Assembly: GCF_003841505.1 (NCBI RefSeq)
Contig: NZ_REGA01000007.1
Location: 62,001-126,000 of the forward strand
Reading direction: 5' to 3'
DNA from: Natrarchaeobius chitinivorans
GTDB lineage: Archaea > Halobacteriota > Halobacteria > Halobacteriales > Natrialbaceae
DNA: 64,000 bases
The notes below the pieces were generated by a model that was not told where the DNA came from, did not search any database, and worked only from the letters and a program-made list of their open reading frames with translations. Positions within the stretch are counted from its first letter, which is position 1, and each line of letters begins with the position of its first letter. Shown here piece by piece: positions 1 to 64,000 of this stretch. The position numbers and the translations under genes were made by a program.

Positions 1-358
1 GTTCTCTCGAGGGCGTCCCCGAGAGCGCACCAACGAGCGCCTGCCACATGAGCAACGCAATCAGCAGTTCCCAGAGTACCCCTCCCGCAAACAGGAGAGC
101 AACGAGGGCTTCGGGTGTGCCGTGGACGTCCGTCACCATGAGCAAGAAGCCGTAATTCCCGGACGCGAACGTCCATCCCTCGCCAAGAACGCCGAGATTG
201 ATCAGCCCGTCGAAGAAGTTCGTCGCGAAGACGATCGTCCACCACACCGCCCAGATTCCGAGTAGAACCTGAACGATCGTGTTCGGACCCCACCGAAGAT
301 TGACGTTGACGGGTTCTCTACTCGCTTCCTCGGCTTGCTGTGTGTTAGCGCCAGCCAT
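1..358 (-). CDS. membrane protein, 3' end outside window
   Basis: Partial gene; the first ~119 residues are visible and the C-terminus lies beyond base 1. The N-terminus is polar. A hydrophobic tryptophan-rich segment follows at roughly residues 27-48, and another at about 87-110, so the protein is integral to the membrane. I do not recognise the family. Two in-frame ATGs exist, at 367 and 358. I chose 358 because an ATTAAA box at 383-388 lies about 27 bases upstream, the usual leaderless spacing in haloarchaea. The gene is divergent from the amidohydrolase at 543. Confidence 0.6.
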   Translation of the reverse strand, partial: MAGANTQQAEEASREPVNVNLRWGPNTIVQVLLGIWAVWWTIVFATNFFDGLINLGVLGEGWTFASGNYGFLLMVTDVHGTPEALVALLFAGGVLWELLIALLMWQALVGALSGTPSRE

Positions 359-510
359 ATTACCCATGATAAACTATTACCTATTAAACATTGCGGAGGG
401 ATAATTAGAGTATTCTGTCATTACGTGTCCGAATTGGCGATTGGATGGACCGAACGCGCCAGAGCGGTCACGCCCCACCGCACCGATCGCAGCCTGTGCA
501 TCAGAATTCA

Positions 511-519
511 CTTATATTT
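511..519 (+). promoter_or_regulatory. TATA box for the amidohydrolase at 543
   Basis: CTTATATTT centred about 28 bases before the ATG at 543, consistent with a leaderless archaeal transcript. Confidence 0.5.
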
Positions 520-542
520 GATTCCGGAAGGTTGGGGTATCG

Positions 543-1970
543 ATGGTCGATTTACTCGTCAAAAACGGGACGATCGTGACGCAAAACGCCGACCGAGAGG
601 TCGTTACGGATGGTGCCGTCGCGATCGACGGCGAAACGATTGCTGCCGTCGGTGAGACGGCGGATCTCGAAGACTCGTTCGATGCCGATCGCGAGATCGA
701 TGCGACCGATCACGTCGTGATCCCGGGCCTGATCAACACCCACACACACGTATCGGACATTCTCCTCAGAGGGCGAGATACAGCCGATCGCGGGCTGTAC
801 GACTGGCTGTTCAACGTCAAACAGCCGGGTACGTCCGTCATGACGGAGACCGAGCACGAGATCGCGGCTGCACTGTACTCACAGGAGGCACTGTGCAGCG
901 GCATAACCACCTTCGTCGACAACGATGCCGAGATGCAGGTCGGCGAAAAAGCGAGTCTGCGGTCGAAGTTTCGCGCGTTCGATGCGGCAGGGGTCCGGAC
1001 CATCTACGCACGCGGCATCCGTGATCGGCCGGTCGACAGCGGCTTTCAGGCGCTCATCGATCGTATCACTGCACGGGAACCCACGTTCGAACACCCCGAT
1101 CAGGACGAGTACGTGGCCGAGTTCGACGTCTGGCGCGACGAACTCGAGTCGCTGGTCGAGGACCATCACGGGAGTTCGAACGGGCGGCTCGAAATCTGGG
1201 TCGCACCCGTCGTCATCGAGGCGATGACCGACGACGGACTCGCCGGAGCATACGAGTTCGCCGAGACCCACGACGTCATGACGACGATCCACACCGCGGA
1301 GGCACCCGTACAAAGCGACGGGGCGCTGTCGCCGATCGAACACCTCCGGAACGTCGACTCCCTCGGCGAACACGCACTGCTGGGCCACTGCGTTCACGTC
1401 GACGACAGGGACCTCCGGATCCTCGCCGAAACCGATACGCGCGTCGCACACAACGTCGCCTCGAACATGGCGCTCGGGAACGGATTCGCACCCGTCCCGT
1501 CGATGCGGAATCTGGGTGTTCAGGTCGGAATCGGCACCGACAACTCGATTCTCAGCGACACCGTAAACGTCCTCGCCGACCTCCGACTCGCTGCGCTCTC
1601 ACACAAAGGCCACCACCACGATCCGGGCGTCATGCAACCGCAGGACGTCTTCGATATGGCCACGATCGAAGCGGCGAGAACGATTCGAAAGGGAGCGAAA
1701 CTCGGTTCGCTAGAGTCGGGGAAAGACGCCGACCTCGTCCTGCTAGACTTCGATCAGCCACACCTCAAACCGGCACCGGACGTCGTCTCCGCGCTCGTGT
1801 ATCAAGCGCAGGGGACCGAAGTCGACACCGTCGTCTGTAACGGTCGGGTGGTCGTCGAAGACGGCACCGCAATCGGCGTCGAACGGGAGTATCCGACCCT
1901 CTCCGAACGAGTCGAGGACGCAGCCGCGCGAATCGGAGAGAAATCCGGGCTCGGCTCACCACAGCAGTAA
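543..1970 (+). CDS. amidohydrolase, TRZ/ATZ (atrazine chlorohydrolase/SAH deaminase-like) family
   Basis: A 475-residue cytoplasmic metal-dependent hydrolase or deaminase of the amidohydrolase superfamily. The full ligand set is visible: H67-T-H69 after strand 1, H250 and E253 in the HTAE motif, H282 in GHCVH and D333 in GTDNS. The composite beta domain is formed by the first ~60 and last ~80 residues, as usual. Family members deaminate or dechlorinate N-heterocycles such as S-adenosylhomocysteine, guanine or triazines; the substrate here cannot be read from sequence. It is transcribed alone, with its own TATA box. A second, more diverged family member lies at 5578-7011. Confidence 0.88.
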   Translation: MVDLLVKNGTIVTQNADREVVTDGAVAIDGETIAAVGETADLEDSFDADREIDATDHVVIPGLINTHTHVSDILLRGRDTADRGLYDWLFNVKQPGTSVMTETEHEIAAALYSQEALCSGITTFVDNDAEMQVGEKASLRSKFRAFDAAGVRTIYARGIRDRPVDSGFQALIDRITAREPTFEHPDQDEYVAEFDVWRDELESLVEDHHGSSNGRLEIWVAPVVIEAMTDDGLAGAYEFAETHDVMTTIHTAEAPVQSDGALSPIEHLRNVDSLGEHALLGHCVHVDDRDLRILAETDTRVAHNVASNMALGNGFAPVPSMRNLGVQVGIGTDNSILSDTVNVLADLRLAALSHKGHHHDPGVMQPQDVFDMATIEAARTIRKGAKLGSLESGKDADLVLLDFDQPHLKPAPDVVSALVYQAQGTEVDTVVCNGRVVVEDGTAIGVEREYPTLSERVEDAAARIGEKSGLGSPQQ

Positions 1971-2173
1971 CAGCGTATTTCCCGAGTGCGGGGATTTCGT
2001 CGATCGACGAGTAATACTCCATTGCGGATCGAGGAACTCCCTCGCGATCGTATTCGGATAGGTGAACCGATCCTCGAGCGGGCCAACCGACGGGTGAATT
2101 CGGCATGTGGGGAGTCGGGGGTGGCGACGGAATGGGTCGCCATCGTCTCGACGAGGTATCCTGTAGTAGCCAC

Positions 2174-2259
2174 TGATACGGATTGTTGTAACTGTTTACC
2201 GCCACCCCCGGGACCCGTTCACCGGGTGTAGCGGTAATGACTTACAGCAGACCGTATAA
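2174..2259 (-). repeat. dispersed hairpin element, copy A
   Basis: 86-bp imperfect inverted repeat with ends TGATACGGATTGTTGTA and TACAGCAGACCGTATA. It is one of seven related copies in the window. Orientation is assigned from the asymmetric arms: the arm reading CTGTAAGTCATTACCG is on the right, so the element points to the minus strand. It occupies most of the 400-bp spacer 1971-2369; apart from the TATA box near 2335 I see nothing else there. Confidence 0.75.
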
Positions 2260-2330
2260 ATCGTTTCGACGAATTCTAATGCACGTTGGCCACGTTTCGC
2301 CGTCCGAGCGGCTACGATAGTCGGAACAGG

Positions 2331-2338
2331 TTATAAGT
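2331..2338 (+). promoter_or_regulatory. TATA-like box for the hydrolase at 2370
   Basis: TTATAAGT about 35 bases upstream of the ATG at 2370. This spacing would give a short leader of about 8 bases rather than a strictly leaderless mRNA. Confidence 0.4.
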
Positions 2339-2369
2339 AATGTGGGGCCAACTACTGAACTGATACCAG

Positions 2370-3800
2370 ATGACCAGTCCGACAGTCGATCTTAAAGTCA
2401 CGAACGCAACAGTCGTCAACGCGAACAACTCGTTCAAGGGTGGTGTCGCGGCGGACGACGGAAAAATCGTCGCGGTCGGGAGCGAAACACATCTTCCGGA
2501 TGCCGAACGGGAGATCGATGCGGAGGGGAACTTCCTGCTCCCCGGCTTCATCGACCCCCACGTCCACCTCGGGATCAACGCGGCTTCCGACGACTACAAA
2601 GAACAGTTCAAATCCGACTTCGAGACGGAGACTCGAGGAGCCGTCCACGGCGGCGTCACCTCGTTTATTAGCTTCCTCTCCTACTCGGAACAGGAGTACC
2701 TCCCCGATCTGGACTACTACGTGAAAGCCGGCGAGGAAAATTCCTTCATCGACTTCTCGTTTCACGCGAACATCAACAAACCACACCACGTCGACGAGGT
2801 CTGGGGGCTTCACGACGAGGGGATCAGATCGTACAAGCTTCGGTACGTCTGGTACAAGTACGTCGCCCCGGAGCTGGGAATCGACGAGTCCTACGAGGAC
2901 CGAGTGTACCACGTGATGAAGCAGGTGGCACAGATGAACCACGGCGTGACGATGTTCCACGCGGAAAACGCCGACCTCGCGAAGATTCGCCGCGAGGAGA
3001 TACAGGAGGAGGGACGAAACGACCTCGAGGCCTGGAAGGAGTCCTCGCCGAACATCGGCGAGTCGATGATGGTCGAGAACATCGGTCACCTGACCGAGTT
3101 CACCGATTCGAACTCGTACGTCGTCCACATGAGCGCCGGCGAGAGCGTCGACGTCGCAAAGCGGTTCCAGGACCGCGGCGTCCAGCTTCACGCGGAGACG
3201 CTTCCGGCGTTTCTCGCACACACGTACGAAGACGACATGGGCGTCTGGGGCAAGATTTCGCCACCGGTTCGCGGTGCGCGAACGAAGAAGCGACTCTGGG
3301 AGGGGCTTCGAAACGGCGTCATCGATTACATCGGCACCGACCACTGCCCGCACGACCGCGATGCCAAAGAGAAAGGCGAGGGCAAGTACGGCGACGTCTG
3401 GAACGCCATCCCCGGCGACAACAACGGGATGGAGTACATGCTGCCGGTGATGATGAGCGAGGGCGTCAATCAGAACCGCATCAGCATGGAGCGGGTCGTC
3501 GAAGTGTGTTCGACGAACAACGCGAAGATGTGGGGGATGTACCCGCGAAAGGGCATCCTCGCCGAAGGAGCCGACGCGGACATGGTGATCGTCGACCTGG
3601 ACAAAAGCGACACGGTCGACGACGACTTCTTCCACACGATGGAGCCCCGATACTCCAGTTTCCACGGCTGGGAACTCACGGGACTGCCGACCCACACCAT
3701 CGTCGACGGTGAGGTCGTCGTCGAAGACGACCAGCTCGTCGCCGAACCCGGCGACAGCGAGTTCATGCCGCGCCTCGACAGCGGCGTCCCGTCGGAGTAA
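2370..3800 (+). CDS. dihydropyrimidinase/hydantoinase-like cyclic amidohydrolase
   Basis: 476 residues, the usual length for dihydropyrimidinase, hydantoinase and allantoinase. It shows the binuclear-metal set: H64-V-H66 in DPHVH, K156 in GIRSYK as the likely carboxylated lysine, H197, H253, and D324 in GTDHCPH. Such enzymes open cyclic amide rings (dihydropyrimidines, hydantoins, allantoin) in the cytoplasm. With a neighbouring amidase and two other amidohydrolases, a role in breaking down a ring-shaped nitrogen compound is plausible, but the substrate is not determined. It converges on the amidase gene with only a 21-bp gap. Confidence 0.88.
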   Translation: MTSPTVDLKVTNATVVNANNSFKGGVAADDGKIVAVGSETHLPDAEREIDAEGNFLLPGFIDPHVHLGINAASDDYKEQFKSDFETETRGAVHGGVTSFISFLSYSEQEYLPDLDYYVKAGEENSFIDFSFHANINKPHHVDEVWGLHDEGIRSYKLRYVWYKYVAPELGIDESYEDRVYHVMKQVAQMNHGVTMFHAENADLAKIRREEIQEEGRNDLEAWKESSPNIGESMMVENIGHLTEFTDSNSYVVHMSAGESVDVAKRFQDRGVQLHAETLPAFLAHTYEDDMGVWGKISPPVRGARTKKRLWEGLRNGVIDYIGTDHCPHDRDAKEKGEGKYGDVWNAIPGDNNGMEYMLPVMMSEGVNQNRISMERVVEVCSTNNAKMWGMYPRKGILAEGADADMVIVDLDKSDTVDDDFFHTMEPRYSSFHGWELTGLPTHTIVDGEVVVEDDQLVAEPGDSEFMPRLDSGVPSE

Positions 3801-3807
3801 CCGAGTC

Positions 3808-3823
3808 GAAAACGCCGTTTTTT
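3808..3823. terminator. bidirectional T-tract terminator between convergent genes
   Basis: GAAAACGCCGTTTTTTA gives an A-run on one side and a T6 run on the other, flanked by CGAGT/ACTCG arms. It sits in the gap between the hydrolase ending at 3800 and the amidase ending at 3822, so it can stop transcription from both sides. Confidence 0.45.
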
Positions 3824-5363
3824 ACTCGTCGAGCCAGTCCGTGTTCGTTTCGAACGCGTGAGCAGCCCGGAGGGTGGTCGCGTCGTCGAATCGGTCACCG
3901 ACGAACATCAACCCGACCGGCAAGCCGTCGCCGTTCGTCCCACAGGGGACCGTCGTCGCCGGGTGTCCAGTCATGTTAAACGGCATCGTATTCGTCGTGC
4001 GGCCGTCTTTCCCCTGGGCCCTGTTTACCTTGTCCGTAAGCGTCAGGTCCTCTTTCAGTTCGAACGCCGTCGTCGGTGTCGTCGGCATCGCGAGAACGTC
4101 GACCTCCGCTAGCGCGTCGTCGTAGGCCTTCCGAAGCTCGCGTCGAAGGTTCTGGGCTTTGGCGTGGTAGTAGCCGTCGTGTTCCGACTGGAGGTACTCG
4201 CCGAGCATCATTTTGAGTTTCACCGTCGGTGCGAGTTCGTCGGCGTTGGCCTTTTTGACCCGGGCGAGCTCCCGGAGGTACTGCGTGTGGTAGTGTCCGT
4301 CCATGTAATATCCCTGCCCGTTGTCCCGAAGCAACGCGGCGCTTTCGCCGGTTGCGACGCCGAGCCAGACGAGAATACCGTCGCTGTGCCACGGAACCGA
4401 GACGCGTTCGACGTCCGCACCGAAGTCGGCGAGTCGGTCGACGGCGTCACGGACGGTCTGATCGACCGACGGTTCGCTGTGCATGGTTTCGAATCCCTCC
4501 TCGAGTACGCCGATAGTCAGGTCGTCGACGTCGTTGCGGAGGGCGTCGGCGTATTTCTGAGGGTTGATAGCCGGCTGACGAGGGTCGAGTTCGTCCTCGA
4601 CCGTCATCGCCTCCATGGCGAGCGCACAGTCTTCGACGGTGCGGGCCATCGGCCCCACGTGGTCGTACGTGGGCCCGCCCGGAATGGCCCCCGTGTAGGG
4701 GACGAGTCCGTACGTCGGCTTGTGTCCGACACAGCCACACCACGCCGCTGGCGTCCGAATCGATCCCGCCTGATCGGTTCCCAGCGCGATATCGGCGTCG
4801 CCGGTAATGACTGCGATCGCCGACCCACCGGAGGAGCCGCCGGCCAGATAATCGTCATTTCGTGGGTTCAGGATGGGGCCCGTCGCGGTCAGTTCACCGC
4901 TTCCGGAGACGGCGAACTCGTCGAGGTTCGTCTTCCCGACGATCGTCGCGCCGGCGTCCAGCAACTCGTGGACGACGGTCGCGTCGAACGACGGAACGAA
5001 CCCCTCTAGCGTTTTCGATCCCGACGTCATCTCCACGTGTGCGACCGCCACGTTGTCTTTGACGGCGACGTCGTAATCGGCTAGCGGCCCGTTCGAGTTC
5101 CCGCTTACCCGACACTTGGTGACGAACGCGTTGTACGGATCCTCGTCCTCGCCGGGTCGGTACCCCGGATCGCGATCCGTGTACGCGATCGTCGGCGTCG
5201 GCTCCTGAAACCCCTCGAGCAGTTCGAAGACAGTCAGTTTCGAGCCGATGAGGTCGCGATACTCCTCCGCTTCGGCGTCGGAGATGTGTAAATTGTTCCG
5301 TTCAGCATATCGCTTGACGTCTGCGACCGTCGGCTCTCTTAGATTCGGTGGGAGATCACTCAT
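3822..5363 (-). CDS. amidase-signature family amidase (paralogue 1)
   Basis: 513 residues. The Ser-cisSer-Lys triad of the amidase signature family is visible: K102 in VAVKDN, S177 in AGGSSGG and S201 in DQAGS. An N-terminal helical domain of about 60-70 residues precedes the core, as in Rhodococcus-type enantioselective amidases and unlike GatA. The reaction is hydrolysis of a carboxamide to acid plus ammonia. The gene probably follows the amidohydrolase at 5578-7011 in the same direction, separated by hairpin element copy B. Two paralogues with the same domain plan lie at 53084 and 60011. There is no GatB/GatC partner nearby, which argues against a tRNA amidotransferase role. Confidence 0.88.
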   Translation of the reverse strand: MSDLPPNLREPTVADVKRYAERNNLHISDAEAEEYRDLIGSKLTVFELLEGFQEPTPTIAYTDRDPGYRPGEDEDPYNAFVTKCRVSGNSNGPLADYDVAVKDNVAVAHVEMTSGSKTLEGFVPSFDATVVHELLDAGATIVGKTNLDEFAVSGSGELTATGPILNPRNDDYLAGGSSGGSAIAVITGDADIALGTDQAGSIRTPAAWCGCVGHKPTYGLVPYTGAIPGGPTYDHVGPMARTVEDCALAMEAMTVEDELDPRQPAINPQKYADALRNDVDDLTIGVLEEGFETMHSEPSVDQTVRDAVDRLADFGADVERVSVPWHSDGILVWLGVATGESAALLRDNGQGYYMDGHYHTQYLRELARVKKANADELAPTVKLKMMLGEYLQSEHDGYYHAKAQNLRRELRKAYDDALAEVDVLAMPTTPTTAFELKEDLTLTDKVNRAQGKDGRTTNTMPFNMTGHPATTVPCGTNGDGLPVGLMFVGDRFDDATTLRAAHAFETNTDWLDE

Positions 5364-5494
5364 TGGGCTCTCGGTACATCCTTGTTACTTCTCGGTATTA
5401 AATATCCGTTTGTTTTCGGGGAAACACAGAAAATTCGATCACGTGAGCGACTCCGACCGCAGGGAAACGGTCGGACGAAACGGTCGGATCCCCC

Positions 5495-5580
5495 TCATAC
5501 GATTTGCTGTACCGATTTATCGGTGCGACCGCAGGACGGGTCGCGGTCGCACCGAAAATGGCTTCCAGCAGACCGTATCA
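5495..5580 (-). repeat. dispersed hairpin element, copy B
   Basis: 86-bp inverted repeat. The inner stem is perfect: CGGTGCGACCG pairs with CGGTCGCACCG. The last three bases are the TGA stop codon of the amidohydrolase gene on the minus strand, so the element supplies that stop. It lies between two minus-strand genes. Confidence 0.8.
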
Positions 5581-7011
5581 GTCGTAGAGGGTTGTCGTCG
5601 TCGGGATGGCGCCGTCGACCAGTCCGGACTTCTCGGCCGTCCGCTCGGCGTGGATCCGGGCCTGCTCTTTGATCTCCTCTTCGTCCATGGTGAGGACATC
5701 GCGGTCTTTCATCACGACGTCGCCGTCGATGATGCTGTGCTTTACGTTGTGGGAGTTCGCCGAGTAGACGGTCGTCTGAATCGGGCGGTGGTGTGGTGTC
5801 CACTCGATCTCGTTCGTATCGAACATGATGAAGTCCGCACGTTTGCCGACTTCGACAGAGCCGATCTCGTCGTCCCACAGCAGCGCCTCCGCCCCGTCGA
5901 TCGTCGCCATCCGAATGGCCTTCGACGCCGGGATCATGTCCGGATCCATGCGCGCGTCCTTGAACAGTCCGGCGACGGTCCACATCTGCTTGTGCATGTC
6001 GGCGGAACCGGCCGCGGAGTTTCCGTCACAGCCAAGCGAGACGGTGATTCCCGCGTCGAGCATCTCCGGGTACTTGCCGATGTTCGCCGCGCCCTTTGCT
6101 AGCTTGAACGTCGTGCCGGGACAGAAGGCGACTTTCGTGTCGTGTTCAGCCAGCATTTCGATCTCCCGGTCTTTGATCGCGACGGCGTGAGCGAGGACGA
6201 CGTTCGGACCGAGCGCGTCGATCTCGTTCAGCCGCTCGATCGGCCACATGCCGTACTTCTCCTCGCTTCCTTCGACCTCTTCGATCGAGGAGGAGACGTG
6301 GTAGGTCGTCCCGACGCCGAGTTCCTCGGCCAGTTCACTCGCACCACGGTGGAGTTCGGGGCTGCACGGTTCCTTGCCCTCGATGTTGGCCCAGCAACGA
6401 ATTCGGTCGTCGGCGTAGTTGTTCCACTTTTCGACGCTCTCCTCGAGGGCCTCGAGGGCGTCGTCCGCGGTGTCGAAGAAGTGGTGGTCGACCATCTCCT
6501 CGGACCAGTACGGCGGGATCGTGTCGGGTTTCACGTCGGCCGCGTGTCGACCGGTGACTCCGCGCATTCCGGTTTCGGCCGCCGTCTCGACGATGAGCTC
6601 GGTGTTGTTCTGTGAGCCCATGTCCAAAAAGCAGGTCGTCCCGGTCTTGATCATCTCGAGGATGGCCATCCGGACGCTCCAGACTTCCGCTTCCTCGTCC
6701 ACGGACGAGTAGTACGGTTTAGCCCAGTTGAACACCCACGGGCGAGTCGCTAGATTGTCCGGGAACAGGCCGCGACTCAGGTGTTCCGAGAGGTGAAAGT
6801 GTGAGTCGACCAGTCCGGGCATCAACAGCATGTCGTTGCCGTCGACGACCTCGTCGAAGTCCGTCTCGGGGTAGTCCTCGGCGATTTCACTCGCCGATCC
6901 GATTTCCGCGATTTCGTTGCCCTGGACGACGATGGAGACGTCCTCGAGAACGGTGTCGTCTGGGTCGACGGTCAATACGGTATCGATATCCTTGATTAGT
7001 AGGTCTGACAT
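5578..7011 (-). CDS. amidohydrolase, TRZ/ATZ family, variant active site
   Basis: 477 residues from the ATG at 7011. That start is set by the Shine-Dalgarno AGAGGAG seven bases upstream; a longer reading frame begins at 7071 but lacks such a signal. Metal ligands H71-F-H73, H238, H275 and D329 (GCDGN) are present. The Glu normally three residues after the third His (HxxE) is Ser241 here, so the proton-relay residue seen in most deaminases is absent; TrzN-like members also differ at this place. The substrate is unknown. It is probably co-transcribed with the amidase downstream. The stop codon lies inside hairpin copy B. Confidence 0.85.
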   Translation of the reverse strand: MSDLLIKDIDTVLTVDPDDTVLEDVSIVVQGNEIAEIGSASEIAEDYPETDFDEVVDGNDMLLMPGLVDSHFHLSEHLSRGLFPDNLATRPWVFNWAKPYYSSVDEEAEVWSVRMAILEMIKTGTTCFLDMGSQNNTELIVETAAETGMRGVTGRHAADVKPDTIPPYWSEEMVDHHFFDTADDALEALEESVEKWNNYADDRIRCWANIEGKEPCSPELHRGASELAEELGVGTTYHVSSSIEEVEGSEEKYGMWPIERLNEIDALGPNVVLAHAVAIKDREIEMLAEHDTKVAFCPGTTFKLAKGAANIGKYPEMLDAGITVSLGCDGNSAAGSADMHKQMWTVAGLFKDARMDPDMIPASKAIRMATIDGAEALLWDDEIGSVEVGKRADFIMFDTNEIEWTPHHRPIQTTVYSANSHNVKHSIIDGDVVMKDRDVLTMDEEEIKEQARIHAERTAEKSGLVDGAIPTTTTLYD

Positions 7012-7018
7012 TGTGTAA

Positions 7019-7025
7019 CTCCTCT
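7019..7025 (-). promoter_or_regulatory. Shine-Dalgarno that fixes the start at 7011
   Basis: Coding-strand AGAGGAG seven bases before the ATG at 7011. It supports that start over the upstream in-frame ATG at 7071. Confidence 0.6.
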
Positions 7026-7256
7026 TGTTTACTCGCGTCGAAGCGCCTCTTTTGGTGTGATTGTTTGCCACTGTTATTAGCGTTGTGGATTATCTATACT
7101 CGGTCGAGGAATCAACGGCGTCGTTACAATTCCTTCCCCCAGATAGCTTCCGATACGAAAGAACTAGACGAGGTGTGCGGAATATATTACATTCCCCAGG
7201 AAATCGGCGAACAATCGAGGAAGTTCGCGGCATCGTCCGATTTCGGTGGCGATACC

Positions 7257-7343
7257 TGATACGGATTGCTGTCACTGTGTACCGGAGCGACCGGCCGCCG
7301 TCCCTCGGTCGCTTCGGTACCGACGTACAGCAGACCGTGTAAA
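7257..7343 (-). repeat. dispersed hairpin element, copy C
   Basis: 87-bp copy with arms TGATACGGATTGCTGT and TACAGCAGACCGTGTA. The inner stem CCGGAGCGACCG pairs with CGGTCGCTTCGG with one mismatch. It lies in the 623-bp divergent spacer 7012-7634, which also holds the tandem array at 7408 and the TATA box at 7603 but no gene that I can support. Confidence 0.75.
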
Positions 7344-7407
7344 GCGTCACCGCCGGGGGATCTAGTCACCATACACCGATAGATCCGGGAGTACCGATCG
7401 ACCGCTA

Positions 7408-7567
7408 CGACCGCATGTTTCCCCGAAGACGTCCGACCGCATGTTTCCCCGAAGACGTCCGACCGTCTGTTTCCCCAAGGCGTACGACTGTCCGTTTCCA
7501 AAGGGCGGACGACTGTCCGTTTCCCCTGAGAGATCTGTTTCCCGTTCAGATCTGTTTTCCGTTCTAA
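7408..7567. repeat. degenerate tandem repeat, ~26-bp unit
   Basis: The unit CGACCGCATGTTTCCCCGAA plus GACGTC is perfectly repeated twice (7408-7433, 7434-7459). Three to five shorter, more diverged units follow, all keeping (C)TGTTTCC. It lies upstream of the M24 peptidase promoter and is non-coding. Confidence 0.8.
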
Positions 7568-7602
7568 ACGTACCCGCTGGCGCGTGTGAAAGGCCAAACC
7601 TT

Positions 7603-7610
7603 CTTATAAC
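7603..7610 (+). promoter_or_regulatory. TATA box for the M24 peptidase
   Basis: CTTATAAC centred about 28 bases before the ATG at 7635. It supports that ATG as a leaderless start rather than the in-frame TTG at 7620. Confidence 0.5.
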
Positions 7611-7634
7611 AGTTTTCCCTTGTTCAGAGATACG

Positions 7635-8819
7635 ATGATGCCGACCACACAGATAGAACGAACACTGTCGGAATCCGACCTCGACCTCCTCGTTGGGTCG
7701 TCGGTCGAGAACGTCTTTTACTCGGCGAAAATGTACAGCGTCGCCACCGCAGGACTCGGCGAAGCAGCCTTCAGCCTCTGGTCGGCCGACGCCGGCGGTC
7801 CGTATCTCGTCATGCCCGCCCGAGAGATGAGCAGCCTGTTCGACATGGGCGCCGATCCCGAAGGCGTCTACCCGTACGGGGCGACGAACATCTATACGGG
7901 CGATTCGCTGTCCGAACTGGACGAGGACATTCTGGAGCTACAGGAGTCGGGATCGTTCGACGACCCGATCGACGCCCTGGCGACGGCGATCGACGAACTC
8001 GCAGACGGCGACCGGATTGCGGTCGAACAGCAGGGATTCGATCCCGCGAGCTACGCACAACTCGAGGACGCACTCGAAGGCTACGATATCGAAGAGGCGA
8101 CGGAGTACTTCTACGATCTGCGCAAGGTGAAAAGCGACGAGGAGATCCGACGGCTACGCCGATCAGCCGAGATCACCGAGTCGGCGATGGAAGAGGCGAT
8201 GGAAACTCTCGAGCCCGGGATGACCGAGCGGGAACTGGCCAACGAGTGGCGAACGCGAGTGAGCGAGAAAGGCGGCAAACCGATCGACGGCTTTCTGACC
8301 GTCGGCTTCGGTTCGCGAACCGCCTACACCCATCCGCTTCCGGGCGACCGCGAGATACAGGAAGGAGACCTCGTCCGCTGGGACGGCGGCTGTCGGTACG
8401 GCCAGTACTGTTCTGACATCGGTCGAACGTTCGCGTTCCGGTCGGCCGAGGACGACGACAAACGCAAGTACGAGGCGCTTTACGCCGGGCTCGAGGCCTC
8501 CCTGTCCGAGTTCGGCGACGGCGTCGACACGGGCACCGTCTTCGAATCCGGCGTCGATGCCGTCCGGTCGTCCGGCGTCGACGAATTCAGCGAATTCGAG
8601 CCGTTCCACCTCGGACACGGGATCGGCGTCGAAATCTACGATCCGCCGACGATCGTTACCGATGCCGGCACGCTCGAGAGCGGCATGGTCATGTGCGTGG
8701 AGCCGCCGTACAACGAACTCGGCAGCGGCGGATTCCTGATCGAGGACGAAGTGGTGGTTACCGACGACGGATACGAGAAGCTCACCGACGCACCGGACAC
8801 GTTGCCGATCGTCGAGTAG
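7635..8819 (+). CDS. M24 family Xaa-Pro peptidase/creatinase-fold hydrolase
   Basis: 394 residues from the promoter-supported ATG. There is a creatinase-like N-terminal domain (about 1-160) followed by a pita-bread M24 catalytic domain. All five dimetal ligands are present: D250, D261, H328 in GHGIG, E356 in CVEPP and E370 in IEDE. An intact ligand set favours an aminopeptidase P-like metallopeptidase over creatinase, which lacks metal. No signal peptide, so cytoplasmic. Among amidases and peptide-type transporters it may act on imported dipeptides or amide conjugates; this is inference. Confidence 0.85.
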   Translation: MMPTTQIERTLSESDLDLLVGSSVENVFYSAKMYSVATAGLGEAAFSLWSADAGGPYLVMPAREMSSLFDMGADPEGVYPYGATNIYTGDSLSELDEDILELQESGSFDDPIDALATAIDELADGDRIAVEQQGFDPASYAQLEDALEGYDIEEATEYFYDLRKVKSDEEIRRLRRSAEITESAMEEAMETLEPGMTERELANEWRTRVSEKGGKPIDGFLTVGFGSRTAYTHPLPGDREIQEGDLVRWDGGCRYGQYCSDIGRTFAFRSAEDDDKRKYEALYAGLEASLSEFGDGVDTGTVFESGVDAVRSSGVDEFSEFEPFHLGHGIGVEIYDPPTIVTDAGTLESGMVMCVEPPYNELGSGGFLIEDEVVVTDDGYEKLTDAPDTLPIVE

Positions 8820-8939
8820 AAACACGCTGAACGCCGGCGAATATTAGTTTCGTCGTATTTCGGTCGAAACGGCTCCTTCCGATCGAAAACCAGGGTCCCT
8901 CCCGATCGAAAACCAACTATAAAATCGGGATCGACGATC

Positions 8940-10025
8940 CTACAGCTCTTCTTCGACGGCGGCCATATCGTCCGGCAGACCGAGTCGGTCGATCGTCCAC
9001 CCGTCCGCGCGGTATTCGGACTGGGTAATGCTCGAGGCGATGGTGATCAACGAGTCGATCGTCGGCGTCTGGACGTCGGCGATTCGGGCGAGCGTCTGCA
9101 TCGGAACGAGGCCGAAGGGAATGTCCTCGTTGAAGAATCGGTGATCGACCGACGACGGTGCCTTGATCTCCTTGTTTGGCTCGCTCTCGCGGAGCATTCG
9201 CAGGAACGATCCGCTCTCGCCGGCTTCCTTCGACGTCGAACCGATGTCGGCGAACAGTTCCGGGAACGGCTCGACGTCGAGGCCCCAGGCGTCGGCGATC
9301 GCCCGACGCTCCTCGTCGAGGTCCGACATGACGTTCGCGACCGCCGGCGTGCCGGCGTCGTAGTAAAATCGGAAGTCGCCGTCGGTGTGCTCGATCCAGG
9401 CCGCCGAGAGCAGGATTCCCGGCGGATGGAGTACCGCGTTGACGTTGCTCAACGCCGTGTGCAACACGTTTTCCACCGGCGTCGGAGACGGGTACGCGTC
9501 CTCGAGGACGTCCTCGAACGCGTCCCGTTCGGCAGCCGGTACGGACGCGAACCGGACGTTTTCGACCACGGACGAGATGTGAATGTGATCGTCGCCGCGT
9601 TTCCGGCAGATGTACGTCAGCGTGTTCGTCTCGCCGATCGGCGGAACGCTATCGCATCCGGCATCGCGAAGCGTTTCGCGAAACGCTAGCGACCCGCCCG
9701 TACTCCCGGGGTTGAGGAGGATCGGACGCGATCCGTCGAGGTGGGGGGCGAGTTGCGTTGCCAATCCCGAGAACGCGATCGCGGGGAGACACACCATAAT
9801 GAACTCCGCGCCGTCGAGGGCCTCCTCGAGGTCGGTCGTGATGACCGGGACCGACGCGAAGCCGTCGCCGGCAGCGCCGCTGTACTCGACGCCGCCTGCC
9901 TCCTGAATCGCTGCGATCGTCTCTTCCGATCGGTTGTAGAGCTGGGGCGTGTGCCCGAGGCTCTGGAGATGTGCAGCCGCCGCGAATCCGCCGTTTCCGC
10001 CCCCCAGGATTGCAATCGTTGTCAT
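8940..10025 (-). CDS. NAD/NADP octopine/nopaline (opine) dehydrogenase family protein
   Basis: 361 residues. The N-terminal Rossmann fold has GGGNGG at 8-13. The C-terminal octopine dehydrogenase domain carries the conserved His in LHPPG (H200), which serves as catalytic base in characterised members. Family enzymes reductively condense an amino acid with a 2-oxo acid, or run the reverse oxidation. It starts 6 bases after the enolase-superfamily gene ends, so the two form an operon. In a catabolic setting oxidation of an imported opine-like secondary amine is possible. The substrate is not known. Confidence 0.82.
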   Translation of the reverse strand: MTTIAILGGGNGGFAAAAHLQSLGHTPQLYNRSEETIAAIQEAGGVEYSGAAGDGFASVPVITTDLEEALDGAEFIMVCLPAIAFSGLATQLAPHLDGSRPILLNPGSTGGSLAFRETLRDAGCDSVPPIGETNTLTYICRKRGDDHIHISSVVENVRFASVPAAERDAFEDVLEDAYPSPTPVENVLHTALSNVNAVLHPPGILLSAAWIEHTDGDFRFYYDAGTPAVANVMSDLDEERRAIADAWGLDVEPFPELFADIGSTSKEAGESGSFLRMLRESEPNKEIKAPSSVDHRFFNEDIPFGLVPMQTLARIADVQTPTIDSLITIASSITQSEYRADGWTIDRLGLPDDMAAVEEEL

Positions 10026-10031
10026 ATCCGT

Positions 10032-11195
10032 CTAGTGCTGGTCGATGCTGTATTGCTCGAGTTTCTCCTCGTCGACCTCGACGCCGAGACCCGGACCCTC
10101 CGGAACCAGTACGTCCGGCCCCTCGAGCGTGAACGATTCGGCCACGATGTCGTCTTCGTAGTAGATGCCCGCGACCTGGTCGTCGTAATCCTCGGCGCGA
10201 ACGTTGACCGGGCTGACACTCGCCATGCCGGCGATCGGAACGGCGGCACCGAGGTGGAGGTTGGCCGCGTTTCCGACGCCCATCTCGATCGACCCGCCGA
10301 TGTCACAGCGCATGCCGACCGCTTCGGCGACGACGCCGACTTCCTTCGCACGGTGGAGGCCGCCCGGTTTGGTCACGTAAAGCGAGAAGATCTCCGCCGC
10401 GTCGTGACGATCGAGGTCCAGAATGTCCTGTGGCGTCCACGCACCCTCGTCGGCCATGATCGGCTTCTCGACGTTTTCGGCGACTTTCGCCATCTGGCGG
10501 GTGTCGTCGACGGGCTGTTCCATGTAAGCGATGTCGTACTCCTCCATCTGGCGGGTGATTCGGGCCGCCTCCGACGGAAGCTCGTACCCTTCGTTGGCGT
10601 CGACGCGGATGGCGATGTCGGGGCCAAGGGTTTCCCGAAGTCGGCGGATGAGATCGACGTCGCGTTCGGCGTCGAGACCGGCTTTGACTTTGATCGTCTC
10701 CACACCCTCCTCGACTGCCTGCTCGGCTTCCGCGACGGCCCGGTCGTTGTCCATGATGCCGAGGCTGTGGGCGACGGGAATCCGGTCGCGGTAGGAACCG
10801 CCGAGCAGGTCGTGGACCGGCTCGTCCACCCGCTTGCCGGCGAGGTCGTGCAACGCGATGTCGATCGCCGCTTTCGCGTACGGGTGGCCCTTCGCGACGC
10901 TGTCCATCTCGTCGTGGATCGGACCGATGTCCAGCGGCGACTGGCCCTCGACGATCGAAGCGAAGTAGTCCTCGATCATGTCGTTGGCCGTCCGGGCCGT
11001 CTCGCCGTAATACTTCATGTGCGCGCCGCCCCACGTGGGCGTCGGCGGCGTCTCTCCCCATCCCACGAGGCCGTCGTCGGTCTCGAGTTTGACGATCAGG
11101 TGCGAGCCGATGGGGTCGTCCATCTTGCTCGCCCAGTTGTGATCTCGCCGCGGTGGCAGCTTGACGAAGTAGGTCTCGATGTTCCGAATTGCCAT
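10032..11195 (-). CDS. mandelate racemase/muconate lactonizing enzyme family protein
   Basis: 387 residues, enolase superfamily, cytoplasmic. The MLE-type catalytic set is complete: K169-V-K171, metal ligands D199, E226 and D249, and K276 on the opposite barrel side. Lysines on both faces suit racemases/epimerases, including dipeptide epimerases and N-acyl amino acid racemases, as well as cycloisomerases. First gene of a two-gene operon with the opine dehydrogenase, which suggests it presents the correct stereoisomer to that enzyme. That pairing is an inference from position. Confidence 0.87.
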   Translation of the reverse strand: MAIRNIETYFVKLPPRRDHNWASKMDDPIGSHLIVKLETDDGLVGWGETPPTPTWGGAHMKYYGETARTANDMIEDYFASIVEGQSPLDIGPIHDEMDSVAKGHPYAKAAIDIALHDLAGKRVDEPVHDLLGGSYRDRIPVAHSLGIMDNDRAVAEAEQAVEEGVETIKVKAGLDAERDVDLIRRLRETLGPDIAIRVDANEGYELPSEAARITRQMEEYDIAYMEQPVDDTRQMAKVAENVEKPIMADEGAWTPQDILDLDRHDAAEIFSLYVTKPGGLHRAKEVGVVAEAVGMRCDIGGSIEMGVGNAANLHLGAAVPIAGMASVSPVNVRAEDYDDQVAGIYYEDDIVAESFTLEGPDVLVPEGPGLGVEVDEEKLEQYSIDQH

Positions 11196-11288
11196 AATTG
11201 GTACTCTTACGGAGACGACTTAGTTGTTACCCATTCGGGTAACGACGGCCCGATAGCGCTCCTCGAACCGGCGGGCGAAAGCAGACCA

Positions 11289-11342
11289 CTCGAGTGCCAC
11301 AGGGCCTCCGAGTGCCACAGAGCCTCCGAGTGCCACACAGCC
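11289..11342. repeat. tandem repeat, 18-bp unit x3
   Basis: Three units of CTCCGAGTGCCACAGAGC with small changes, just upstream of the racemase-family gene. The 533-bp spacer 11196-11728 holds only this array and the palindromic pair at 11462-11632. Confidence 0.8.
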
Positions 11343-11461
11343 TCGAGCGACGGCGAACGAAATCGAAAGGTGGTCGAGAGGCGACCGTGCAACTACTGCT
11401 GTTCAACCATAGTAGACGCTAGAGGAAGTTGGCTACCGAAACATCGTGATACGCTTGCCGG

Positions 11462-11632
11462 CTATAGTATAGTAACAACTGGAACTATTTACACACTGAT
11501 CGCACAGTTGTCGTGCGATCAGGTGTGCATTGACTTCCAGTGGCTACTATAACAACTGAAACGATTTAACACCAGTCGCACAGCAGTCGTGCGATCGGGT
11601 GTGCAGTGACGTTCAGTGGCTACTATAGTACC
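11462..11632. repeat. two tandem copies of a palindromic element
   Basis: Two ~85-bp copies (about 11462-11552 and 11546-11632) share the left part AACAACTG..AC.ATTTA and the right part CAGTGGCTACTATA. Each has a central hairpin; in copy 1 CTGATCGCAC pairs perfectly with GTGCGATCAG. The copies meet at a shared CTACTATAA junction. The family differs from the TGATACGG hairpins. Confidence 0.8.
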
Positions 11633-11728
11633 GTTTCGAGCGTCGTCCGACGAGCGAAATCGGATCGCACCGCATGAGGTCGCCCATCAGTTCAGATTTG
11701 AAACGCCATCGTATGCAGACGAGTGCTG

Positions 11729-12265
11729 TCAGTCACTGGTGATACCGAGTTCACGCTCGAGTTTCGGGTTCTGGTTTCTCGTTTTGATATCGGATTCGAT
11801 GAGTTGCCCGCACGCTTCGACGAATTCCGTGTTTCTCATCCGACCATAGACGAGGTGGAGTCCGCCGTCATCGGTTCTGATGAAAATGGCAATAACGTCG
11901 GGGTTGTCGCCGCTGAAGTACTCGCGCGTGGTGGCGACTCCGCCGACGATCAGAAAGACCATGAACACTGTGAGAGAATCGACGCGTGGTTCCGAAAGCT
12001 GTCCAGCGAACGCTTGAACGTAGACAGCCAGAATCAGGACGCCAGTTATGACGGCGAAGAACCACCCGAGGAATCGGTTGCGCTGAAGTGAGGAATCTCG
12101 CTTGACCGTAATACTGGAAACCCTATCTGTCGGGATCAAAAACGAGGGCCACGTGTCCGGATCCTCCGGGGTGTAGGTGAGGCTGGTGGTATCTCCGGTG
12201 AATGTTCCAGTATTTTCTCCATCGATTACGTATTCATCGATGTACGCTTCAGTTTCGAAATACAT
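11729..12265 (-). CDS. two-TM membrane protein of unknown function
   Basis: 178 residues. A beta-rich N-terminal ~60 residues is followed by two hydrophobic segments (about 65-86 and 98-112) and a soluble C-terminal part with mixed charge. The composition is haloarchaeal, so I regard it as a real gene, but I do not recognise the family. The hydrophobic hairpin between two beta-rich parts recalls small PH-like membrane proteins; this is only a resemblance in layout. It is monocistronic, downstream of pntB in the same direction but separated by about 150 bp. Confidence 0.6.
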   Translation of the reverse strand: MYFETEAYIDEYVIDGENTGTFTGDTTSLTYTPEDPDTWPSFLIPTDRVSSITVKRDSSLQRNRFLGWFFAVITGVLILAVYVQAFAGQLSEPRVDSLTVFMVFLIVGGVATTREYFSGDNPDVIAIFIRTDDGGLHLVYGRMRNTEFVEACGQLIESDIKTRNQNPKLERELGITSD

Positions 12266-12417
12266 TGATACTGATTCTTCGAAGGACGCTCTTTTAGGAT
12301 TTGGGCTTCTGGTAACGCCATCAGTCGACGAGAGCGCTCAGCAGTCGGTATCGAAGACAGAACGGAGATTACCCGGAACGTGCCGGCAGCTTTCGAAGCG
12401 AGAGAAAAGCGCCGAAA

Positions 12418-13857
12418 TCAGTTGTTCTCCTTGTAGTTGTTCACGAGTTCCTGCATCGAGTCCTTCGCATCGCCGAACAGCAAGTTCGTGTTGTCCTGTG
12501 CGAACAGCGGGTTCGCGATCCCGGAGAATCCGGGGCTGAGGCTCCGCTTGTTGACGATGACGGTTCTGGCATCGCCGACGTTGAGGACCGGCATCCCGGC
12601 GATCGGACCCGAGTCGGACTCGTTCGCCTGGGGGTTGACCACGTCGTTTGCGCCGGTCACGATGACGACGTCGGTCTGGGAGAACGTCGGGTTGATCTCC
12701 TCGAGTTCTTTCATCTTGTCGTATGGGACGTCCGCATCGGCCAGGAGCACGTTCATGTGTCCCGGCATTCGACCGGCGACGGGGTGGATCCCGAACTCGA
12801 CTTCGACGTCGTTCTCGTCGAGCAGTTCGGCCAGTTCGGCGACCGCGTGTTGGGCCTGGGCGACGGCCATTCCGTACCCGGGGACGATCACGACTCGATT
12901 TGCGACGTCCAGGAGCATCTCGATCTCTTCGGGAGAGGTTTCGGTGATGTTCCCCTCGTAGATGTCGTCCATCTCCTCGGAGTCGGCCTCCTCGCCGAAT
13001 CCACCGAACAACACGTTAGACAGCGACCGGTTCATCGATTCGCACATGATCACCGTCAGGATCATTCCGGCGGCCCCGACCAGCGTACCGGCGATGATCA
13101 AGGCGGTGTTGTTGAGGACGAATCCCGTTCCCGCAGCAGCCAGCCCGGAGTAGGAGTTCAACAGGGCGATAACGACGGGCATGTCCGCACCACCGATCGA
13201 GATCACGAGCGCGATACCGAGCAACGACGCGGCCCCCAACAAAAGCCAGTACGCCGGGACCCACTCACCCTGCAGATACTCGGCGAAGAGTTCAGGCTGG
13301 ACGACCAGGTACGCACCCAGCAGGATGCTAATCGCGAAAAGCGCGACCTTGACTACCTGCTCGCCGGTGTAGCGGATCGCGTTACCGTTTACGACGCCGT
13401 GTAACTTGCCAGCGGCGACCAGACTTCCACAGAACGTGACCGCACCGATGAGTCCAGATGCAGCGGCTGCGATCGCCGTTTCCGCCGGAAGCGACGTAAC
13501 GACCCCCGCCGTCTGGAACTCGATCAACTCGGCACCGGCGACCAGCGCCGACGCGCCGCCACCAAATCCGTTGAAGACGCCGACCAACTGTGGCATCTCG
13601 GTCATTTCGACCCGAACCGCGAGTCCGACACCGACGACGGACCCGACGACCAGGCCGGCGATCAACACCACCGGGGAGACGAGTTCGAACCACAGGACCG
13701 TTACCCCGACGGCGAGTAACATCCCCATCGCGGACGTAAAGTTTCCTCTCGTCGCGGTCCGTGGATGGGTCATATCGCGCATCCCCTGGATGAAAAGCAC
13801 CGCTGCGAGGAGGTACGCGAGCTGGATCACCCACTCGGGAAGGGTTTCCATCATCAT
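12418..13857 (-). CDS. pntB: NAD(P) transhydrogenase beta subunit
   Basis: 479 residues. About 290 residues of membrane helices (domain II) are followed by the NADP(H)-binding domain III, recognisable by VPGYGMAVAQAQ, the GIHPVAGRMPGHMN stretch and VNKRS near the C-terminus. With PntAA and PntAB it forms the membrane complex that uses the proton gradient to reduce NADP+ with NADH. The start overlaps the stop of pntAB (TGATG), so translation is coupled. Three consecutive Met codons leave the exact start uncertain by two residues. Confidence 0.95.
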   Translation of the reverse strand: MMMETLPEWVIQLAYLLAAVLFIQGMRDMTHPRTATRGNFTSAMGMLLAVGVTVLWFELVSPVVLIAGLVVGSVVGVGLAVRVEMTEMPQLVGVFNGFGGGASALVAGAELIEFQTAGVVTSLPAETAIAAAASGLIGAVTFCGSLVAAGKLHGVVNGNAIRYTGEQVVKVALFAISILLGAYLVVQPELFAEYLQGEWVPAYWLLLGAASLLGIALVISIGGADMPVVIALLNSYSGLAAAGTGFVLNNTALIIAGTLVGAAGMILTVIMCESMNRSLSNVLFGGFGEEADSEEMDDIYEGNITETSPEEIEMLLDVANRVVIVPGYGMAVAQAQHAVAELAELLDENDVEVEFGIHPVAGRMPGHMNVLLADADVPYDKMKELEEINPTFSQTDVVIVTGANDVVNPQANESDSGPIAGMPVLNVGDARTVIVNKRSLSPGFSGIANPLFAQDNTNLLFGDAKDSMQELVNNYKENN

Positions 13858-14141
13858 CAGGCCTCACTCCCTTTGTGGAACTGGTTCAACATCTTGTGGC
13901 TCACGAGGTAGCCACCGACGACGTTGACCGTCGCCATGACGACTGCCAGAAAGCCAAACGCGGTCGCGAGTCTGGACGATCCGGATCCCGCGACGACGAC
14001 GGCCCCCACGAGCGTAATCCCGGTGATTGCGTTCGATCCGGACATAAGCGGCGTGTGCAGGTTGGCCGGAATCTTGGTGATGATCGAATACCCCAGAAAC
14101 GCCGTCAACACGAACAGCGTGAGGTTGAATACGAGCGTCAT
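13857..14141 (-). CDS. pntAB: NAD(P) transhydrogenase alpha subunit, membrane part
   Basis: 94 residues with three to four hydrophobic helices, matching the separate membrane portion of the alpha subunit in three-gene pnt operons. Motifs LHTPLMSGSNAITGI and the VVGGYLVSHKML end are typical. It completes domain II together with PntB. It overlaps pntB by four bases at its 3' end. Upstream, 123 bp separate it from pntAA, an interval bridged by a 44-codon reading frame of doubtful coding value. Confidence 0.93.
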   Translation of the reverse strand: MTLVFNLTLFVLTAFLGYSIITKIPANLHTPLMSGSNAITGITLVGAVVVAGSGSSRLATAFGFLAVVMATVNVVGGYLVSHKMLNQFHKGSEA

Positions 14142-14264
14142 CGACCGGTCACCTCGCTACCAGCGGACTGACGCCGCCATCGAACCGGCGACAAGCCAGT
14201 GGTGAATGGGGCACTCGCGCGATCGGTTCCTGTGCGTTTCGGATTTCGGGTGGTGTGATTTCGG

Positions 14265-15419
14265 TTAGTCATCGTCTTCGTCGTCTGTTTCGTCCGTTTC
14301 GTGTGGAGCACGGTACGTTCCGTCGTGGCTGAGCAAGGTGGAGTCGATAATCTCGTCGTCGGTATCGACGTCGAGTTCGCCGTCCGTGAGCAAGAGATCG
14401 AGGAAGTCCTTGACGTTGTTGGCGACCAGTTGACTCGCGGTGTGAGGAACCGTCGCCGGAAGATTCGTCGGCCCGTGGATCGATACGCCCTCGTAGTCGA
14501 CGATTTCGTCCGCGACCGTCGGCTCACAGTTTCCGCCACCTTTGGCCGCGAGATCGACGATGACCGAACCCGGGTCCATCCCGTCGATCATCTCGTTGGT
14601 CACCAGTTCGGGAGACGGGCGGCCGGGAACGGCAGCCGTGGTGATGACGACGTCCGAATCCGCGATCACCCGGTTCATCATCTCCCGTTGTTTCCGGATG
14701 AATTCGTCGTCTTGCTCTTTCGCGTGGCCCTCGTCGTCCGACGCGTCGTCGGTCTCGAGGTCCAGTTCGACGAACTCGGCTCCGAGACTCTCGACCTCTT
14801 CTTTGACCTCCGGACGGATGTCGTAGGCCCGTGTCGACGCACCCAGCCGTTCCGACGTCGCGATGGCCTTGAGTCCGGCAACTCCAGCACCGACCACGAA
14901 TACGTCCGCGGGCTGGACCGTCCCCGCGGCGGTCATCTCCATCGGGAACAACCTGGGTAACGCCTCTGCGGCAACGAGAACGGATTTGTAGCCGCTGACG
15001 CTGTCCATCGACGAGACGATGTCCATGCTCTGGGCCCGGCTGATCCGGGGGACGAGTTCCATCGAGAAAGCGGTGATCTCGCGATCGACCAGCATCTCGG
15101 TTTCGTCCTCGAGGCCGAAGGGGCCGAGCAATCCGAGAACGACCTGTCCGTCCCGATACGGATCTAGCGACTCCGCGTCGGTCGCCCCTAGCGCCCGGAC
15201 CTGCGTGATGACGTCCGCCCGCTCGAACACCGCTTCGCGGTCGTCGAGAACCTCACAGCCGGCCTCGCGATACTGGTCGTCGGACCAGTCGGAACCGTTC
15301 CCGGCACCGGCCGCGACGCAAACGGTCACCCCCTCGTCGACGAGCTGCTTTGCGACGGGCGGCGTGAGCGCGACGCGCGTCTCGTCCGACGCCGTTTCCG
15401 TGGGTACCCCGATAATCAT
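14265..15419 (-). CDS. pntAA: NAD(P) transhydrogenase alpha subunit, NAD-binding part
   Basis: 384 residues of the alanine dehydrogenase/PNT fold, the NAD(H)-binding domain I of transhydrogenase. Seen: N-terminal MIIGVPTE, the RAQSMDxxSSMDSVSGYK segment, a Rossmann GAGVAG motif near residue 176, and AAVPGRPSPELV. The last ~15 residues are a strongly acidic tail. Soluble domain that docks on PntAB/PntB at the cytoplasmic membrane face. First gene of the pntAA-AB-B operon. A perfect 9-bp inverted repeat lies 25-45 bases upstream of the start and could be an operator. Confidence 0.95.
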   Translation of the reverse strand: MIIGVPTETASDETRVALTPPVAKQLVDEGVTVCVAAGAGNGSDWSDDQYREAGCEVLDDREAVFERADVITQVRALGATDAESLDPYRDGQVVLGLLGPFGLEDETEMLVDREITAFSMELVPRISRAQSMDIVSSMDSVSGYKSVLVAAEALPRLFPMEMTAAGTVQPADVFVVGAGVAGLKAIATSERLGASTRAYDIRPEVKEEVESLGAEFVELDLETDDASDDEGHAKEQDDEFIRKQREMMNRVIADSDVVITTAAVPGRPSPELVTNEMIDGMDPGSVIVDLAAKGGGNCEPTVADEIVDYEGVSIHGPTNLPATVPHTASQLVANNVKDFLDLLLTDGELDVDTDDEIIDSTLLSHDGTYRAPHETDETDDEDDD

Positions 15420-16639
15420 CCGACAATCCCCCGACCGAATCGGCGGAGTGATCCATCACTCCGATGGAATACATTCCACCTGTTACTGTTTCGTGCGATC
15501 ATAGTACCTGCTTGCTACCGGGATTTTTGTCGTCGTATATTAAATCCACCGAATGGTAACGATGCACGCGCTAGCGAATGGAACACCAGATACGAGAACC
15601 ACCTGAGACGCCCTCCCGACGCCCTATCGAGCGAATCGGGCAGTCGGCATCGCGTCGACGTCGAAACGCGTTCCTGTTTCACCCCCGTCGTCCAGACGCT
15701 AGCAGCGAGCGACCGGGCAGGCCGAGCGGGTGGCCAAGTTCGACGTCGAATTTCACGTTTTCCAATTACAATTATTCATAATTTATAATTTGGCGGAAAC
15801 AAGGGGATTGTCGGACACTGTTTCCATACTTTGGGAACTCCGGATTCGTCACTGCCGAGGTTTTCGACGGAGTTGCGCTCAGATGGCGGAGGGGGACGAG
15901 TTCGAACCGTCGTCTGCTCTCCACAATTGCCGTTCCCAGCGTTCCTCGAGCAGAAATTGTAGCATCACACTGAATCTCAGGTAGATCACGTGAAAAGTTG
16001 ACGCCTGCCAGGGCCCGACCGAGGGAGACTGTGAATGGCCCTCACGAGGTACACAGTGACATGCGTGCGTATTCGTTCCCCATCTCAGGGAAGAGTGTCT
16101 GGAATGACGACGGTTCACGGGACGGAAAGCGAGGCCGAAGCGATCTCGACCCATCGTCGATGCGACACGCAGATTACGAGGCGGTGTGAGGTTGAAGATA
16201 TCGTGAAAGGATTCTCCAGACACGCCAGATCCGACTCGTCCGTCGCTCACACGCGGGTTGGTCGTTCCGAGGACGTATCAAATCTGGCTGACGCGTACCG
16301 ATACTGTGGTCCGGGACGTCGCGTCCGCCGACGAACGCGAGCCAAGTATTTACAGTGGTATGAGTGTAATATTTTCCCGGTTTACTCGGTTCGTACGTAT
16401 AGTTTCCGTCGCCGATTCGACCGCTCGTCTTTCGGAAGGTGGGAAAACAATCAGGGCCAGTCGATCGGTCGAGTCACGACCGACAGGAACCATCCGCTAG
16501 CAGTATGAATAACGAGCACTCGACTGTCGGGGCTGGAAGGCGATTCGACAGCACGAGACGATCTGTTGTCCGTCGGTACCGTGCGACCGTTACCCGGCGC
16601 TGGGTACACTGAATACGCACGAAAAGTCGACCCGTCGAG
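15420..16639. other. gene-poor spacer, 1.2 kb
   Basis: Between pntAA and the SDR gene. Reading frames here (for example minus 15879-16250) encode basic, Ser/Arg-rich sequences unlike the acidic proteins around them, so I call no gene. The stretch near 15760-15800 is AT-rich. A motif GTATTTACAG..G.A...GTGTAATA at 16345-16372 has a relative at 22581-22606. It may be a remnant of a lost gene or mobile element. Confidence 0.5.
15444..15463. promoter_or_regulatory. inverted repeat upstream of pntAA
   Basis: CGGAGTGAT, a CC spacer, then ATCACTCCG: a perfect 9-bp dyad located 25-44 bases before the pntAA ATG. Its size and place fit a dimeric regulator site overlapping the transcription start. No regulator is assigned. 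Confidence 0.4.
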
Positions 16640-17386
16640 TTAGCGGAAACTCGAGCCGCCGTCGGGATGAATAGTGCTCCCGGTAATAAACGAGGACTTC
16701 TCGCTCGCCAGATACTCGACCGTATCGATGACTTCTTCAGGAGTTCCGTTGCGGGGAAGACACTGGTGGTCTGCGACGGCATCGAGATACTCCTCGTCTA
16801 GCTGTTGACTCGCCTCCGAGGTGACGAGACCCGGTGCGATCGCGTTCACGCGAACGCCGTCGTCACCCACTTCCGTCGCGATAGCGCGAGTCATCGACGG
16901 AATCGCGCCCTTCGACGTGACGTAGTGTGGATAGCCCGTCACGCCGCCGTACATCACGGCCGAGGAGATGTTGACGACGCTACCGCTCCCCTGGTCGACC
17001 ATCTCCGGGACGAGTTGCTGACAACAGATGAACGTCCCGGTCGTGTTCACGTCGAGGACGCTGCGCCACTCGTCGACTGGAATCTCGTCGAAGCTCCGGT
17101 CGCGCTGTGTGACAAGCGGCGCGTAGATCGCCGCGTTGTTGACGAGAACGTCGATGCTCCCGAACGCATCCAGGGTCTCCTCTCGAAGCGCTGCAACGTC
17201 GTCCTCCTCCGTCACGTCGGTCTCGACGCCGATTGCATCCGTCTCGAGTTCGGACGCCGCTTGCGACGCGTTTTCGACGTCAGCAATCGCGATCTGTGCT
17301 CCGTGGCCGGCGAACCGTTCGGCCATCTGCTTGCCGATTCCGCTTCCACCGCCAGTGATGACGACGGTGTCGTTCTCGAAGTTCAT
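16640..17386 (-). CDS. SDR-family oxidoreductase
   Basis: 248 residues from the ATG at 17386. A longer frame reaches 17563, but the extra 59 residues are unlike the family, and a TATA-like box (17413-17420) sits about 30 bases before 17386. NAD(P) motif TGGGSGIG at 11-18, NNA at 83-85, and the catalytic Ser141/142, Tyr155 and Lys159 (YVTSK) are all present. Typical classical SDR dehydrogenase of cytoplasmic alcohols or sugars; substrate unknown. Divergent from the coxG-like gene. Confidence 0.88.
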   Translation of the reverse strand: MNFENDTVVITGGGSGIGKQMAERFAGHGAQIAIADVENASQAASELETDAIGVETDVTEEDDVAALREETLDAFGSIDVLVNNAAIYAPLVTQRDRSFDEIPVDEWRSVLDVNTTGTFICCQQLVPEMVDQGSGSVVNISSAVMYGGVTGYPHYVTSKGAIPSMTRAIATEVGDDGVRVNAIAPGLVTSEASQQLDEEYLDAVADHQCLPRNGTPEEVIDTVEYLASEKSSFITGSTIHPDGGSSFR

Positions 17387-17595
17387 ACGAACCGATAACA
17401 GATCTACACCCTCAAATACGTTTTCCTTCGGTATGCACGCCGGAGCGGCGGTGCAGACTGCTCTCGGGGAGTTCGAACTGATCCGATCTCTCGCTTCCCA
17501 GCGGTCGGTTCGTTCACCAGGAGTAAACGCGCTAGAGATAGAATCGTCGGGGAAAGATGTCACGCAGTATGGAAAGCAGGCCGAACGGTTGCGTC

Positions 17596-17605
17596 AAAAT
17601 ATAAG
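17596..17605 (+). promoter_or_regulatory. TATA box of the molybdenum hydroxylase operon
   Basis: AAAATATAAG centred about 30 bases before the ATG at 17632. Confidence 0.5.
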
Positions 17606-17631
17606 TGAGAAGCTTGTGAGATGGTAGCTGT

Positions 17632-18099
17632 ATGCAAACAGAGGACGAAATTACGATCGAGGCCGAACAGGAGCAACTGTGGGCGCTGATCTCGGATCCC
17701 GAAGTTCTCGTCAACTGCGTCCCCGGTGCAAAAGAGGTTACACAGGAGTCCGAGACGGAGTATACGGGCGTCATCGAGCGCAGTCTCGCGGGCGTTACGC
17801 TCTCGCTAAACGGGGAAGTCGATATGATCGAGCGAGAACCGCCGACGTACGTGAAAGTGGACGCGGTCGGTGAGGACAGCAGGACGAACAGCCGGATGGA
17901 CGCCACCGCCGAAATGACCATCGCCGAAAGCGGTGACGGAGCCTCGGAGCTGTCGTACGTGATCGACATGGAGTTCACCGGTCGTCTCGCGACGCTCGGA
18001 TCACGACTCGTTAAACGGAAGATCCGCTCCGACATCGACGAGTTCTTCGAGAACGTCAGAGACGAACTGGAAAACGGTGAGGCGGCAAGTGATGGGTGA
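17632..18099 (+). CDS. coxG: CoxG-like SRPBCC protein
   Basis: 155 residues of the CoxG (carbon monoxide dehydrogenase subunit G) START/SRPBCC fold. Seen: the N-terminal part with ALISDPEVLVNCVPGAKEV, a TYTG-like turn, and a hydrophobic groove pattern ending in DEFFENVRDEL. In CO-oxidising bacteria CoxG helps anchor the dehydrogenase to the membrane. It is the first gene before the large, medium and small hydroxylase subunits (115 bp away) and has its own promoter. The C-terminal membrane-anchoring extension of classical CoxG is missing. Confidence 0.85.
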   Translation: MQTEDEITIEAEQEQLWALISDPEVLVNCVPGAKEVTQESETEYTGVIERSLAGVTLSLNGEVDMIEREPPTYVKVDAVGEDSRTNSRMDATAEMTIAESGDGASELSYVIDMEFTGRLATLGSRLVKRKIRSDIDEFFENVRDELENGEAASDG

Positions 18100-18214
18100 A
18101 CAGTGATGTCGGGGCTCCACCTCGAGCCGTCGTCCGAGAATCGACCGACTGGATGGTTCCGGGACGGTTCGACATCCCACAGCGTTTATGTAGACTCGAG
18201 GAGTGTGTGAATCC

Positions 18215-20503
18215 ATGTCACGCCTCAGACGGGACGAACGAACGGTCCAGCGCCAGTCCGAGCGGGTTGTCGGGAGTGACGTCCCGAAGATCGATGCGGA
18301 AGACAAGGTGGCCGGTGACGCTCGATTCGGATCGGACCTCGAACCCGACGACGTTCTCTACGCTGCAGTTCTGTACTCGACCCGGACGCACGCCGAAATC
18401 GACGACGTCGATCTGTCCCCTGCGATGGCGATCGACGGCGTCGAGTGTGCGCTCGCGCGTCCCGATTTCATGGGGAAGTTCGACGACCGGGTTCGACATT
18501 ACGGGGACGTCATCGCCGCCATCGCGGCGACGGGCCCGGAGACGGCCGACCGGGCGGTCAACGCCATCGACTACGATCTCACGCCGCTCGACGCGGTTCA
18601 CGACGCCCGCGAGGCCGTCGATGGCGACGCCCCCACCGTCCATCCCAACAACCTCGACATCGCACAACACGCCCAGCACGACTTCACGATCGAAAACGAG
18701 AACTACACGAAAAACATCGACGACTACCACGAACTGACGGTCGGAGATCCGGATCGGGGATTCGAGGAGGCCGATCACGTCGTCACCGGCGAGTACACGA
18801 CACCGCGGGTCAGCCACTGCAACCTCGATACCCACTGCACGATAGCCGAGTGGGACGACGACACGCTCGTACTGACCGAAACGCTGGCGAGCCACGGCCG
18901 AAGCCAGCGAGAGATAGCCGGCTTCCTCGAGATCGATCCGGAGCGAGTAAAGATCAAAGAACCGCCGTCCGCGAGCTCGAGTTTCGGCGGCAGATCGCTT
19001 CGTAAGCTAACGGTCGAACCGGTTGCAGCGTCGCTCGCCCGCGAGGTCGATCGTCCGGTGAGGCTGCAACTCGACCGGGAGCGGGAGTTCGTCTCCACCG
19101 CAACTCGTCACCAAACACAGTTCACCCTCGAGACGGGAATTACGGCCGACGGGGAAATTACGGCGATGTCGGTCGACGTCGTGACGGACACGGGGGCGTA
19201 TCCCAACGGGGTCGGCCACGTCGTCCTGAAGAACAGTCGGGACCGTCCGCTGGACGTGTATCGCATTCCAAACTACGAGTACGAAGGCGTCGCAGCGTTT
19301 ACAAACAACGTCCCCGGCGGCGAGTACCGCGCGATCGGGTCGACCCAGCTGACGTTCGCGCTGGAATCGCACCTGGACGAAGTCGCCGCGCGGGCCGGAC
19401 TGGACCGCATAACCTTCCGACGCAAGAACCTCGTCGAGGAGGGATACGTGCGCCCGCACACGGAGGTTCCGATCGGTAGCTGTGGCGTCGACGACTGCCT
19501 CGAGCGCGGACTGCGCCGGTTCGAGGAACTCGAGAGAGACGAGACCGGCGATCCCCGGATTACCCGCGGCTGGGGGGTCGCCGTCGGAGCCCACCCGACG
19601 ACCTCCGGCGCGACGAGTGAGGACTCCTCGGAAGCGATTCTCACGTTGACGGCGGACGGCACCGTTACCGCCCACACCGGTGCGGTCGATCAGGGCCAGG
19701 GTATCGACACCGTGATCGCACAGATCGTCGGTCACGAGACCGGGATACCCACTTCGCGGGTCGACGTCGAACCGTTTTCGACGACCGACAGGTTCGCCGA
19801 CCACCTCGGCTCCATCGCCTCCCGCTCGACGTACATCATCGGCGCAGCCGTCCGGGACGCCGCGATCGCCCTCGAGCGGGAACTCCACGATCGGGCGGCG
19901 AGCGCGCTCGACGTCTCCGCGGACGCGATCGAGATCCAGGACGGCGTCGCAGCGTCCCCGAACGGTGAGGGAATCCCGGTCGAGCAACTCCTCTCACCGA
20001 CCGATGGAGACGAACTCGAGGTCTACGGCAGCGCTTCGTCGACCGAGACGCCGGTCTCCTACGGGGCCCACTTCGCCGCGGTCGAGGTCGACGTCGAAAC
20101 GGGAGACGTCGACGTCCTCACGTTCGTCGCCTCACAGGACGTCGGGCACGCGATCAACCCGAAGATGATCGAGGGGCAACTCGAGGGGGCGATTCAACAC
20201 GGGATCGAGTTCGCGCTCTACTCGGAGCTCCAGCTAGATCGCGGGATGCCGAAAAACGCGAACCTCGCGGATTATCCAGTGATCTCTCCGAAGGAGATGC
20301 CCGAGGACGTCGCCTGCGAGATCGTCGAGTCGAACGAACAGTCGGGACCGTACGGAGCGAAAGGGGTCGGTACTCCGTCGATGCCGCCGGTCGCCCCTGC
20401 GATCATGAACGCGCTGGCGGATGCGACGGGGAACCGATTTCGGGATCCGCCGATCGATTCCGAGACCGTCTATACCGAACTCTCCTCGGAGGATCGGCGA
20501 TGA
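18215..20503 (+). CDS. molybdopterin-binding subunit of a xanthine dehydrogenase/CoxL-family hydroxylase
   Basis: 762 residues from the ATG at 18215. The TATA-like GTTTATG about 28 bases upstream and GAGGAG 11 bases upstream support it over the in-frame GTG at 18203. The aldehyde-oxidase/XDH a/b hammerhead and Moco-binding domains are recognisable. It is not a CO dehydrogenase: the AYxCSFR loop is absent and reads EYRAIGSTQ. The Moco-proximal GAKGxGE motif near the C-terminus reads GAKGVGT, so the catalytic Glu is Thr720. The preceding loop SSSFGGRS replaces the usual GGxFGxK. Its stop overlaps the FAD subunit start. Substrate unknown; activity may be altered. Confidence 0.85.
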   Translation: MSRLRRDERTVQRQSERVVGSDVPKIDAEDKVAGDARFGSDLEPDDVLYAAVLYSTRTHAEIDDVDLSPAMAIDGVECALARPDFMGKFDDRVRHYGDVIAAIAATGPETADRAVNAIDYDLTPLDAVHDAREAVDGDAPTVHPNNLDIAQHAQHDFTIENENYTKNIDDYHELTVGDPDRGFEEADHVVTGEYTTPRVSHCNLDTHCTIAEWDDDTLVLTETLASHGRSQREIAGFLEIDPERVKIKEPPSASSSFGGRSLRKLTVEPVAASLAREVDRPVRLQLDREREFVSTATRHQTQFTLETGITADGEITAMSVDVVTDTGAYPNGVGHVVLKNSRDRPLDVYRIPNYEYEGVAAFTNNVPGGEYRAIGSTQLTFALESHLDEVAARAGLDRITFRRKNLVEEGYVRPHTEVPIGSCGVDDCLERGLRRFEELERDETGDPRITRGWGVAVGAHPTTSGATSEDSSEAILTLTADGTVTAHTGAVDQGQGIDTVIAQIVGHETGIPTSRVDVEPFSTTDRFADHLGSIASRSTYIIGAAVRDAAIALERELHDRAASALDVSADAIEIQDGVAASPNGEGIPVEQLLSPTDGDELEVYGSASSTETPVSYGAHFAAVEVDVETGDVDVLTFVASQDVGHAINPKMIEGQLEGAIQHGIEFALYSELQLDRGMPKNANLADYPVISPKEMPEDVACEIVESNEQSGPYGAKGVGTPSMPPVAPAIMNALADATGNRFRDPPIDSETVYTELSSEDRR

Positions 20504-21363
20504 CGGAGTACCTGAAACCGGTCGACCGCGAATCGGCGCGGCGGTACCTGGACGAACACCGCGACTCCGCGAAAATCGTCGCCGGCGGCCAGTCGTTGTC
20601 GCTGTTGCTCCGCCAGGGGCTGCTCGACCCCGACGTGATGATCGACATCAGCGACGTCGACGAGTTTTCCGGTATCGAAACGGGACCCGACCGCGTTTCC
20701 ATCGGCGCGGTGACGACGTACGAACAACTCGAGTCCCACCCAGTCAGCTCGACCGTCGAAACGCTCGGCGACAGCGTCGACGTCATCGCGGACAGGCAGG
20801 TTCGGACCGCAGGGACGATCGGCGGCGCAATCAGCCACGCCGATCCGTCGCTCGACATCGTCCCACCGCTGCTCTGTCTCGACGCGACCGTCCGGATCGG
20901 GAGTGTCGACGGGGAACGGACCGTCCCGCTCGAGGAGTTTCACGACGGCTACATGGCGGCCGATCTGGCCCAGAACGAACTGGTCGAGGGGATCACGTTC
21001 GACGGATCGGCGAGCGACTGGGAGAGCAACTACGCGAAACACTCGCGGGTCAGCGGGGGCTGGGCGACGGTCGGCATCGCCTCCCGAGTGCGAACGACCG
21101 ACGACCGAGACGCGTTTACCGACGTACGGATCGCGGCGGCAGCCGTCGGCGACACCGCGGTTCGACTGTCGAGCGTCGAAGACGCGTTGATCGGTGAGCC
21201 GACCGACCGAGAGACGGTCGCCGACGCGGCGTCGAACGCGACGGCCGACATCGATCCACTGGACGACCTCTCGGGAAGCGCGGAGTACAAGAAGCATCTG
21301 GCGAGGACGCTCGTCGAACGGAGCATCAACCGCACTGTCGATCGGACTGGAGGTGTACGATGA
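20500..21363 (+). CDS. FAD-binding (medium) subunit of the molybdenum hydroxylase
   Basis: 287 residues, CoxM/FAD_binding_5 family. Seen: the FAD pyrophosphate-binding AGGQSL at 28-33, the second FAD motif TAGTIGGAISHADPSLD near 103-119, and a CO-dehydrogenase flavoprotein C-terminal domain. It passes electrons from the two iron-sulfur clusters of the small subunit to the final acceptor. Translationally coupled on both sides by four-base ATGA overlaps. Confidence 0.92.
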   Translation: MTEYLKPVDRESARRYLDEHRDSAKIVAGGQSLSLLLRQGLLDPDVMIDISDVDEFSGIETGPDRVSIGAVTTYEQLESHPVSSTVETLGDSVDVIADRQVRTAGTIGGAISHADPSLDIVPPLLCLDATVRIGSVDGERTVPLEEFHDGYMAADLAQNELVEGITFDGSASDWESNYAKHSRVSGGWATVGIASRVRTTDDRDAFTDVRIAAAAVGDTAVRLSSVEDALIGEPTDRETVADAASNATADIDPLDDLSGSAEYKKHLARTLVERSINRTVDRTGGVR

Positions 21364-21830
21364 CGGAGATTAGTTTCGAACTCGACGGCGAACAGGTAAC
21401 GACGAACGTCGATCCGAAGACGCCGCTGCGCGAGGTTCTTCGGGACGAATTCGGGAAGAAAGGCGTCAAGTCGAGCTGTGATTCCGGACGCTGTGGCGTC
21501 TGTACGGTTCACCTGGACGGAGACGCTGTCAAGTCCTGTCTCGTCCTGGCCCCGAAGGCGGACGGACGCACGGTGACGACGATCGAGGGCCTCGCGGGCG
21601 AAACGGACGACCTGCACGACGTCCAGCAGGCGTTTCTGGACAAATTCGCGACACAGTGTGGGTACTGCATCCCCGGAATGATCATGACCGCGGTCGACTA
21701 CCTCGAGGACGGCGAGTACAGCGGAGAGCGCGCGGAGATCGAATCCGCACTGAAGGGGAACGTCTGTCGGTGTACCGGGTACGAGAAGATCGTCGACGCC
21801 GTCGAGGAGGTCGCAAACTCGAGGTCGTAG
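21360..21830 (+). CDS. [2Fe-2S] (small) subunit of the molybdenum hydroxylase
   Basis: 156 residues, CoxS family. All eight cluster cysteines are present: C40, C45, C48 and C60 in the plant-ferredoxin-type N-terminal domain, and C100, C103, C136 and C138 in the four-helix C-terminal domain (CGYCIPG and CRCTGY). The intact small subunit contrasts with the changed active site of the large subunit. Last gene of the operon; no CoxD/E/F-type maturation genes follow. Confidence 0.94.
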   Translation: MTEISFELDGEQVTTNVDPKTPLREVLRDEFGKKGVKSSCDSGRCGVCTVHLDGDAVKSCLVLAPKADGRTVTTIEGLAGETDDLHDVQQAFLDKFATQCGYCIPGMIMTAVDYLEDGEYSGERAEIESALKGNVCRCTGYEKIVDAVEEVANSRS

Positions 21831-23252
21831 TCGATTTTCGGACCGGACGCCGACCCCACGGTCCGGCGGGAAGGCTCGTCCCCACACGGCAGCGGGTCGG
21901 TTCGGCACGACTCAACGGGCCGATTTCGTACAGCGACTCGTTTCGATGACGGTGCCAGTCGGTAACGTCGCGCCGACACGTACCGCTCGATCCGTTACAG
22001 AAGTCGTTTCGCAGCGGGACTGATGCGGTCTGCTCTCCGTCAGTGCGGTATGAGTGCAACCCGTTCTCGATCCCATCGGGACGCCGGGACTCAACCTGTC
22101 AGGAGAGAGATACACCATCCGACCCTATCAATCAAATTTTGTATTAGATGTACAAACCATCTTCTGACATATTCAAACGGCGAATGTGATCGCCGACGGT
22201 CGGGTCCACGTCACCAGCCATTTCCCCCAGGTGACCGTCACGAAGTCTCGACGGATCGGATGCCGTCTTCGACCAGCGATTAATGCCGGTATGGAACGTC
22301 GATCGCTTCCAACGGAAGAGACGTCGCTTCAGCAGGGGTTCGGCTCCGGTCGCACCGACCGGTGACGATCTCGGTATCCCGGTTGCGTGTATTGCTGGTA
22401 AGCGAGTCGTGCAACGGAATGCTGTTCGACGATTGGGTAATAAAATGGAGTAGTATTGAAACCCGAGAGTACTTCACTCGAAGCCGCCCCTCGTCCGGAG
22501 AAGACGCCGTATACCGTTGTAACCGCGGAACCTCCACAGCCAGCGACCGCCCGTGGTCCAGCGGGGACGGAAGCGAACTGTATTTACAGGCGTACTCGTG
22601 TAATAGGTGTGCCGATCTGAATCCGGTCGTCGTCGATCGAGCCCCGCGACCCGCTAGATCCGGTGTTTACAGGGAAGAGACCGGCCGGGATATCAAACGG
22701 CAGGGCGATGGCTGCTGTATTTTGTACAACTCTGTACTAGGAGCAGCGCATTATAAAGGTTGTGATTCGTTGTCGCGGCGACCCGTTCGCTTCGGGTGCT
22801 CGAGCGTGACCGGCAGGTGCATCGGTCGGCGGTGACGACAGAAAGGCGGTCCGTCCCCCGCCGGAGACTGTCACAATCGCTCGACCGTTTACAATCTGGG
22901 AAAGAGGAGAGTGTAGTTCGATGGGTCCCCACCGCAAATTCTCGGTTGCCTTCGGGTCGATCATTCCAAAAACGGTACGTTGACTCCGGTGTGATCTCAC
23001 CTCTTGCCGATTATTCCGTTCCTAAACCACAAACTGTACGCGTCTTTCGATTCAGCCCCGAAGGAGTGGTGGGGCGGCCGTCCACACGAAGGCCAGCCGG
23101 ATACGGATCCAATCCGTCTTAAGCTCCCGGTTTCGGGGATTACCCGGTGATACAATCGAGTGTCTCTAGCAGTTGTATATCGAGGCTCGAAAGAACTGCG
23201 CCCTCCAGTAGATTTATTACCTATGAACTCACTGGATCAGGTAGATGGGAAC
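21831..23252. other. gene-poor spacer, 1.4 kb
   Basis: No supportable gene. Reading frames are short and basic. Possible pieces of interest: a 33-bp sequence at 22023-22055 whose ends (TGATGCGGTCTGCT and GCGGTATGA) resemble a collapsed copy of the TGATACGG hairpin element, the GTATTTACAG...GTGTAATA motif at 22581-22606, an ATTATAAAG box near 22751, and a TTTATTA box at 23213 that may serve the regulator gene. Confidence 0.5.
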
Positions 23253-23960
23253 ATGAGTCACACAGACACGAGGCCGAGAGCTGTCATTCATCAGAAAATA
23301 CTGGACCAGGCGGCTTCCCAACCGAACGCGTCGGTCGAGGACCTCGTTGCGAACGTCAGTGGGGCGACTCCGGAACTCGTCCAGCGCGTCCTGAGCGAGT
23401 ACGGGGACGCCAGCTACGTCGAATCCGCCGCCGAATCGGATGAGTCCGACTCTCGATCACCGTCCGAAGCGGAAATGCCGATCGATCCGGACTCGTTGAG
23501 CGAGATACAGTTTGAAACGCTTCGAAAGATCAACGAGTACCCGAGCGCGACACAGCGGGAACTCGCCGACTTGCTCGAGATAACCGCCGCGACCGTCAGC
23601 AAACGCGTCAACACGATCGAAGGGTTCGAGTGGGACGACCGACAGCGGATCGCGGCTGCGGTCGTCGCGAATCGAGAAACGAAACCGGACGGGGGAACGC
23701 CGATCGATTCTCGACCGCAGGAGTCCTCCGGCTCGTCGGACGAAACCGTGACAGAACCCCAGCCGGTAGAGGGAGAGTCGATCGCCTCGCTGTTCGATCG
23801 TCTCGACCGACTCGAGAACAAACTCGATAGCTGGTCGGATCAGTCGGGCGTCGAAATCGACGACCCCGCGCTACTGCACAAGGTGATACACGCGTGTATG
23901 GAGTCGGACTCGATCACCGAAGACGAGGAACTGTACCTGTTGCAGATCCTTCTCGCCTGA
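23253..23960 (+). CDS. winged-helix transcriptional regulator, haloarchaeal
   Basis: 235 residues from the ATG at 23253; an in-frame ATG at 23223 and a longer frame to 23160 exist but lie too near the TTTATTA box. A first small helical part (about 10-45) is followed by an acidic linker. A clear winged-helix segment (SATQRELADLLEITAATVSKRVNTIE, roughly residues 92-116) follows, and then a heptad-like stretch RLDRLENKLD that may dimerise. The last ~35 residues are helical. Binding target unknown; neighbours are the hydroxylase operon upstream and the convergent E2-OsmC gene. Confidence 0.7.
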   Translation: MSHTDTRPRAVIHQKILDQAASQPNASVEDLVANVSGATPELVQRVLSEYGDASYVESAAESDESDSRSPSEAEMPIDPDSLSEIQFETLRKINEYPSATQRELADLLEITAATVSKRVNTIEGFEWDDRQRIAAAVVANRETKPDGGTPIDSRPQESSGSSDETVTEPQPVEGESIASLFDRLDRLENKLDSWSDQSGVEIDDPALLHKVIHACMESDSITEDEELYLLQILLA

Positions 23961-24024
23961 ACCGGATCGCTCGGCCAGTCGTTCTCGAGGAGAAGTTTTA
24001 CGGCGCGAATCCGAACCCGAACCG

Positions 24025-25698
24025 TTAGAGACGCCGCCACTGGAGGTCGACCGAAACGTCGTCGCTAACGAGTTGGGAGACGTGACAGCCGCGCTTGCCG
24101 TACTCGATCAGATCGTCGACGGTGTCGTCGTCGGCATCGATATCGATCTCGACGAACGCGTCGATCGATTCGACGCCCCCGTGTTCGGGTTCTGCGCTGA
24201 CGTCGACCGAAATGTCCGCGAGATCGAAATCCTTCTTGCGGACGGCCTGAAACTGGATCGATTCGGTCAGACACGCGGCGAGCGAGCCCAGGAAGAGATC
24301 CACGGGAGTCGGACCGGTTTCCGAGCCGCCGATGTCTTCGGGCTCGTCGTACCCGACGCTGAACGAACCGGCCGAAATCGTTCCGGCCATCCCGTCGTCG
24401 AGTCGAGCGGTGACGGATCGGCCGGGCATCTCCGTGTCGGTCGGTGCGGCCTCGAGGCGTTCGACGTCGTCGGGAAGCAACGGCCACGGGTCTTCGACGT
24501 GTTCGACGAGCGTTCCCAGGAACCGGGCGGCGTCGGCTCCGTCGACCACCCGGTGATCGAACGAGAGATCGAACGGAAGCTGGCGACGGAACGCGACGTC
24601 GTCCCCGTCAGGGACGGCCACGTCCTGAACCGCGTTGACCGCGAGGATGGCGACCTGTGGCGGGTTGATGATCGGATCGAACGATTCGATCCCCAGCACG
24701 CCGAGGTTGGTGACGGTGAACGTCCCGTTCGACAGGTCGTCCATCGAGTACTCGCCCTCGAGTGCTTTGCGCGTCGTCTCCCGTCGGGCGGTCGATAGCT
24801 CGGCGAGGGACTTCTCGCCGATATCCGGGACGACGGGCGAGATCAGGCCGGAGTCGATATCGACGGCGACGCCGACGTTCTGTTCGTCGTAGAGGCGGTG
24901 GACGTCGTCCTCGAATCGGGCGTTGAACTCGGGGTGTTCCTCGAGCGTCGCAGACAGTGCGGCGAGGAGCACGTCGGAGATGGAGACGTCGACCTCGAGG
25001 GCCTCGTCGGCCGCGTCTGCTGCTGCGAACAGCGACTCGGCGTCGGCCTTCCGATGTTCGGTCACGTGGACCGCCTCCCGGTAGCTCTGACTGAGTCGGT
25101 CCGCGATCGTTCGACGCATCGAGCCGAGCGGCTTCTCGTCGGCGACCGTCAGGGGAGCGGCCCCGTCGCTACTCTCGCCGGCCGGCGACCCGGCCGCGGC
25201 CGTCGCAGCCGATTTCACGTCCGCCGCCTCGACCGCGCCGCCGGGTCCGGACCCGTCGACGTCCGAGAGGTCGACGCCCAGTTCGTTGGCACGTTTTCGC
25301 GCACGCGGCGACGCCCGAACGACCGACGCCGACGCGGCGTCGGCCGCGTGTGAGGCCGTCTCCACCTGTCCGCCGGACGGCTCCGACGCGGGCTCGGATT
25401 CGTCATCGGTGTCGACGGCCGGCGAATCGATTTCCGCCTCGAGATCGGATATCTCCTCGTCCGGGCCGGCGACGATTCCGATCGGGTCGCCCGGCTCGAC
25501 GGTTTCGCCCTCCTCGAGATACGCTCGACGGAGAACGCCGGCCTCCCGCGCCTCGACGTCAGCGACTGTTTTCTCCGATTCGATCTCCGCGACGACGTCG
25601 CCTTCCGAAACCGAGTCGGTTTCGTCGACCGTCCACTCCAGCAACGTTCCTTGCTCCATCTCCATCCCGAGTTGTGGCATCCGAACAATGTAGCCCAT
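24025..25698 (-). CDS. 2-oxo-acid dehydrogenase E2 (lipoyl acyltransferase) fused to an OsmC-type peroxidase domain
   Basis: 557 residues in one frame. Domains in order: lipoyl domain 1-78 with lipoylation site K43 in ESEKT; acidic Ala/Ser linker; peripheral subunit (E3)-binding domain about 126-162; catalytic acyltransferase domain about 190-410 with H382 and D386 in DHRVVDG. After a short linker comes an OsmC/Ohr domain, 424-557, with both redox cysteines: C476 in SLAAC and C538 in KRGCH, 62 residues apart as in the family. Known Ohr/OsmC peroxidases can take electrons from dihydrolipoyl groups, so the fusion joins donor and enzyme in one chain. The matching E1 genes are at 31061-33072. Confidence 0.93.
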   Translation of the reverse strand: MGYIVRMPQLGMEMEQGTLLEWTVDETDSVSEGDVVAEIESEKTVADVEAREAGVLRRAYLEEGETVEPGDPIGIVAGPDEEISDLEAEIDSPAVDTDDESEPASEPSGGQVETASHAADAASASVVRASPRARKRANELGVDLSDVDGSGPGGAVEAADVKSAATAAAGSPAGESSDGAAPLTVADEKPLGSMRRTIADRLSQSYREAVHVTEHRKADAESLFAAADAADEALEVDVSISDVLLAALSATLEEHPEFNARFEDDVHRLYDEQNVGVAVDIDSGLISPVVPDIGEKSLAELSTARRETTRKALEGEYSMDDLSNGTFTVTNLGVLGIESFDPIINPPQVAILAVNAVQDVAVPDGDDVAFRRQLPFDLSFDHRVVDGADAARFLGTLVEHVEDPWPLLPDDVERLEAAPTDTEMPGRSVTARLDDGMAGTISAGSFSVGYDEPEDIGGSETGPTPVDLFLGSLAACLTESIQFQAVRKKDFDLADISVDVSAEPEHGGVESIDAFVEIDIDADDDTVDDLIEYGKRGCHVSQLVSDDVSVDLQWRRL

Positions 25699-25720
25699 AG
25701 CACCAGTTGGAACTCGGTGT

Positions 25721-25730
25721 ACTATAAAAC
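25721..25730 (-). promoter_or_regulatory. TATA box of the E2-OsmC gene
   Basis: Coding-strand GTTTTATAGT centred 27 bases before the ATG at 25698, so the mRNA is probably leaderless and independent of the gene at 25830. Confidence 0.55.
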
Positions 25731-25829
25731 TCGTTGTAACGAGGCGCCACGAACCGTCCCTCTACACCGCTAGCGCCACTCGCCTAGCAGGAGCGAACGC
25801 GTAGGTGGGTTACTCCCCGCCCCGGCGGA

Positions 25830-26702
25830 TCACTGACCCGCGTCTGAGAGGACTGACGCCGTCGTTTCGTAGCCCCGGTCGTACAGCTCCGCCATCGGAA
25901 GCGTTCGGAGTTCCGCGTTGAGAACTTCGACCCCCCACGGCCCGTCGTACCCGGCGTCGCTGACGGCTTCGACGAACCCGACGACGTCGAACTCCCCTTC
26001 GCCGGGCAGCAATCGGTGGTTCGTCGTCTCTTCCGTCCGGCCCATGTCGGGGTCGACGTAGCCGTCGTTGAGTTCGACCCACAGCAGATCCTCCCGTGGG
26101 ATATCCCGCAGGTCGTCGAAGTTCGCCCCGCCTTTGGCCACGTGCCAGGTGTCGAGGACGATACCCCCGTTGTCTGCGTCGGCGCTGTGGACGAGGTCGA
26201 TCGCCTCCTGTAACGTCTCGAAGTTCCCGTCAGCAGCCATGTACTCGAGGCCGATCCGGGTGTCGTACGCCTCGGCGTCCGCACAGAGGTCGACGAACGC
26301 CTCCTCGACCTGATCGAGCGGACGGGAGGTTCGCGGGATGTTTCCGACCTTGACGTGTCTGGCGTCGAGGGCCTCGGCAGCCTCGAGGAGCATCGATCTG
26401 ATCCGGTCGGATTCCTCGCGGCGGTCGTCGTCGGACTCGAGGAACCAGTCGTCGATGAACTCGAGTTCGACGTGTTCGATTCCGTTCTCCGTCAGAATGT
26501 CACGCATCTCAGCGAGCGAGTACTGCTCACGGACTCGCTCGAGGTCCGGGTGCAGAATACCGATTCCGGAGAACCCGGCGTCGGCAGCCGTTTCGACGCG
26601 CTCGCGGAAGTCCCACGGGCTCCACAGCTGGTCGGTGTTCGGGTCGGCGTCGCCGGCGAGCGTCCAGTAGGATCCGAGGACCGCAGGGTCGTTACTCGAC
26701 AT
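25830..26702 (-). CDS. sugar phosphate isomerase/epimerase (xylose isomerase-like TIM barrel)
   Basis: 290 residues of the AP-endonuclease-2/xylose-isomerase-like barrel. Metal-ligand candidates are E153 (LEYMA), D184 and H187 (LDTWH), and E259 (VEVL). Members include inosose, hydroxypyruvate and ketose isomerases or dehydratases. No signal peptide. It shares direction with the E2-OsmC gene but is separated from it by a promoter, so co-regulation is uncertain. Substrate unknown. Confidence 0.8.
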   Translation of the reverse strand: MSSNDPAVLGSYWTLAGDADPNTDQLWSPWDFRERVETAADAGFSGIGILHPDLERVREQYSLAEMRDILTENGIEHVELEFIDDWFLESDDDRREESDRIRSMLLEAAEALDARHVKVGNIPRTSRPLDQVEEAFVDLCADAEAYDTRIGLEYMAADGNFETLQEAIDLVHSADADNGGIVLDTWHVAKGGANFDDLRDIPREDLLWVELNDGYVDPDMGRTEETTNHRLLPGEGEFDVVGFVEAVSDAGYDGPWGVEVLNAELRTLPMAELYDRGYETTASVLSDAGQ

Positions 26703-26913
26703 GCTCGATCGACCGGTTTGGATTTCGAACGTTCATAGGTTGGTATTCGGTAGATATCGACCCACCGTAAAAAAGATAGCTCCGGCTAGCACCGGGAAAC
26801 GGATGGGTGAAACGGACGGGTGTTCATCCCTAGCAGGACGAGTCTACCCGGGACGTCGGCTCCACCGTTCGAAAAACGCGGTCTCTCGGACGTGACGGGT
26901 CTCGAAACGGAAC

Positions 26914-26922
26914 GTATATAAG
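26914..26922 (+). promoter_or_regulatory. TATA box of the SDR at 26944
   Basis: GTATATAAG centred 26 bases before the ATG at 26944, a strong leaderless promoter. Confidence 0.6.
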
Positions 26923-26943
26923 CTGTTGCCGGGATTCACCTCT

Positions 26944-27750
26944 ATGGCTAATTTACTCGAAGGCCAGACTGTAGTCGTAACTGGTGGTGCGCGCGGAAAC
27001 GGCCGCGGCATCGCCCTCAAGGCAGCCGAAAACGGTGCGAACGTCGTTATCGCCGACATTAGAGAGGAGCCGCCGGAAGGGGAACCGACCCACGTGAAGA
27101 TTTCCGACGAGATGGACGTCGAGGCCGCGTACGTCGAGTGTGACGTCACCGACCTCGACGACATCGAAGAGACCCTCGACGTCGCCGACGAACTGGGCGG
27201 CGTCGACGCGCTGGTCAACAACGCCGGCATCTTCGAAACGGCGGACGACTTCTTCGACGCCACACCCGAGGACTTCCACGATGTCATGAACGTCAACGCG
27301 ATGGGGCCGTTCTTTTTCTCCCAGCGCGCCGCATTGCGGATGCTGGAGCAGGGCGAGGGTGGCTCGATCGTCAACGTCGCGAGCCTGAACGCACGGCAGG
27401 GCAACGGGAAGGCCGTCGTCTACTCGATGGCGAAAGCAGCGACGAAGCTGATGACCTACGCGCTGGCCCAGCGTCTCGGTCGGACGGGAATCAGAGTCAA
27501 CGCGATCCACCCGGGCACGATCGAAACGCCGATGACGGCCGGCGTTCCGGACGAGATGATGGAGCGGTTCCTCGAGCACGTCCCACAGGGCCGACTCGGA
27601 CAGCCTGACGACATCGCGGGCCCAGCGGTCTTCCTCGCCAGCGATTACGCATCCTTCGTCAACGGCGAGTCGATTACCGTCGACGGCGGCTACGCGAGCG
27701 GCGGCGGCATCACCGTCCCGTTCGACTTCTATCCGGACCCGCTCGAGTAA
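26944..27750 (+). CDS. SDR-family oxidoreductase (paralogue of 33289-34062)
   Basis: 268 residues; the ATG at 26944 is fixed by the TATA box. Cofactor motif TGGARGNG at 13-20, D68 region, NNAG at 92-95, and catalytic Ser147, Tyr160 and Lys164 are visible. An Asp at the end of strand 2 (IADIR) suggests NAD preference. The sequence closely resembles the SDR at 33289, including the IADxREEP segment and the NAIHPGTIET motif, so the pair arose by duplication. Acetoin/butanediol-type or sugar dehydrogenase activity is possible given the E1-E2 genes near by; not proven. Confidence 0.88.
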   Translation: MANLLEGQTVVVTGGARGNGRGIALKAAENGANVVIADIREEPPEGEPTHVKISDEMDVEAAYVECDVTDLDDIEETLDVADELGGVDALVNNAGIFETADDFFDATPEDFHDVMNVNAMGPFFFSQRAALRMLEQGEGGSIVNVASLNARQGNGKAVVYSMAKAATKLMTYALAQRLGRTGIRVNAIHPGTIETPMTAGVPDEMMERFLEHVPQGRLGQPDDIAGPAVFLASDYASFVNGESITVDGGYASGGGITVPFDFYPDPLE

Positions 27751-27795
27751 CGCTTCCTTCGAGCGGTTCGTTTGCGGACTCGTTTCGAGCGTTTC

Positions 27796-27879
27796 GTACG
27801 ATTTACTGTACGTCAGTTCCGGCGCACCCGCGACCCGGGCGGCGGATGTACCGTTACATCGGTACAACAACCCGTATCA
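27796..27879 (+). repeat. dispersed hairpin element, copy D
   Basis: 84-bp copy, 46 bases after the SDR stop, with arms CGTACGATTTACTGTA and ACAACCCGTATCA. The inner stem has decayed. The rest of the spacer up to 28031 is AT-rich with an AATTATTATAG stretch that may carry the next promoter. Confidence 0.65.
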
Positions 27880-28031
27880 CCATCGATAGTTCCGACTCGA
27901 GGGGGTCGAGCCACCTGTCGACGAGAAAACGCCCGACTGCGGAGGCGTGCCCGATCCATTTAAATGTGAATCGACCGGTCCGGCTAGCAAAATAATTATT
28001 ATAGTTGGTTGTGTTTGTTTGCTCGCGAACC

Positions 28032-29765
28032 ATGGCAGATCTTGACAAAGAGCCGTTAGAGGGGAAGTTGAGGCGAAGTTTTCTCAAACAAGCAGGTGCA
28101 GGGGCGATGGTCGGTGCGACGGTCGGACTAGCAGGCTGCGTCGGCGGTAACGGCGAGGGGAACGGCGGAAACGGAAACGGGACCGGCAACGGGACGGGAG
28201 ACGACCCCGACGTCGACGACGAGGACAAGTTCGGCGGGACGCTCAGAGTCGGCATCAGGCAGGACTGGACGACGCTGTTCCCGATGCAACACGCACGAGA
28301 GCCCTCGCGCGTCCAGGAAAACCAGGTCGCGCCGACGCTGGCGAGATACGACGCGGACGCCGTCAGTCTCAGACCCGGAGCTGCCGAGAGCTGGGAGTAC
28401 GTCGATGACGACGAGACGCAGTTGCGGGTGGAACTGAAAGAAGGGATGGAGTTCCACAAGGGGTACGGTGAAGCGACCGCCGAAGACCTCGTCTGGACGA
28501 TCAACACGCTCCTCGACGAAGGGTTCGGCGGTGGGTGGACCAAGCGATTCATGTTCCCGGTGCCGCCGTTCGAAGGCGCCGAGGAAGTCGACGAGTACAC
28601 GTTCGACATCATTACCGAGGACCACTACGCACCGCTCCAGGTCGGGCTCCTGACCAACATCAGTGTCATCTCGAGCGAGGCAGCCGAGGAGATGGGATAC
28701 GAGGAGTTCGCCGCAACCCCCGTCTCGGTCGGCCCGTACGAGGTCGTCGACGTGGATATGGGTGCCAGAGCCGAGATGGAGAAGTTCGAGGACGGGCTCC
28801 CCGCAGACGAGATCGGATACGCCGGTCCCGCATACGCGGATCGAATAGAGTTCGAGGTCGTCCCGGACGCGACGTCCCGACTCGAGATGGTTCAGACCGG
28901 CGAACTCAACGTCGCGACGTATGCGCCGTACAACGAGGTCGATCGGCTCATGGAAGACGACAACGTAACCCTGAAGATGCGGCCGAGCTGGTCGTTCGAC
29001 TGGATCTACATCGGCGGAGAGCAGGGGACCGAGGAGTATCGCGAAGCACTAGATGACCGAGAGGTTCGCCGAGCGATCGGGACCGCGATCAACCGGGAAG
29101 CCTACGTGAACAATACGTTCTTCGGTCACGGCGTTCCGGACGACGATCCGTTCTCGGAGAGTCTGTCACAGAACCTGGTCACGCAAGACGACGATCGGGA
29201 CACGTACGACTTCGACATCTTCCCGGTCGAAGGCGATCCGGACCAGGCCCAGCAGATGCTCGAGGACGCCGGCTGGCCGGACATGGAACTCGAGTTGACG
29301 CACATGAACACCTCCGACGCCACCCGGGGAGCCGAGGTCCTCCAGCAGGTCCTCAGCGACGCCGGCCTCGAGATCAACCTCAGAGCGGTCGACGGGGCAA
29401 CTCACTCGGACATCGAAAGCGAAGGGCAGTACGACCTGCTCCTGAGCCGGATCTCCTGGCTGAGTCCCGACCCAGAACAGGGATTCAACTGGTTCGAGAA
29501 CCCGGAACAGAGCAACCTCAACAGCATGGGGTACCATAACGAACAGGTCGACGAACTGCTCAACCAGTCTCGGACGGAGCGAGACCGCGCACAACGGGAG
29601 GAAATCGTCCGAGAAGGGTTCGAGATGGGGCTCGCGGACGCCCCGTGGGTCTTCCTCGGCCACCTGGAGACGCCGCGCGTACTCGCAAACGCCACGCACA
29701 TGGATCGAGATCTGTTCTACCCGCAGGCGCAGATGCTCGACCTGACGGACGTTTACACCGTTTAA
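28032..29765 (+). CDS. ABC transporter substrate-binding lipoprotein, family 5 (peptide/nickel type)
   Basis: 577 residues from the ATG at 28032. The N-terminus is a twin-arginine lipoprotein signal: R14-R15 in RRSFLK, a short hydrophobic stretch, then lipobox LAGC with C36. A Gly/Asn-rich linker follows, as is usual for haloarchaeal exported lipoproteins, and then the SBP_bac_5 fold (GGTLRVGI start, SPDPE near the end). It is anchored outside the membrane and binds peptides or similar solutes. No permease is adjacent; the most likely partner is the D-F-B-C set at 34831-38831. Confidence 0.9.
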   Translation: MADLDKEPLEGKLRRSFLKQAGAGAMVGATVGLAGCVGGNGEGNGGNGNGTGNGTGDDPDVDDEDKFGGTLRVGIRQDWTTLFPMQHAREPSRVQENQVAPTLARYDADAVSLRPGAAESWEYVDDDETQLRVELKEGMEFHKGYGEATAEDLVWTINTLLDEGFGGGWTKRFMFPVPPFEGAEEVDEYTFDIITEDHYAPLQVGLLTNISVISSEAAEEMGYEEFAATPVSVGPYEVVDVDMGARAEMEKFEDGLPADEIGYAGPAYADRIEFEVVPDATSRLEMVQTGELNVATYAPYNEVDRLMEDDNVTLKMRPSWSFDWIYIGGEQGTEEYREALDDREVRRAIGTAINREAYVNNTFFGHGVPDDDPFSESLSQNLVTQDDDRDTYDFDIFPVEGDPDQAQQMLEDAGWPDMELELTHMNTSDATRGAEVLQQVLSDAGLEINLRAVDGATHSDIESEGQYDLLLSRISWLSPDPEQGFNWFENPEQSNLNSMGYHNEQVDELLNQSRTERDRAQREEIVREGFEMGLADAPWVFLGHLETPRVLANATHMDRDLFYPQAQMLDLTDVYTV

Positions 29766-29786
29766 ATCGGTTACTCGGAACCACCG

Positions 29787-29792
29787 TTTTTT
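29787..29792 (+). terminator. T6 terminator after the binding-protein gene
   Basis: TTTTTT about 22 bases after the stop codon, inside GGAACCACCGTTTTTTCC, which can form a weak stem. Confidence 0.4.
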
Positions 29793-29981
29793 CCGGAAAC
29801 GAGGCTGAAAGCGTCGTCACGGGCGCAAGCGTTTCGACGGCGAAACCGCGTTCGTTCAGCGCCGATAGCACGTGGGCTGGGAAACGATTCGTCCCGTCAC
29901 AGTCCATACCGGACCTCGCCCGATGCGGTACTGTCTTAACGTGAGGCCCCATACCGAACGATATCGAGCTGGTAGACAGGT

Positions 29982-30797
29982 ATGAGTGACGAACCGAAAA
30001 TTATTCTGACGAACGACGATGGCATCGAGAGTCCCGGTTTGCAAACGCTCTGGGAATCGCTTTCCACCGTCGGCACAGTGACGGCAGTCGCACCGAAGTC
30101 GAACCAGAGCGCCGTGGGTCGGTCGATGTCCGGTCGCGTCGGTATCGAGGAGCACGAACTCGGATACGTCGTCGACGGAACGCCCGCCGATTGCGTCGTC
30201 GCGGGCGTGCGTTCGCTGGTCCCGAACGCGGACCTCGTCGTCTCCGGGGTCAACATCGGGGCGAATCTGGGGAGCTACAGTATCGGCCGATCGGGGACCG
30301 TAAGCGCCGCCGTGGAAGCCGCGTACTTCGGCGTGCCGGCGATCGCAGCGTCGCTTTACCTCCCGGAATCAGAAGACGAAACGGGGATCACCGGCAACAC
30401 GATCGCGATGGGTGGGAGTATCGAACCGGAACTGCTCTCGGAGGCGAACGACGCGACCACGCATCTGATCGACCATCTCACCGGCTCCGGCGCGTTCGAA
30501 TCGATCGATTACCTGAACGTCAACGCCCCGAGTCCGTTCGTCGACGCGTCACCGACCATGGAACTCACGACGCCGTCTCCCACGTACCTCATGGACGCCA
30601 AACGAGAGAACGACGAGGTGATCATCTCCGACCGAGTCTGGGAACGAATGGCGAACGGAGACCTCCCGGATCGGGTCGGAACTGACAGGCAGGTCGTCAT
30701 GGATGGAAACGTCAGCGTCACCCCACTGTCGATCGAGTACTCGACCGAACGCCACGAGACGCTCGAGTCGGTAAGCGACTCTTACGCGAGAAACTGA
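29982..30797 (+). CDS. surE: 5'/3'-nucleotidase SurE
   Basis: 271 residues, the usual SurE length. Metal and phosphate residues are visible: D12 and D13 in LTNDDG, S43 in SNQSAVGRS and N91 in SGVNIG. It hydrolyses nucleoside monophosphates in the cytoplasm. Monocistronic, preceded by a ~215-bp spacer without visible genes and followed by hairpin copy E. The window also encodes a UshA-like phosphoesterase at 39001, so two nucleotidase-type enzymes are present. Confidence 0.92.
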   Translation: MSDEPKIILTNDDGIESPGLQTLWESLSTVGTVTAVAPKSNQSAVGRSMSGRVGIEEHELGYVVDGTPADCVVAGVRSLVPNADLVVSGVNIGANLGSYSIGRSGTVSAAVEAAYFGVPAIAASLYLPESEDETGITGNTIAMGGSIEPELLSEANDATTHLIDHLTGSGAFESIDYLNVNAPSPFVDASPTMELTTPSPTYLMDAKRENDEVIISDRVWERMANGDLPDRVGTDRQVVMDGNVSVTPLSIEYSTERHETLESVSDSYARN

Positions 30798-30911
30798 CGG
30801 AATCGAAACCGAATTGCTCACCGAAGACGCAGCCGACCGTCGTGAATAGGAGGGTCGTCGATTGGACAGGCGAGTTCGTCGGATCGAAGCGGACCGATTT
30901 TCTTCGCCGTC

Positions 30912-30997
30912 AGATACGGTTTACTGTAAGTCATTGCCGGCGCACCCGCCGCCCGGGTCGCGGGTGCGCCGGTAAACAGGGACAGTAATCCGTATGA
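30912..30997 (+). repeat. dispersed hairpin element, copy E
   Basis: 86-bp copy with a perfect inner stem: CCGGCGCACCCG pairs with CGGGTGCGCCGG. The stem sequence differs from copies B, C and F but remains self-complementary. It lies between surE and the E1 operon promoter. Confidence 0.8.
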
Positions 30998-31014
30998 ATG
31001 GGAAACTTCCAGTA

Positions 31015-31023
31015 ACTATATGG
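31015..31023 (+). promoter_or_regulatory. TATA box of the E1 alpha/beta operon
   Basis: AACTATATG about 42 bases before the ATG at 31061. It leaves a ~15-base leader carrying a GAGGGA Shine-Dalgarno. Confidence 0.4.
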
Positions 31024-31060
31024 TCGTCTTTCCCTTTTCACTCGAGTATGAGGGAGATAT

Positions 31061-32083
31061 ATGATTGATTCACCCCTCGAGACCGAGGACGGTCGCGTAG
31101 CCGCCCTCGAATCGATGGTGAAGCTACGGCGGTTCGAAGAACGGACCAGCAACCTGTTCGCGGACGGAGAAATTCCGGGATTCGTCCACCTCTACATCGG
31201 CCAGGAGGCCGTTGCGGTCGGGGCGACGTCGACGCTCGACTCGAACGATCACATCACGAGCACCCACCGCGGCCACGGCCACTGCGTGGCGATGGGACTC
31301 GATCCGAGCCGCATGTTCGCCGAACTGATGGCCAAAGACGACGGGTTCTGTCGGGGCAAGGGCGGATCGATGCACATCGCGGACGTAAACGCCGGCATGC
31401 TCGGAGCGAACGGGGTCGTCGGCTCCGGTGCGCCGATCGCCACGGGTGCGGGCGTCACGAAGAAGCTCGCGGGTGACGACTCGGTCGCGCTGGCGTTTTA
31501 CGGCGAGGGTGCGGTCTCGGAAGGGCAAGTCCACGAGGCGATCACGCTCGGTGCCGCCTGGGACCTGCCGGTGATCTACCTGGTCGAGAAGAACAACTAC
31601 GCCGAGGGGATGCCCGCGGAACGCATCTTCCGCAACACGGACTTCGAGGACTTCGGAGACGCCTACGGTATTCCGGCGGAGACGGTCGACGGAATGGACG
31701 TCGTCGACGTCTACGAAGCCGTTTCGGACGCGAAACAGCGCGCACTCGAGGGCGAGGGGCCGTCGATCGTCGTCGCCGAGACCTTCCGGTACAACCCACA
31801 CTCGGAAGGACTCGACATGCCTCTGCCCGAGGAGGAACTCGAGTACTGGAAAGACCGAGACGCGATCGAGACGTTCAAAGACGAACTGATCGAACAGGGC
31901 GAACTCACGGCCGAGCAGTTCGAGGAGATCGAAGACCGAATCGAGGCCGAACTCGACGAGGCGGTCGAACGTGCGCGAAACGGCGAGCCGCCGGAGCCGG
32001 AACAGGCCTACGAAGACGTCTTCACCGAACCTGCCCCGGACATCGAGTACCACCGGGCGAACCTCGGGAGGGATCAGCTATGA
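31061..32083 (+). CDS. thiamine-diphosphate-dependent dehydrogenase E1 alpha, AcoA/PDH type
   Basis: 340 residues, closest in pattern to acetoin dehydrogenase E1 alpha: PGFVHLYIGQEAVAVG, TSTHRGHGHC and GKGGSMHIAD are present. The ThDP/Mg motif runs from G148 to N178-N179, but its usual GDG reads G148-E149-G150, so Glu replaces the Mg-binding Asp. It decarboxylates a 2-oxo acid or cleaves acetoin and passes the acyl group to the lipoyl arm of an E2. Coupled by ATGA overlap to E1 beta. The C-terminal ~90 residues are a highly acidic helical extension. Confidence 0.88.
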   Translation: MIDSPLETEDGRVAALESMVKLRRFEERTSNLFADGEIPGFVHLYIGQEAVAVGATSTLDSNDHITSTHRGHGHCVAMGLDPSRMFAELMAKDDGFCRGKGGSMHIADVNAGMLGANGVVGSGAPIATGAGVTKKLAGDDSVALAFYGEGAVSEGQVHEAITLGAAWDLPVIYLVEKNNYAEGMPAERIFRNTDFEDFGDAYGIPAETVDGMDVVDVYEAVSDAKQRALEGEGPSIVVAETFRYNPHSEGLDMPLPEEELEYWKDRDAIETFKDELIEQGELTAEQFEEIEDRIEAELDEAVERARNGEPPEPEQAYEDVFTEPAPDIEYHRANLGRDQL

Positions 32084-33072
32084 GCCAGACTATCACACAG
32101 ACCGAGACGATATCACTGCGAGAGGCGATCAACCAGGCACTCCGCGAGGAACTCGAGCGCGACGACGATGTCGTGATCTGGGGAGAAGACGTCGGCGAAT
32201 CCGGCCACGTGAGTAACATCACGGAAGGACTGTACGACGATTTCGGCGCGGAACGCGTTCGCGACGCACCGCTTGCCGAAAACGGCTTCGTCGGGGCCGG
32301 TGTCGGGGCGGCCGCCACGGGACTTCGTCCCGTCGTCGACATCATGTACGCGGACTTCTTCGGCGTCGCCTGCGAGCAGATGCTCAACCAGATGACGAAG
32401 ATGCACTACATGTTCGGCGGGCAACTGACGGTTCCGCTCGTGGTTCGTGCATCCGAGGGTGCGGGCCTCAGCGCCGCCGCCCAGCACTCGAAGACCACCC
32501 ACACGTTCCTCTCACACATGACCGGATCGAAGGTCGTGACGCCGGGAACGCCCGCAGCCGCGAAGGGACTGATGAAGTCCGCGATCCGATCGGACGATCC
32601 CGTCTTCTTCCTCGAGAACAAGCGGACGTACACGATGAAAGACGAAGTGCCCACCGACGAGGACTTCACGGTTCCAATCGGGGAGGCGAGCGTCGAGCGC
32701 GCAGGCGAGGACGTCACCGTCGTCGCCACGCAGGCGTTCGTCGGCGACTCGCTCGAGCTCGCGGAGCAACTCGAGGGCGACGTGAGCGTCGAGGTCATCG
32801 ACCCCCGTTCGCTGTACCCACTCGATCACGAGACGATCGCCGAGAGCGTCAAAAAGACGGGCCGACTGGTCGTCGCCGACGAGAGTCCCCTCTCCTATGG
32901 GACTCACGCCGAGATCATCTCCAGGGTGAACGAGACCGCCTTCTACTACCTCGACAAGCCCCCGCAACGCGTCGGCTGGCCGGACACGCCGGTTCCGTCC
33001 GCCCCGACGCTCGAGAACGAGGTCATGCCCGGACGCGACGAACTCCAGCGAGCGATCGAACGAATCGCATAA
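32080..33072 (+). CDS. thiamine-diphosphate-dependent dehydrogenase E1 beta
   Basis: 330 residues with the pyrimidine-binding transketolase domain (GEDVG near 35-39) and the C-terminal transketolase domain. It forms the alpha2beta2 E1 with the preceding gene. No E2 or E3 follows. The nearest E2 is the OsmC fusion at 24025-25698 on the other strand, and the nearest E3 is Lpd at 49009. Substrate (acetoin, pyruvate or branched 2-oxo acids) is not settled by sequence alone. Confidence 0.92.
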   Translation: MSQTITQTETISLREAINQALREELERDDDVVIWGEDVGESGHVSNITEGLYDDFGAERVRDAPLAENGFVGAGVGAAATGLRPVVDIMYADFFGVACEQMLNQMTKMHYMFGGQLTVPLVVRASEGAGLSAAAQHSKTTHTFLSHMTGSKVVTPGTPAAAKGLMKSAIRSDDPVFFLENKRTYTMKDEVPTDEDFTVPIGEASVERAGEDVTVVATQAFVGDSLELAEQLEGDVSVEVIDPRSLYPLDHETIAESVKKTGRLVVADESPLSYGTHAEIISRVNETAFYYLDKPPQRVGWPDTPVPSAPTLENEVMPGRDELQRAIERIA

Positions 33073-33174
33073 CGGTTCGTCCCGTCGCTTGGCCGGTCCC
33101 TCGAGTGCCGATTCCACCTTATTCGCGGTTCGGACCGATGGTCCCGGAGCGCCGACTCGAGTAATCACGCGATG

Positions 33175-33237
33175 GAGCAGACTGGAGAAGGTGTTTTCCG
33201 CGACGGAGCGGACTGGAGAAAGGGTGTTTTCGCGACG
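33175..33237. repeat. tandem repeat, ~31-bp unit x2
   Basis: Two units beginning GAGCAGACTGGAGAAGGTGT and GAGCGGACTGGAGAAAGGGT, each ending CGCGACG, in the gap between the convergent E1 beta and SDR genes. Confidence 0.75.
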
Positions 33238-33288
33238 GCGTCTCGAGTGTGATCGGTGTGTCTGGTGGGTTTCCCCGGGCAGGAAGAA

Positions 33289-34062
33289 TCAGGTCTGGAT
33301 GTTCGCCATCCCGCCGTCGACCATCAGCGAGTGGCCGTTGATGTACGAACCGAGGTCCGAGGCCAGAAACAGTGCCGAGTTGGCGACGTCCTCGGGTGCG
33401 CCGACTTCGTTGAGTGCGATTCGTTCGAGCGTTTCCTCGTCCTCACCGCTGTCGTGGTCGAGATCGGTCTGGGTCATCTCGGTCTCGATCGTTCCCGGGT
33501 GGATCGCGTTCGTCCGGATCCCGTCGGCCCCGAACTCGGTGGCGAGCGTGTACGTGAGCAGTTTCACGGCCCCCTTGCTCATACAGTAGGTCGAGGACTG
33601 TGCCCAGCCGCGAACGCCGGCGAGACTGGACATGTTGATGATCCGTCCGTGGCCCTGCTCGAGCATCGGCGGGATCGCGGCCTGACAGCCGAAGAAGACC
33701 CCCTTCTGGTTGATTGCCATCATCTGATCGAACTCTTCCTCGGTGACGTCCAGGAAGTCACCGAACAGGCCGATTCCGGCGTTGTTAACCATGATGTCGA
33801 TGCCACCGAACTCCTCCGCACGCGTCACGGCCGTCTGAACGTCGTCGAACGACGTGACGTCACATTCGACGAACGCGGCCTCGGCGCCCGTCTCCTCGAC
33901 GATCTTCTCGTGGGTGGGCGTGCCGCCGCTTCTCGGCTCCTCGCGAACGTCGGCGATCACGACGTCTGCGCCGTTTGCCGCGAATCGAAGCGCGATCGCT
34001 CGTCCGATACCACTGGATGCGCCGGTGACGACAGCCGTCCGTCCCGGTAGTAACGAAGACAT
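33289..34062 (-). CDS. SDR-family oxidoreductase (paralogue of 26944-27750)
   Basis: 257 residues. TGASSGIG at 13-20, an acidic residue after strand 2 (IADVREEP), NNAG at 93-96, and catalytic Ser145/146, Tyr159 and Lys163 (YCMSK) are seen. It shares long identical stretches with the SDR at 26944. Placed beside the E1 genes on the opposite strand, divergent from the VOC gene. NAD-dependent alcohol/acetoin or sugar dehydrogenase activity is likely; the exact substrate is unknown. Confidence 0.88.
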   Translation of the reverse strand: MSSLLPGRTAVVTGASSGIGRAIALRFAANGADVVIADVREEPRSGGTPTHEKIVEETGAEAAFVECDVTSFDDVQTAVTRAEEFGGIDIMVNNAGIGLFGDFLDVTEEEFDQMMAINQKGVFFGCQAAIPPMLEQGHGRIINMSSLAGVRGWAQSSTYCMSKGAVKLLTYTLATEFGADGIRTNAIHPGTIETEMTQTDLDHDSGEDEETLERIALNEVGAPEDVANSALFLASDLGSYINGHSLMVDGGMANIQT

Positions 34063-34118
34063 AGCGGGACCTCACGCTGTATCACCAAAAAAATACCGAG
34101 TGTTCGCGTCACGGCAAG

Positions 34119-34127
34119 GTTAATATC
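34119..34127 (+). promoter_or_regulatory. TATA box of the VOC gene
   Basis: GTTAATATC centred 27 bases before the ATG at 34150; supports that start over the in-frame GTG at 34135. Confidence 0.5.
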
Positions 34128-34149
34128 CGGCTCCGTGAACGGTTGTGAC

Positions 34150-34632
34150 ATGGCAACGTACCCACGAGGGATGGCACACGTCGGACTGACGGTGCCGGAC
34201 ATCGACGCCGCGATCGACTGGTATCGGAACGTCCTCGGATTCACGGTGAGTTCACCACCGGCGACGTTCGAACCCGACGACGACCACGTCGGTGAACTAC
34301 TGACGGATGCACTGGGAGAGTTCGAACAACTCACGATCGCTCACCTCTCGACCTCGTCCGGCGTCGCTGTCGAGTTTCTCGAGTTCGCGGAGACCGAAGA
34401 GCGTGCATCGATAGAGCCACAGCGTGCCGGCTGGGCGCACCTCTGTCTCGTCGATCCAGACGTCGAGGAACTCGCCGGCCGAATCGACGAACAAGGCGGG
34501 GACCACTACGCCGACGTCTGGGAGATCTTTCCCGACGAGGAGTACGAACTCACCTACTGTGAGGACCCGTTCGGAAACAAACTCGAGATATACAGCCACA
34601 GCGACGAGCAGATATACGCGAACCGGTCCTGA
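34150..34632 (+). CDS. VOC/glyoxalase-family metalloprotein
   Basis: 160 residues, two beta-alpha-beta-beta-beta modules. The four likely metal ligands are at the expected places: H10 (MAHVGLTV), E75, H97 (GWAHLCL) and E146 (GNKLEIYS). This is the glyoxalase/lactoylglutathione-lyase, dioxygenase or epimerase fold; no more specific function can be assigned. It is monocistronic, between an SDR on the other strand and the peptide transporter operon. Confidence 0.82.
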   Translation: MATYPRGMAHVGLTVPDIDAAIDWYRNVLGFTVSSPPATFEPDDDHVGELLTDALGEFEQLTIAHLSTSSGVAVEFLEFAETEERASIEPQRAGWAHLCLVDPDVEELAGRIDEQGGDHYADVWEIFPDEEYELTYCEDPFGNKLEIYSHSDEQIYANRS

Positions 34633-34794
34633 CGGTTCTGGAGGACTCCGAGGAAGAATCGCACGAAAACAACTGATTCGGACACGCCACAGCGGTATCC
34701 ATCGGAGAAAGTAGAGATTCAATCGACGAGTTCAGCCCGGAAATCCACGGCGCTAGCCCCAGAACCTAGCGCTTCGCTAGACGGGAAGATGCAT

Positions 34795-34804
34795 ACTAAT
34801 AAAT
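34795..34804 (+). promoter_or_regulatory. TATA box of the peptide transporter operon
   Basis: ACTAATAAAT centred about 31 bases before the ATG at 34831. Confidence 0.45.
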
Positions 34805-34830
34805 GGAATGCGCTGCATGCCTTCAGCAGG

Positions 34831-35823
34831 ATGGCCCTGTTAGAAGTCGAAAATCTCTGCACCGAGTTTCGAACGAAAGACGGAACGGTGACCGCAGTAG
34901 ACGACGTCTCGTTTACGATCGACAAGGGCGAACGAATCGGTGTTGTCGGGGAAAGTGGTGCAGGAAAGAGCGTTACTGGATTGTCTATCCTTCAGCTCGT
35001 CGAATATCCGGGTGTGATCACCGACGATAGTTCGATCCGCCTGAACGGCGAGGACCTCCTTGCGAAGAGCGAAGACGAGATGGCCTCGATACGGGGCAAC
35101 GAGATCGCGTGGATTCCACAGGATCCCCTCTCGTCGCTGAACCCGACCAGTACGATCGGCGAGCAGATCGTCGAAACGATGCGGATTCACGGGTACGGCG
35201 ACGACGAGAACGACAGACGACAACGGGCTATCTCTCTGCTCGCGGACGTCGGTATCCCGGACGCGGCAAACCGGTTCGACGACTATCCGAGCGAGTACTC
35301 CGGCGGGATGCGCCAGCGCGTCCTCATCGCGATGGCGCTTTCGTGTGAGCCATCCCTCATCATCGCCGACGAGCCGACGACGGCACTCGACGTCAGCACG
35401 CAGGCCCAGATCGTCAACCTGTTGCGGGACGTGACGAGTAACGATACCGCGCTCATGGTCATCACTCACGAACTCGGGCTCGTCGCCGAACTCTGCGAGC
35501 GGGTGATGGTTCTGTACGCGGGGACGGTCGCAGAGAAGTCCGACGTCGCCGGTATTTTCGACGATCCGAAACATCCCTACACGAAGAACCTCCTCAAGTG
35601 CAGCCCCCACCTCACGATGGGAGAGGAGTTGAACACGATTCCGGGGTCGATGCCCGTCGGATCGGAGCGCCCGTCTGGCTGTCAGTTTCACCCACGATGT
35701 TCCGAGGCGATGGAGGAGTGTTCGGTCGTCGAACCGGAACTTCTCCCGGACGGGGACGGCGGAGAGGTAGCGTGTCTACTCCACACTGACCAGGAATACA
35801 ACATGAAAGTTGATCAACCATGA
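34831..35823 (+). CDS. oppD: peptide-type ABC transporter ATP-binding protein, OppD/DppD-like
   Basis: 330 residues from the ATG at 34831; an upstream in-frame ATG (34789) precedes the TATA box and is unlikely. Walker A GESGAGKS at 40-47, signature YSGGMRQR, Walker B LIIADEPT and switch His in ITHE are intact. The C-terminal oligopeptide region holds the Cys motif C-x5-C-x6-C...C typical of OppD/F. Supplies ATP hydrolysis for uptake of peptides or similar solutes. First of four coupled genes. Confidence 0.92.
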   Translation: MALLEVENLCTEFRTKDGTVTAVDDVSFTIDKGERIGVVGESGAGKSVTGLSILQLVEYPGVITDDSSIRLNGEDLLAKSEDEMASIRGNEIAWIPQDPLSSLNPTSTIGEQIVETMRIHGYGDDENDRRQRAISLLADVGIPDAANRFDDYPSEYSGGMRQRVLIAMALSCEPSLIIADEPTTALDVSTQAQIVNLLRDVTSNDTALMVITHELGLVAELCERVMVLYAGTVAEKSDVAGIFDDPKHPYTKNLLKCSPHLTMGEELNTIPGSMPVGSERPSGCQFHPRCSEAMEECSVVEPELLPDGDGGEVACLLHTDQEYNMKVDQP

Positions 35824-36974
35824 CGGACAGCGATACACCGGTGCTCGAGGTCGAAGAGCTCACCAAATACTTCTCGGCGGGATCCGGCGGATCCCTGCTC
35901 GATACGCTGTTGCGCCGCTCGGACGATTCGTACGTGAAAGCCGTCGACGGCGTTTCGTTCGAACTGATGGAAAACGAGACCATCGGCGTCGTCGGAGAAA
36001 GTGGCTGTGGGAAAAGTACGATGGGAAAGAGCATCCTCCGGTTGATCGAGCCCACGTCCGGTGACGTACGGTTCAAAGGGGAGTCGGTCACGGACCTCTC
36101 CGGACGACAGATGCGAAAAAAGCGGACCGAGATGCAGTTCATCTTCCAGGATCCCACCTCCGCCCTCAATCCGAAGATGAAGATCAAACACCTCCTCAAC
36201 GAGCCACTCGAGAACTTCTACGATTTCGACAAGGCGGAGTTAGCACAGCGAACCGACGACCTCCTAGAACAGATCGACCTCCCGAAGACGGTCAAAGATC
36301 GGTACCCCCACGAACTCAGCGGCGGACAGAAACAGCGCGTCGTTATCGGACGGGCCATCGCGTCCAATCCGGACCTGATCGTCGCCGACGAACCGGTGAC
36401 GGGCCTCGACGTCAGCGTTCAGTCGAACATCATCACGATGCTCGAGGAGATCCAGGAAGAGTTCGAACTCTCGCTTCTGTTCATCGCCCACGACCTCTCC
36501 GTGGTCCGGTACATAAGCGACAGGGTGATGGTACTCTATCTCGGGCACATTACCGAACTCGGCGACAGCGAAGCCGTATTCACGAACCCGCAGCATCCGT
36601 ACACTCGAGAACTCAAACGAGCGATCCCTCGGTCACATCCCGACGACGACCCCGCCGAAACCGAGATTACCGAAGGGGAACCACCGAGCCCGCTCGACCC
36701 GCCGAGCGGGTGCCCGTTTCACACGCGGTGTCCGGCGTACATCGGCGATATCTGCGAAGAGGAGTATCCCGATCCCGTCGAACTGCAGGACGGCCGTCTC
36801 GTTTCCTGTCACCACTTCGAGGAGGGAGATCCGCCGATCGAAGGCGAGTACGAACAGTACGCGAAGACGACGATCGCCGACGGGAGACCGTCTCCGACAG
36901 CAGATTCGGAGGGAGATGGGACCGATCAGGTAGTCAGTGCGAACGCGAACGGGGGTGACGTCGATGGACAGTGA
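35820..36974 (+). CDS. oppF: peptide-type ABC transporter ATP-binding protein, OppF/DppF-like
   Basis: 384 residues, second ATPase of the transporter. Walker A GESGCGKS at 59-66, signature LSGGQKQR, Walker B LIVADEPV and IAHD are present, with the OppF-type C-terminal Cys motif (GCPFHTRCP). A ~50-residue Asp/Gly-rich tail extends past the family core. The start overlaps the oppD stop (ATGA), and the 3' end overlaps the start of the permease gene by 11 bases. Confidence 0.92.
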   Translation: MTDSDTPVLEVEELTKYFSAGSGGSLLDTLLRRSDDSYVKAVDGVSFELMENETIGVVGESGCGKSTMGKSILRLIEPTSGDVRFKGESVTDLSGRQMRKKRTEMQFIFQDPTSALNPKMKIKHLLNEPLENFYDFDKAELAQRTDDLLEQIDLPKTVKDRYPHELSGGQKQRVVIGRAIASNPDLIVADEPVTGLDVSVQSNIITMLEEIQEEFELSLLFIAHDLSVVRYISDRVMVLYLGHITELGDSEAVFTNPQHPYTRELKRAIPRSHPDDDPAETEITEGEPPSPLDPPSGCPFHTRCPAYIGDICEEEYPDPVELQDGRLVSCHHFEEGDPPIEGEYEQYAKTTIADGRPSPTADSEGDGTDQVVSANANGGDVDGQ

Positions 36975-37926
36975 TCTCCGGGACTTCATCCTCCGCCGAG
37001 TCGTACAGATACCGGTCGTGTTGTTCCTGGTATCGGTCATCGTCTTCTACATCATCCACCTGCCGGAAGGAGGACCGGAGGCCTTGCTCTCCGGACAGGC
37101 AGGGGACGAGGCGATCAGGGAGTTCAGAGACCGATACAACCTGAACGAACCGCTTTACGTACAGTACCTGCTGTGGATCCAGGGGATTCTCACCGGTTCA
37201 CTCGGGACCAGTATCACCACTAACCAACCAGTGGCGAGTTTGATCGCGTCGCGACTTCCGGTCACCCTGATGCTCGGGTTTTTCTCGGTAGCCATCTCGG
37301 TCATGATCGCGGTTCCGGCCGGATACATAAGCGCCGTCGAGCAATACACCTGGAAGGACCACACCGCGACGGTCCTCGCGTTCGTCGGACTGTCGATCCC
37401 GAATTTCTTCCTGGCGATTCTCCTGATCAAACTCTTCTCGGTTGAGCTCGGATGGCTTCCGATCACCGCTAGCGGACAAATGTTCTCCGACTGGAGCCTG
37501 ACGCTGAAGTCGATGGTGTTACCCTCTCTCGCCTTGGGAACGGCACTGGCGGCACACGTGACTCGCATTCTTCGCTCGAGTATGCTGGACATTTACTCCG
37601 AGGAGTACGTCCACGTCGCTCGTGCGAAAGGACTCCCGGAGAAGATGGTAAACCGGTCGATCGTCTTCAAGAACGCACTGATCCCCGTTATCACGATCGT
37701 GATGCTCCAGATGGGGTACGTGCTCGGTGCGACCGTGATAATAGAGGAGGTGTTCGCCATGCCGGGACTGGGTCGATTGATGCTCAACTCCGTCGTGGGC
37801 CGGGACTACCCGGTCATGCAAGCGGTCGTCCTCCTCTATGCGACCGCGTATCTGGTGTTCAATCTGATTGCTGACGTGGCATACGGGCTCGTCGATCCAC
37901 GAATCAAGTACGGAGGTGAACACTAA
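36964..37926 (+). CDS. oppB: peptide-type ABC transporter permease, OppB/DppB-like
   Basis: 320 residues from the ATG at 36964, preceded by GGGGGTGA. Six membrane helices are predictable. The DppB-type periplasmic-side loop between helices 1 and 2 is present, as is the cytoplasmic coupling segment ARAKGLPEKMVNRSIVFKNALIPV. It pairs with OppC to form the channel. The frame could be extended to 36937, but the ribosome-binding site favours 36964. Confidence 0.92.
   Translation: MDSDLRDFILRRVVQIPVVLFLVSVIVFYIIHLPEGGPEALLSGQAGDEAIREFRDRYNLNEPLYVQYLLWIQGILTGSLGTSITTNQPVASLIASRLPVTLMLGFFSVAISVMIAVPAGYISAVEQYTWKDHTATVLAFVGLSIPNFFLAILLIKLFSVELGWLPITASGQMFSDWSLTLKSMVLPSLALGTALAAHVTRILRSSMLDIYSEEYVHVARAKGLPEKMVNRSIVFKNALIPVITIVMLQMGYVLGATVIIEEVFAMPGLGRLMLNSVVGRDYPVMQAVVLLYATAYLVFNLIADVAYGLVDPRIKYGGEH
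37912..37919 (+). promoter_or_regulatory. strong Shine-Dalgarno for oppC
   Basis: GGAGGTGA six bases before the ATG at 37926, within the last codons of oppB; supports coupled translation. Confidence 0.65.
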
Positions 37927-38831
37927 TGAGCGTCGGTACCGAACGCGATCGATTAACGGACAACTTGCAACTGATTCCGTTCGTCGAGCACCGACACGTC
38001 ACGTTGCTACACGAACTGTTGAGACAGAACACGGCTCGCCTGAGTCTCGGGTTCCTCGGCATCGTCATCGCACTGGCGATATTCGCTCCGCTGGTCGCCC
38101 CCTACGATCCAGCAGATCCGAACTACGCGAACACCTTCGCCTCACCGTCTCTACAGCACCCGTTCGGAACGGACAGCTTCGGGCGGGACATCCTCACGCG
38201 GATTATCTACGGTGCTCGAATTAGCCTGTTCGTTGGATTGAGTGTAATCATCCTCGCGATGACCGTAGGTATCTCCATCGGACTCACTGCTGGCTTCTAC
38301 TCGAAGACGCCCATCGAGACGGTCCTAATGCGATTTATCGACGCACTGCTGGCCTTCCCAGGAATCATCCTGGCGTTGGTTATCATGTCCGTCCTCGGAC
38401 CGAGTCTTCGAAACGTGATCATCGCGATCTCGATCGCGCAAGTGCCCGGATTCGCCCGCCTCGCTCACGGGACAGTCCTGAGTATCAAAGAAGAGGAGTA
38501 CATCATGAGCGCCAGAGCCGCCGGCTCGAGCAATTTCAAGATTATCAGACGGTATCTACTCCCGAACGCGGCACCGACGCTTATCGTGCAGGCAACGATC
38601 GTGTTCGCCTTCGCGATTCTCGACGAGGCGGCACTGTCGTTCCTCGGAGTCGGCTCCCAGCCGCCGACGCCGTCGTTCGGTCTCATGATCCTCGAGGGAC
38701 AGCAGTATCTCGGTGATTCGTTCTGGCTGGCGTTTTTCCCTGGTGTGGCCATCATGCTGACCGTGTTGAGCCTGAACTTCCTCGGTGACGCACTGCGCGA
38801 CGTGCTCGATCCGAAGTACGATTCGGACTAG
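37926..38831 (+). CDS. oppC: peptide-type ABC transporter permease, OppC/DppC-like
   Basis: 301 residues. N-terminal OppC domain with one helix (about 43-63), the conserved HPFGTDSFGRD loop, and the five-helix BPD_transp_1 core with the coupling segment SARAAGSSNFKIIRRYLLPN. Last gene of the D-F-B-C operon. The operon has no binding-protein gene of its own; the orphan lipoprotein at 28032 is the best candidate. Confidence 0.93.
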   Translation: MSVGTERDRLTDNLQLIPFVEHRHVTLLHELLRQNTARLSLGFLGIVIALAIFAPLVAPYDPADPNYANTFASPSLQHPFGTDSFGRDILTRIIYGARISLFVGLSVIILAMTVGISIGLTAGFYSKTPIETVLMRFIDALLAFPGIILALVIMSVLGPSLRNVIIAISIAQVPGFARLAHGTVLSIKEEEYIMSARAAGSSNFKIIRRYLLPNAAPTLIVQATIVFAFAILDEAALSFLGVGSQPPTPSFGLMILEGQQYLGDSFWLAFFPGVAIMLTVLSLNFLGDALRDVLDPKYDSD

Positions 38832-38917
38832 CCGGGGGGTTCACACGGATCGATTTTTCGCGTTCCGAACGACAGCGGTCGGAATAACTCGAGAAGAGTG
38901 TGTCGCGCCGGTTCGGT

Positions 38918-39003
38918 TGATACGGATTGCTGTACCTGTGTACCGAAGCGACCGCGGGGCGGCGCCCGGTCGCTCCGGCAGTGGCTTCCAGTAAACCGTC
39001 TCA
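38918..39003 (-). repeat. dispersed hairpin element, copy F
   Basis: 86-bp copy between convergent genes. The inner stem CCGAAGCGACCG pairs with CGGTCGCTCCGG with one mismatch. Its last three bases are the TGA stop codon of the phosphoesterase gene on the minus strand, as in copy B. Confidence 0.8.
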
Positions 39004-40323
39004 GACTTCGAGGGCCGAAATGCTCTCTGGGTCCACGCCGACCTGTTCGACGTACTCGATCAGGACGTCGTACTGTGAGCCGGCCGTGGACTCGATTCGC
39101 CGTGATCCGTCCAGCGAACCCAGCCCGTCCTCGGACTCGAGGAAAAACTCCGTCGTCGCGAGCGTGTAGGATGCGTCCGGATCGATCGGCTCCCCGCCGA
39201 TCAGCACGTCGACGACCGCACCGTCTCGCCGCTCGACCGAGATTCCGGACATGTATCCCCCCAGTCCGAACCCGTCTTCCGACCGAACGACGTTCAGCAG
39301 TTCGTCCCCGGAGATCGAAACCGCCACGACCGGATCCTGATAGGGAACGACGCCGACGAGGTCCGCGGCAGTCACCTCGCCAGCAAACCGCGAGCCGTCG
39401 TTGATTCCGCCGCTGTGCTGGATCCCGACGTCGGCTCCCGTCGCCCACCTGTAGGCCTCCGCGACGATGCGCTCCGGAAGGTCGTCCTCGAGTTCACCGT
39501 CGACCGCCGTTCCGGCGTCCGAACGATCGATGTCGGCGAGAACGCGGCGATACTCCTCCGGGAGCCGTTGTTCGAAGACCGTCTCGAGTTCCTCGTCGAG
39601 CGGACCGGCCTCTACCTCGTGCGTTCGGGCGGCCCACGAGCCGTCCTCGAACGTGACCTCCACGAGCCTCCGCCCGCCAGCGCCCGGCCGCGTGATCAGC
39701 GTCCCGCCGACTCGATCGATTCGTTCGCTGTGGACGTGACCCGCGAGGATGACGTCGACGTCGACCGATCGTGCGAGGTCGTCGATTCCCTGGATGTGTG
39801 CGAGCGCGACGACGTGATCAACGCCCCGCTCCCGGAGGGAGTCAACCGCGTCTCGAGCGGCCTCGATCGGATCGGTAACCTCGATATCGACGGACGGTGG
39901 TGTGACGGCCGGCGTCTCGGGGTCGAGCAGGCCGAAGACGCCGATCCGACGGCCGCCTGCTTCGACCACGGCCGAAGGAACGATGCCGGCGTCCGCACCG
40001 AACGCTACACCGTTTCGTCGCGCGTTCGCACAGACCCACGTCTGGGGGGACCGCTCGACGACTTCCAGTAACGCCTCGATGCCGTAGTCCAGGTCGTGGT
40101 TTCCGAACGTCGAAGCGTCGGGTCTGACGTGCTCGAAGAAGTCTATCGCCTGCCGACCGTCAGTCACGATAGAAAGGATACTCGGTCCGACGTCGTCGCC
40201 GGTTCCGACGACGAGCGTCCGTTCGTCCCGAAGCGCTTCGATCGAACCGGCGAGACGGCCGAGACGCTCCGCATCGTTGTAGGCGTTTTCGATATCGGAG
40301 AAGTGCAAGATTCGAACAGTCAT
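39001..40323 (-). CDS. UshA/5'-nucleotidase-type metallophosphoesterase
   Basis: 440 residues. N-terminal calcineurin-like domain with the motif series F-S-D-I-E (normally DxH), GDDVGPS, GNHDLDYG, LAHIQG and AGHVHSE. The C-terminal 5'-nucleotidase domain has VGVVPYQDPVV and the adenine-pocket-like region GLGGYMSG. There is no signal peptide, although most relatives are exported, so it should act inside the cell. DxE instead of DxH at the first metal site is a visible variation. Its stop codon comes from hairpin copy F. Confidence 0.85.
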   Translation of the reverse strand: MTVRILHFSDIENAYNDAERLGRLAGSIEALRDERTLVVGTGDDVGPSILSIVTDGRQAIDFFEHVRPDASTFGNHDLDYGIEALLEVVERSPQTWVCANARRNGVAFGADAGIVPSAVVEAGGRRIGVFGLLDPETPAVTPPSVDIEVTDPIEAARDAVDSLRERGVDHVVALAHIQGIDDLARSVDVDVILAGHVHSERIDRVGGTLITRPGAGGRRLVEVTFEDGSWAARTHEVEAGPLDEELETVFEQRLPEEYRRVLADIDRSDAGTAVDGELEDDLPERIVAEAYRWATGADVGIQHSGGINDGSRFAGEVTAADLVGVVPYQDPVVAVSISGDELLNVVRSEDGFGLGGYMSGISVERRDGAVVDVLIGGEPIDPDASYTLATTEFFLESEDGLGSLDGSRRIESTAGSQYDVLIEYVEQVGVDPESISALEV

Positions 40324-40409
40324 CTCTAAACAGAGGTAGACGAGTCCCGGACAAAAGCGTTGTCGAACGGCTGCGAATCGAGCGCATCGAGTGCGCTCGA
40401 ACGGCGAAT

Positions 40410-41855
40410 TTACTCGAGGTCGCCGAGCGAGACGATCACGTTTTTCACCTGCGTGAACGACTCGAGCGCCTGAATCCCCTTCGAGCGGCCGATACCGCTT
40501 TCCTTGTAGCCACCGGAGACGGCGGCCGGAGAGAGAACCGGGTACTCGTTGACCTGAACGGTACCGCTCTCGAGACCGTGTGCGACGTTGTGTGCACGCG
40601 AGAGGTCGTTCGTCCAGACGACGTTGTTGAGACCGTACTCCGTATCGTTTGCCCGTTCTACGGCCTCGCTGGCCGTCTCGAACCGGTGGACCGTCAACAC
40701 CGGACCGAAGATTTCGTCACAGGCGATCGCCGACTCGTCCTCGACCTGATCGACGAGCGTCGGTTCGTAGAAGTTCCCCTCCCGGTCGGGAGCCTCGCCA
40801 CCGGCCAGCACGCGAGCGCCGTTCTCGACGGCCGAGTCGACGTAGGAGATGACGTTGCTCTGTGCCGATTCGTCGATGAGCGGCCCCATATCCGGATCGT
40901 CGATGCCGGGACCGAGTGCGAGGTCGTCGACCCGCGTCGCAGCAAGGTCGGTGAACTCCTCGTAGACGCCGTCCTGGACGAAGATTCTGGTCGGAGCGTA
41001 GCAGATCTGACCGGAGTTCTGGTACGTGGCGACGACGCTTTCGACCGCGTCCTCGAGGTCCGCGTCCTCGAACACGATGTTCGCCCCTTTACCACCTAAT
41101 TCCAGGTGGACGGGGTTGACGCGTTCGGCAGCCGCCTTCATCACTCGCTTTCCCGTACTCGTGGAACCGGTGAACTCGATCGCGTCGAGTCGGTCGTCGG
41201 TGACCAGCGCGTCGCCGGTCGTCGACCCCCGTCCCGTCACCGTGTTCAACACACCCTCGGGGAGGCCGGCCTCGTGTGCCAGTTCCGTGAGTTCGAGCAG
41301 CGAGATCGGTGCGGCGGACGGGGATTTCGCCACGACCGTATTCCCCGCCGCGAGCGCCGGGCCGAAGCTTCGTGCTGCGAGGACGAACGATGCGTTCCAC
41401 GGGACGATGTGGCCGGTAACGCCGTACGGTTCGCGAACGGTGTAATCGAGTCGGTTGGTCTCGCCGGGAAGCGGTATCTGCTCACCCTCGATTTTGTCCG
41501 TAAGGCCGGCGTAGTACTCGAAGTAGTGGGACGCACCGTGTACCTGGTGATACGACTCCGTCACCGGGCGCCCTTCCTCCAGGGTCTCGACTTCCGCGAT
41601 GCGATCTGCCTCTTCGCGGATTCGTTCGGCGATCGCAGTCAGGATCTGTCCGCGTTCGACGGCGTCGTACTCCGCCCATTCGGTCTGGACCGACTGCGCG
41701 GCTTCGATCGCTTCGTCGACGCCATCTGCACCCGCCTCGGGCACCGACCCGATCTGTTCGTTCGTCGCGGGGTTGTACACCGGAACGGTTTCGTCACTGA
41801 ACCGGGATTCACCACCGACGATATAACCTCGTTCTCCAAGAGAGCGTTGTGCCAT
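40410..41855 (-). CDS. NAD(P)-dependent aldehyde dehydrogenase
   Basis: 481 residues from the ATG at 41855; eight more residues are possible upstream, but a TATATTT box (41886-41893) lies about 34 bases away from 41855. The catalytic set is complete: N154 (PWNAS), K177, E252 (LELGGK) and C285 (GQICYAPTR). It oxidises an aldehyde to the acid in the cytoplasm. Monocistronic. It could consume an aldehyde produced by the SDRs, amine oxidation or the E1 chemistry; no substrate can be read. Confidence 0.93.
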   Translation of the reverse strand: MAQRSLGERGYIVGGESRFSDETVPVYNPATNEQIGSVPEAGADGVDEAIEAAQSVQTEWAEYDAVERGQILTAIAERIREEADRIAEVETLEEGRPVTESYHQVHGASHYFEYYAGLTDKIEGEQIPLPGETNRLDYTVREPYGVTGHIVPWNASFVLAARSFGPALAAGNTVVAKSPSAAPISLLELTELAHEAGLPEGVLNTVTGRGSTTGDALVTDDRLDAIEFTGSTSTGKRVMKAAAERVNPVHLELGGKGANIVFEDADLEDAVESVVATYQNSGQICYAPTRIFVQDGVYEEFTDLAATRVDDLALGPGIDDPDMGPLIDESAQSNVISYVDSAVENGARVLAGGEAPDREGNFYEPTLVDQVEDESAIACDEIFGPVLTVHRFETASEAVERANDTEYGLNNVVWTNDLSRAHNVAHGLESGTVQVNEYPVLSPAAVSGGYKESGIGRSKGIQALESFTQVKNVIVSLGDLE

Positions 41856-42295
41856 GTTACGTCGTCTACTACCGGTCACGCGCTCTTATATTTGTGGGAC
41901 ACGTTTCTTACACCAACACAACGTGAAAAACCATGTGCGAGACGCGTACGTCGTCCCAGTACGGTCGGTTTCGGCCGATAGTGCACGGCTCGATTTCCCC
42001 ATTCTGGAGATTTACAATAATACGCGCGTAATAGAGTTGGTTGGTACCAGGGGCCACAATTTTCGATAATTCGGGCTCGTGAGACACCCACACAGGATTT
42101 GAAAGGAGCAAAACGATCCCTCTCGAGATGCGGGTGTCGAATCGAATCGCAACGACATCGGGGAGGATACCGATTTTGGAGCCAATTTTCCCGCGTCCAG
42201 ACCGTCGGTCAGGGAACCGAAGCCGGATCTCGTTCACAATTGTTACCCAAAGTGGGGAACACGCTCGCGTCTCTCGGTACTCACTGCTCGCACTC

Positions 42296-42358
42296 GAGTG
42301 ATCGACACTGAACTGTGAGTGACAGACACAGGACTGCGAGTGACCGACACTGAACTGC
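42296..42358. repeat. tandem repeat, 21-bp unit x3
   Basis: Three units following GAGTGAYNGACACTGAACTGY, in a gene-poor spacer. Confidence 0.8.
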
Positions 42359-42513
42359 CAACCGCCGTTTCGCGAGCGGGAGTGCAGTGATGGACGACAA
42401 CGACGACAGACCGGCCCCGACGGCCGCCGCTCGGCAGGAAGTCGTTCACACCACGCACCTGCGTTCTAGAAACAACGAACGAACCGACCTCGCGCCTGTA
42501 AAACGCTACGCGG

Positions 42514-42596
42514 ACCGACGGTCGAGTCAGGGACGAATCATGCGTACCGACGGTCGGGACAGGGACGAATCATGCGTACCGGCGGTCGGTTCAGAG
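42514..42596. repeat. tandem repeat, 32-bp unit x2.6
   Basis: Units start ACCGACGGTCGAGTCAGGGA and end CGAATCATGCGT. The core GGACGAATCATGCG occurs again, on the other strand, in the array near 61754-61805, so the two arrays are related. Confidence 0.8.
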
Positions 42597-43048
42597 GAGG
42601 GTCGGCTCCGTCGCACGAGCGGTCGACCGATCCGCCGGGAAGCCGGTCGTGGTACTCCCGAGGGATGCCAATACCGCCGGGCCGAGCGTCTGCCATCGTC
42701 TATCCGATACGATCGCAGTGCGTTCGGGGTGGCGCTGGCATATCGGGACACCAGACCAGCCCGCACATCAAGACATCAGACCAGCGGGTAGATCGGTTCA
42801 CCGCAACGTTTCGACCCCCGAGAGCCGCCCTCCGGGAGGGCCCGGTCTGGGGAATACGTCGTTCCCCGTTTTGGGTATTGCGTCGTCTTCGGGGCCATCG
42901 GTTGGAGGGTGTATCAGCGTCAATTCGGCGGATAGTGCCTCACTCGGTCGGTATCGTCGTGTCGAGTGGTCCCTCGAGGGTTAGAGAGAATCAAACCGAA
43001 TCTGTTCGCACCGACGTCCGGACCTGGAACCCCTCGAGACAGGGTATA

Positions 43049-43058
43049 CATATAAATA
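43049..43058 (+). promoter_or_regulatory. TATA box of the threonine dehydratase locus
   Basis: CATATAAATA about 35 bases before the ATG at 43088, and about 185 bases before the threonine dehydratase start. Transcription thus appears to begin ahead of the small reading frame at 43088. Confidence 0.5.
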
Positions 43059-43087
43059 CACGAAACGAGGACAGTTAGAGCGTGTGT

Positions 43088-43243
43088 ATGACAGCCCGTA
43101 CTCCGGCCAGCTTGCGGAGCGGAAACGGACGGACTACCCGACCTGACCGGGTGGACGAAACGACGGCGACTGCCGACCGAACCGTCGACACGACGATCGT
43201 CGACGGATCGGCCGGCACGGAGGGAGAGCCAGCGACGCCATGA
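43088..43243 (+). CDS. possible 51-residue protein or leader upstream of threonine dehydratase
   Basis: Small frame from ATG 43088 to a TGA that overlaps the threonine dehydratase ATG (ATGA), a layout typical of coupled genes. It begins shortly after a TATA box. Third codon positions are about 70 percent G/C, lower than in neighbours but not random. The protein is Thr/Asp/Arg-rich with no recognisable domain. It could be a real small protein, a leader peptide, or just an untranslated leader with a chance frame. Confidence 0.35.
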   Translation: MTARTPASLRSGNGRTTRPDRVDETTATADRTVDTTIVDGSAGTEGEPATP

Positions 43244-44457
43244 CGGTAACGGTATCGGACATCGAAGCGGCCTCCGACCGGTTCGACGACGAGTCGGTCG
43301 TTCGGGAAACGCCCATCGAAACGAGCAGGCTGCTCGACGAGGAAATCGGTGCCGACGTCCGACTCAAAATGGAACACCTCCAGCGCACTGGATCGTTCAA
43401 AACCCGGGGAGCGTACAACAAGCTCAAACGGGTTTCGAAATCGTCGCCCAGGACGACGGAGGCGATCGCTGCGAGCGCGGGCAACCACGCACAGGGCGTC
43501 GCGCTCACCGCGACGAAAACCGGACTCCGCTCGACGATCGTCATGCCGAAGAACGCGCCACAGGCGAAGATCGACGCGACGGAGAGCTACGGCGCGGACG
43601 TCGTCCTCCACGGTCGGAACTTCCGCGAAGCGATGGACCACGCACAGTCACTCGTCACCGAGGAGAGCGTCTTCGTCCACGCCTACGACGATCCGGACAT
43701 CGTGGCGGGACAGGGAACGATCGGGCTCGAGATCCTCTCGCAGGTTCCGGATGCGGACACGGTGATCGTTCCGATCGGCGGCGGTGGACTGATCGCAGGT
43801 GTCGCCACGGCTATCGGGGAACGCTCGCCGGAAACGCGAATAATTGGCGTCCAGGTCGACGGAGCGTCGACCGTCCCACAGAGTCTCCAGAAGGGCGAAC
43901 CGCAGACGATCGACTCCGTACAGACGATCGCGGACGGTATCGCGACCGGCGGCATCTCGTCGCTCACACTCGACGCGATCGAGACGTACGTCGACGAGGT
44001 CGTGACGGTTTCGGACACTGCAGTCGCCGAAAGCGTCCTGTTCTTGCTCGAGCGAACGAAGCAACTGACCGAGGGTGCGGGAGCGGTGCCGGTCGCGGCG
44101 CTGCAGTCCGGAGCGATCGACGTCGAGGGTGAGACCGTCGTCTCGTTGCTGTCCGGGGGCAACCTGAGCATGAACGACCTCCAGCGAATTTTGACCCACG
44201 GACTCACCCACCGTGGCCAACTCGTGAAGCTGCAGGTACACATCGTCGACCAGCCCGGGGAGATGACCACCCTCTCCGAGCTGATCGCCGAGTACGGCGC
44301 CAACATTCGAGACGTAAACCACGAGCGGTCGGTCAAAGAACTCGGCGTCGAAAACGCGTATCTCGAGTTTCGCATCGAGACGAGCGGCTCCGCGCAGACG
44401 GACCGGATCGTCGACGCGATTCGCGACGAAGGATACGACGTCACGCGAATGAGCTAA
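43240..44457 (+). CDS. ilvA: threonine/serine dehydratase with ACT domain
   Basis: 405 residues. Fold-type II PLP enzyme: K54 in RTGSFKTRGA forms the Schiff base, GNHAQG and the glycine loop GGGGLIAG bind substrate and phosphate. A single C-terminal ACT domain (about 325-405) is present, as in catabolic/archaeal forms. It converts threonine or serine to 2-oxobutyrate or pyruvate plus ammonia through a reactive enamine. Lies upstream of the glycine cleavage operon, with RidA (enamine deaminase) a few genes further on, a sensible set for Ser/Thr/Gly breakdown. Confidence 0.93.
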   Translation: MTVTVSDIEAASDRFDDESVVRETPIETSRLLDEEIGADVRLKMEHLQRTGSFKTRGAYNKLKRVSKSSPRTTEAIAASAGNHAQGVALTATKTGLRSTIVMPKNAPQAKIDATESYGADVVLHGRNFREAMDHAQSLVTEESVFVHAYDDPDIVAGQGTIGLEILSQVPDADTVIVPIGGGGLIAGVATAIGERSPETRIIGVQVDGASTVPQSLQKGEPQTIDSVQTIADGIATGGISSLTLDAIETYVDEVVTVSDTAVAESVLFLLERTKQLTEGAGAVPVAALQSGAIDVEGETVVSLLSGGNLSMNDLQRILTHGLTHRGQLVKLQVHIVDQPGEMTTLSELIAEYGANIRDVNHERSVKELGVENAYLEFRIETSGSAQTDRIVDAIRDEGYDVTRMS

Positions 44458-44541
44458 GCCGGTCGCTTCTCGGACGGGTCGATCCGCCGGTCGCTTCTCG
44501 GACGGGTCGATCCGCCGGTCGCTTCTCGGCTGCGACGATCC
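44458..44541. repeat. tandem repeat, 28-bp unit x3
   Basis: Units of GCCGGTCGCTTCTCGGACGG plus GTCGATCC start on the base after the threonine dehydratase stop codon; the first two are identical and the third is diverged. Confidence 0.85.
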
Positions 44542-44654
44542 GCGTTCGAACACGGGGGCAGTCTCGTCGTTTCTCCCGCCCGACGGTATTCTCGTACCGT
44601 TCGAACAGTACGAGCGTTGGATTACAGTGCGGGTGGGGCTTGATCATACGAAAT

Positions 44655-44663
44655 CTATTTATT
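44655..44663 (+). promoter_or_regulatory. TATA box of the glycine cleavage operon
   Basis: CTATTTATT centred 27 bases before the GTG at 44686. It supports GTG as the gcvT start. Confidence 0.5.
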
Positions 44664-44685
44664 CATCTTTCAGAAAGGATAAGAC

Positions 44686-45795
44686 GTGCCGCTGAACAAG
44701 ACACCGCTCCATCAGTTACACTGTGATGCCGATGCAGATCTCACTGATTTTAACGGGTGGGAGATGCCAGTGCAGTTCGACAGTATTCGCACCGAACACG
44801 TGGCAGTCCGTGAGTCGGTCGGGCGATTCGATGTGAGCCACATGGGCGAGGTGAGAGTCGATGGCCCCGATGCGACGGAGCTGATGAACGTACTGACGAC
44901 GAACGACGTCGAGAAGTTAGACGCAGGTGACGCACAGTACTCCTGTATTCTCGACGACGACGGGATCCTCCTCGACGACACCGTCGTCTATCGCTATCCG
45001 GACCGTGACGGCTACCTGTTTGTCCCAAATGCGGGAAACGACGAACGGATGGCAAACCGGTGGTCGGAAGCGGCGTCGCGCCGTGATCTGGACGCCGACG
45101 TGGAGAACGTCACCGAGGAAACGGGACTGATCGCAGTTCAGGGCCCCGACGCCGTCGAGACGGTCGACGATGTGGCTGCCGAGTCGGTCGGCGATCTCGG
45201 ACGGTTCTCGACGATACGAACCGAGATCGACGGCGTCGACTCGCTCGTCGCCCGAACCGGCTACACCGGGGAAGACGGATTCGAGATCTTCTTCCCGGCG
45301 AGCGAGTCCGAAGACATCTGGCAGACCTTCTCCGACGTCCAGGCCTGCGGACTCGGCGCGCGAGATACGCTGCGCCTCGAGGCGGGGCTGTTGCTGTCCG
45401 GCCAGGACTTCGACCCCGAATCGGAACCACGAACGCCCCTCGAGGCCGGTCTCGGATTCGTCGTCGACCTCTCGAAGGCTGAGTTCGTCGGAAAGGAGGC
45501 GCTGGTCGAGCAAGAAGACGACGGCCTCGACGAGGAGATGGTCGGCATCCGTCTCGAGGAGCGGGCGATCGCGCGGGCCGGCTATCCCATCTGCAAAGAC
45601 GGCGAAGAGGTCGGACACGTCACGAGCGGGACGATGAGTCCGACGTTCGACGTCCCGATCGCGTTCGGATACGTCGAGACGGAGATTGCCGAGATCGGAA
45701 CAGAAATTAGCGTCGAGATCCGAGGTCGAGAAAAGAGCGCAACGATCGCCGATCAACGGTTTCTTAACACCTTAGAAACCACATCCGAGGAATAA
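44686..45795 (+). CDS. gcvT: glycine cleavage system aminomethyltransferase (T protein)
   Basis: 369 residues, GTG start set by the TATA box. Conserved features: [10 protein letters not shown] near the N-terminus, [17 protein letters not shown], the [14 protein letters not shown] segment and the [12 protein letters not shown] motif. It transfers the methylene group from aminomethyl-lipoyl H protein to a tetrahydrofolate-type carrier and releases ammonia. First gene of gcvT-H-PA-PB with gaps of 0-5 bases. Confidence 0.95.
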
Positions 45796-45797
45796 CA

Positions 45798-46172
45798 ATG
45801 GAATTCACTGTCCCAGACGAACTACGGTACGCTGAATCGCACGAATGGATCGAAACGACGGACGGCAACGTTCGCGTCGGTATCTCCGACTTCGCACAGG
45901 ACGAACTCGGGGACATCGTGTTCGTCGACCTGCCGTCGGAAGGCGACGAACTCGATCGCGGTGAAGAGTTCGGCGTCGTCGAGAGCATCAAAGCCGTCTC
46001 AGACCTGTATTCGCCGGTCGCGGGGACGGTCACGGCCGTCAACGAAGACGTATTTGACGAACCCGAACTGATCAACGAGAGTCCGTTCGACGACGGATGG
46101 ATGATGGAACTCGAGCCGAGCGAGGGGACGGACCATCTCCTCTCCCCCGAGGAGTATCGCGACCAGATCTAA
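45798..46172 (+). CDS. gcvH: glycine cleavage system H protein
   Basis: 124 residues, the standard H-protein length. Lipoylation site K65 in ESIKAVSD; the typical start with SHEWIE and the C-terminal helix with LLSPEEY. It carries the aminomethyl arm between the P, T and L proteins. It is one of two lipoyl carriers encoded in the window, with the E2-OsmC fusion. It starts two bases after gcvT ends. Confidence 0.96.
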
Positions 46173-46176
46173 GACA

Positions 46177-47550
46177 ATGTCCCGCAAGACGACACTCACG
46201 AGCCGAGCCGAAGAGATTTACGCGGAGTCCGATGGGACTCCGTACGCTCCGCACACGGAATCCCAGGTCGACGAGATGCTCTCGGCGATCGGCGCGGATT
46301 CCGTCGAGGAACTGTTCGACATCCCGGAGTCGATCCGGTACGACGGTGAGTTCGACATCGAGTCGGCCTCCGAACAGGAGACGCGACAGCAACTCACCGA
46401 AACGCTGTCGAAAAACGAGACTCCGACCGAGTTCCTCGGCCGGGGGTACTACGCACACTACGTCCCGTCGATCGTCGACCACATCTCACAGCGGTCGGAG
46501 TTCATCACGTCGTACACCCAGTACCAGCCCGAGGTGACACAGGGCTTTCTCCAGGTGCTGTTCGAGTACCAGTCCCTGCTCGCCGAACTGACCGGCCTCG
46601 AGATCGCGAACTGCTCGATGTACGACGCCGCGACGGCCCTCGGCGAGGCTGCGACGCTCGCCGCTCGCCTGCGCCAGACCTCCGGCTCGCGCGTACTGGT
46701 CCCGGACTATCTTCGAGCCGAACGACGCTCCGTCCTCGAGAACTACGTCGACGGTGCCGACATGACCGTCTCCGAGTTCGCGACGGACGACGGCGTGACG
46801 ACGGTCGAAGAGATCGAACGCGCCATCGACGACGACGTCGTGATGGTCCACCTCGAGACCCCCACGCCGGACGGCATCATCGAGGAAAACCTCGCGGAGA
46901 TCGGTTCGCTTCTCGAGGATCGCGATACGCTGTTCTGTCTCGGTTCGGATCCAGTCGCACTCTCGGTGTTGCAGTCGCCGGGAGAGGTCGGAGCCGACAT
47001 CGTCGTCGGCGACGCGAGCGTCCTCGGTCTGCCGGCGGCCTACGGGATGGGGCTCGGCCTGTTCGCCTGTCGAGAGGAGTTCCTTCGGCAGGTCCCGGGG
47101 CGGCTGGTCGGCGTCTCCGAAGATTCGGACGGGACGCGGTCGTACACCCTCACGCTCCAGACGCGCGAACAGCACATCCGTCGCGAACGGGCGACGAGTA
47201 ACATCTGTACGAACCAGGCCTGGGTCGCGCTTCGAACGGCGATTCACGCGGCGTATCTCGGTCCGTCCGGACTCGTCGCCCTCGCCGAGGAGTGTCACCG
47301 ACTGCCCGAACAGCTCGCGACGCGCCTCGACGAGATCGACGGGGTCACCGCGCCGATTCGTGACCGACACCACTTCCGGGAGTTCCAGGCTCGCCTCGAG
47401 CCCGACGCGAGGGACGTCGCCGAGGAGTTGAACGAAAACGGCTTCGCGATCCACGCGCTCGACGCCGACACGATTCAGATCTGCGTGACCGACGCGAACG
47501 CCGATGCGGTGGACGATCTCGTCCGCTCCGTCGAGGAGGTGATGGCCTAA
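46177..47550 (+). CDS. gcvPA: glycine dehydrogenase (decarboxylating) subunit 1
   Basis: 457 residues, the N-terminal half of the split P protein found in archaea and many Gram-positives. Seen: [24 protein letters not shown]-like [10 protein letters not shown], and [14 protein letters not shown]. It forms the P protein with GcvPB. Its stop overlaps the gcvPB start by one base. Confidence 0.95.
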
Positions 47551-48983
47551 TGCAACACCACACCCAGACGATCTGGAACGACAGCGAGAGCGAGGGTAAC
47601 GAGCCGCTTCTCTCGGAGAAGCGACTCGAGACGGTCGAAATCGAAGACACCGGGCTTCCCGACGATCTCACCCGGGACTCCCTCGAGTTGCCGGAGTTGT
47701 CGGAACCCGAGCTGGCGCGTCACTACACTCGCCTCTCCCAGATGAACTACGGCATCGACAGCGGTCCCTACCCGCTCGGATCGTGTACGATGAAGTACAA
47801 CCCCAAGTTCACCGAGGACATCGCCGCGCTCCCGACGGCGTCCGCTCACCCGGACCGAGACGCCGACAGCGTCCAGGGCATCCTCGAGGTGTACCACGAG
47901 CTACAGGGGTATCTCGCGGAGATCGGCGGAATGGACGCGGTGACGCTCCAGCCGCCAGCGGGTGCTGCGGGCGAGTACGCCGGATTGCTCGTGACGAAAG
48001 CCTATCACGAGGAAAACGGGGAAGGCGAGCAACGGACGGACGTGATCATTCCGGCGAGTGCACACGGAACGAACTTCGCGAGCGCCGCCCTGGTGGGATA
48101 CAACGTAATCGAACTCCCCGAGGACGACGACGGACGCGTCGACCTCGACGCGCTTGACGCCGCGGTCGACGACTCGACCGCCGCACTGATGCTGACGAAC
48201 CCGAACACGCTCGGACTGTTCGAACGCGATATCGAGGAGATCGCGTCGCTCATCCACGACGCCGGCGGGCTGTTGTACTACGACGGAGCGAACCTGAACG
48301 CGTTGCTCGGTCGTGGCCGACCCGGCGACATGGGGTTCGACATCATGCACTATAACGTCCACAAGACGTTCGCGACGCCCCATGGCGGCGGCGGTCCCGG
48401 TGCGGGACCGATCGGCGTCTCCGAGGAGCTAGAGCGGTTCCTGCCGGATCCACACGTCCGTGAAAGCGGCGACGGCGATGGGTACGAACTGGCCACGCCC
48501 GAAAAGACGGTCGGGAAGGTCCACGGCGCGAAGGGGAACTGGCTCGTCCTCCTCAAAGCCCACGCCTACATCAGCCGTCTCGGCTACGAAGGGCTCCAGG
48601 ACGCGAGCGCGAAGGCGGTCCTCAACGCGAACTACCTGGCCTCCCAGATCGACCTCGAGATCCCGTTCGAACCGTTCCACCACGAGTTCGTCGCAAGCGG
48701 CGGGGAGCAAGACGCCGCCGACTTCGCGAAGCGAATGCTCGATTACGGCGTCCACCCGCCGACGACGAAGTGGCCGGGAATCGTCTCGGAGGCGCTGATG
48801 ACCGAGCCCACCGAAGCCGAGAGCAAGACCACGCTCGATCAACTGGCGGAGGCGTTCAACGCCGTCACGGGCGAGGACGACGACGCCCTCGAGCAGGCAC
48901 CCGACCAGACCTCCGTGAAGCGAATCGACCAGACCATCGCCGCGCGGGACCCGATTCTGTCGTGGCACGGGCTGGACGACTAA
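47550..48983 (+). CDS. gcvPB: glycine dehydrogenase (decarboxylating) subunit 2
   Basis: 477 residues, the PLP-bearing half of the split P protein. PLP lysine K272 in HYNVHKTFATPHGGGGPG; YPLGSCTMKYNP near 74-85 and PASAHGTNFASA near 168-179 are also typical. It decarboxylates glycine and loads the H protein. Followed by lpd after a 25-bp gap. Confidence 0.95.
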   Translation: MQHHTQTIWNDSESEGNEPLLSEKRLETVEIEDTGLPDDLTRDSLELPELSEPELARHYTRLSQMNYGIDSGPYPLGSCTMKYNPKFTEDIAALPTASAHPDRDADSVQGILEVYHELQGYLAEIGGMDAVTLQPPAGAAGEYAGLLVTKAYHEENGEGEQRTDVIIPASAHGTNFASAALVGYNVIELPEDDDGRVDLDALDAAVDDSTAALMLTNPNTLGLFERDIEEIASLIHDAGGLLYYDGANLNALLGRGRPGDMGFDIMHYNVHKTFATPHGGGGPGAGPIGVSEELERFLPDPHVRESGDGDGYELATPEKTVGKVHGAKGNWLVLLKAHAYISRLGYEGLQDASAKAVLNANYLASQIDLEIPFEPFHHEFVASGGEQDAADFAKRMLDYGVHPPTTKWPGIVSEALMTEPTEAESKTTLDQLAEAFNAVTGEDDDALEQAPDQTSVKRIDQTIAARDPILSWHGLDD

Positions 48984-49008
48984 CACCATCGGAACTATTG
49001 TTTACATC

Positions 49009-50439
49009 ATGACTGAACACGACTACGACGAGGAGAGCGAGACAGAACTAGCGATTATCGGTGCCGGACCGGCGGGGTACGTCGCGGCGATTCGCGCCGG
49101 CCAACTCGGGATGGACGTGACGCTGGTCGAGCGCGACGGGTTCGGCGGAACCTGTCTCAATCACGGCTGCATTCCGTCGAAGGCGCTCATCCACGCCGCC
49201 GACGTCGCGGAGTCTGCCAGGACGGCAGACGACATCGGAATTTACACCGACGTCGACGTGAACTTCGACGAAATCCAGCGCTGGAAGGACCGGATCGTCC
49301 GTCGCCTGACCAAAGGCGTCGAGAAGCTCTGTACGTCGAACGGAGTGAATCTGCTCGAGGGCGAGGCGACGTTCGCCGGGTCGGACGCGGTCGTCGTGCG
49401 GAATCGAGACGGAGACCGAACGCGGGTCTCCTTCGACGACGCGATCGTCGCGACGGGCAGCAGGCCGATCGAGATCCCCGGCCTCGAGTACGACGGCGAG
49501 TCGATACTCGATTCGAAAGCGGTGCTCGGAATGGAGGAGTTGCCGGAAGACCTCGTCGTGATCGGCGCGGGGTACATCGGCATGGAGCTCTCGATGGCGC
49601 TCGCGAAACTCGGCGTCAGCGTGACGGTCGTCGAAGAGTTAGACGGCATCCTGCCGACGTACGACGACGACCTCGTCAGGCCCGTCGAATCGCAGGCCGC
49701 CGAACTCGGCATCGAATTCGAGTTCGGCAAACGCGCGGTCGACGGGACCATCGACGACGACGGCTCCGTCACCCTGCAGTTGAGTGCGCCCGACGAACCC
49801 GCGGCGGAACCCGAGTCGGTAACCAGCGAGAAGGTCCTGGTCGCCGTCGGTCGGGAGCCGGTCACCGACTCACTGGAACTCGAGAACGCGGGCGTTAGCG
49901 TCGACTCGAGGGGGTTCATCGAGACGACCGACGGGTTCCGGACGGAACAGGAGAACGTGTACGCGGTCGGGGACGTCGCCGGCGAACCGCTGTTGGCACA
50001 CGCGGGCAGCGAAGAAGGAAAACTCGTCGCGGAATCGATCGCCGGATCGGAACCGGTCCAGTCGATAGAGACGATCCCTGCGGCCGTGTTCACGGATCCC
50101 GAGATCGCGACGGTCGGGCTGTCCGAATCGGAGGCGGCAGACCGAGGGTACGATCCAGTCGTCGGTTCGTACTCGTTCCGGGTAAACGGGCGAGCGCTCA
50201 CCGCGGACAGCGCCAACGGGGCGATAACGATCGTCGCCGACGAATCGACCGGTCGAATTCTCGGCGGCCAGATCGTCGGCGACACCGCCTCCGAACTCAT
50301 CGCGGAGGTCGGACTCGCCGTCGCCAACGAACTCACCGTCGCCGACCTCGTCAACACGGTCCACTCTCATCCCACGCTCTCCGAAGGCATCGTGGAAGCC
50401 GCACTCGACACGGAGGGTGCCGGCATTCACATGCTCTGA
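49009..50439 (+). CDS. lpdA: dihydrolipoamide dehydrogenase (E3 / L protein)
   Basis: 476 residues. FAD motif GAGPAG at 18-23, redox disulfide C49/C54 in GTCLNHGC, NAD-binding GAGYIGME, and the C-terminal His-Glu pair H454/E459 in HPTLSE. It reoxidises dihydrolipoyl groups of GcvH and probably also of the E2-OsmC fusion, as this is the only E3 gene in the window. Its stop codon is followed by TACGG, giving the 8-mer TGATACGG that begins the hairpin elements, but no full element follows. Confidence 0.95.
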   Translation: MTEHDYDEESETELAIIGAGPAGYVAAIRAGQLGMDVTLVERDGFGGTCLNHGCIPSKALIHAADVAESARTADDIGIYTDVDVNFDEIQRWKDRIVRRLTKGVEKLCTSNGVNLLEGEATFAGSDAVVVRNRDGDRTRVSFDDAIVATGSRPIEIPGLEYDGESILDSKAVLGMEELPEDLVVIGAGYIGMELSMALAKLGVSVTVVEELDGILPTYDDDLVRPVESQAAELGIEFEFGKRAVDGTIDDDGSVTLQLSAPDEPAAEPESVTSEKVLVAVGREPVTDSLELENAGVSVDSRGFIETTDGFRTEQENVYAVGDVAGEPLLAHAGSEEGKLVAESIAGSEPVQSIETIPAAVFTDPEIATVGLSESEAADRGYDPVVGSYSFRVNGRALTADSANGAITIVADESTGRILGGQIVGDTASELIAEVGLAVANELTVADLVNTVHSHPTLSEGIVEAALDTEGAGIHML

Positions 50440-50670
50440 TACGGAACGGACGGTGACGGCGAATTCTGACGAAAGGTAGCACTCGAGTCGCCGGGGATCG
50501 AGACGACGAATCGACTCGAGCGAAACTGGGACCGTTTTCAGCCGGAGCGGATGCGTCCGCGCCCTGGTATTCGGGCAACGATGGGGACTGCGAACGTGTT
50601 TAAAAATTGTTTGGTTGAAACACCCTCTCTGCGGCTGAGTCCCAACGCTCGTGTAATATCTCAACAATAT

Positions 50671-50679
50671 CCTTAAGTA
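50671..50679 (+). promoter_or_regulatory. TATA-like box of the winged-helix gene
   Basis: CCTTAAGTA centred 27 bases before the ATG at 50702. Confidence 0.4.
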
Positions 50680-50701
50680 CGTTCAGGAAAGACCATGTAC
50701 T

Positions 50702-51127
50702 ATGACGGACGTTCGGTTCGAAAACGGAAAACGGGTCATTCAGCGGTGGGATACGGTGTTCAGTGCAGTGGCGGCCGAACCGCGACGACAACTCCTCGTC
50801 TCGCTGCTCGACGCCTCGCCGGACGGGACGGTGCCCCTGCCGGAGAGTGCAATAAATCCGAACGTCCCCGCGAATCCGGGAACGCTCGAGCAGGAGTTGT
50901 ACCACGAACACCTCCCGATACTGGCTGATTCGGGGTTCATCGAGTGGACCGTCGACCCGCTCGTGGCCGCGCGCGGTCCGCGCTTCGAGGAGGTCGCGAT
51001 CGTGTTCGACGCGTTACACGGTGTTGCAGGCGAGATTCCGGATTCACTGGTAGTTGGCTGTCAACGCCTCGAGCGTGAACGACAGCTGTCGGGCGACACG
51101 GGGAGCGATTCCCGCGGACGTTTTTAG
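50702..51127 (+). CDS. haloarchaeal winged-helix (ArsR/DUF7344-like) protein
   Basis: 141 residues. Pattern: VFSAVAAEPRRQLLVSLLDA helix pair, then ELYHEHLPILADSGFIEW, the typical recognition helix and wing of small haloarchaeal winged-helix proteins. The C-terminal third lacks a known domain. No ligand-binding or membrane part is seen. As the only regulator-like gene inside the glycine-cleavage/RidA neighbourhood it may control it, but nothing in the sequence shows this directly. Confidence 0.65.
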   Translation: MTDVRFENGKRVIQRWDTVFSAVAAEPRRQLLVSLLDASPDGTVPLPESAINPNVPANPGTLEQELYHEHLPILADSGFIEWTVDPLVAARGPRFEEVAIVFDALHGVAGEIPDSLVVGCQRLERERQLSGDTGSDSRGRF

Positions 51128-51250
51128 TTCAGCCCGACGGAAGTGATCCCCAGAGAGCGGGCCGCTGGCTGGCGTCGCCGGGTACCGTAGAGAATCGCGA
51201 GCAGATCAACGGAGCGTCGAAATCGTGACCGGGGTGGGACCTCGTTCGGA

Positions 51251-51631
51251 TCAGTCGTGGCTCGCGATCGCTTCGATTTCGATACCCACGCCCTTCGGGA
51301 GGTTGGCGACTTCGAACGCGCTTCGTGCCGGTGGTTCGTCGTCGAAGAACTCCGCGTACACCTCGTTCATCGCGTCGAACTCCTCGATGTCGTCCATCAG
51401 GACGGTAACCTTGAGAACGTCGTCCGCCGACAGCCCCTCCGCTTCCAGGACGCCGAATACGTTCTCGAGTGACTGGCGAGTCTGTTCTTCGATCGGGGCG
51501 TCGTCGAGTAACTCGCCGTCGGGCGTAAGCGGAATCTGTCCCGCCGTAAAGACCAGCGATCCATCGGTTTTTCCCTGACTGTACGCACCAACGGCCGCCG
51601 GCGCGTCGTCCGTCGAAATTGGATTGGACAT
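51251..51631 (-). CDS. ridA: RidA-family enamine/imine deaminase
   Basis: 126 residues, the normal RidA length. Key residues R103 (PARSAFEV) and E120 (IEIEAIA) are present, as expected for the active RidA subfamily. It hydrolyses 2-aminoacrylate/2-aminocrotonate made by PLP-dependent dehydratases, protecting PLP enzymes. The threonine dehydratase and the PLP-dependent glycine decarboxylase are close by, so both source and target are present. Divergent from the LLM gene. Confidence 0.92.
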   Translation of the reverse strand: MSNPISTDDAPAAVGAYSQGKTDGSLVFTAGQIPLTPDGELLDDAPIEEQTRQSLENVFGVLEAEGLSADDVLKVTVLMDDIEEFDAMNEVYAEFFDDEPPARSAFEVANLPKGVGIEIEAIASHD

Positions 51632-51759
51632 CGATCCGAGATCCGACTGGCGGACAGATAGTATTTTTGGTAAACCGGTTCCACGCGGGTCGACCGCCGT
51701 CGGTGCCGCCGGTCGGTCACGAACAGTTAAGGAGACGGCACGATTACTGTCGAACAGTC

Positions 51760-52797
51760 ATGGGTAGCCACGATAGCGACTCGTCGGTCACGTTTACCGC
51801 CGGGCTCCCGAACGAAATCGAGCCCGAACCGTTCCTCGAGACCGTTCGTCTCGTCGACAGCGAACTCGCCTACGACAACCTGCTCGTCGGCGACGAGCGG
51901 CTGTATCACAACACGTACACCTATCTCGCACTCGCTGCCGCAAACACGGAACGCGTCGGTCTCGGGACGGGCGTTACGAACCCCTACACTCGCCACCCCG
52001 CCCTTACCGCGTCTGCGATCGCGACGGTCGACGAACTCTCCGACGGCCGGGCGATGCTCGGACTCGGGGCAGGCTCGCCGATCGTCCTCGATCCGCTCGG
52101 CTACGACCAGAGCGATCCCATCGGAACGGTCAGAGACGCCGTAAAGATCATCTCGAATACCCTGGACGGCGAAGAAGCCTCGATCTCGCGACCGGAGTTC
52201 GCCCTCGAGGACACCGGAATCGACGTCGAACCCGTTTCCGACGTCCCGGTGTACGTCGCCGGTCGGGGTCCGGCGATACTTGGCCTGGGCGGCTTCCGAG
52301 GCGACGGCGTCATCGCCGGGGCGGGGCTGGCCTCCGTCGCCGGCATGGAGTACGCGTACGAACACATCGAGAAGGGGGCCTCGAAAGCCGACCGAGAGGT
52401 CGACGACCTCGACGTCGTCTGCTGGGCGTTTCTTTCGGTCGCCGAGGACCGCGAGACCGCCATCGACGGCGTCAACCCGCTGGTGGCCCGGATCGTCAAC
52501 AAAGCGCCGCTGAAAGCGCTCACGGCGATCGGCATCGACGAAGCGGACGCCCGTCGCGTCAAGGAACTCGAGGCACCACACGAGCTGTTACCGGCCGAGA
52601 TTCGCGAGTACGTCCCCGCCGCCGTCACCGAACAGTTCTCGATCGCCGGAACGCCCGAAGAGTGTCGTGACCACGTCGATCGGCTGCGCGAGATCGGGGT
52701 CGACCACGTCGGGTTGCTCGCGTTCGAAAACGACGTCCACAGCTACGGACAGAACCTCGAGATGTTCTCCGAGGAAGTCATCGATCGTCTCGAGTGA
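51760..52797 (+). CDS. LLM-class (F420-dependent) oxidoreductase, Mer-like
   Basis: 345 residues from the ATG at 51760; a longer frame to 51619 overlaps ridA and is unlikely. Bacterial-luciferase-like TIM barrel with GVTNPYTRHPALTASA, DELSDGRAMLGLG and VYVAGRGP, patterns of the methylenetetrahydromethanopterin-reductase group. It likely uses F420 or a flavin. Near a glycine cleavage operon, reduction of a methylene-folate is an attractive role, but other substrates are possible. The stop is TGA within TGATACGG, just ahead of hairpin copy G. Confidence 0.82.
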   Translation: MGSHDSDSSVTFTAGLPNEIEPEPFLETVRLVDSELAYDNLLVGDERLYHNTYTYLALAAANTERVGLGTGVTNPYTRHPALTASAIATVDELSDGRAMLGLGAGSPIVLDPLGYDQSDPIGTVRDAVKIISNTLDGEEASISRPEFALEDTGIDVEPVSDVPVYVAGRGPAILGLGGFRGDGVIAGAGLASVAGMEYAYEHIEKGASKADREVDDLDVVCWAFLSVAEDRETAIDGVNPLVARIVNKAPLKALTAIGIDEADARRVKELEAPHELLPAEIREYVPAAVTEQFSIAGTPEECRDHVDRLREIGVDHVGLLAFENDVHSYGQNLEMFSEEVIDRLE

Positions 52798-52828
52798 TAC
52801 GGTCTGGTCGATGATACGCCTGGTAGAT

Positions 52829-52911
52829 GTTACGGCCTGATGTGACTGATTGCCGGTCGATCGTCAGCCGGTCTGCAATCGGCTGGCAAAGACCCACAAC
52901 AGACTGTATGA
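52829..52911 (+). repeat. dispersed hairpin element, copy G
   Basis: 83-bp diverged copy with arms GTTACGGCCTGATGTGACTG and CAACAGACTGTATGA. Two additional left-end fragments (TGATACGGTCTGG at 52795 and TGATACGCCTGG at 52813) lie before it, the first forming the stop codon of the LLM gene. The remainder of the spacer to 53083 shows nothing. Confidence 0.6.
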
Positions 52912-53083
52912 GACGGTCAGATCTACCCGTTCACAGGACACTCGCGATCCGTTCGTGGATGGGACAGAAATAGCATACACAGCCGGAAGTCGACCGAAAA
53001 GAGCGTCCCACACCCGTCCGAGCCGCCGTCCCAAAAGCAAGCCAGGACCACGATTTTCGATATCCGTCCCGCCGCGTCCGGAA

Positions 53084-54628
53084 TCAGTAGTGTCGGTCCT
53101 CCCAGTCCGTGTTACGCTCGAACGCATCGGCCACGCTGATGACCGTCTCCTCCTCGAAGTGGCGACCGACGAGCATCAACCCGATCGGCAGCCCGTCGGA
53201 TTTCCCGCACGGAACCGAGATCGCCGGGTGGCCGGTCATGTCGAACGGCATCGTGTTTCGCGTCCGGCCTTTCTTGCCCTGTGCCCGGTTGACCGCCTCG
53301 ATCCGGGTCAAATCCTCCTCGAGTTCGAACGCGGTCATCGGCGTCGTCGGCATCGCGAGGACGTCGAACTCGGAGAACTCCTCGTCGTAGGCCGCCGTCA
53401 GGTCCTCTCGGAGGTTCTGGGCTTTTCCGTGATAGCGACCGTAGTACTTGTCCTTGAGGTACTTCCCGAGGATGCACTTGAGTTTGACAGTCGGCGCGAA
53501 CTCGTCGGCCTGAGACCGGCGGGACTTGCCGAACGCTTCGGCGAGGTCGGTGTCGTAATGACCGTCGACGAAGTACCCCGTGCCGTCCGCGTCCCAGACC
53601 GCCGCCGCTTCCTCGTTTTCGACCGCGAGCCAGACGAAAAAGCCGTCGACGTGCCACGGAATAGAGACCTCCTCGGCCTCGGCACCGAGTTCCTCGAGCT
53701 GGTCGACGGCAGCACGGACGCCGTCGTTGACGCCTTCCTCGCCGCCGTCGAACCCGAACCCTTCGGAGACGACCCCGATCCGACACCCTTCGATGTCGGT
53801 CTCGAGCGCCTCGAGGTAGTCACCGGTCTCGACGACCCCCTGGCGGGGATCTCGTGGGTCTTTGCCGGCGATCACGTCGAGAACGCGAGTGGCGTCTTCG
53901 ACCGACGTCGCCATCGGCCCGATGTGATCGAACGAGTGCCCGAGCGGGGCGGCCCCCCGGAACGGGACGAGTCCGTGCGTCGGCTTGAACCCGACGCAGC
54001 CGCTCCACGCGGCGGGCGTGCGTAGCGATCCAGCCTGGTCGGTGCCGATCGCGACGTCGACCTGACCGGTGACGACGGCGACCGCGGATCCGCCCGAAGA
54101 GCCGCCGGCCAGATAGTCGTCGTCGAAGGGGTTGAGGATCGGCCCAAACGCCGACATCTCGCCGCTTCCCGACACCGCCATCTCGTCCATGTTCGTCTTC
54201 GCGGTAATCTGTGCACCCGCCTCGAGCAGGCGGTCGACGACCGGCGCGTCGTACTTCGGGTGATGGCCCGCCATCACCTTCGAGGCACACGTCATCTCGA
54301 CGCCGGCGACGGAGATGTTGTCCTTGATCCCGACCTCGTAGCCGGAGAGGGGGCCGTTCGCGTCGGTTTCGACGTCGCAGTACGTGACGATCGCGTTCAG
54401 CGGATCCTCGTCGCTAGTGGCTCTGTACCCAGGATCCCGGCGAGCCTCCCGCTGTGAACCCGTCCGGTCGGAGAGTTCGTCGATCCGCGAACAAAAGCCC
54501 ATCTTGGCCTCGATGAGTTCCATGAAGTCGTCGACCTCGTCCTCGCTCAGGTCGAAGTAGTACGACTCGGCGATGTCGACGAGTTCGTCGCGAGACGGCG
54601 GTCTGACAACTGGTGGCAAATGTGTCAT
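53084..54628 (-). CDS. amidase-signature family amidase (paralogue 2)
   Basis: 514 residues, same layout as the amidase at 3822: N-terminal helical domain, then K102, S177 and S201 at identical residue numbers. Long matching stretches (YLAGGSSGGSA, TNTMPF/TRNTMPF DMTGHPA) indicate a duplication. It releases ammonia from a carboxamide. Divergent from the ABC transporter that begins at 54907; a functional link to the imported solute is possible. No GatB/C nearby. Confidence 0.88.
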   Translation of the reverse strand: MTHLPPVVRPPSRDELVDIAESYYFDLSEDEVDDFMELIEAKMGFCSRIDELSDRTGSQREARRDPGYRATSDEDPLNAIVTYCDVETDANGPLSGYEVGIKDNISVAGVEMTCASKVMAGHHPKYDAPVVDRLLEAGAQITAKTNMDEMAVSGSGEMSAFGPILNPFDDDYLAGGSSGGSAVAVVTGQVDVAIGTDQAGSLRTPAAWSGCVGFKPTHGLVPFRGAAPLGHSFDHIGPMATSVEDATRVLDVIAGKDPRDPRQGVVETGDYLEALETDIEGCRIGVVSEGFGFDGGEEGVNDGVRAAVDQLEELGAEAEEVSIPWHVDGFFVWLAVENEEAAAVWDADGTGYFVDGHYDTDLAEAFGKSRRSQADEFAPTVKLKCILGKYLKDKYYGRYHGKAQNLREDLTAAYDEEFSEFDVLAMPTTPMTAFELEEDLTRIEAVNRAQGKKGRTRNTMPFDMTGHPAISVPCGKSDGLPIGLMLVGRHFEEETVISVADAFERNTDWEDRHY

Positions 54629-54906
54629 ACAGGAGGTGTTCGGATCGAGCTATTAAATCTTCCGCTACCGACTCGAGTGGCGGATAAAAACGGGAACGAG
54701 TCCACACCGCTGTGGCGACCATTGACTCCGATTGGTTCATCGCAGCCGCCGGAACCGCATCACCAGTCGGCTTTCAGACGGGCGGTAAAGGGCGATTGGC
54801 AATACGACCGGTCAGTCAACAGATAGTAAACAACACGATTATTTCGAATTATTGCTGTTCGACTATATCCAGAACATTGAAATGTAGCTTCGTGGTTGGA
54901 CGTGCC

Positions 54907-55953
54907 ATGGTGTCACATAACACCAACCGATTCGGAGGGATAACCCGACGGAAAGCACTACAAAGCGGAGCCGTTGTGATCGGTGGCGGAGTTGCAGGGT
55001 GTCTCACGAGCGACGACGAAAACGGGGAAAACGGGTCACACGAAGTTCACGTATTGGGGCCCGAAGGCGGAATGACTATCCCCGTTTTTCTCTACGGCCA
55101 GGAGAACAACGTTTGGCTCGATCGGGGCATCGACTTTAGTTTCGAGGTGACCGGTTACGGGCAGTTTATTCGCTGTTTCTCCGGCGACCAGTGTACCGGG
55201 GCTGGCGTTGCGACGACGTTCGATTTCCCACAAGACGTCGCAGATGGAGTTCCTGTGCAGATCTTCTCCCCAAGTATGACGGAGATAAATCATGCCTTCG
55301 TTCGAGCCGACTCCGACATCGAGGGACCCGCCGACCTCGAGGGACGGGTGATGGGAGCCGATCAGCTTTCCTCCGGGACGACCCAATCGTTCCGAGCCTA
55401 CTGGATAGAAGAGCACGGGTTCGACTTGATGGAGGACACCGACGAAATCGTAGACGCCTCGTCGGCGTCGCTGTACGACATGCTGGTCGAAGACGAAGAG
55501 ATCGATGCCGCAATCATGTTCACAGGCTTTACGATCGACGCGTTAGCCGACGACCGATTCAGATCGATCTCGTATCTGGCCGACGAATGGACGGATCAAA
55601 CCGGGTATCCACCACAGGTGACGATGCACGGTGCGTTCGAGAACTTCGTGACGTCCAGTCCAGACGCGGTGCTCTCTTTCTGGGAGGGATGGGTCGAAGC
55701 GGTCGAACTATTCGAGAGCAACTTCGAGGACGCGATCGCACAGTACGGCGTTCTCGCTGGACTGGATCTCGAGGACGATGCGGAGATGGCAGAGGTCGAA
55801 CGATTGGTCGAAGAGGCACCGCTCTTTCCGACCGATTGGGGAGAGGGGTGGATCGACTCGCACGTCGAATTTTACGACATGCTCGAGCGAAACGATGCCA
55901 TCGATAGCGCGCCCGGTCGCGACTCGTTCTTGTTACACGACGAATTGGAGTGA
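54907..55953 (+). CDS. ABC transporter substrate-binding lipoprotein, taurine/nitrate (NMT1/SsuA-like) type
   Basis: 348 residues from the ATG at 54907; the frame extends upstream to 54712, but the extension precedes the export signal. Twin-arginine lipoprotein signal: R14-R15 in TRRKALQ, hydrophobic stretch, lipobox VAGC with C32. A mature two-lobe binding fold follows. Relatives bind sulfonates, nitrate, thiamine-pyrimidine precursors or aromatic acids. First gene of a five-frame operon with two permeases and an ATPase. Confidence 0.87.
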   Translation: MVSHNTNRFGGITRRKALQSGAVVIGGGVAGCLTSDDENGENGSHEVHVLGPEGGMTIPVFLYGQENNVWLDRGIDFSFEVTGYGQFIRCFSGDQCTGAGVATTFDFPQDVADGVPVQIFSPSMTEINHAFVRADSDIEGPADLEGRVMGADQLSSGTTQSFRAYWIEEHGFDLMEDTDEIVDASSASLYDMLVEDEEIDAAIMFTGFTIDALADDRFRSISYLADEWTDQTGYPPQVTMHGAFENFVTSSPDAVLSFWEGWVEAVELFESNFEDAIAQYGVLAGLDLEDDAEMAEVERLVEEAPLFPTDWGEGWIDSHVEFYDMLERNDAIDSAPGRDSFLLHDELE

Positions 55954-55958
55954 TCGTC

Positions 55959-56786
55959 ATGTACGGATATCTCGGTAAGCGCGTGAACGTGGGGTACGAT
56001 TCGAGGTTGTACCAGCCGACGCTGTACACGTTGATCGCCTTCCTCGGTCTCTGGCAACTGCTGTCTCTGTTCTTCTCTCCCAGAGATCTGCCAGGGTTGG
56101 TTCATCTCGCCGAAATCACATACAGCGTGGTGAGCGGCGCAGATCAGTTCTCATTCGTCGAACACGCCTGGATCACGACCCAACGAATACTCGTTTCGTT
56201 TGTCTTCATAATGGTGATTGGGACGGTTCTCGGGATTACGATGGGCGTTTCGAAGTACAAGGAATTTTTGACCGTCCCTGTCATGATATTCTTGACCTTT
56301 CCGGCGGTCGTGTGGGCGTTTATCCTCGTAATGTGGTTCGGAGCACTCACGACGTACTTCGTCGTGGTGACAGTGACCGTTCTCGCAGTGACACCGTACG
56401 TGGCCGTGAATATCTGGAAAGGGGCCGAATCGATCGACGACGATCTGCTCGAGATGGCACACTCGTTCGATCTATCGACTACGGCGATATGGCGCCACAT
56501 CTTCGTTCCGGCGTTGATGCCGTTTCTCTACTCCTCTGGCCGGCTCGCGTTCGCGTTAGCTTGGAAACTGTCACTGGTTGCCGAGATATTCGGGTCCAGC
56601 GTTGGAATCGGGTTCGTCGTTCACTACTACTTCGGTGCCGTGAGGGCGGACATGATTATCGCGTGGTCGATCCCCATGATGCTGGCGATGTTCGGGATCG
56701 AGCGGGCGCTCAAAATCGTCGAAAAACGATCCTTCGCGTGGCGACCTGAAGTCGACGACGTCCATAGCGAGGTGAAAACGGCATAA
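55959..56786 (+). CDS. ABC transporter permease, SsuC/TauC-like (first)
   Basis: 275 residues from the ATG at 55959, eight bases after TTGGAG; a GTG at 55950 is the alternative. Six predicted helices of the BPD_transp_1 fold. Coupling loop EMAHSFDLSTTAIWRHIFVP. Forms the channel with the following, similar permease. It overlaps that gene's start by one base (TAATG). Confidence 0.9.
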   Translation: MYGYLGKRVNVGYDSRLYQPTLYTLIAFLGLWQLLSLFFSPRDLPGLVHLAEITYSVVSGADQFSFVEHAWITTQRILVSFVFIMVIGTVLGITMGVSKYKEFLTVPVMIFLTFPAVVWAFILVMWFGALTTYFVVVTVTVLAVTPYVAVNIWKGAESIDDDLLEMAHSFDLSTTAIWRHIFVPALMPFLYSSGRLAFALAWKLSLVAEIFGSSVGIGFVVHYYFGAVRADMIIAWSIPMMLAMFGIERALKIVEKRSFAWRPEVDDVHSEVKTA

Positions 56787-57616
56787 TGGCGTTGAAAAAC
56801 GAATCCCTTGGCGGCGTGATTCGAGACGATGTCGTAGAACCCGTGTTGCGGCGAGTTCGTGAAAACCTCCTCCAGACCGTCCTTCCGATCACTGTGTTGT
56901 TGGTGATCTGGGGTGGCGTCGCCAGTTACATTAGCGATCCCGGCACCCTTCCGGGACCGCTGATAACCTTCGAGCAGACGTATTACCTCACGTTTACCGA
57001 GGATCCGTACGGGCTGACCGCGCTCGATCACGTCCGCGTTACGTTCGTGAGAGCGATAGTCGCTAGCGTCCTCGTGCTTTTGCTGTCAGTTGTTTTCGGA
57101 ATTTTGATGGCTGTCGTCAAGCCAGTCGGGGACTCCTTGGTCAACTTCCTGCCGCTCGGAATGACCGTGCCGGCAGTGGTCATCATCCTGCTCTCGTTAG
57201 TGTGGTTCGGGTTCCACGAATCCGGGTTGATATTCGCTGTGATCGTCGCGGCGACTCCTTTCGGAGTGATAAACATGTGGCAAGGAGCACGGGACGTCAA
57301 TATCGGGTTACTGGAGATGGCCCACTCCTTCGACGCCAGTAATCGGATGATCTGGAGACATATCTACATTCCACATCTGCTACCCTACCTGTTCGGTAGC
57401 TACCGGTATATCCTCGGGATGGTCTGGAAGGTCACCGTATTAGGGGAGGTATTCGGCCTCTCAGATGGGTTAGGCGCGATGTTGCGAACGCACTTCCAGT
57501 TCGGAAACATCGAAATCGTGCTTGGATATCTGATGCTGTTCGTCGGAATCGTGCTGATAATAGAGTACGTCTTCTTGAAACCGCTGGAGGATCACCTGTT
57601 CAGGTGGAGGACGTGA
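56786..57616 (+). CDS. ABC transporter permease, SsuC/TauC-like (second)
   Basis: 276 residues, six helices, coupling loop EMAHSFDASNRMIWRHIYIP. Clearly related to the preceding permease, so the channel is probably a heterodimer, while classical SsuC/TauC systems use one permease gene. Six bases separate it from a small frame at 57622. Confidence 0.9.
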   Translation: MALKNESLGGVIRDDVVEPVLRRVRENLLQTVLPITVLLVIWGGVASYISDPGTLPGPLITFEQTYYLTFTEDPYGLTALDHVRVTFVRAIVASVLVLLLSVVFGILMAVVKPVGDSLVNFLPLGMTVPAVVIILLSLVWFGFHESGLIFAVIVAATPFGVINMWQGARDVNIGLLEMAHSFDASNRMIWRHIYIPHLLPYLFGSYRYILGMVWKVTVLGEVFGLSDGLGAMLRTHFQFGNIEIVLGYLMLFVGIVLIIEYVFLKPLEDHLFRWRT

Positions 57617-57621
57617 TAATC

Positions 57622-57837
57622 ATGAGTGCCCGAAACGAAACGCGACCGGCGGAAAACGGGGTGCAAAGGTGCGATACAGACGCTCTCAACGGTACAGATA
57701 AATCCGGTAGCGGTCCACTAGAAATCGAGATCGAACTCACAGTCAGTCAATCCCGCACGACGGCCGGTTTCTGGAAGAGGACAAGTGACAGAAAACGGTG
57801 GTCAACAGGACGATCGCGAGCGAAGGTGATGACCTGA
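57622..57837 (+). CDS. small 71-residue frame between permease and ATPase genes, doubtful
   Basis: ATG six bases after the permease stop; its TGA overlaps the ATPase start (ATGA). Position and coupling suggest a gene, but codon use is poor for this genome (AGG, AGA, CTA, AAA appear) and the C-terminal third is strongly basic. No domain is recognised. Options are a small transporter accessory protein, a decaying gene, or a spacer with a chance open frame. Confidence 0.3.
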   Translation: MSARNETRPAENGVQRCDTDALNGTDKSGSGPLEIEIELTVSQSRTTAGFWKRTSDRKRWSTGRSRAKVMT

Positions 57838-58601
57838 TGTCCATCCACGTAACGAATCTCTCGAAAACGTTCACGGAAGACGAGGGAGAGGAACTGGTCG
57901 TACTCGACGACATCGACGTCACCGTCGGCGATGGGGAATTCTATACGGTTATGGGACCCTCAGGGTGTGGGAAATCGACGTTGCTGAATATTCTCGCTGG
58001 AACGATCCCTATGGACCGCGGCGAGATCGAATACGCCGGATCACCGATTTCGCCGACGGATCTCCCGGTCGGATACGTGTTTCAGGAACCTCGGTTGTTG
58101 AACTGGCGAACGGTCGGTGAAAACGTCGATTTGGTGTTACGGGAACGCGACCTCTCGAAGTCTCAACGGGAAGAGCGAATCGTCGACGTCCTCGAGATGG
58201 TCGGACTGCACGACGAACGAGAAAGTTATCCGCTCCGGCTGTCCGGCGGAATGCGCCAGCGCGTCGGCATCGCCCGCGCCCTGGCGGTCGATCCGTCGAT
58301 CCTGCTCATGGACGAACCCTTCAGTTCTCTCGACGAACTCACAGCCCGAAACCTTCGGGACGACCTGCTCGACCTCTGGAAGTCAACGGAGAAAACGATT
58401 ATCTTCGTTACCCACGACATCAGCGAAGCGGTCTATTTGTCGGAATCAGTCACGTTTCTCGATACTCGAGGACGGATCTTCCACCAATCGGAGATCGAAC
58501 ACGATCGACCACGAGAACCCGACGATCCAGCGCTCCTCGAGACGGAGGCGGCGTTGATGAAGACCTTCTTCGATCATATGGCTACGATCCAGTCCGTGTA
58601 G
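57837..58601 (+). CDS. ABC transporter ATP-binding protein, SsuB/TauB-like
   Basis: 254 residues from the ATG at 57837. Walker A GPSGCGKST, Q-loop FQEPRLLNW, signature LSGGMRQR, Walker B ILLMDEPFSSLD and VTHD are all intact. It drives the two-permease channel above. The longer frame starting at 57798 overlaps the small frame and lacks a start signal. Last gene of the operon. Confidence 0.92.
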   Translation: MSIHVTNLSKTFTEDEGEELVVLDDIDVTVGDGEFYTVMGPSGCGKSTLLNILAGTIPMDRGEIEYAGSPISPTDLPVGYVFQEPRLLNWRTVGENVDLVLRERDLSKSQREERIVDVLEMVGLHDERESYPLRLSGGMRQRVGIARALAVDPSILLMDEPFSSLDELTARNLRDDLLDLWKSTEKTIIFVTHDISEAVYLSESVTFLDTRGRIFHQSEIEHDRPREPDDPALLETEAALMKTFFDHMATIQSV

Positions 58602-58703
58602 GATACCCCGAGATATTGTAACGATTTATTAGGACGAGCGCGAACTGTCTCTGTTACACCAGTACCGATTTCCAACGGTTCGTCACGTCCTCGAGAACGG
58701 CTT

Positions 58704-58753
58704 CCCGTTTCTGCCGTGGTGTCGTTCTCCCGTTTCTGTCGTGGTGTCGTTCC
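58704..58753. repeat. tandem repeat, 25-bp unit x2
   Basis: Two units of CCCGTTTCTGCCGTGGTGTC plus GTTCT with two differences, in the 243-bp gap before the diiron protein gene. Confidence 0.75.
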
Positions 58754-58813
58754 TCGACGGCTCGTAAGAGCCGACGACGGCCCGAACCGATCACCCATAG
58801 AGGAGGGAGCAGT

Positions 58814-58822
58814 ATTATATAC
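58814..58822 (+). promoter_or_regulatory. TATA box of the diiron protein gene
   Basis: ATTATATAC centred 27 bases before the ATG at 58845; it favours this start over the ATG at 58827. Confidence 0.55.
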
Positions 58823-58844
58823 CATCATGACAAAATACGTTCGT

Positions 58845-59573
58845 ATGAGTGAGGTGCACAAAGGCACGGACGAGTTCGTCGAGGAGTTGATGGACGAGCA
58901 TCGGCGGAAAGCAAAGGAGTTGGCCAACACGTACTACGACGAGGAATACTTCGAGCGGCTGGGCGGCCCGGAAGCCACCATCAGGACGGAGTTTCCGGCG
59001 TTCGCCTGGAAGGAGTTTTACTACGGCCTCCTGCCACCGGTTCGACAGTGTGACCTGATCTACCGGCGGGGCGATCCGTACTACGACGACCGCGACATAA
59101 TCGTGGGGCTTGGCAAACAGATCCGCGACGAGATCAAACACGCCCGGATATTCTCGAACTTCGCCGAACGGTTCGACGCCGACGCCGACATGGTCACCTG
59201 GGACGCGCCGTATCACCCGGAAGGCTACTACGACAAACTTGTCGCAGCCGGGTACGCGGGGGCCGACCACGAGGAACCTCACCACGTCGCAGCGGGCTTT
59301 CAGTGCTCGACGGAGGTCGGTGCCGCCTTCCAGGTCCGCAACCTCGCGTCCTACCTCGAGTCGGAGTATCCGAACATCGCGAACTCGCTGAAGGACATCG
59401 CCGCCGACGAGGGCGATCACAACCACCTCGGCGGACTGATCGCCAAGCGATTCGGGTCGCCGGACGATCACGACCGGATGGCGGAGATCGCCCAGCAGAA
59501 GTACGAGGCGATCCGCGACGGGATGAGATACGCGTTCGAAAACCCCGAGGAGTTCGCGCGAGGGGGTGACTGA
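58845..59573 (+). CDS. diiron ferritin-like protein, function unknown
   Basis: 242 residues, all-helical. Metal-ligand pattern of a carboxylate-bridged diiron centre: a Glu in helix 1 (E49 or E57), E96-x-x-H99 in DEIKH, E157 in a third helix and E189-x-x-H192 in DEGDH. This order (E, ExxH, E, ExxH) is that of ferritin-like oxidases, oxygenases and PaaA/BoxB-type proteins; I cannot place it in a named family. Own promoter. It is followed after two bases by an 80-residue gene that probably encodes a partner. The neighbouring amidase and transporter hint at oxidation of an imported nitrogen compound. Confidence 0.75.
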   Translation: MSEVHKGTDEFVEELMDEHRRKAKELANTYYDEEYFERLGGPEATIRTEFPAFAWKEFYYGLLPPVRQCDLIYRRGDPYYDDRDIIVGLGKQIRDEIKHARIFSNFAERFDADADMVTWDAPYHPEGYYDKLVAAGYAGADHEEPHHVAAGFQCSTEVGAAFQVRNLASYLESEYPNIANSLKDIAADEGDHNHLGGLIAKRFGSPDDHDRMAEIAQQKYEAIRDGMRYAFENPEEFARGGD

Positions 59574-59575
59574 CC

Positions 59576-59818
59576 GTGCCAGCCGACCGAATTACGTTCA
59601 CGGCGGACACCGAGATCACGATCACCGACCGGTCCGGAAGCGACGAGCCGGGAGTGGACGCGCTCCACCTCGAGGACCTGAGCCCAATTCTCGAGGTCGA
59701 ACACGAAGACGGAACCGTCACGAGCTGCGAACTCGACGTCGAGCAGTTCGTAGACGTAATGTCGCTGTACGCGTCGATGGAGACACTCCAGTACGATTGG
59801 CGGAGTCCTGGGGTGTAG
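59576..59818 (+). CDS. small acidic protein coupled to the diiron gene
   Basis: 80 residues from a GTG start two bases after the diiron gene stop. Acidic, predicted mostly beta with one C-terminal helix (FVDVMSLYASMETLQYDW). No known domain. Tight spacing suggests it is a subunit or assembly partner of the diiron protein, by analogy with small subunits of oxygenase complexes; this is inference. The 28-bp tandem array starts 30 bases after its stop. Confidence 0.6.
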   Translation: MPADRITFTADTEITITDRSGSDEPGVDALHLEDLSPILEVEHEDGTVTSCELDVEQFVDVMSLYASMETLQYDWRSPGV

Positions 59819-59848
59819 GCGCCGGCTCTTGGGAAGAACGCGACGGTC

Positions 59849-59960
59849 GGGACGTGACGACGCGGGGACGGCGGCCAGGGCGTGACGACGCGGGGACGGC
59901 GGCCGGGACGTGACGACGCGGGGACGGCGGCCGGGACGTGACGACGCGGGGATGGCGTCC
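59849..59960. repeat. tandem repeat, 28-bp unit x4
   Basis: Four contiguous units of GGGACGTGACGACGCGGGGA plus CGGCGGCC with few changes, between the small acidic gene and the amidase promoter. The unit length equals that of the array at 44458 but the sequence differs. Confidence 0.9.
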
Positions 59961-59981
59961 GGCGGGGTATCGACCCAAACG

Positions 59982-59990
59982 AATATTATC
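59982..59990 (+). promoter_or_regulatory. TATA box of amidase paralogue 3
   Basis: AATATTATC centred 25 bases before the ATG at 60011; favours this start over the in-frame TTG at 59993. Confidence 0.5.
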
Positions 59991-60010
59991 GTTTGAGCGA
60001 AACGTCACGT

Positions 60011-61522
60011 ATGGCACTCCGTGAACCGACCAGCGAAGAGATTCGATCGCTCGGCGACGACCTTCACCTCGATCTCACGGACGACGAGGTGGAGGCGTTT
60101 CGCGAGTTGATCAGCGACAATCTCGATGCCTACGAGACGGTTCGTCGCTACAGCCAGCGGGGAAAGCGCCAGCCCGACCGCGAGCTCGATCCGGGTGAGC
60201 GCGCCCGGACCGACGATCCGTACAACGCCTGGATTACACGGTGTGAGATTTCGGGCGCGGACGACGGTCCGCTGGCGGGCTCCGACGTCGCGCTGAAAGA
60301 CAGCGTGGCCGTCGCGGGCGTGGAGATGACCTGTGGCTCTCAGGTGATGGAAGGCTACGTGCCGGACGTCGACGCGACGATCGTCACGCGGCTGCTCGAG
60401 GCCGGCGGCCGGATCGTCGGCAAGACGAACATGGACGACATGGCGTTTACCGGAAACGGCCACTCGAGCGCGTTCGGTCCGACGCTGAATCCACACGACG
60501 ATAGCCGGCTGGCCGGGGGCTCGAGCGGCGGGAGCGCCATCGCCATCGTGACCGGCGAGGCGGACGTCGCCATCGGCACCGATCAGGGCGGGAGCATCCG
60601 CGTCCCCGCGGCGTGGTCGGGGATCGTCGGTCACAAACCGACCCACGGCCTCGTTCCGTACACCGGAATCGCGGGTATCGAGAACACGATCGACTACGTC
60701 GGTCCGATGGCGGCCGACGTCACCACGACGGCGCGGGCGTTGACCGTACTGGCCGGCGCGGATCCGGACGATCCTCGCCAGCCCGACGAGGTGCCGACCG
60801 AACGGTACGAGGACGCACTCGAGGGCGACGCCTCCGAGCTCTCGATCGCCGTCGTCGAGGAGGGGTTCGAGCGACCGGAAGCCGACGAACGGGTGAACGA
60901 GCGCGTTCGAGCGGGCCTCGAGACGCTCGAGGAGGCGGGAGCGACCGTCGACGACGTCTCGCTGCCGATCCACGACGACGCCGTCGACATCTACTCGGTC
61001 GCACTCGCGGAAGGGACCGTCGCGAGCTTTCGGGGCGAGAACGTCGGCCGAAACTGGCGTGGGTGGTACAACACGTCCTGGGTCGAGTCGTTCGGAAAGT
61101 TCCGTCGCGCACAGGGCGGCAGCTTCCCGCCGAGTTTCAAGTACAACCTCCTGCTCGGCGCGTACGCGAGCGAGCAGTTCCACTCGGCATACTACGCCCG
61201 GGCGATGAATCTCCGAAACGAACTCGAGGAGGCCTACGACGAAGTGCTCGCGGAGTACGACGTGCTCGCGATGCCGACCGCGCCACAGCTTCCGAACGAG
61301 TACGTCCCCGACCAGGACATCTTCGAGTTCATCGACGACGCGTGGGGCAGCCTGGCCAACGCCTGTCAGTTCAACGCGACCGGCCACCCCGCTGCGAGCG
61401 TTCCCGTCGAGGACGTCGATGGCCTCCCGGTCGGTCTCATGCTGGTCGGGTCTCACTTCGACGACGCGACCGTACTCGACGGCTGTTACGCCCTCGAGTG
61501 CGAGATGACCGAAGACCGATAG
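60011..61522 (+). CDS. amidase-signature family amidase (paralogue 3)
   Basis: 503 residues from the TATA-supported ATG. Triad K96, S171 and S195, with the same spacings (75 and 24) as the two other amidases. It has the same N-terminal helical domain, but its middle part and C-terminus (AMPTAPQLPNEYVPDQD) have diverged more, suggesting a different amide substrate. Transcribed alone, downstream of the diiron gene pair. Confidence 0.88.
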   Translation: MALREPTSEEIRSLGDDLHLDLTDDEVEAFRELISDNLDAYETVRRYSQRGKRQPDRELDPGERARTDDPYNAWITRCEISGADDGPLAGSDVALKDSVAVAGVEMTCGSQVMEGYVPDVDATIVTRLLEAGGRIVGKTNMDDMAFTGNGHSSAFGPTLNPHDDSRLAGGSSGGSAIAIVTGEADVAIGTDQGGSIRVPAAWSGIVGHKPTHGLVPYTGIAGIENTIDYVGPMAADVTTTARALTVLAGADPDDPRQPDEVPTERYEDALEGDASELSIAVVEEGFERPEADERVNERVRAGLETLEEAGATVDDVSLPIHDDAVDIYSVALAEGTVASFRGENVGRNWRGWYNTSWVESFGKFRRAQGGSFPPSFKYNLLLGAYASEQFHSAYYARAMNLRNELEEAYDEVLAEYDVLAMPTAPQLPNEYVPDQDIFEFIDDAWGSLANACQFNATGHPAASVPVEDVDGLPVGLMLVGSHFDDATVLDGCYALECEMTEDR

Positions 61523-61636
61523 GGTCCTCGAGGATTCATTCTCGCGGAGTACAGCCGCCCCCATCTCGACGGACCGGAAGTTCCCTCGGGTCCCGGACCG
61601 AACAGATCGGTGATTGTGAATCGGCCAGGTCGTCAG

Positions 61637-61831
61637 GAATCGCCCGTTCGGGTCGCCACAAGTCGTCCGTTCGGCTCCCCACGAATCGTCCGTTCGGATC
61701 GTCACGATACGTCCCTTCGGTCGCCACGAGTCGTCCGTCTACGAAATGCGCATGATTCGTCCGTCTACGAAATGCGCATGATTCGTCCGTCTACGAAATG
61801 CGCATGATTCGTCCGTCTACGAATCGTGCAT
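61637..61831. repeat. tandem array, ~23-bp units grading into 26-bp units
   Basis: About four diverged units like GAATCGTCCGTTCGGATCGT precede three near-identical 26-bp units of GATTCGTCCGTCTACGAAAT plus GCGCAT (61728-61805). A fourth unit (61806-61831) is altered and contains the last codons and stop of uspA on the minus strand. Confidence 0.85.
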
Positions 61832-62278
61832 GACGACGGTGACCGGCACATCCGCGGACAACAGCACCGACTGGGTCACGCTACCGAACAGCACCTTTCC
61901 GCTCGGGCTTCGCTTCCGGCCGCTCATCACGACGAGGTCGGTGTCGATCTCCCTGGCGACGCTGACGATCTGTTTGGCTACATCGCCCTGTTCTCGGCGC
62001 ACCGTCGCGTCGACTCCGGCGTCCTCGAGACGGTCGACCGCCGTCGTGACGCTCGCGGGGAGGTCGACCTCGTCGAAGAACTCGGTGTCGCCACGGCCAC
62101 CGTCGTCGGCGCTAGTGCCCACCTTTTGATCGGTCGATAGGCCGCCACTGGCTTCCGTGTGCACGTTCATAACGACTGCCCGGTAGTCGGCGGGATCGCC
62201 CGGCATAGCGAGAAGGGTGTCGACGACGGCCACGGCGGTCGACTCGCGTTCGTCCACCGGAATGAGTACGCGGTACAT
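61817..62278 (-). CDS. universal stress protein, UspA family
   Basis: 153 residues, single Usp domain with N-terminal IPVDE and C-terminal MSGRKRSPSGKVLFGSVTQSVL. The nucleotide-binding G-2x-G-9x-G(S/T) motif is only partly kept (G120, then R123 instead of Gly; GS at 132-133), so ATP binding is uncertain. The last residues M-H-D-S and the stop are encoded by the final unit of the adjacent tandem array. Confidence 0.88.
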   Translation of the reverse strand: MYRVLIPVDERESTAVAVVDTLLAMPGDPADYRAVVMNVHTEASGGLSTDQKVGTSADDGGRGDTEFFDEVDLPASVTTAVDRLEDAGVDATVRREQGDVAKQIVSVAREIDTDLVVMSGRKRSPSGKVLFGSVTQSVLLSADVPVTVVMHDS

Positions 62279-62727
62279 CGTTATCGCACCCGGACGTCGA
62301 TATCGTAACTTCGAGCCGTCTGCTTGCCTGCTCGCTCTGGTGTGGCGTCGGTTCGGTTGCTAACTGACAATCGATGTGGGAGTTTCACTAACATGGCTTT
62401 GCGTACGTATCGTCCTGCAGCTATTTGGTTGTATGGAAATAGTTAGTAGGTGACACGATTGCCAGACAGAACCCGATCACGCCTGTCCAGAGATCGGCCT
62501 GATCGCACGGCAGATGGCAGTTCGAAGCGGGGGCGGTTCGATTCGAGTGCAGATAGCGAGACGGATTGCTGGAACGACGAACTGGTGCAACCGCAGTCCG
62601 TCTGCGTTCGCACGGCATCGACAGCCACCAAACCGTGTGAGAACTACGAGTCGTGCGATCGTAGCGCGGATATTTCGATTTTTGAGGACGCTGTTTCGAG
62701 GACTAACGCGTCAAATTATCTGAATGT

Positions 62728-62766
62728 GGCGGTTGATAGTGTGTCATATGCCCACAATCGACCGCC
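62728..62766. promoter_or_regulatory. 39-bp imperfect palindrome upstream of the ABC ATPase
   Basis: Outer arms GGCGGTTGAT and ATCGACCGCC match in 9 of 10 positions; the inner part GTG..CAC continues the symmetry around CATATG near 62747. It ends just before the TATA-like box, the usual place for an activator or repressor site. No regulator is assigned. Confidence 0.5.
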
Positions 62767-62770
62767 AACC

Positions 62771-62778
62771 TTTTGATA
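62771..62778 (+). promoter_or_regulatory. TATA-like box of the ABC ATPase gene
   Basis: TTTTGATA centred about 26 bases before the ATG at 62800. Confidence 0.4.
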
Positions 62779-62799
62779 GTGCATCCTGATCAAAGACGT

Positions 62800-64000
62800 A
62801 TGAGTCGAAGAGAGCCGATTCTGGAAATGGAAAACATCCACAAAACGTTTCCAGGGGTCGTCGCGAACGATCACATCGATTTCACAGTCAGGGAAGGTGA
62901 AATCCACGGACTGCTCGGGGAAAACGGGGCTGGGAAAAGTACGCTGATGAAAGTCCTTTTCGGGTTGTACACGCCCGACAAGGGAACGATCCGGTACAAA
63001 GGCAAGCCACTGGACATCAGATCACCCGACGATGCGATCGACGCCGGCATCGGAATGGTTCACCAGCACTTCAAACTCATTCCCAAGTTGAGCGTCACCG
63101 AGAACGTGGTCCTCGGCCTCCGGGAAACCTACCCCTCGTTCCACGCAGACTCGGATCGCGTCGCGTTTCAGGGCGACGCCGAGAAAGAATCGGGTCTTTT
63201 GAGCAAGGGACCGCTCAGCCGGCTCGGGCGTCTGTTCTCCTACAATCACGATCTCGAGTCCGAACGCGTCCGCAGGGTTGCAGAGGAGTACGACATCGAC
63301 ATCGATCCCGACCTCGACGTGTGGCAACTCGAGATCGGGGAGCAACAGCGCGTCGAGATCCTGAAAGCGCTGTACCGGGACGTCGACCTGTTGATCTTAG
63401 ACGAGCCGACGGCGGTTCTCACGCCCAACCTCATCGAGCGGCTGTTCAACACCCTGGAGAAGCTCGTCGAGAAGGGCCTGACCGTCGTCATCATCACCCA
63501 CAAACTCGACGAGGTCAAACAGATCACCGACCGGGTGAGCGTGCTTCGGGAGGGAAAGAAAGTCGACACCGTCGAAACTGCGGACGTCACCGAGGCGGAT
63601 CTCGCCCGGATGATGGTCGGACGGGACGTCGTCTTCGACATCGAGAAGGACACCGTCGAACGCGGCGAACCGGTTATCACCGTCTCCGACCTGCGGGCGT
63701 ACAACGATCGGGGGGTCGAGAGCGTCTCCGGCGTCGATCTGGATATTCGGGAGGGAGAGATCCTGGGGCTGGCCGGCGTCGCTGGCAACGGGATGCGCGA
63801 AATCGCCGAGTGTCTCGTCGGCGTTCGCGACATCGCCGGGGGAACGATCGAACTCGACGGAACGGACGTGACGGACGCGTCGACGAAAGAGTACATCGAG
63901 AACGGCGTCTCCTACGTCCCGCCGGATCGTAACCACGAAGGGAGCGCACCGGGACTGAACCTGGTCCGCAACAGCATCATCAAAGACTATCGGGGTGAAG
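62800..64000 (+). CDS. nucleoside/simple-sugar-type ABC transporter ATP-binding protein, partial
   Basis: First 400 residues; the 3' end is outside the window. Tandem ABC domains of the carbohydrate-uptake-2/YufO type. Domain 1 has Walker A GENGAGKST, an unusual signature LEIGEQQRVEI, Walker B LLILDEPTAVL and ITHK. Domain 2 begins near residue 290 with the degenerate Walker A GVAGNGMRE. The pairing with BMP-type binding proteins and two permeases is expected downstream. Transport of nucleosides or nucleobases would fit the many hydrolases acting on ring nitrogen compounds, but the specificity is not visible. Confidence 0.88.
   Translation, partial: MSRREPILEMENIHKTFPGVVANDHIDFTVREGEIHGLLGENGAGKSTLMKVLFGLYTPDKGTIRYKGKPLDIRSPDDAIDAGIGMVHQHFKLIPKLSVTENVVLGLRETYPSFHADSDRVAFQGDAEKESGLLSKGPLSRLGRLFSYNHDLESERVRRVAEEYDIDIDPDLDVWQLEIGEQQRVEILKALYRDVDLLILDEPTAVLTPNLIERLFNTLEKLVEKGLTVVIITHKLDEVKQITDRVSVLREGKKVDTVETADVTEADLARMMVGRDVVFDIEKDTVERGEPVITVSDLRAYNDRGVESVSGVDLDIREGEILGLAGVAGNGMREIAECLVGVRDIAGGTIELDGTDVTDASTKEYIENGVSYVPPDRNHEGSAPGLNLVRNSIIKDYRGE

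What the first reader, a model, noticed from the sequence alone, without database searches (positions are those of the whole stretch)
24025..25698. Lipoyl E2 acyltransferase fused to an OsmC peroxidase in one chain
One open frame carries a lipoyl domain (K43), an E3-binding domain, an intact acyltransferase domain (H382/D386) and a complete OsmC domain with both redox cysteines (C476, C538). Known: Ohr/OsmC peroxidases can be reduced by dihydrolipoyl groups of lipoylated enzymes. Inferred: the swinging lipoyl arm could reduce hydroperoxides in cis, making a 2-oxo-acid dehydrogenase core that is also a self-contained peroxide defence, or one that senses oxidation. I know of no characterised example.
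Basis: partly seen in the sequence, partly recalled or inferred. Interest (0 to 1): 0.78.

Follow-up and report, generated by a model that had tools for sequence, protein, structure and literature searches.

The report
E2 acyltransferase fused to OsmC domain
In many salt-loving archaea the swinging-arm core protein of an acetoin-type dehydrogenase complex carries an extra two-cysteine domain of the OsmC kind, which suggests a metabolic enzyme with its own thiol or peroxide chemistry, although in at least six lineages that domain survives after the swinging arm's attachment site has been lost.

Summary
On the minus strand, 25698..24025, one 557-aa frame holds a lipoyl domain (K43), an E3-binding domain, a 2-oxoacid_dh core (H382, D386) and an OsmC domain (C476, C538). 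It is neither chance nor an assembly join: a 44% identical paralog lies elsewhere in the same genome, and 50 of 392 haloarchaeal genomes hold a long OsmC-bearing frame. Both cysteines are kept in 65 of 65 distinct domains. Related loci pair the fusion with E1-alpha, E1-beta and an AcoX-like gene, so it is the E2 of an acetoin-dehydrogenase-type complex.

The domain is not Ohr or OsmC proper: the catalytic Arg and Glu of Ohr are absent, and its nearest fold is E. coli YhfA, whose activity is unknown. In 11 reduced proteins (at least 6 independent losses) the E2 core, cognate E1 and lipoyl lysine are gone, yet the OsmC cysteines persist; so cis lipoylation is not required there. In one genus the OsmC gene stands alone beside E1.

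Best reading: a thiol reductase or peroxidase riding on the E2 core, probably reduced by dihydrolipoyl groups (cis or trans). Activity is untested.

The parts
24025..25698 (-). E2-OsmC fusion gene, 557 aa
   Evidence: Open frame and translation; four Pfam domains; conserved in 50 distinct full proteins
25477..25686 (-). Lipoyl domain (residues 5-74), lipoyl lysine K43 in motif ESEK
   Evidence: Pfam PF00364; K kept in all 50 full fusions
25213..25320 (-). E3-binding domain (residues 127-162)
   Evidence: Pfam PF02817
24478..25137 (-). Acyltransferase core (residues 188-407), motif DHRVVDG with H382 and D386
   Evidence: Pfam PF00198; alignment of relatives; fold search
24043..24327 (-). OsmC domain (Pfam stretch, residues 458-552; its N-terminal strand begins near residue 427), C476 and C538
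   Evidence: Pfam PF02566; AlphaFold2 model with OsmC fold
31061..32083 (+). E1-alpha, likely partner
   Evidence: Pfam PF00676; orthologs sit beside E2-OsmC in relatives
32080..33072 (+). E1-beta, likely partner
   Evidence: Pfam PF02779 and PF02780; 60-67% identical to E1-beta in most fusion loci
49009..50439 (+). Dihydrolipoyl dehydrogenase (E3), last gene of the glycine cleavage operon; one of two Lpd genes in the genome over the cut-off
   Evidence: TIGR01350, 489 bits, at C7:111042-112433; ORF
45798..46172 (+). Glycine cleavage H protein, another lipoyl carrier that could act in trans
   Evidence: ORF with motif ESIKA, between gcvT and gcvPA; assigned by sequence and position

Best explanation
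The gene encodes the E2 subunit of an acetoin-dehydrogenase-type (AcoA/AcoB/AcoX-linked) complex whose C-terminus carries an OsmC-superfamily two-cysteine domain. Shown: domain order, conservation, locus, and loss of the cis lipoyl lysine in reduced forms. Inferred: C476 attacks an oxidant (an organic hydroperoxide or another electrophilic or disulfide substrate), C538 resolves it as a disulfide, and a dihydrolipoyl group regenerates the pair. In full fusions the arm on the same E2 core is the obvious donor; in reduced and unfused forms the donor would be a lipoylated protein or other thiol acting in trans. Lpd/NADH, or the 2-oxo substrate through E1, supplies the electrons. The result would be an E2 core that clears oxidants at the place where its own dihydrolipoyl groups are exposed.
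For: Domains. Fusion in 50 of 392 haloarchaeal genomes and four families, always with both cysteines. Conserved neighbours E1a, E1b, AcoX-like; Lpd next to the paralog clade. In one genus the OsmC gene is separate but still beside E1a (L089, L152, L153), so fused and split forms link it to the same complex. OsmC fold, including hits to Ohr structures solved with dihydrolipoamide (6ebg, 6ebd). Published: lipoylated proteins are the main reductants of C. glutamicum Ohr (PMC4486171); OsmC with an incomplete glycine decarboxylase complex in Trichomonas (title cited in PMC10332631). The OsmC part of the reduced forms is under purifying selection (omega about 0.2).
Against: The Ohr Arg column is M, L or F in 55 of 65 sequences and the Ohr Glu column is V in 61 of 65. 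The nearest fold is YhfA (1ml8, TM 0.81 by target length), for which no activity is known (PMC5962072). Eleven reduced proteins keep the cysteines but have no lipoyl lysine or E2 core, and nine reduced-only genomes have no cognate E1, so the OsmC function does not need the cis arm there. No activity data exist for any member.
Confidence: 0.45

Rival explanations
1. The OsmC domain is a thiol enzyme whose reductant is not the lipoyl arm at all; the E2 chain is only a carrier or a way to co-express and place it.
For: At least 6 independent reductions kept the OsmC cysteines (11 of 11) and dropped the lipoyl lysine (0 of 11), E2 core, E1 and AcoX. Purifying selection on the OsmC part.
Against: Fusion and locus link are old and widespread; reduced forms could still use lipoylated proteins in trans, as stand-alone Ohr does.
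Confidence: 0.25
2. The domain is not a peroxidase but a YhfA-like thiol protein acting on sulfur or acyl chemistry, for example persulfide handling or repair of damaged lipoyl groups.
For: YhfA-type acid shift (TPVD instead of NPEQ), no Ohr Arg/Glu; best NCBIfam match is NF041052 below its cut-off (53.5 of 95); a related plasmid OsmC lies between DsrE and a FAD oxidoreductase.
Against: Both cysteines are strictly kept, as in a two-Cys redox cycle; no sulfur genes recur among the conserved neighbours found.
Confidence: 0.18
3. The OsmC domain is a redox sensor that switches the dehydrogenase off when C476-C538 is oxidised.
For: Cis position on the E2 core; two conserved cysteines.
Against: Reduced proteins keep the cysteines after the enzyme they would regulate is gone.
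Confidence: 0.07
4. Ordinary gene fusion without functional consequence, or a structural (dimerising) role only.
For: OsmC-family proteins are tightly folded homodimers (PMC5962072), which could stabilise the core.
Against: 65 of 65 keep both cysteines, and D467, E510 and R536 are nearly invariant.
Confidence: 0.05

Closest known systems
Ohr (organic hydroperoxide resistance protein, lipoyl-dependent peroxidase)
   Same: OsmC fold, two cysteines at the same places, published link to lipoylated E2 and Lpd
   Different: Lacks the catalytic Arg and Glu; CHVS instead of CPYS at the second Cys; is fused to E2; scores far below the TIGR03561 cut-off
E. coli YhfA and other OsmC-like proteins of unknown activity
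   Same: Acidic residue shifted by one (SPME, here TPVD), no Pro after the second Cys, highest TM-score by target (1ml8)
   Different: Sequence identity is low; YhfA is a stand-alone protein; the tree does not group them
Bifunctional alpha/beta hydrolase-OsmC proteins (PDB 9wo1)
   Same: OsmC domain at the C-terminus of an enzyme; among the nearer sequence matches
   Different: Partner is a hydrolase; no lipoyl or E2 domains
Acetoin dehydrogenase complex (AcoA/AcoB/AcoC, AcoX)
   Same: E1-alpha, E1-beta, an AcoX-like NAD-kinase-fold gene and an E2 in one locus
   Different: Bacterial AcoC of the PRK14875 type has a hydrolase-like core (own knowledge); here there is a true acyltransferase core plus OsmC. 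Substrate unproven; Haloferax OADHC substrates remain open (PMC8305020)
Mycobacterial DlaT/Lpd/AhpD/AhpC peroxidase (own knowledge)
   Same: E2 lipoyl group as electron source for a peroxidase
   Different: Separate chains and a different peroxidase family

Membership tests
Dihydrolipoyl acyltransferase (E2) | Lipoyl domain with lysine in a hairpin | tested here: met
   PF00364 and K43; all 50 full relatives keep it
Dihydrolipoyl acyltransferase (E2) | E3-binding domain | tested here: met
   PF02817, 50 bits
Dihydrolipoyl acyltransferase (E2) | HxxxDG catalytic motif in core | tested here: met
   DHRVVDG in window; paralog clade has DHRVVNG
OsmC superfamily (PF02566) | Sequence over Pfam cut-off and OsmC fold | tested here: met
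   53 bits against 27.5; the domain model hits 64 PDB chains at E<=0.001, OsmC/Ohr-type first
Ohr | Two redox cysteines | tested here: met
   C476, C538, 65 of 65
Ohr | Catalytic Arg (Arg19 in Xylella Ohr) | tested here: not met
   Aligned column 437 is M 39, L 13, F 3, R 3 of 65
Ohr | Catalytic Glu (Glu51, NPEQ) | tested here: not met
   Column 466 is V in 61 of 65; the acid is one residue later, D467
Ohr | NCBIfam Ohr models over cut-off | tested here: not met
   TIGR03561 27.3 against 88.85; NF052637 28 against 240
Ohr | Lipoyl-dependent peroxidase activity | not testable with these tools
   Needs purified protein
OsmC proper (E. coli OsmC) | Glu in NPEE, CPVS motif, joins OsmC/Ohr clade | tested here: not met
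   Outside the OsmC+Ohr clade (99/97) in the tree; TPVD and CHVS motifs
YhfA-like OsmC | Shifted acid and closest fold | tested here: inconclusive
   Motif and TM-score agree, but the tree has a very long YhfA branch and does not group them
Acetoin dehydrogenase complex | E1-alpha, E1-beta and AcoX-like gene in the locus | tested here: met
   Met in most relatives. In the window E1 is 5.4 kb away and AcoX is absent from the genome
Acetoin dehydrogenase complex | Acetoin as substrate | not testable with these tools
   Haloferax homologs: substrate unidentified (PMC8305020)

The most novel reading that the evidence does not exclude
A 2-oxo-acid or acetoin dehydrogenase core that is itself a peroxidase: substrate oxidation by E1 charges the lipoyl arm, which then reduces the fused OsmC domain instead of NAD+, so the complex couples carbon oxidation directly to oxidant removal without NADH, using an OsmC active site that lacks the Ohr Arg/Glu pair.
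Probability: 0.2. Interest if true: 0.85.

Novelty: new variant of a known kind. Interest (0 to 1): 0.6.

Why it matters
It is a natural Rosetta stone for the lipoyl-OsmC link, known so far from separate proteins, and it exists in fused, split and reduced forms. That makes testable what YhfA-like OsmC domains do, which electron donor they use, and what substrate the orphan acetoin-type dehydrogenases of haloarchaea have.

Tried and rejected
Chance fusion or misassembly: rejected. Ohr or OsmC proper: rejected by residues, model scores and tree. Cis lipoyl arm as a strict requirement: rejected for the reduced forms. At first the short lipoyl-OsmC proteins looked like proof of lipoyl coupling; alignment showed that none has the lipoyl lysine. 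Reduced forms as decaying pseudogenes: rejected, since the OsmC part is under purifying selection. Fusion on plasmids: none found (no record covers 80% of the query). Bacteria at large could not be surveyed beyond one genome-contig scan with OsmC patterns, whose named hits were haloarchaeal plus one unclassified Euryarchaeota MAG. A search with the 13-row OsmC alignment failed for lack of conserved stretches. Literature: no open-access paper describing the fusion; subscription papers and preprints were not searched. The full-length model has a low pTM (0.46), so the relative placement of domains cannot be read; no dimer was modelled and the N-terminal OsmC strands are low confidence.

Full report
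1. Observation. The frame lies on the minus strand, 25698 to 24025, 557 aa from ATG. Pfam finds lipoyl (5-74), E3-binding (127-162), 2-oxoacid_dh (188-407) and OsmC (458-552), all over cut-off.

2. Is it real? The same genome holds five OsmC places, and a second one is also an E2-OsmC fusion: C5:117777-119453, 44% identical. A search with a profile of the fusion-type OsmC domain over 392 genomes of the class shows a gap between fusion-type matches (mostly 127-220 bits; a few partial or divergent ones down to 84) and other OsmC proteins (80 bits or less). By my count from that table, 50 genomes carry it in a frame of at least 490 aa, 10 in a frame of about 210-305 aa, and 4 in a frame of 195 aa. 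Named carriers of fusion-type domains include Natronorubrum, Natronococcus, Natrinema, Haloterrigena, Halobiforma, Halorubrum, Halegenticoccus, Natribaculum, a Natrialbaceae MAG and an unclassified Euryarchaeota MAG. So the fusion is an old, widespread haloarchaeal architecture.

3. What complex? In most loci the fusion faces an operon of E1-alpha, E1-beta and a third gene that matches NAD_kinase weakly (PF01513, 36.6 bits) and that I take, from its sequence and place, as AcoX. This is the gene set of acetoin dehydrogenase loci. In the window the E1 pair is at 31061-33072, 5.4 kb away, with transporter and dehydrogenase genes between, and AcoX is missing from the genome. Lpd is at 49009-50439 behind a glycine cleavage operon. 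One Haloferax complex of this type has 47-54% identity to B. subtilis AcoA/AcoB, but no substrate is known (PMC8305020). 'Acetoin' is therefore a label for the locus type, not a shown substrate.

4. The OsmC domain. The best NCBIfam match is NF041052 (OsmC-related (seleno)protein) at 53.5 of 95 bits; Ohr models score 27-28. Aligned to three plasmid Ohr proteins and to E. coli OsmC and YhfA, the catalytic Arg of Ohr falls on M437 (M, L or F in 55 of 65) and its Glu on V466 (V in 61 of 65), while an acid is kept one place later (D467), as in YhfA. Other near-invariant residues are R427, E510 and R536. In the tree the fusion domains form one group (88/95, not strongly supported) outside the OsmC+Ohr clade. 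The AlphaFold2 model of the domain (pLDDT 77) has the OsmC fold; the highest TM-score by target among the listed hits is 0.81 to 1ml8, which I identify as E. coli YhfA (listed as the 'crp region' protein; yhfA lies beside crp). Ohr, OsmC and dihydrolipoamide-bound Ohr structures are also hit. YhfA's activity is unknown (PMC5962072). Peroxidase is therefore a good guess, not a finding.

5. A natural experiment. Among 65 distinct domains, 50 are full fusions, all with the lipoyl lysine. Eleven (ten classed automatically plus L154, which keeps a damaged lipoyl remnant) have lost the whole acyltransferase core; none keeps the lipoyl lysine, all keep both OsmC cysteines. One more (L056) keeps the core but not the lipoyl domain. 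On the OsmC tree the reduced state needs 7 changes, and starred branches alone force 6. In whole genomes, nine reduced-only genomes and L056's G029 have no cognate E1-beta (best 43-47% identity, against 62-67% in full systems) and no AcoX; G317 has a full system and an extra reduced copy. The reduced OsmC parts evolve under constraint (omega 0.18 for L058/L059 and 0.21 for L099/L094). So the OsmC function survives without the arm, the core and the complex.

6. The split form. Three sequences of one genus (L089 Haloterrigena salina, L152, L153) have a free OsmC gene diverging from E1-alpha in an E2-AcoX-E1b-E1a-OsmC locus. On the tree they form one group (100/100) that nests among fused forms. 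So the tie to the complex is kept even when the chain is split.

7. Mechanism. Shown: architecture, conservation, locus, and independence from cis lipoylation in reduced forms. From the literature: lipoylated proteins are the principal reductants of Ohr in C. glutamicum, with precedents in Xylella and M. smegmatis (PMC4486171). Inferred: C476 is the attacking and C538 the resolving cysteine; dihydrolipoyl, in cis where present and otherwise in trans, is the most likely donor. Against: no Ohr Arg/Glu, and no assay. I put 0.45 on this, 0.25 on a lipoyl-independent thiol enzyme, 0.18 on non-peroxide sulfur or repair chemistry, 0.07 on a sensor and 0.05 on a structural or neutral role.

8. Novelty. 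Lipoyl-OsmC chemistry and both domain families are known; the fusion in one chain, its conservation and its repeated reduction were not found in the open-access papers searched. That search does not cover subscription journals. I file it as a new variant of a known kind.

Noticed in passing
L070, L071, L072, L089:5137-6660, L152:5137-6564, L153:13780-15273: E2-like proteins in acetoin-type loci whose acyltransferase core lacks the HxxxD motif in the four aligned cases (for example LTYDARAIGGNE); L152 and L153 match the same low-identity type. How the acyl group leaves is unclear.
   Followed up: partly
G000:C5:117777-119453 (L041), L057, L163: Paralog clade with DHRVVNG (Asp to Asn), next to E1 genes (E1-alpha and E1-beta in one 691-aa frame in L041) and, in L057 and L163, an Lpd gene.
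   Followed up: partly
L064-L069: Short E2 cores (about 250-330 aa) without lipoyl or OsmC domains beside E1 genes in other haloarchaea.
   Followed up: no
window 44686-50439: Complete glycine cleavage operon gcvT-gcvH-gcvPA-gcvPB-lpd, a further source of lipoyl carrier and E3.
   Followed up: no
window 17632-21830: CoxG/CoxL/CoxM/CoxS-like molybdenum hydroxylase cluster, judged from the translations only.
   Followed up: no
L114 (Paracoccus aminophilus pAMI8): A related OsmC gene lies between a DsrE-family gene and a FAD/NAD(P) oxidoreductase, hinting at sulfur chemistry for some OsmC proteins.
   Followed up: no
L058, L059, L092, L099, L146-L151: The lysine-less lipoyl-like domain is itself kept in most reduced proteins, with omega 0.24 between L058 and L059; why is unexplained.
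   Followed up: partly
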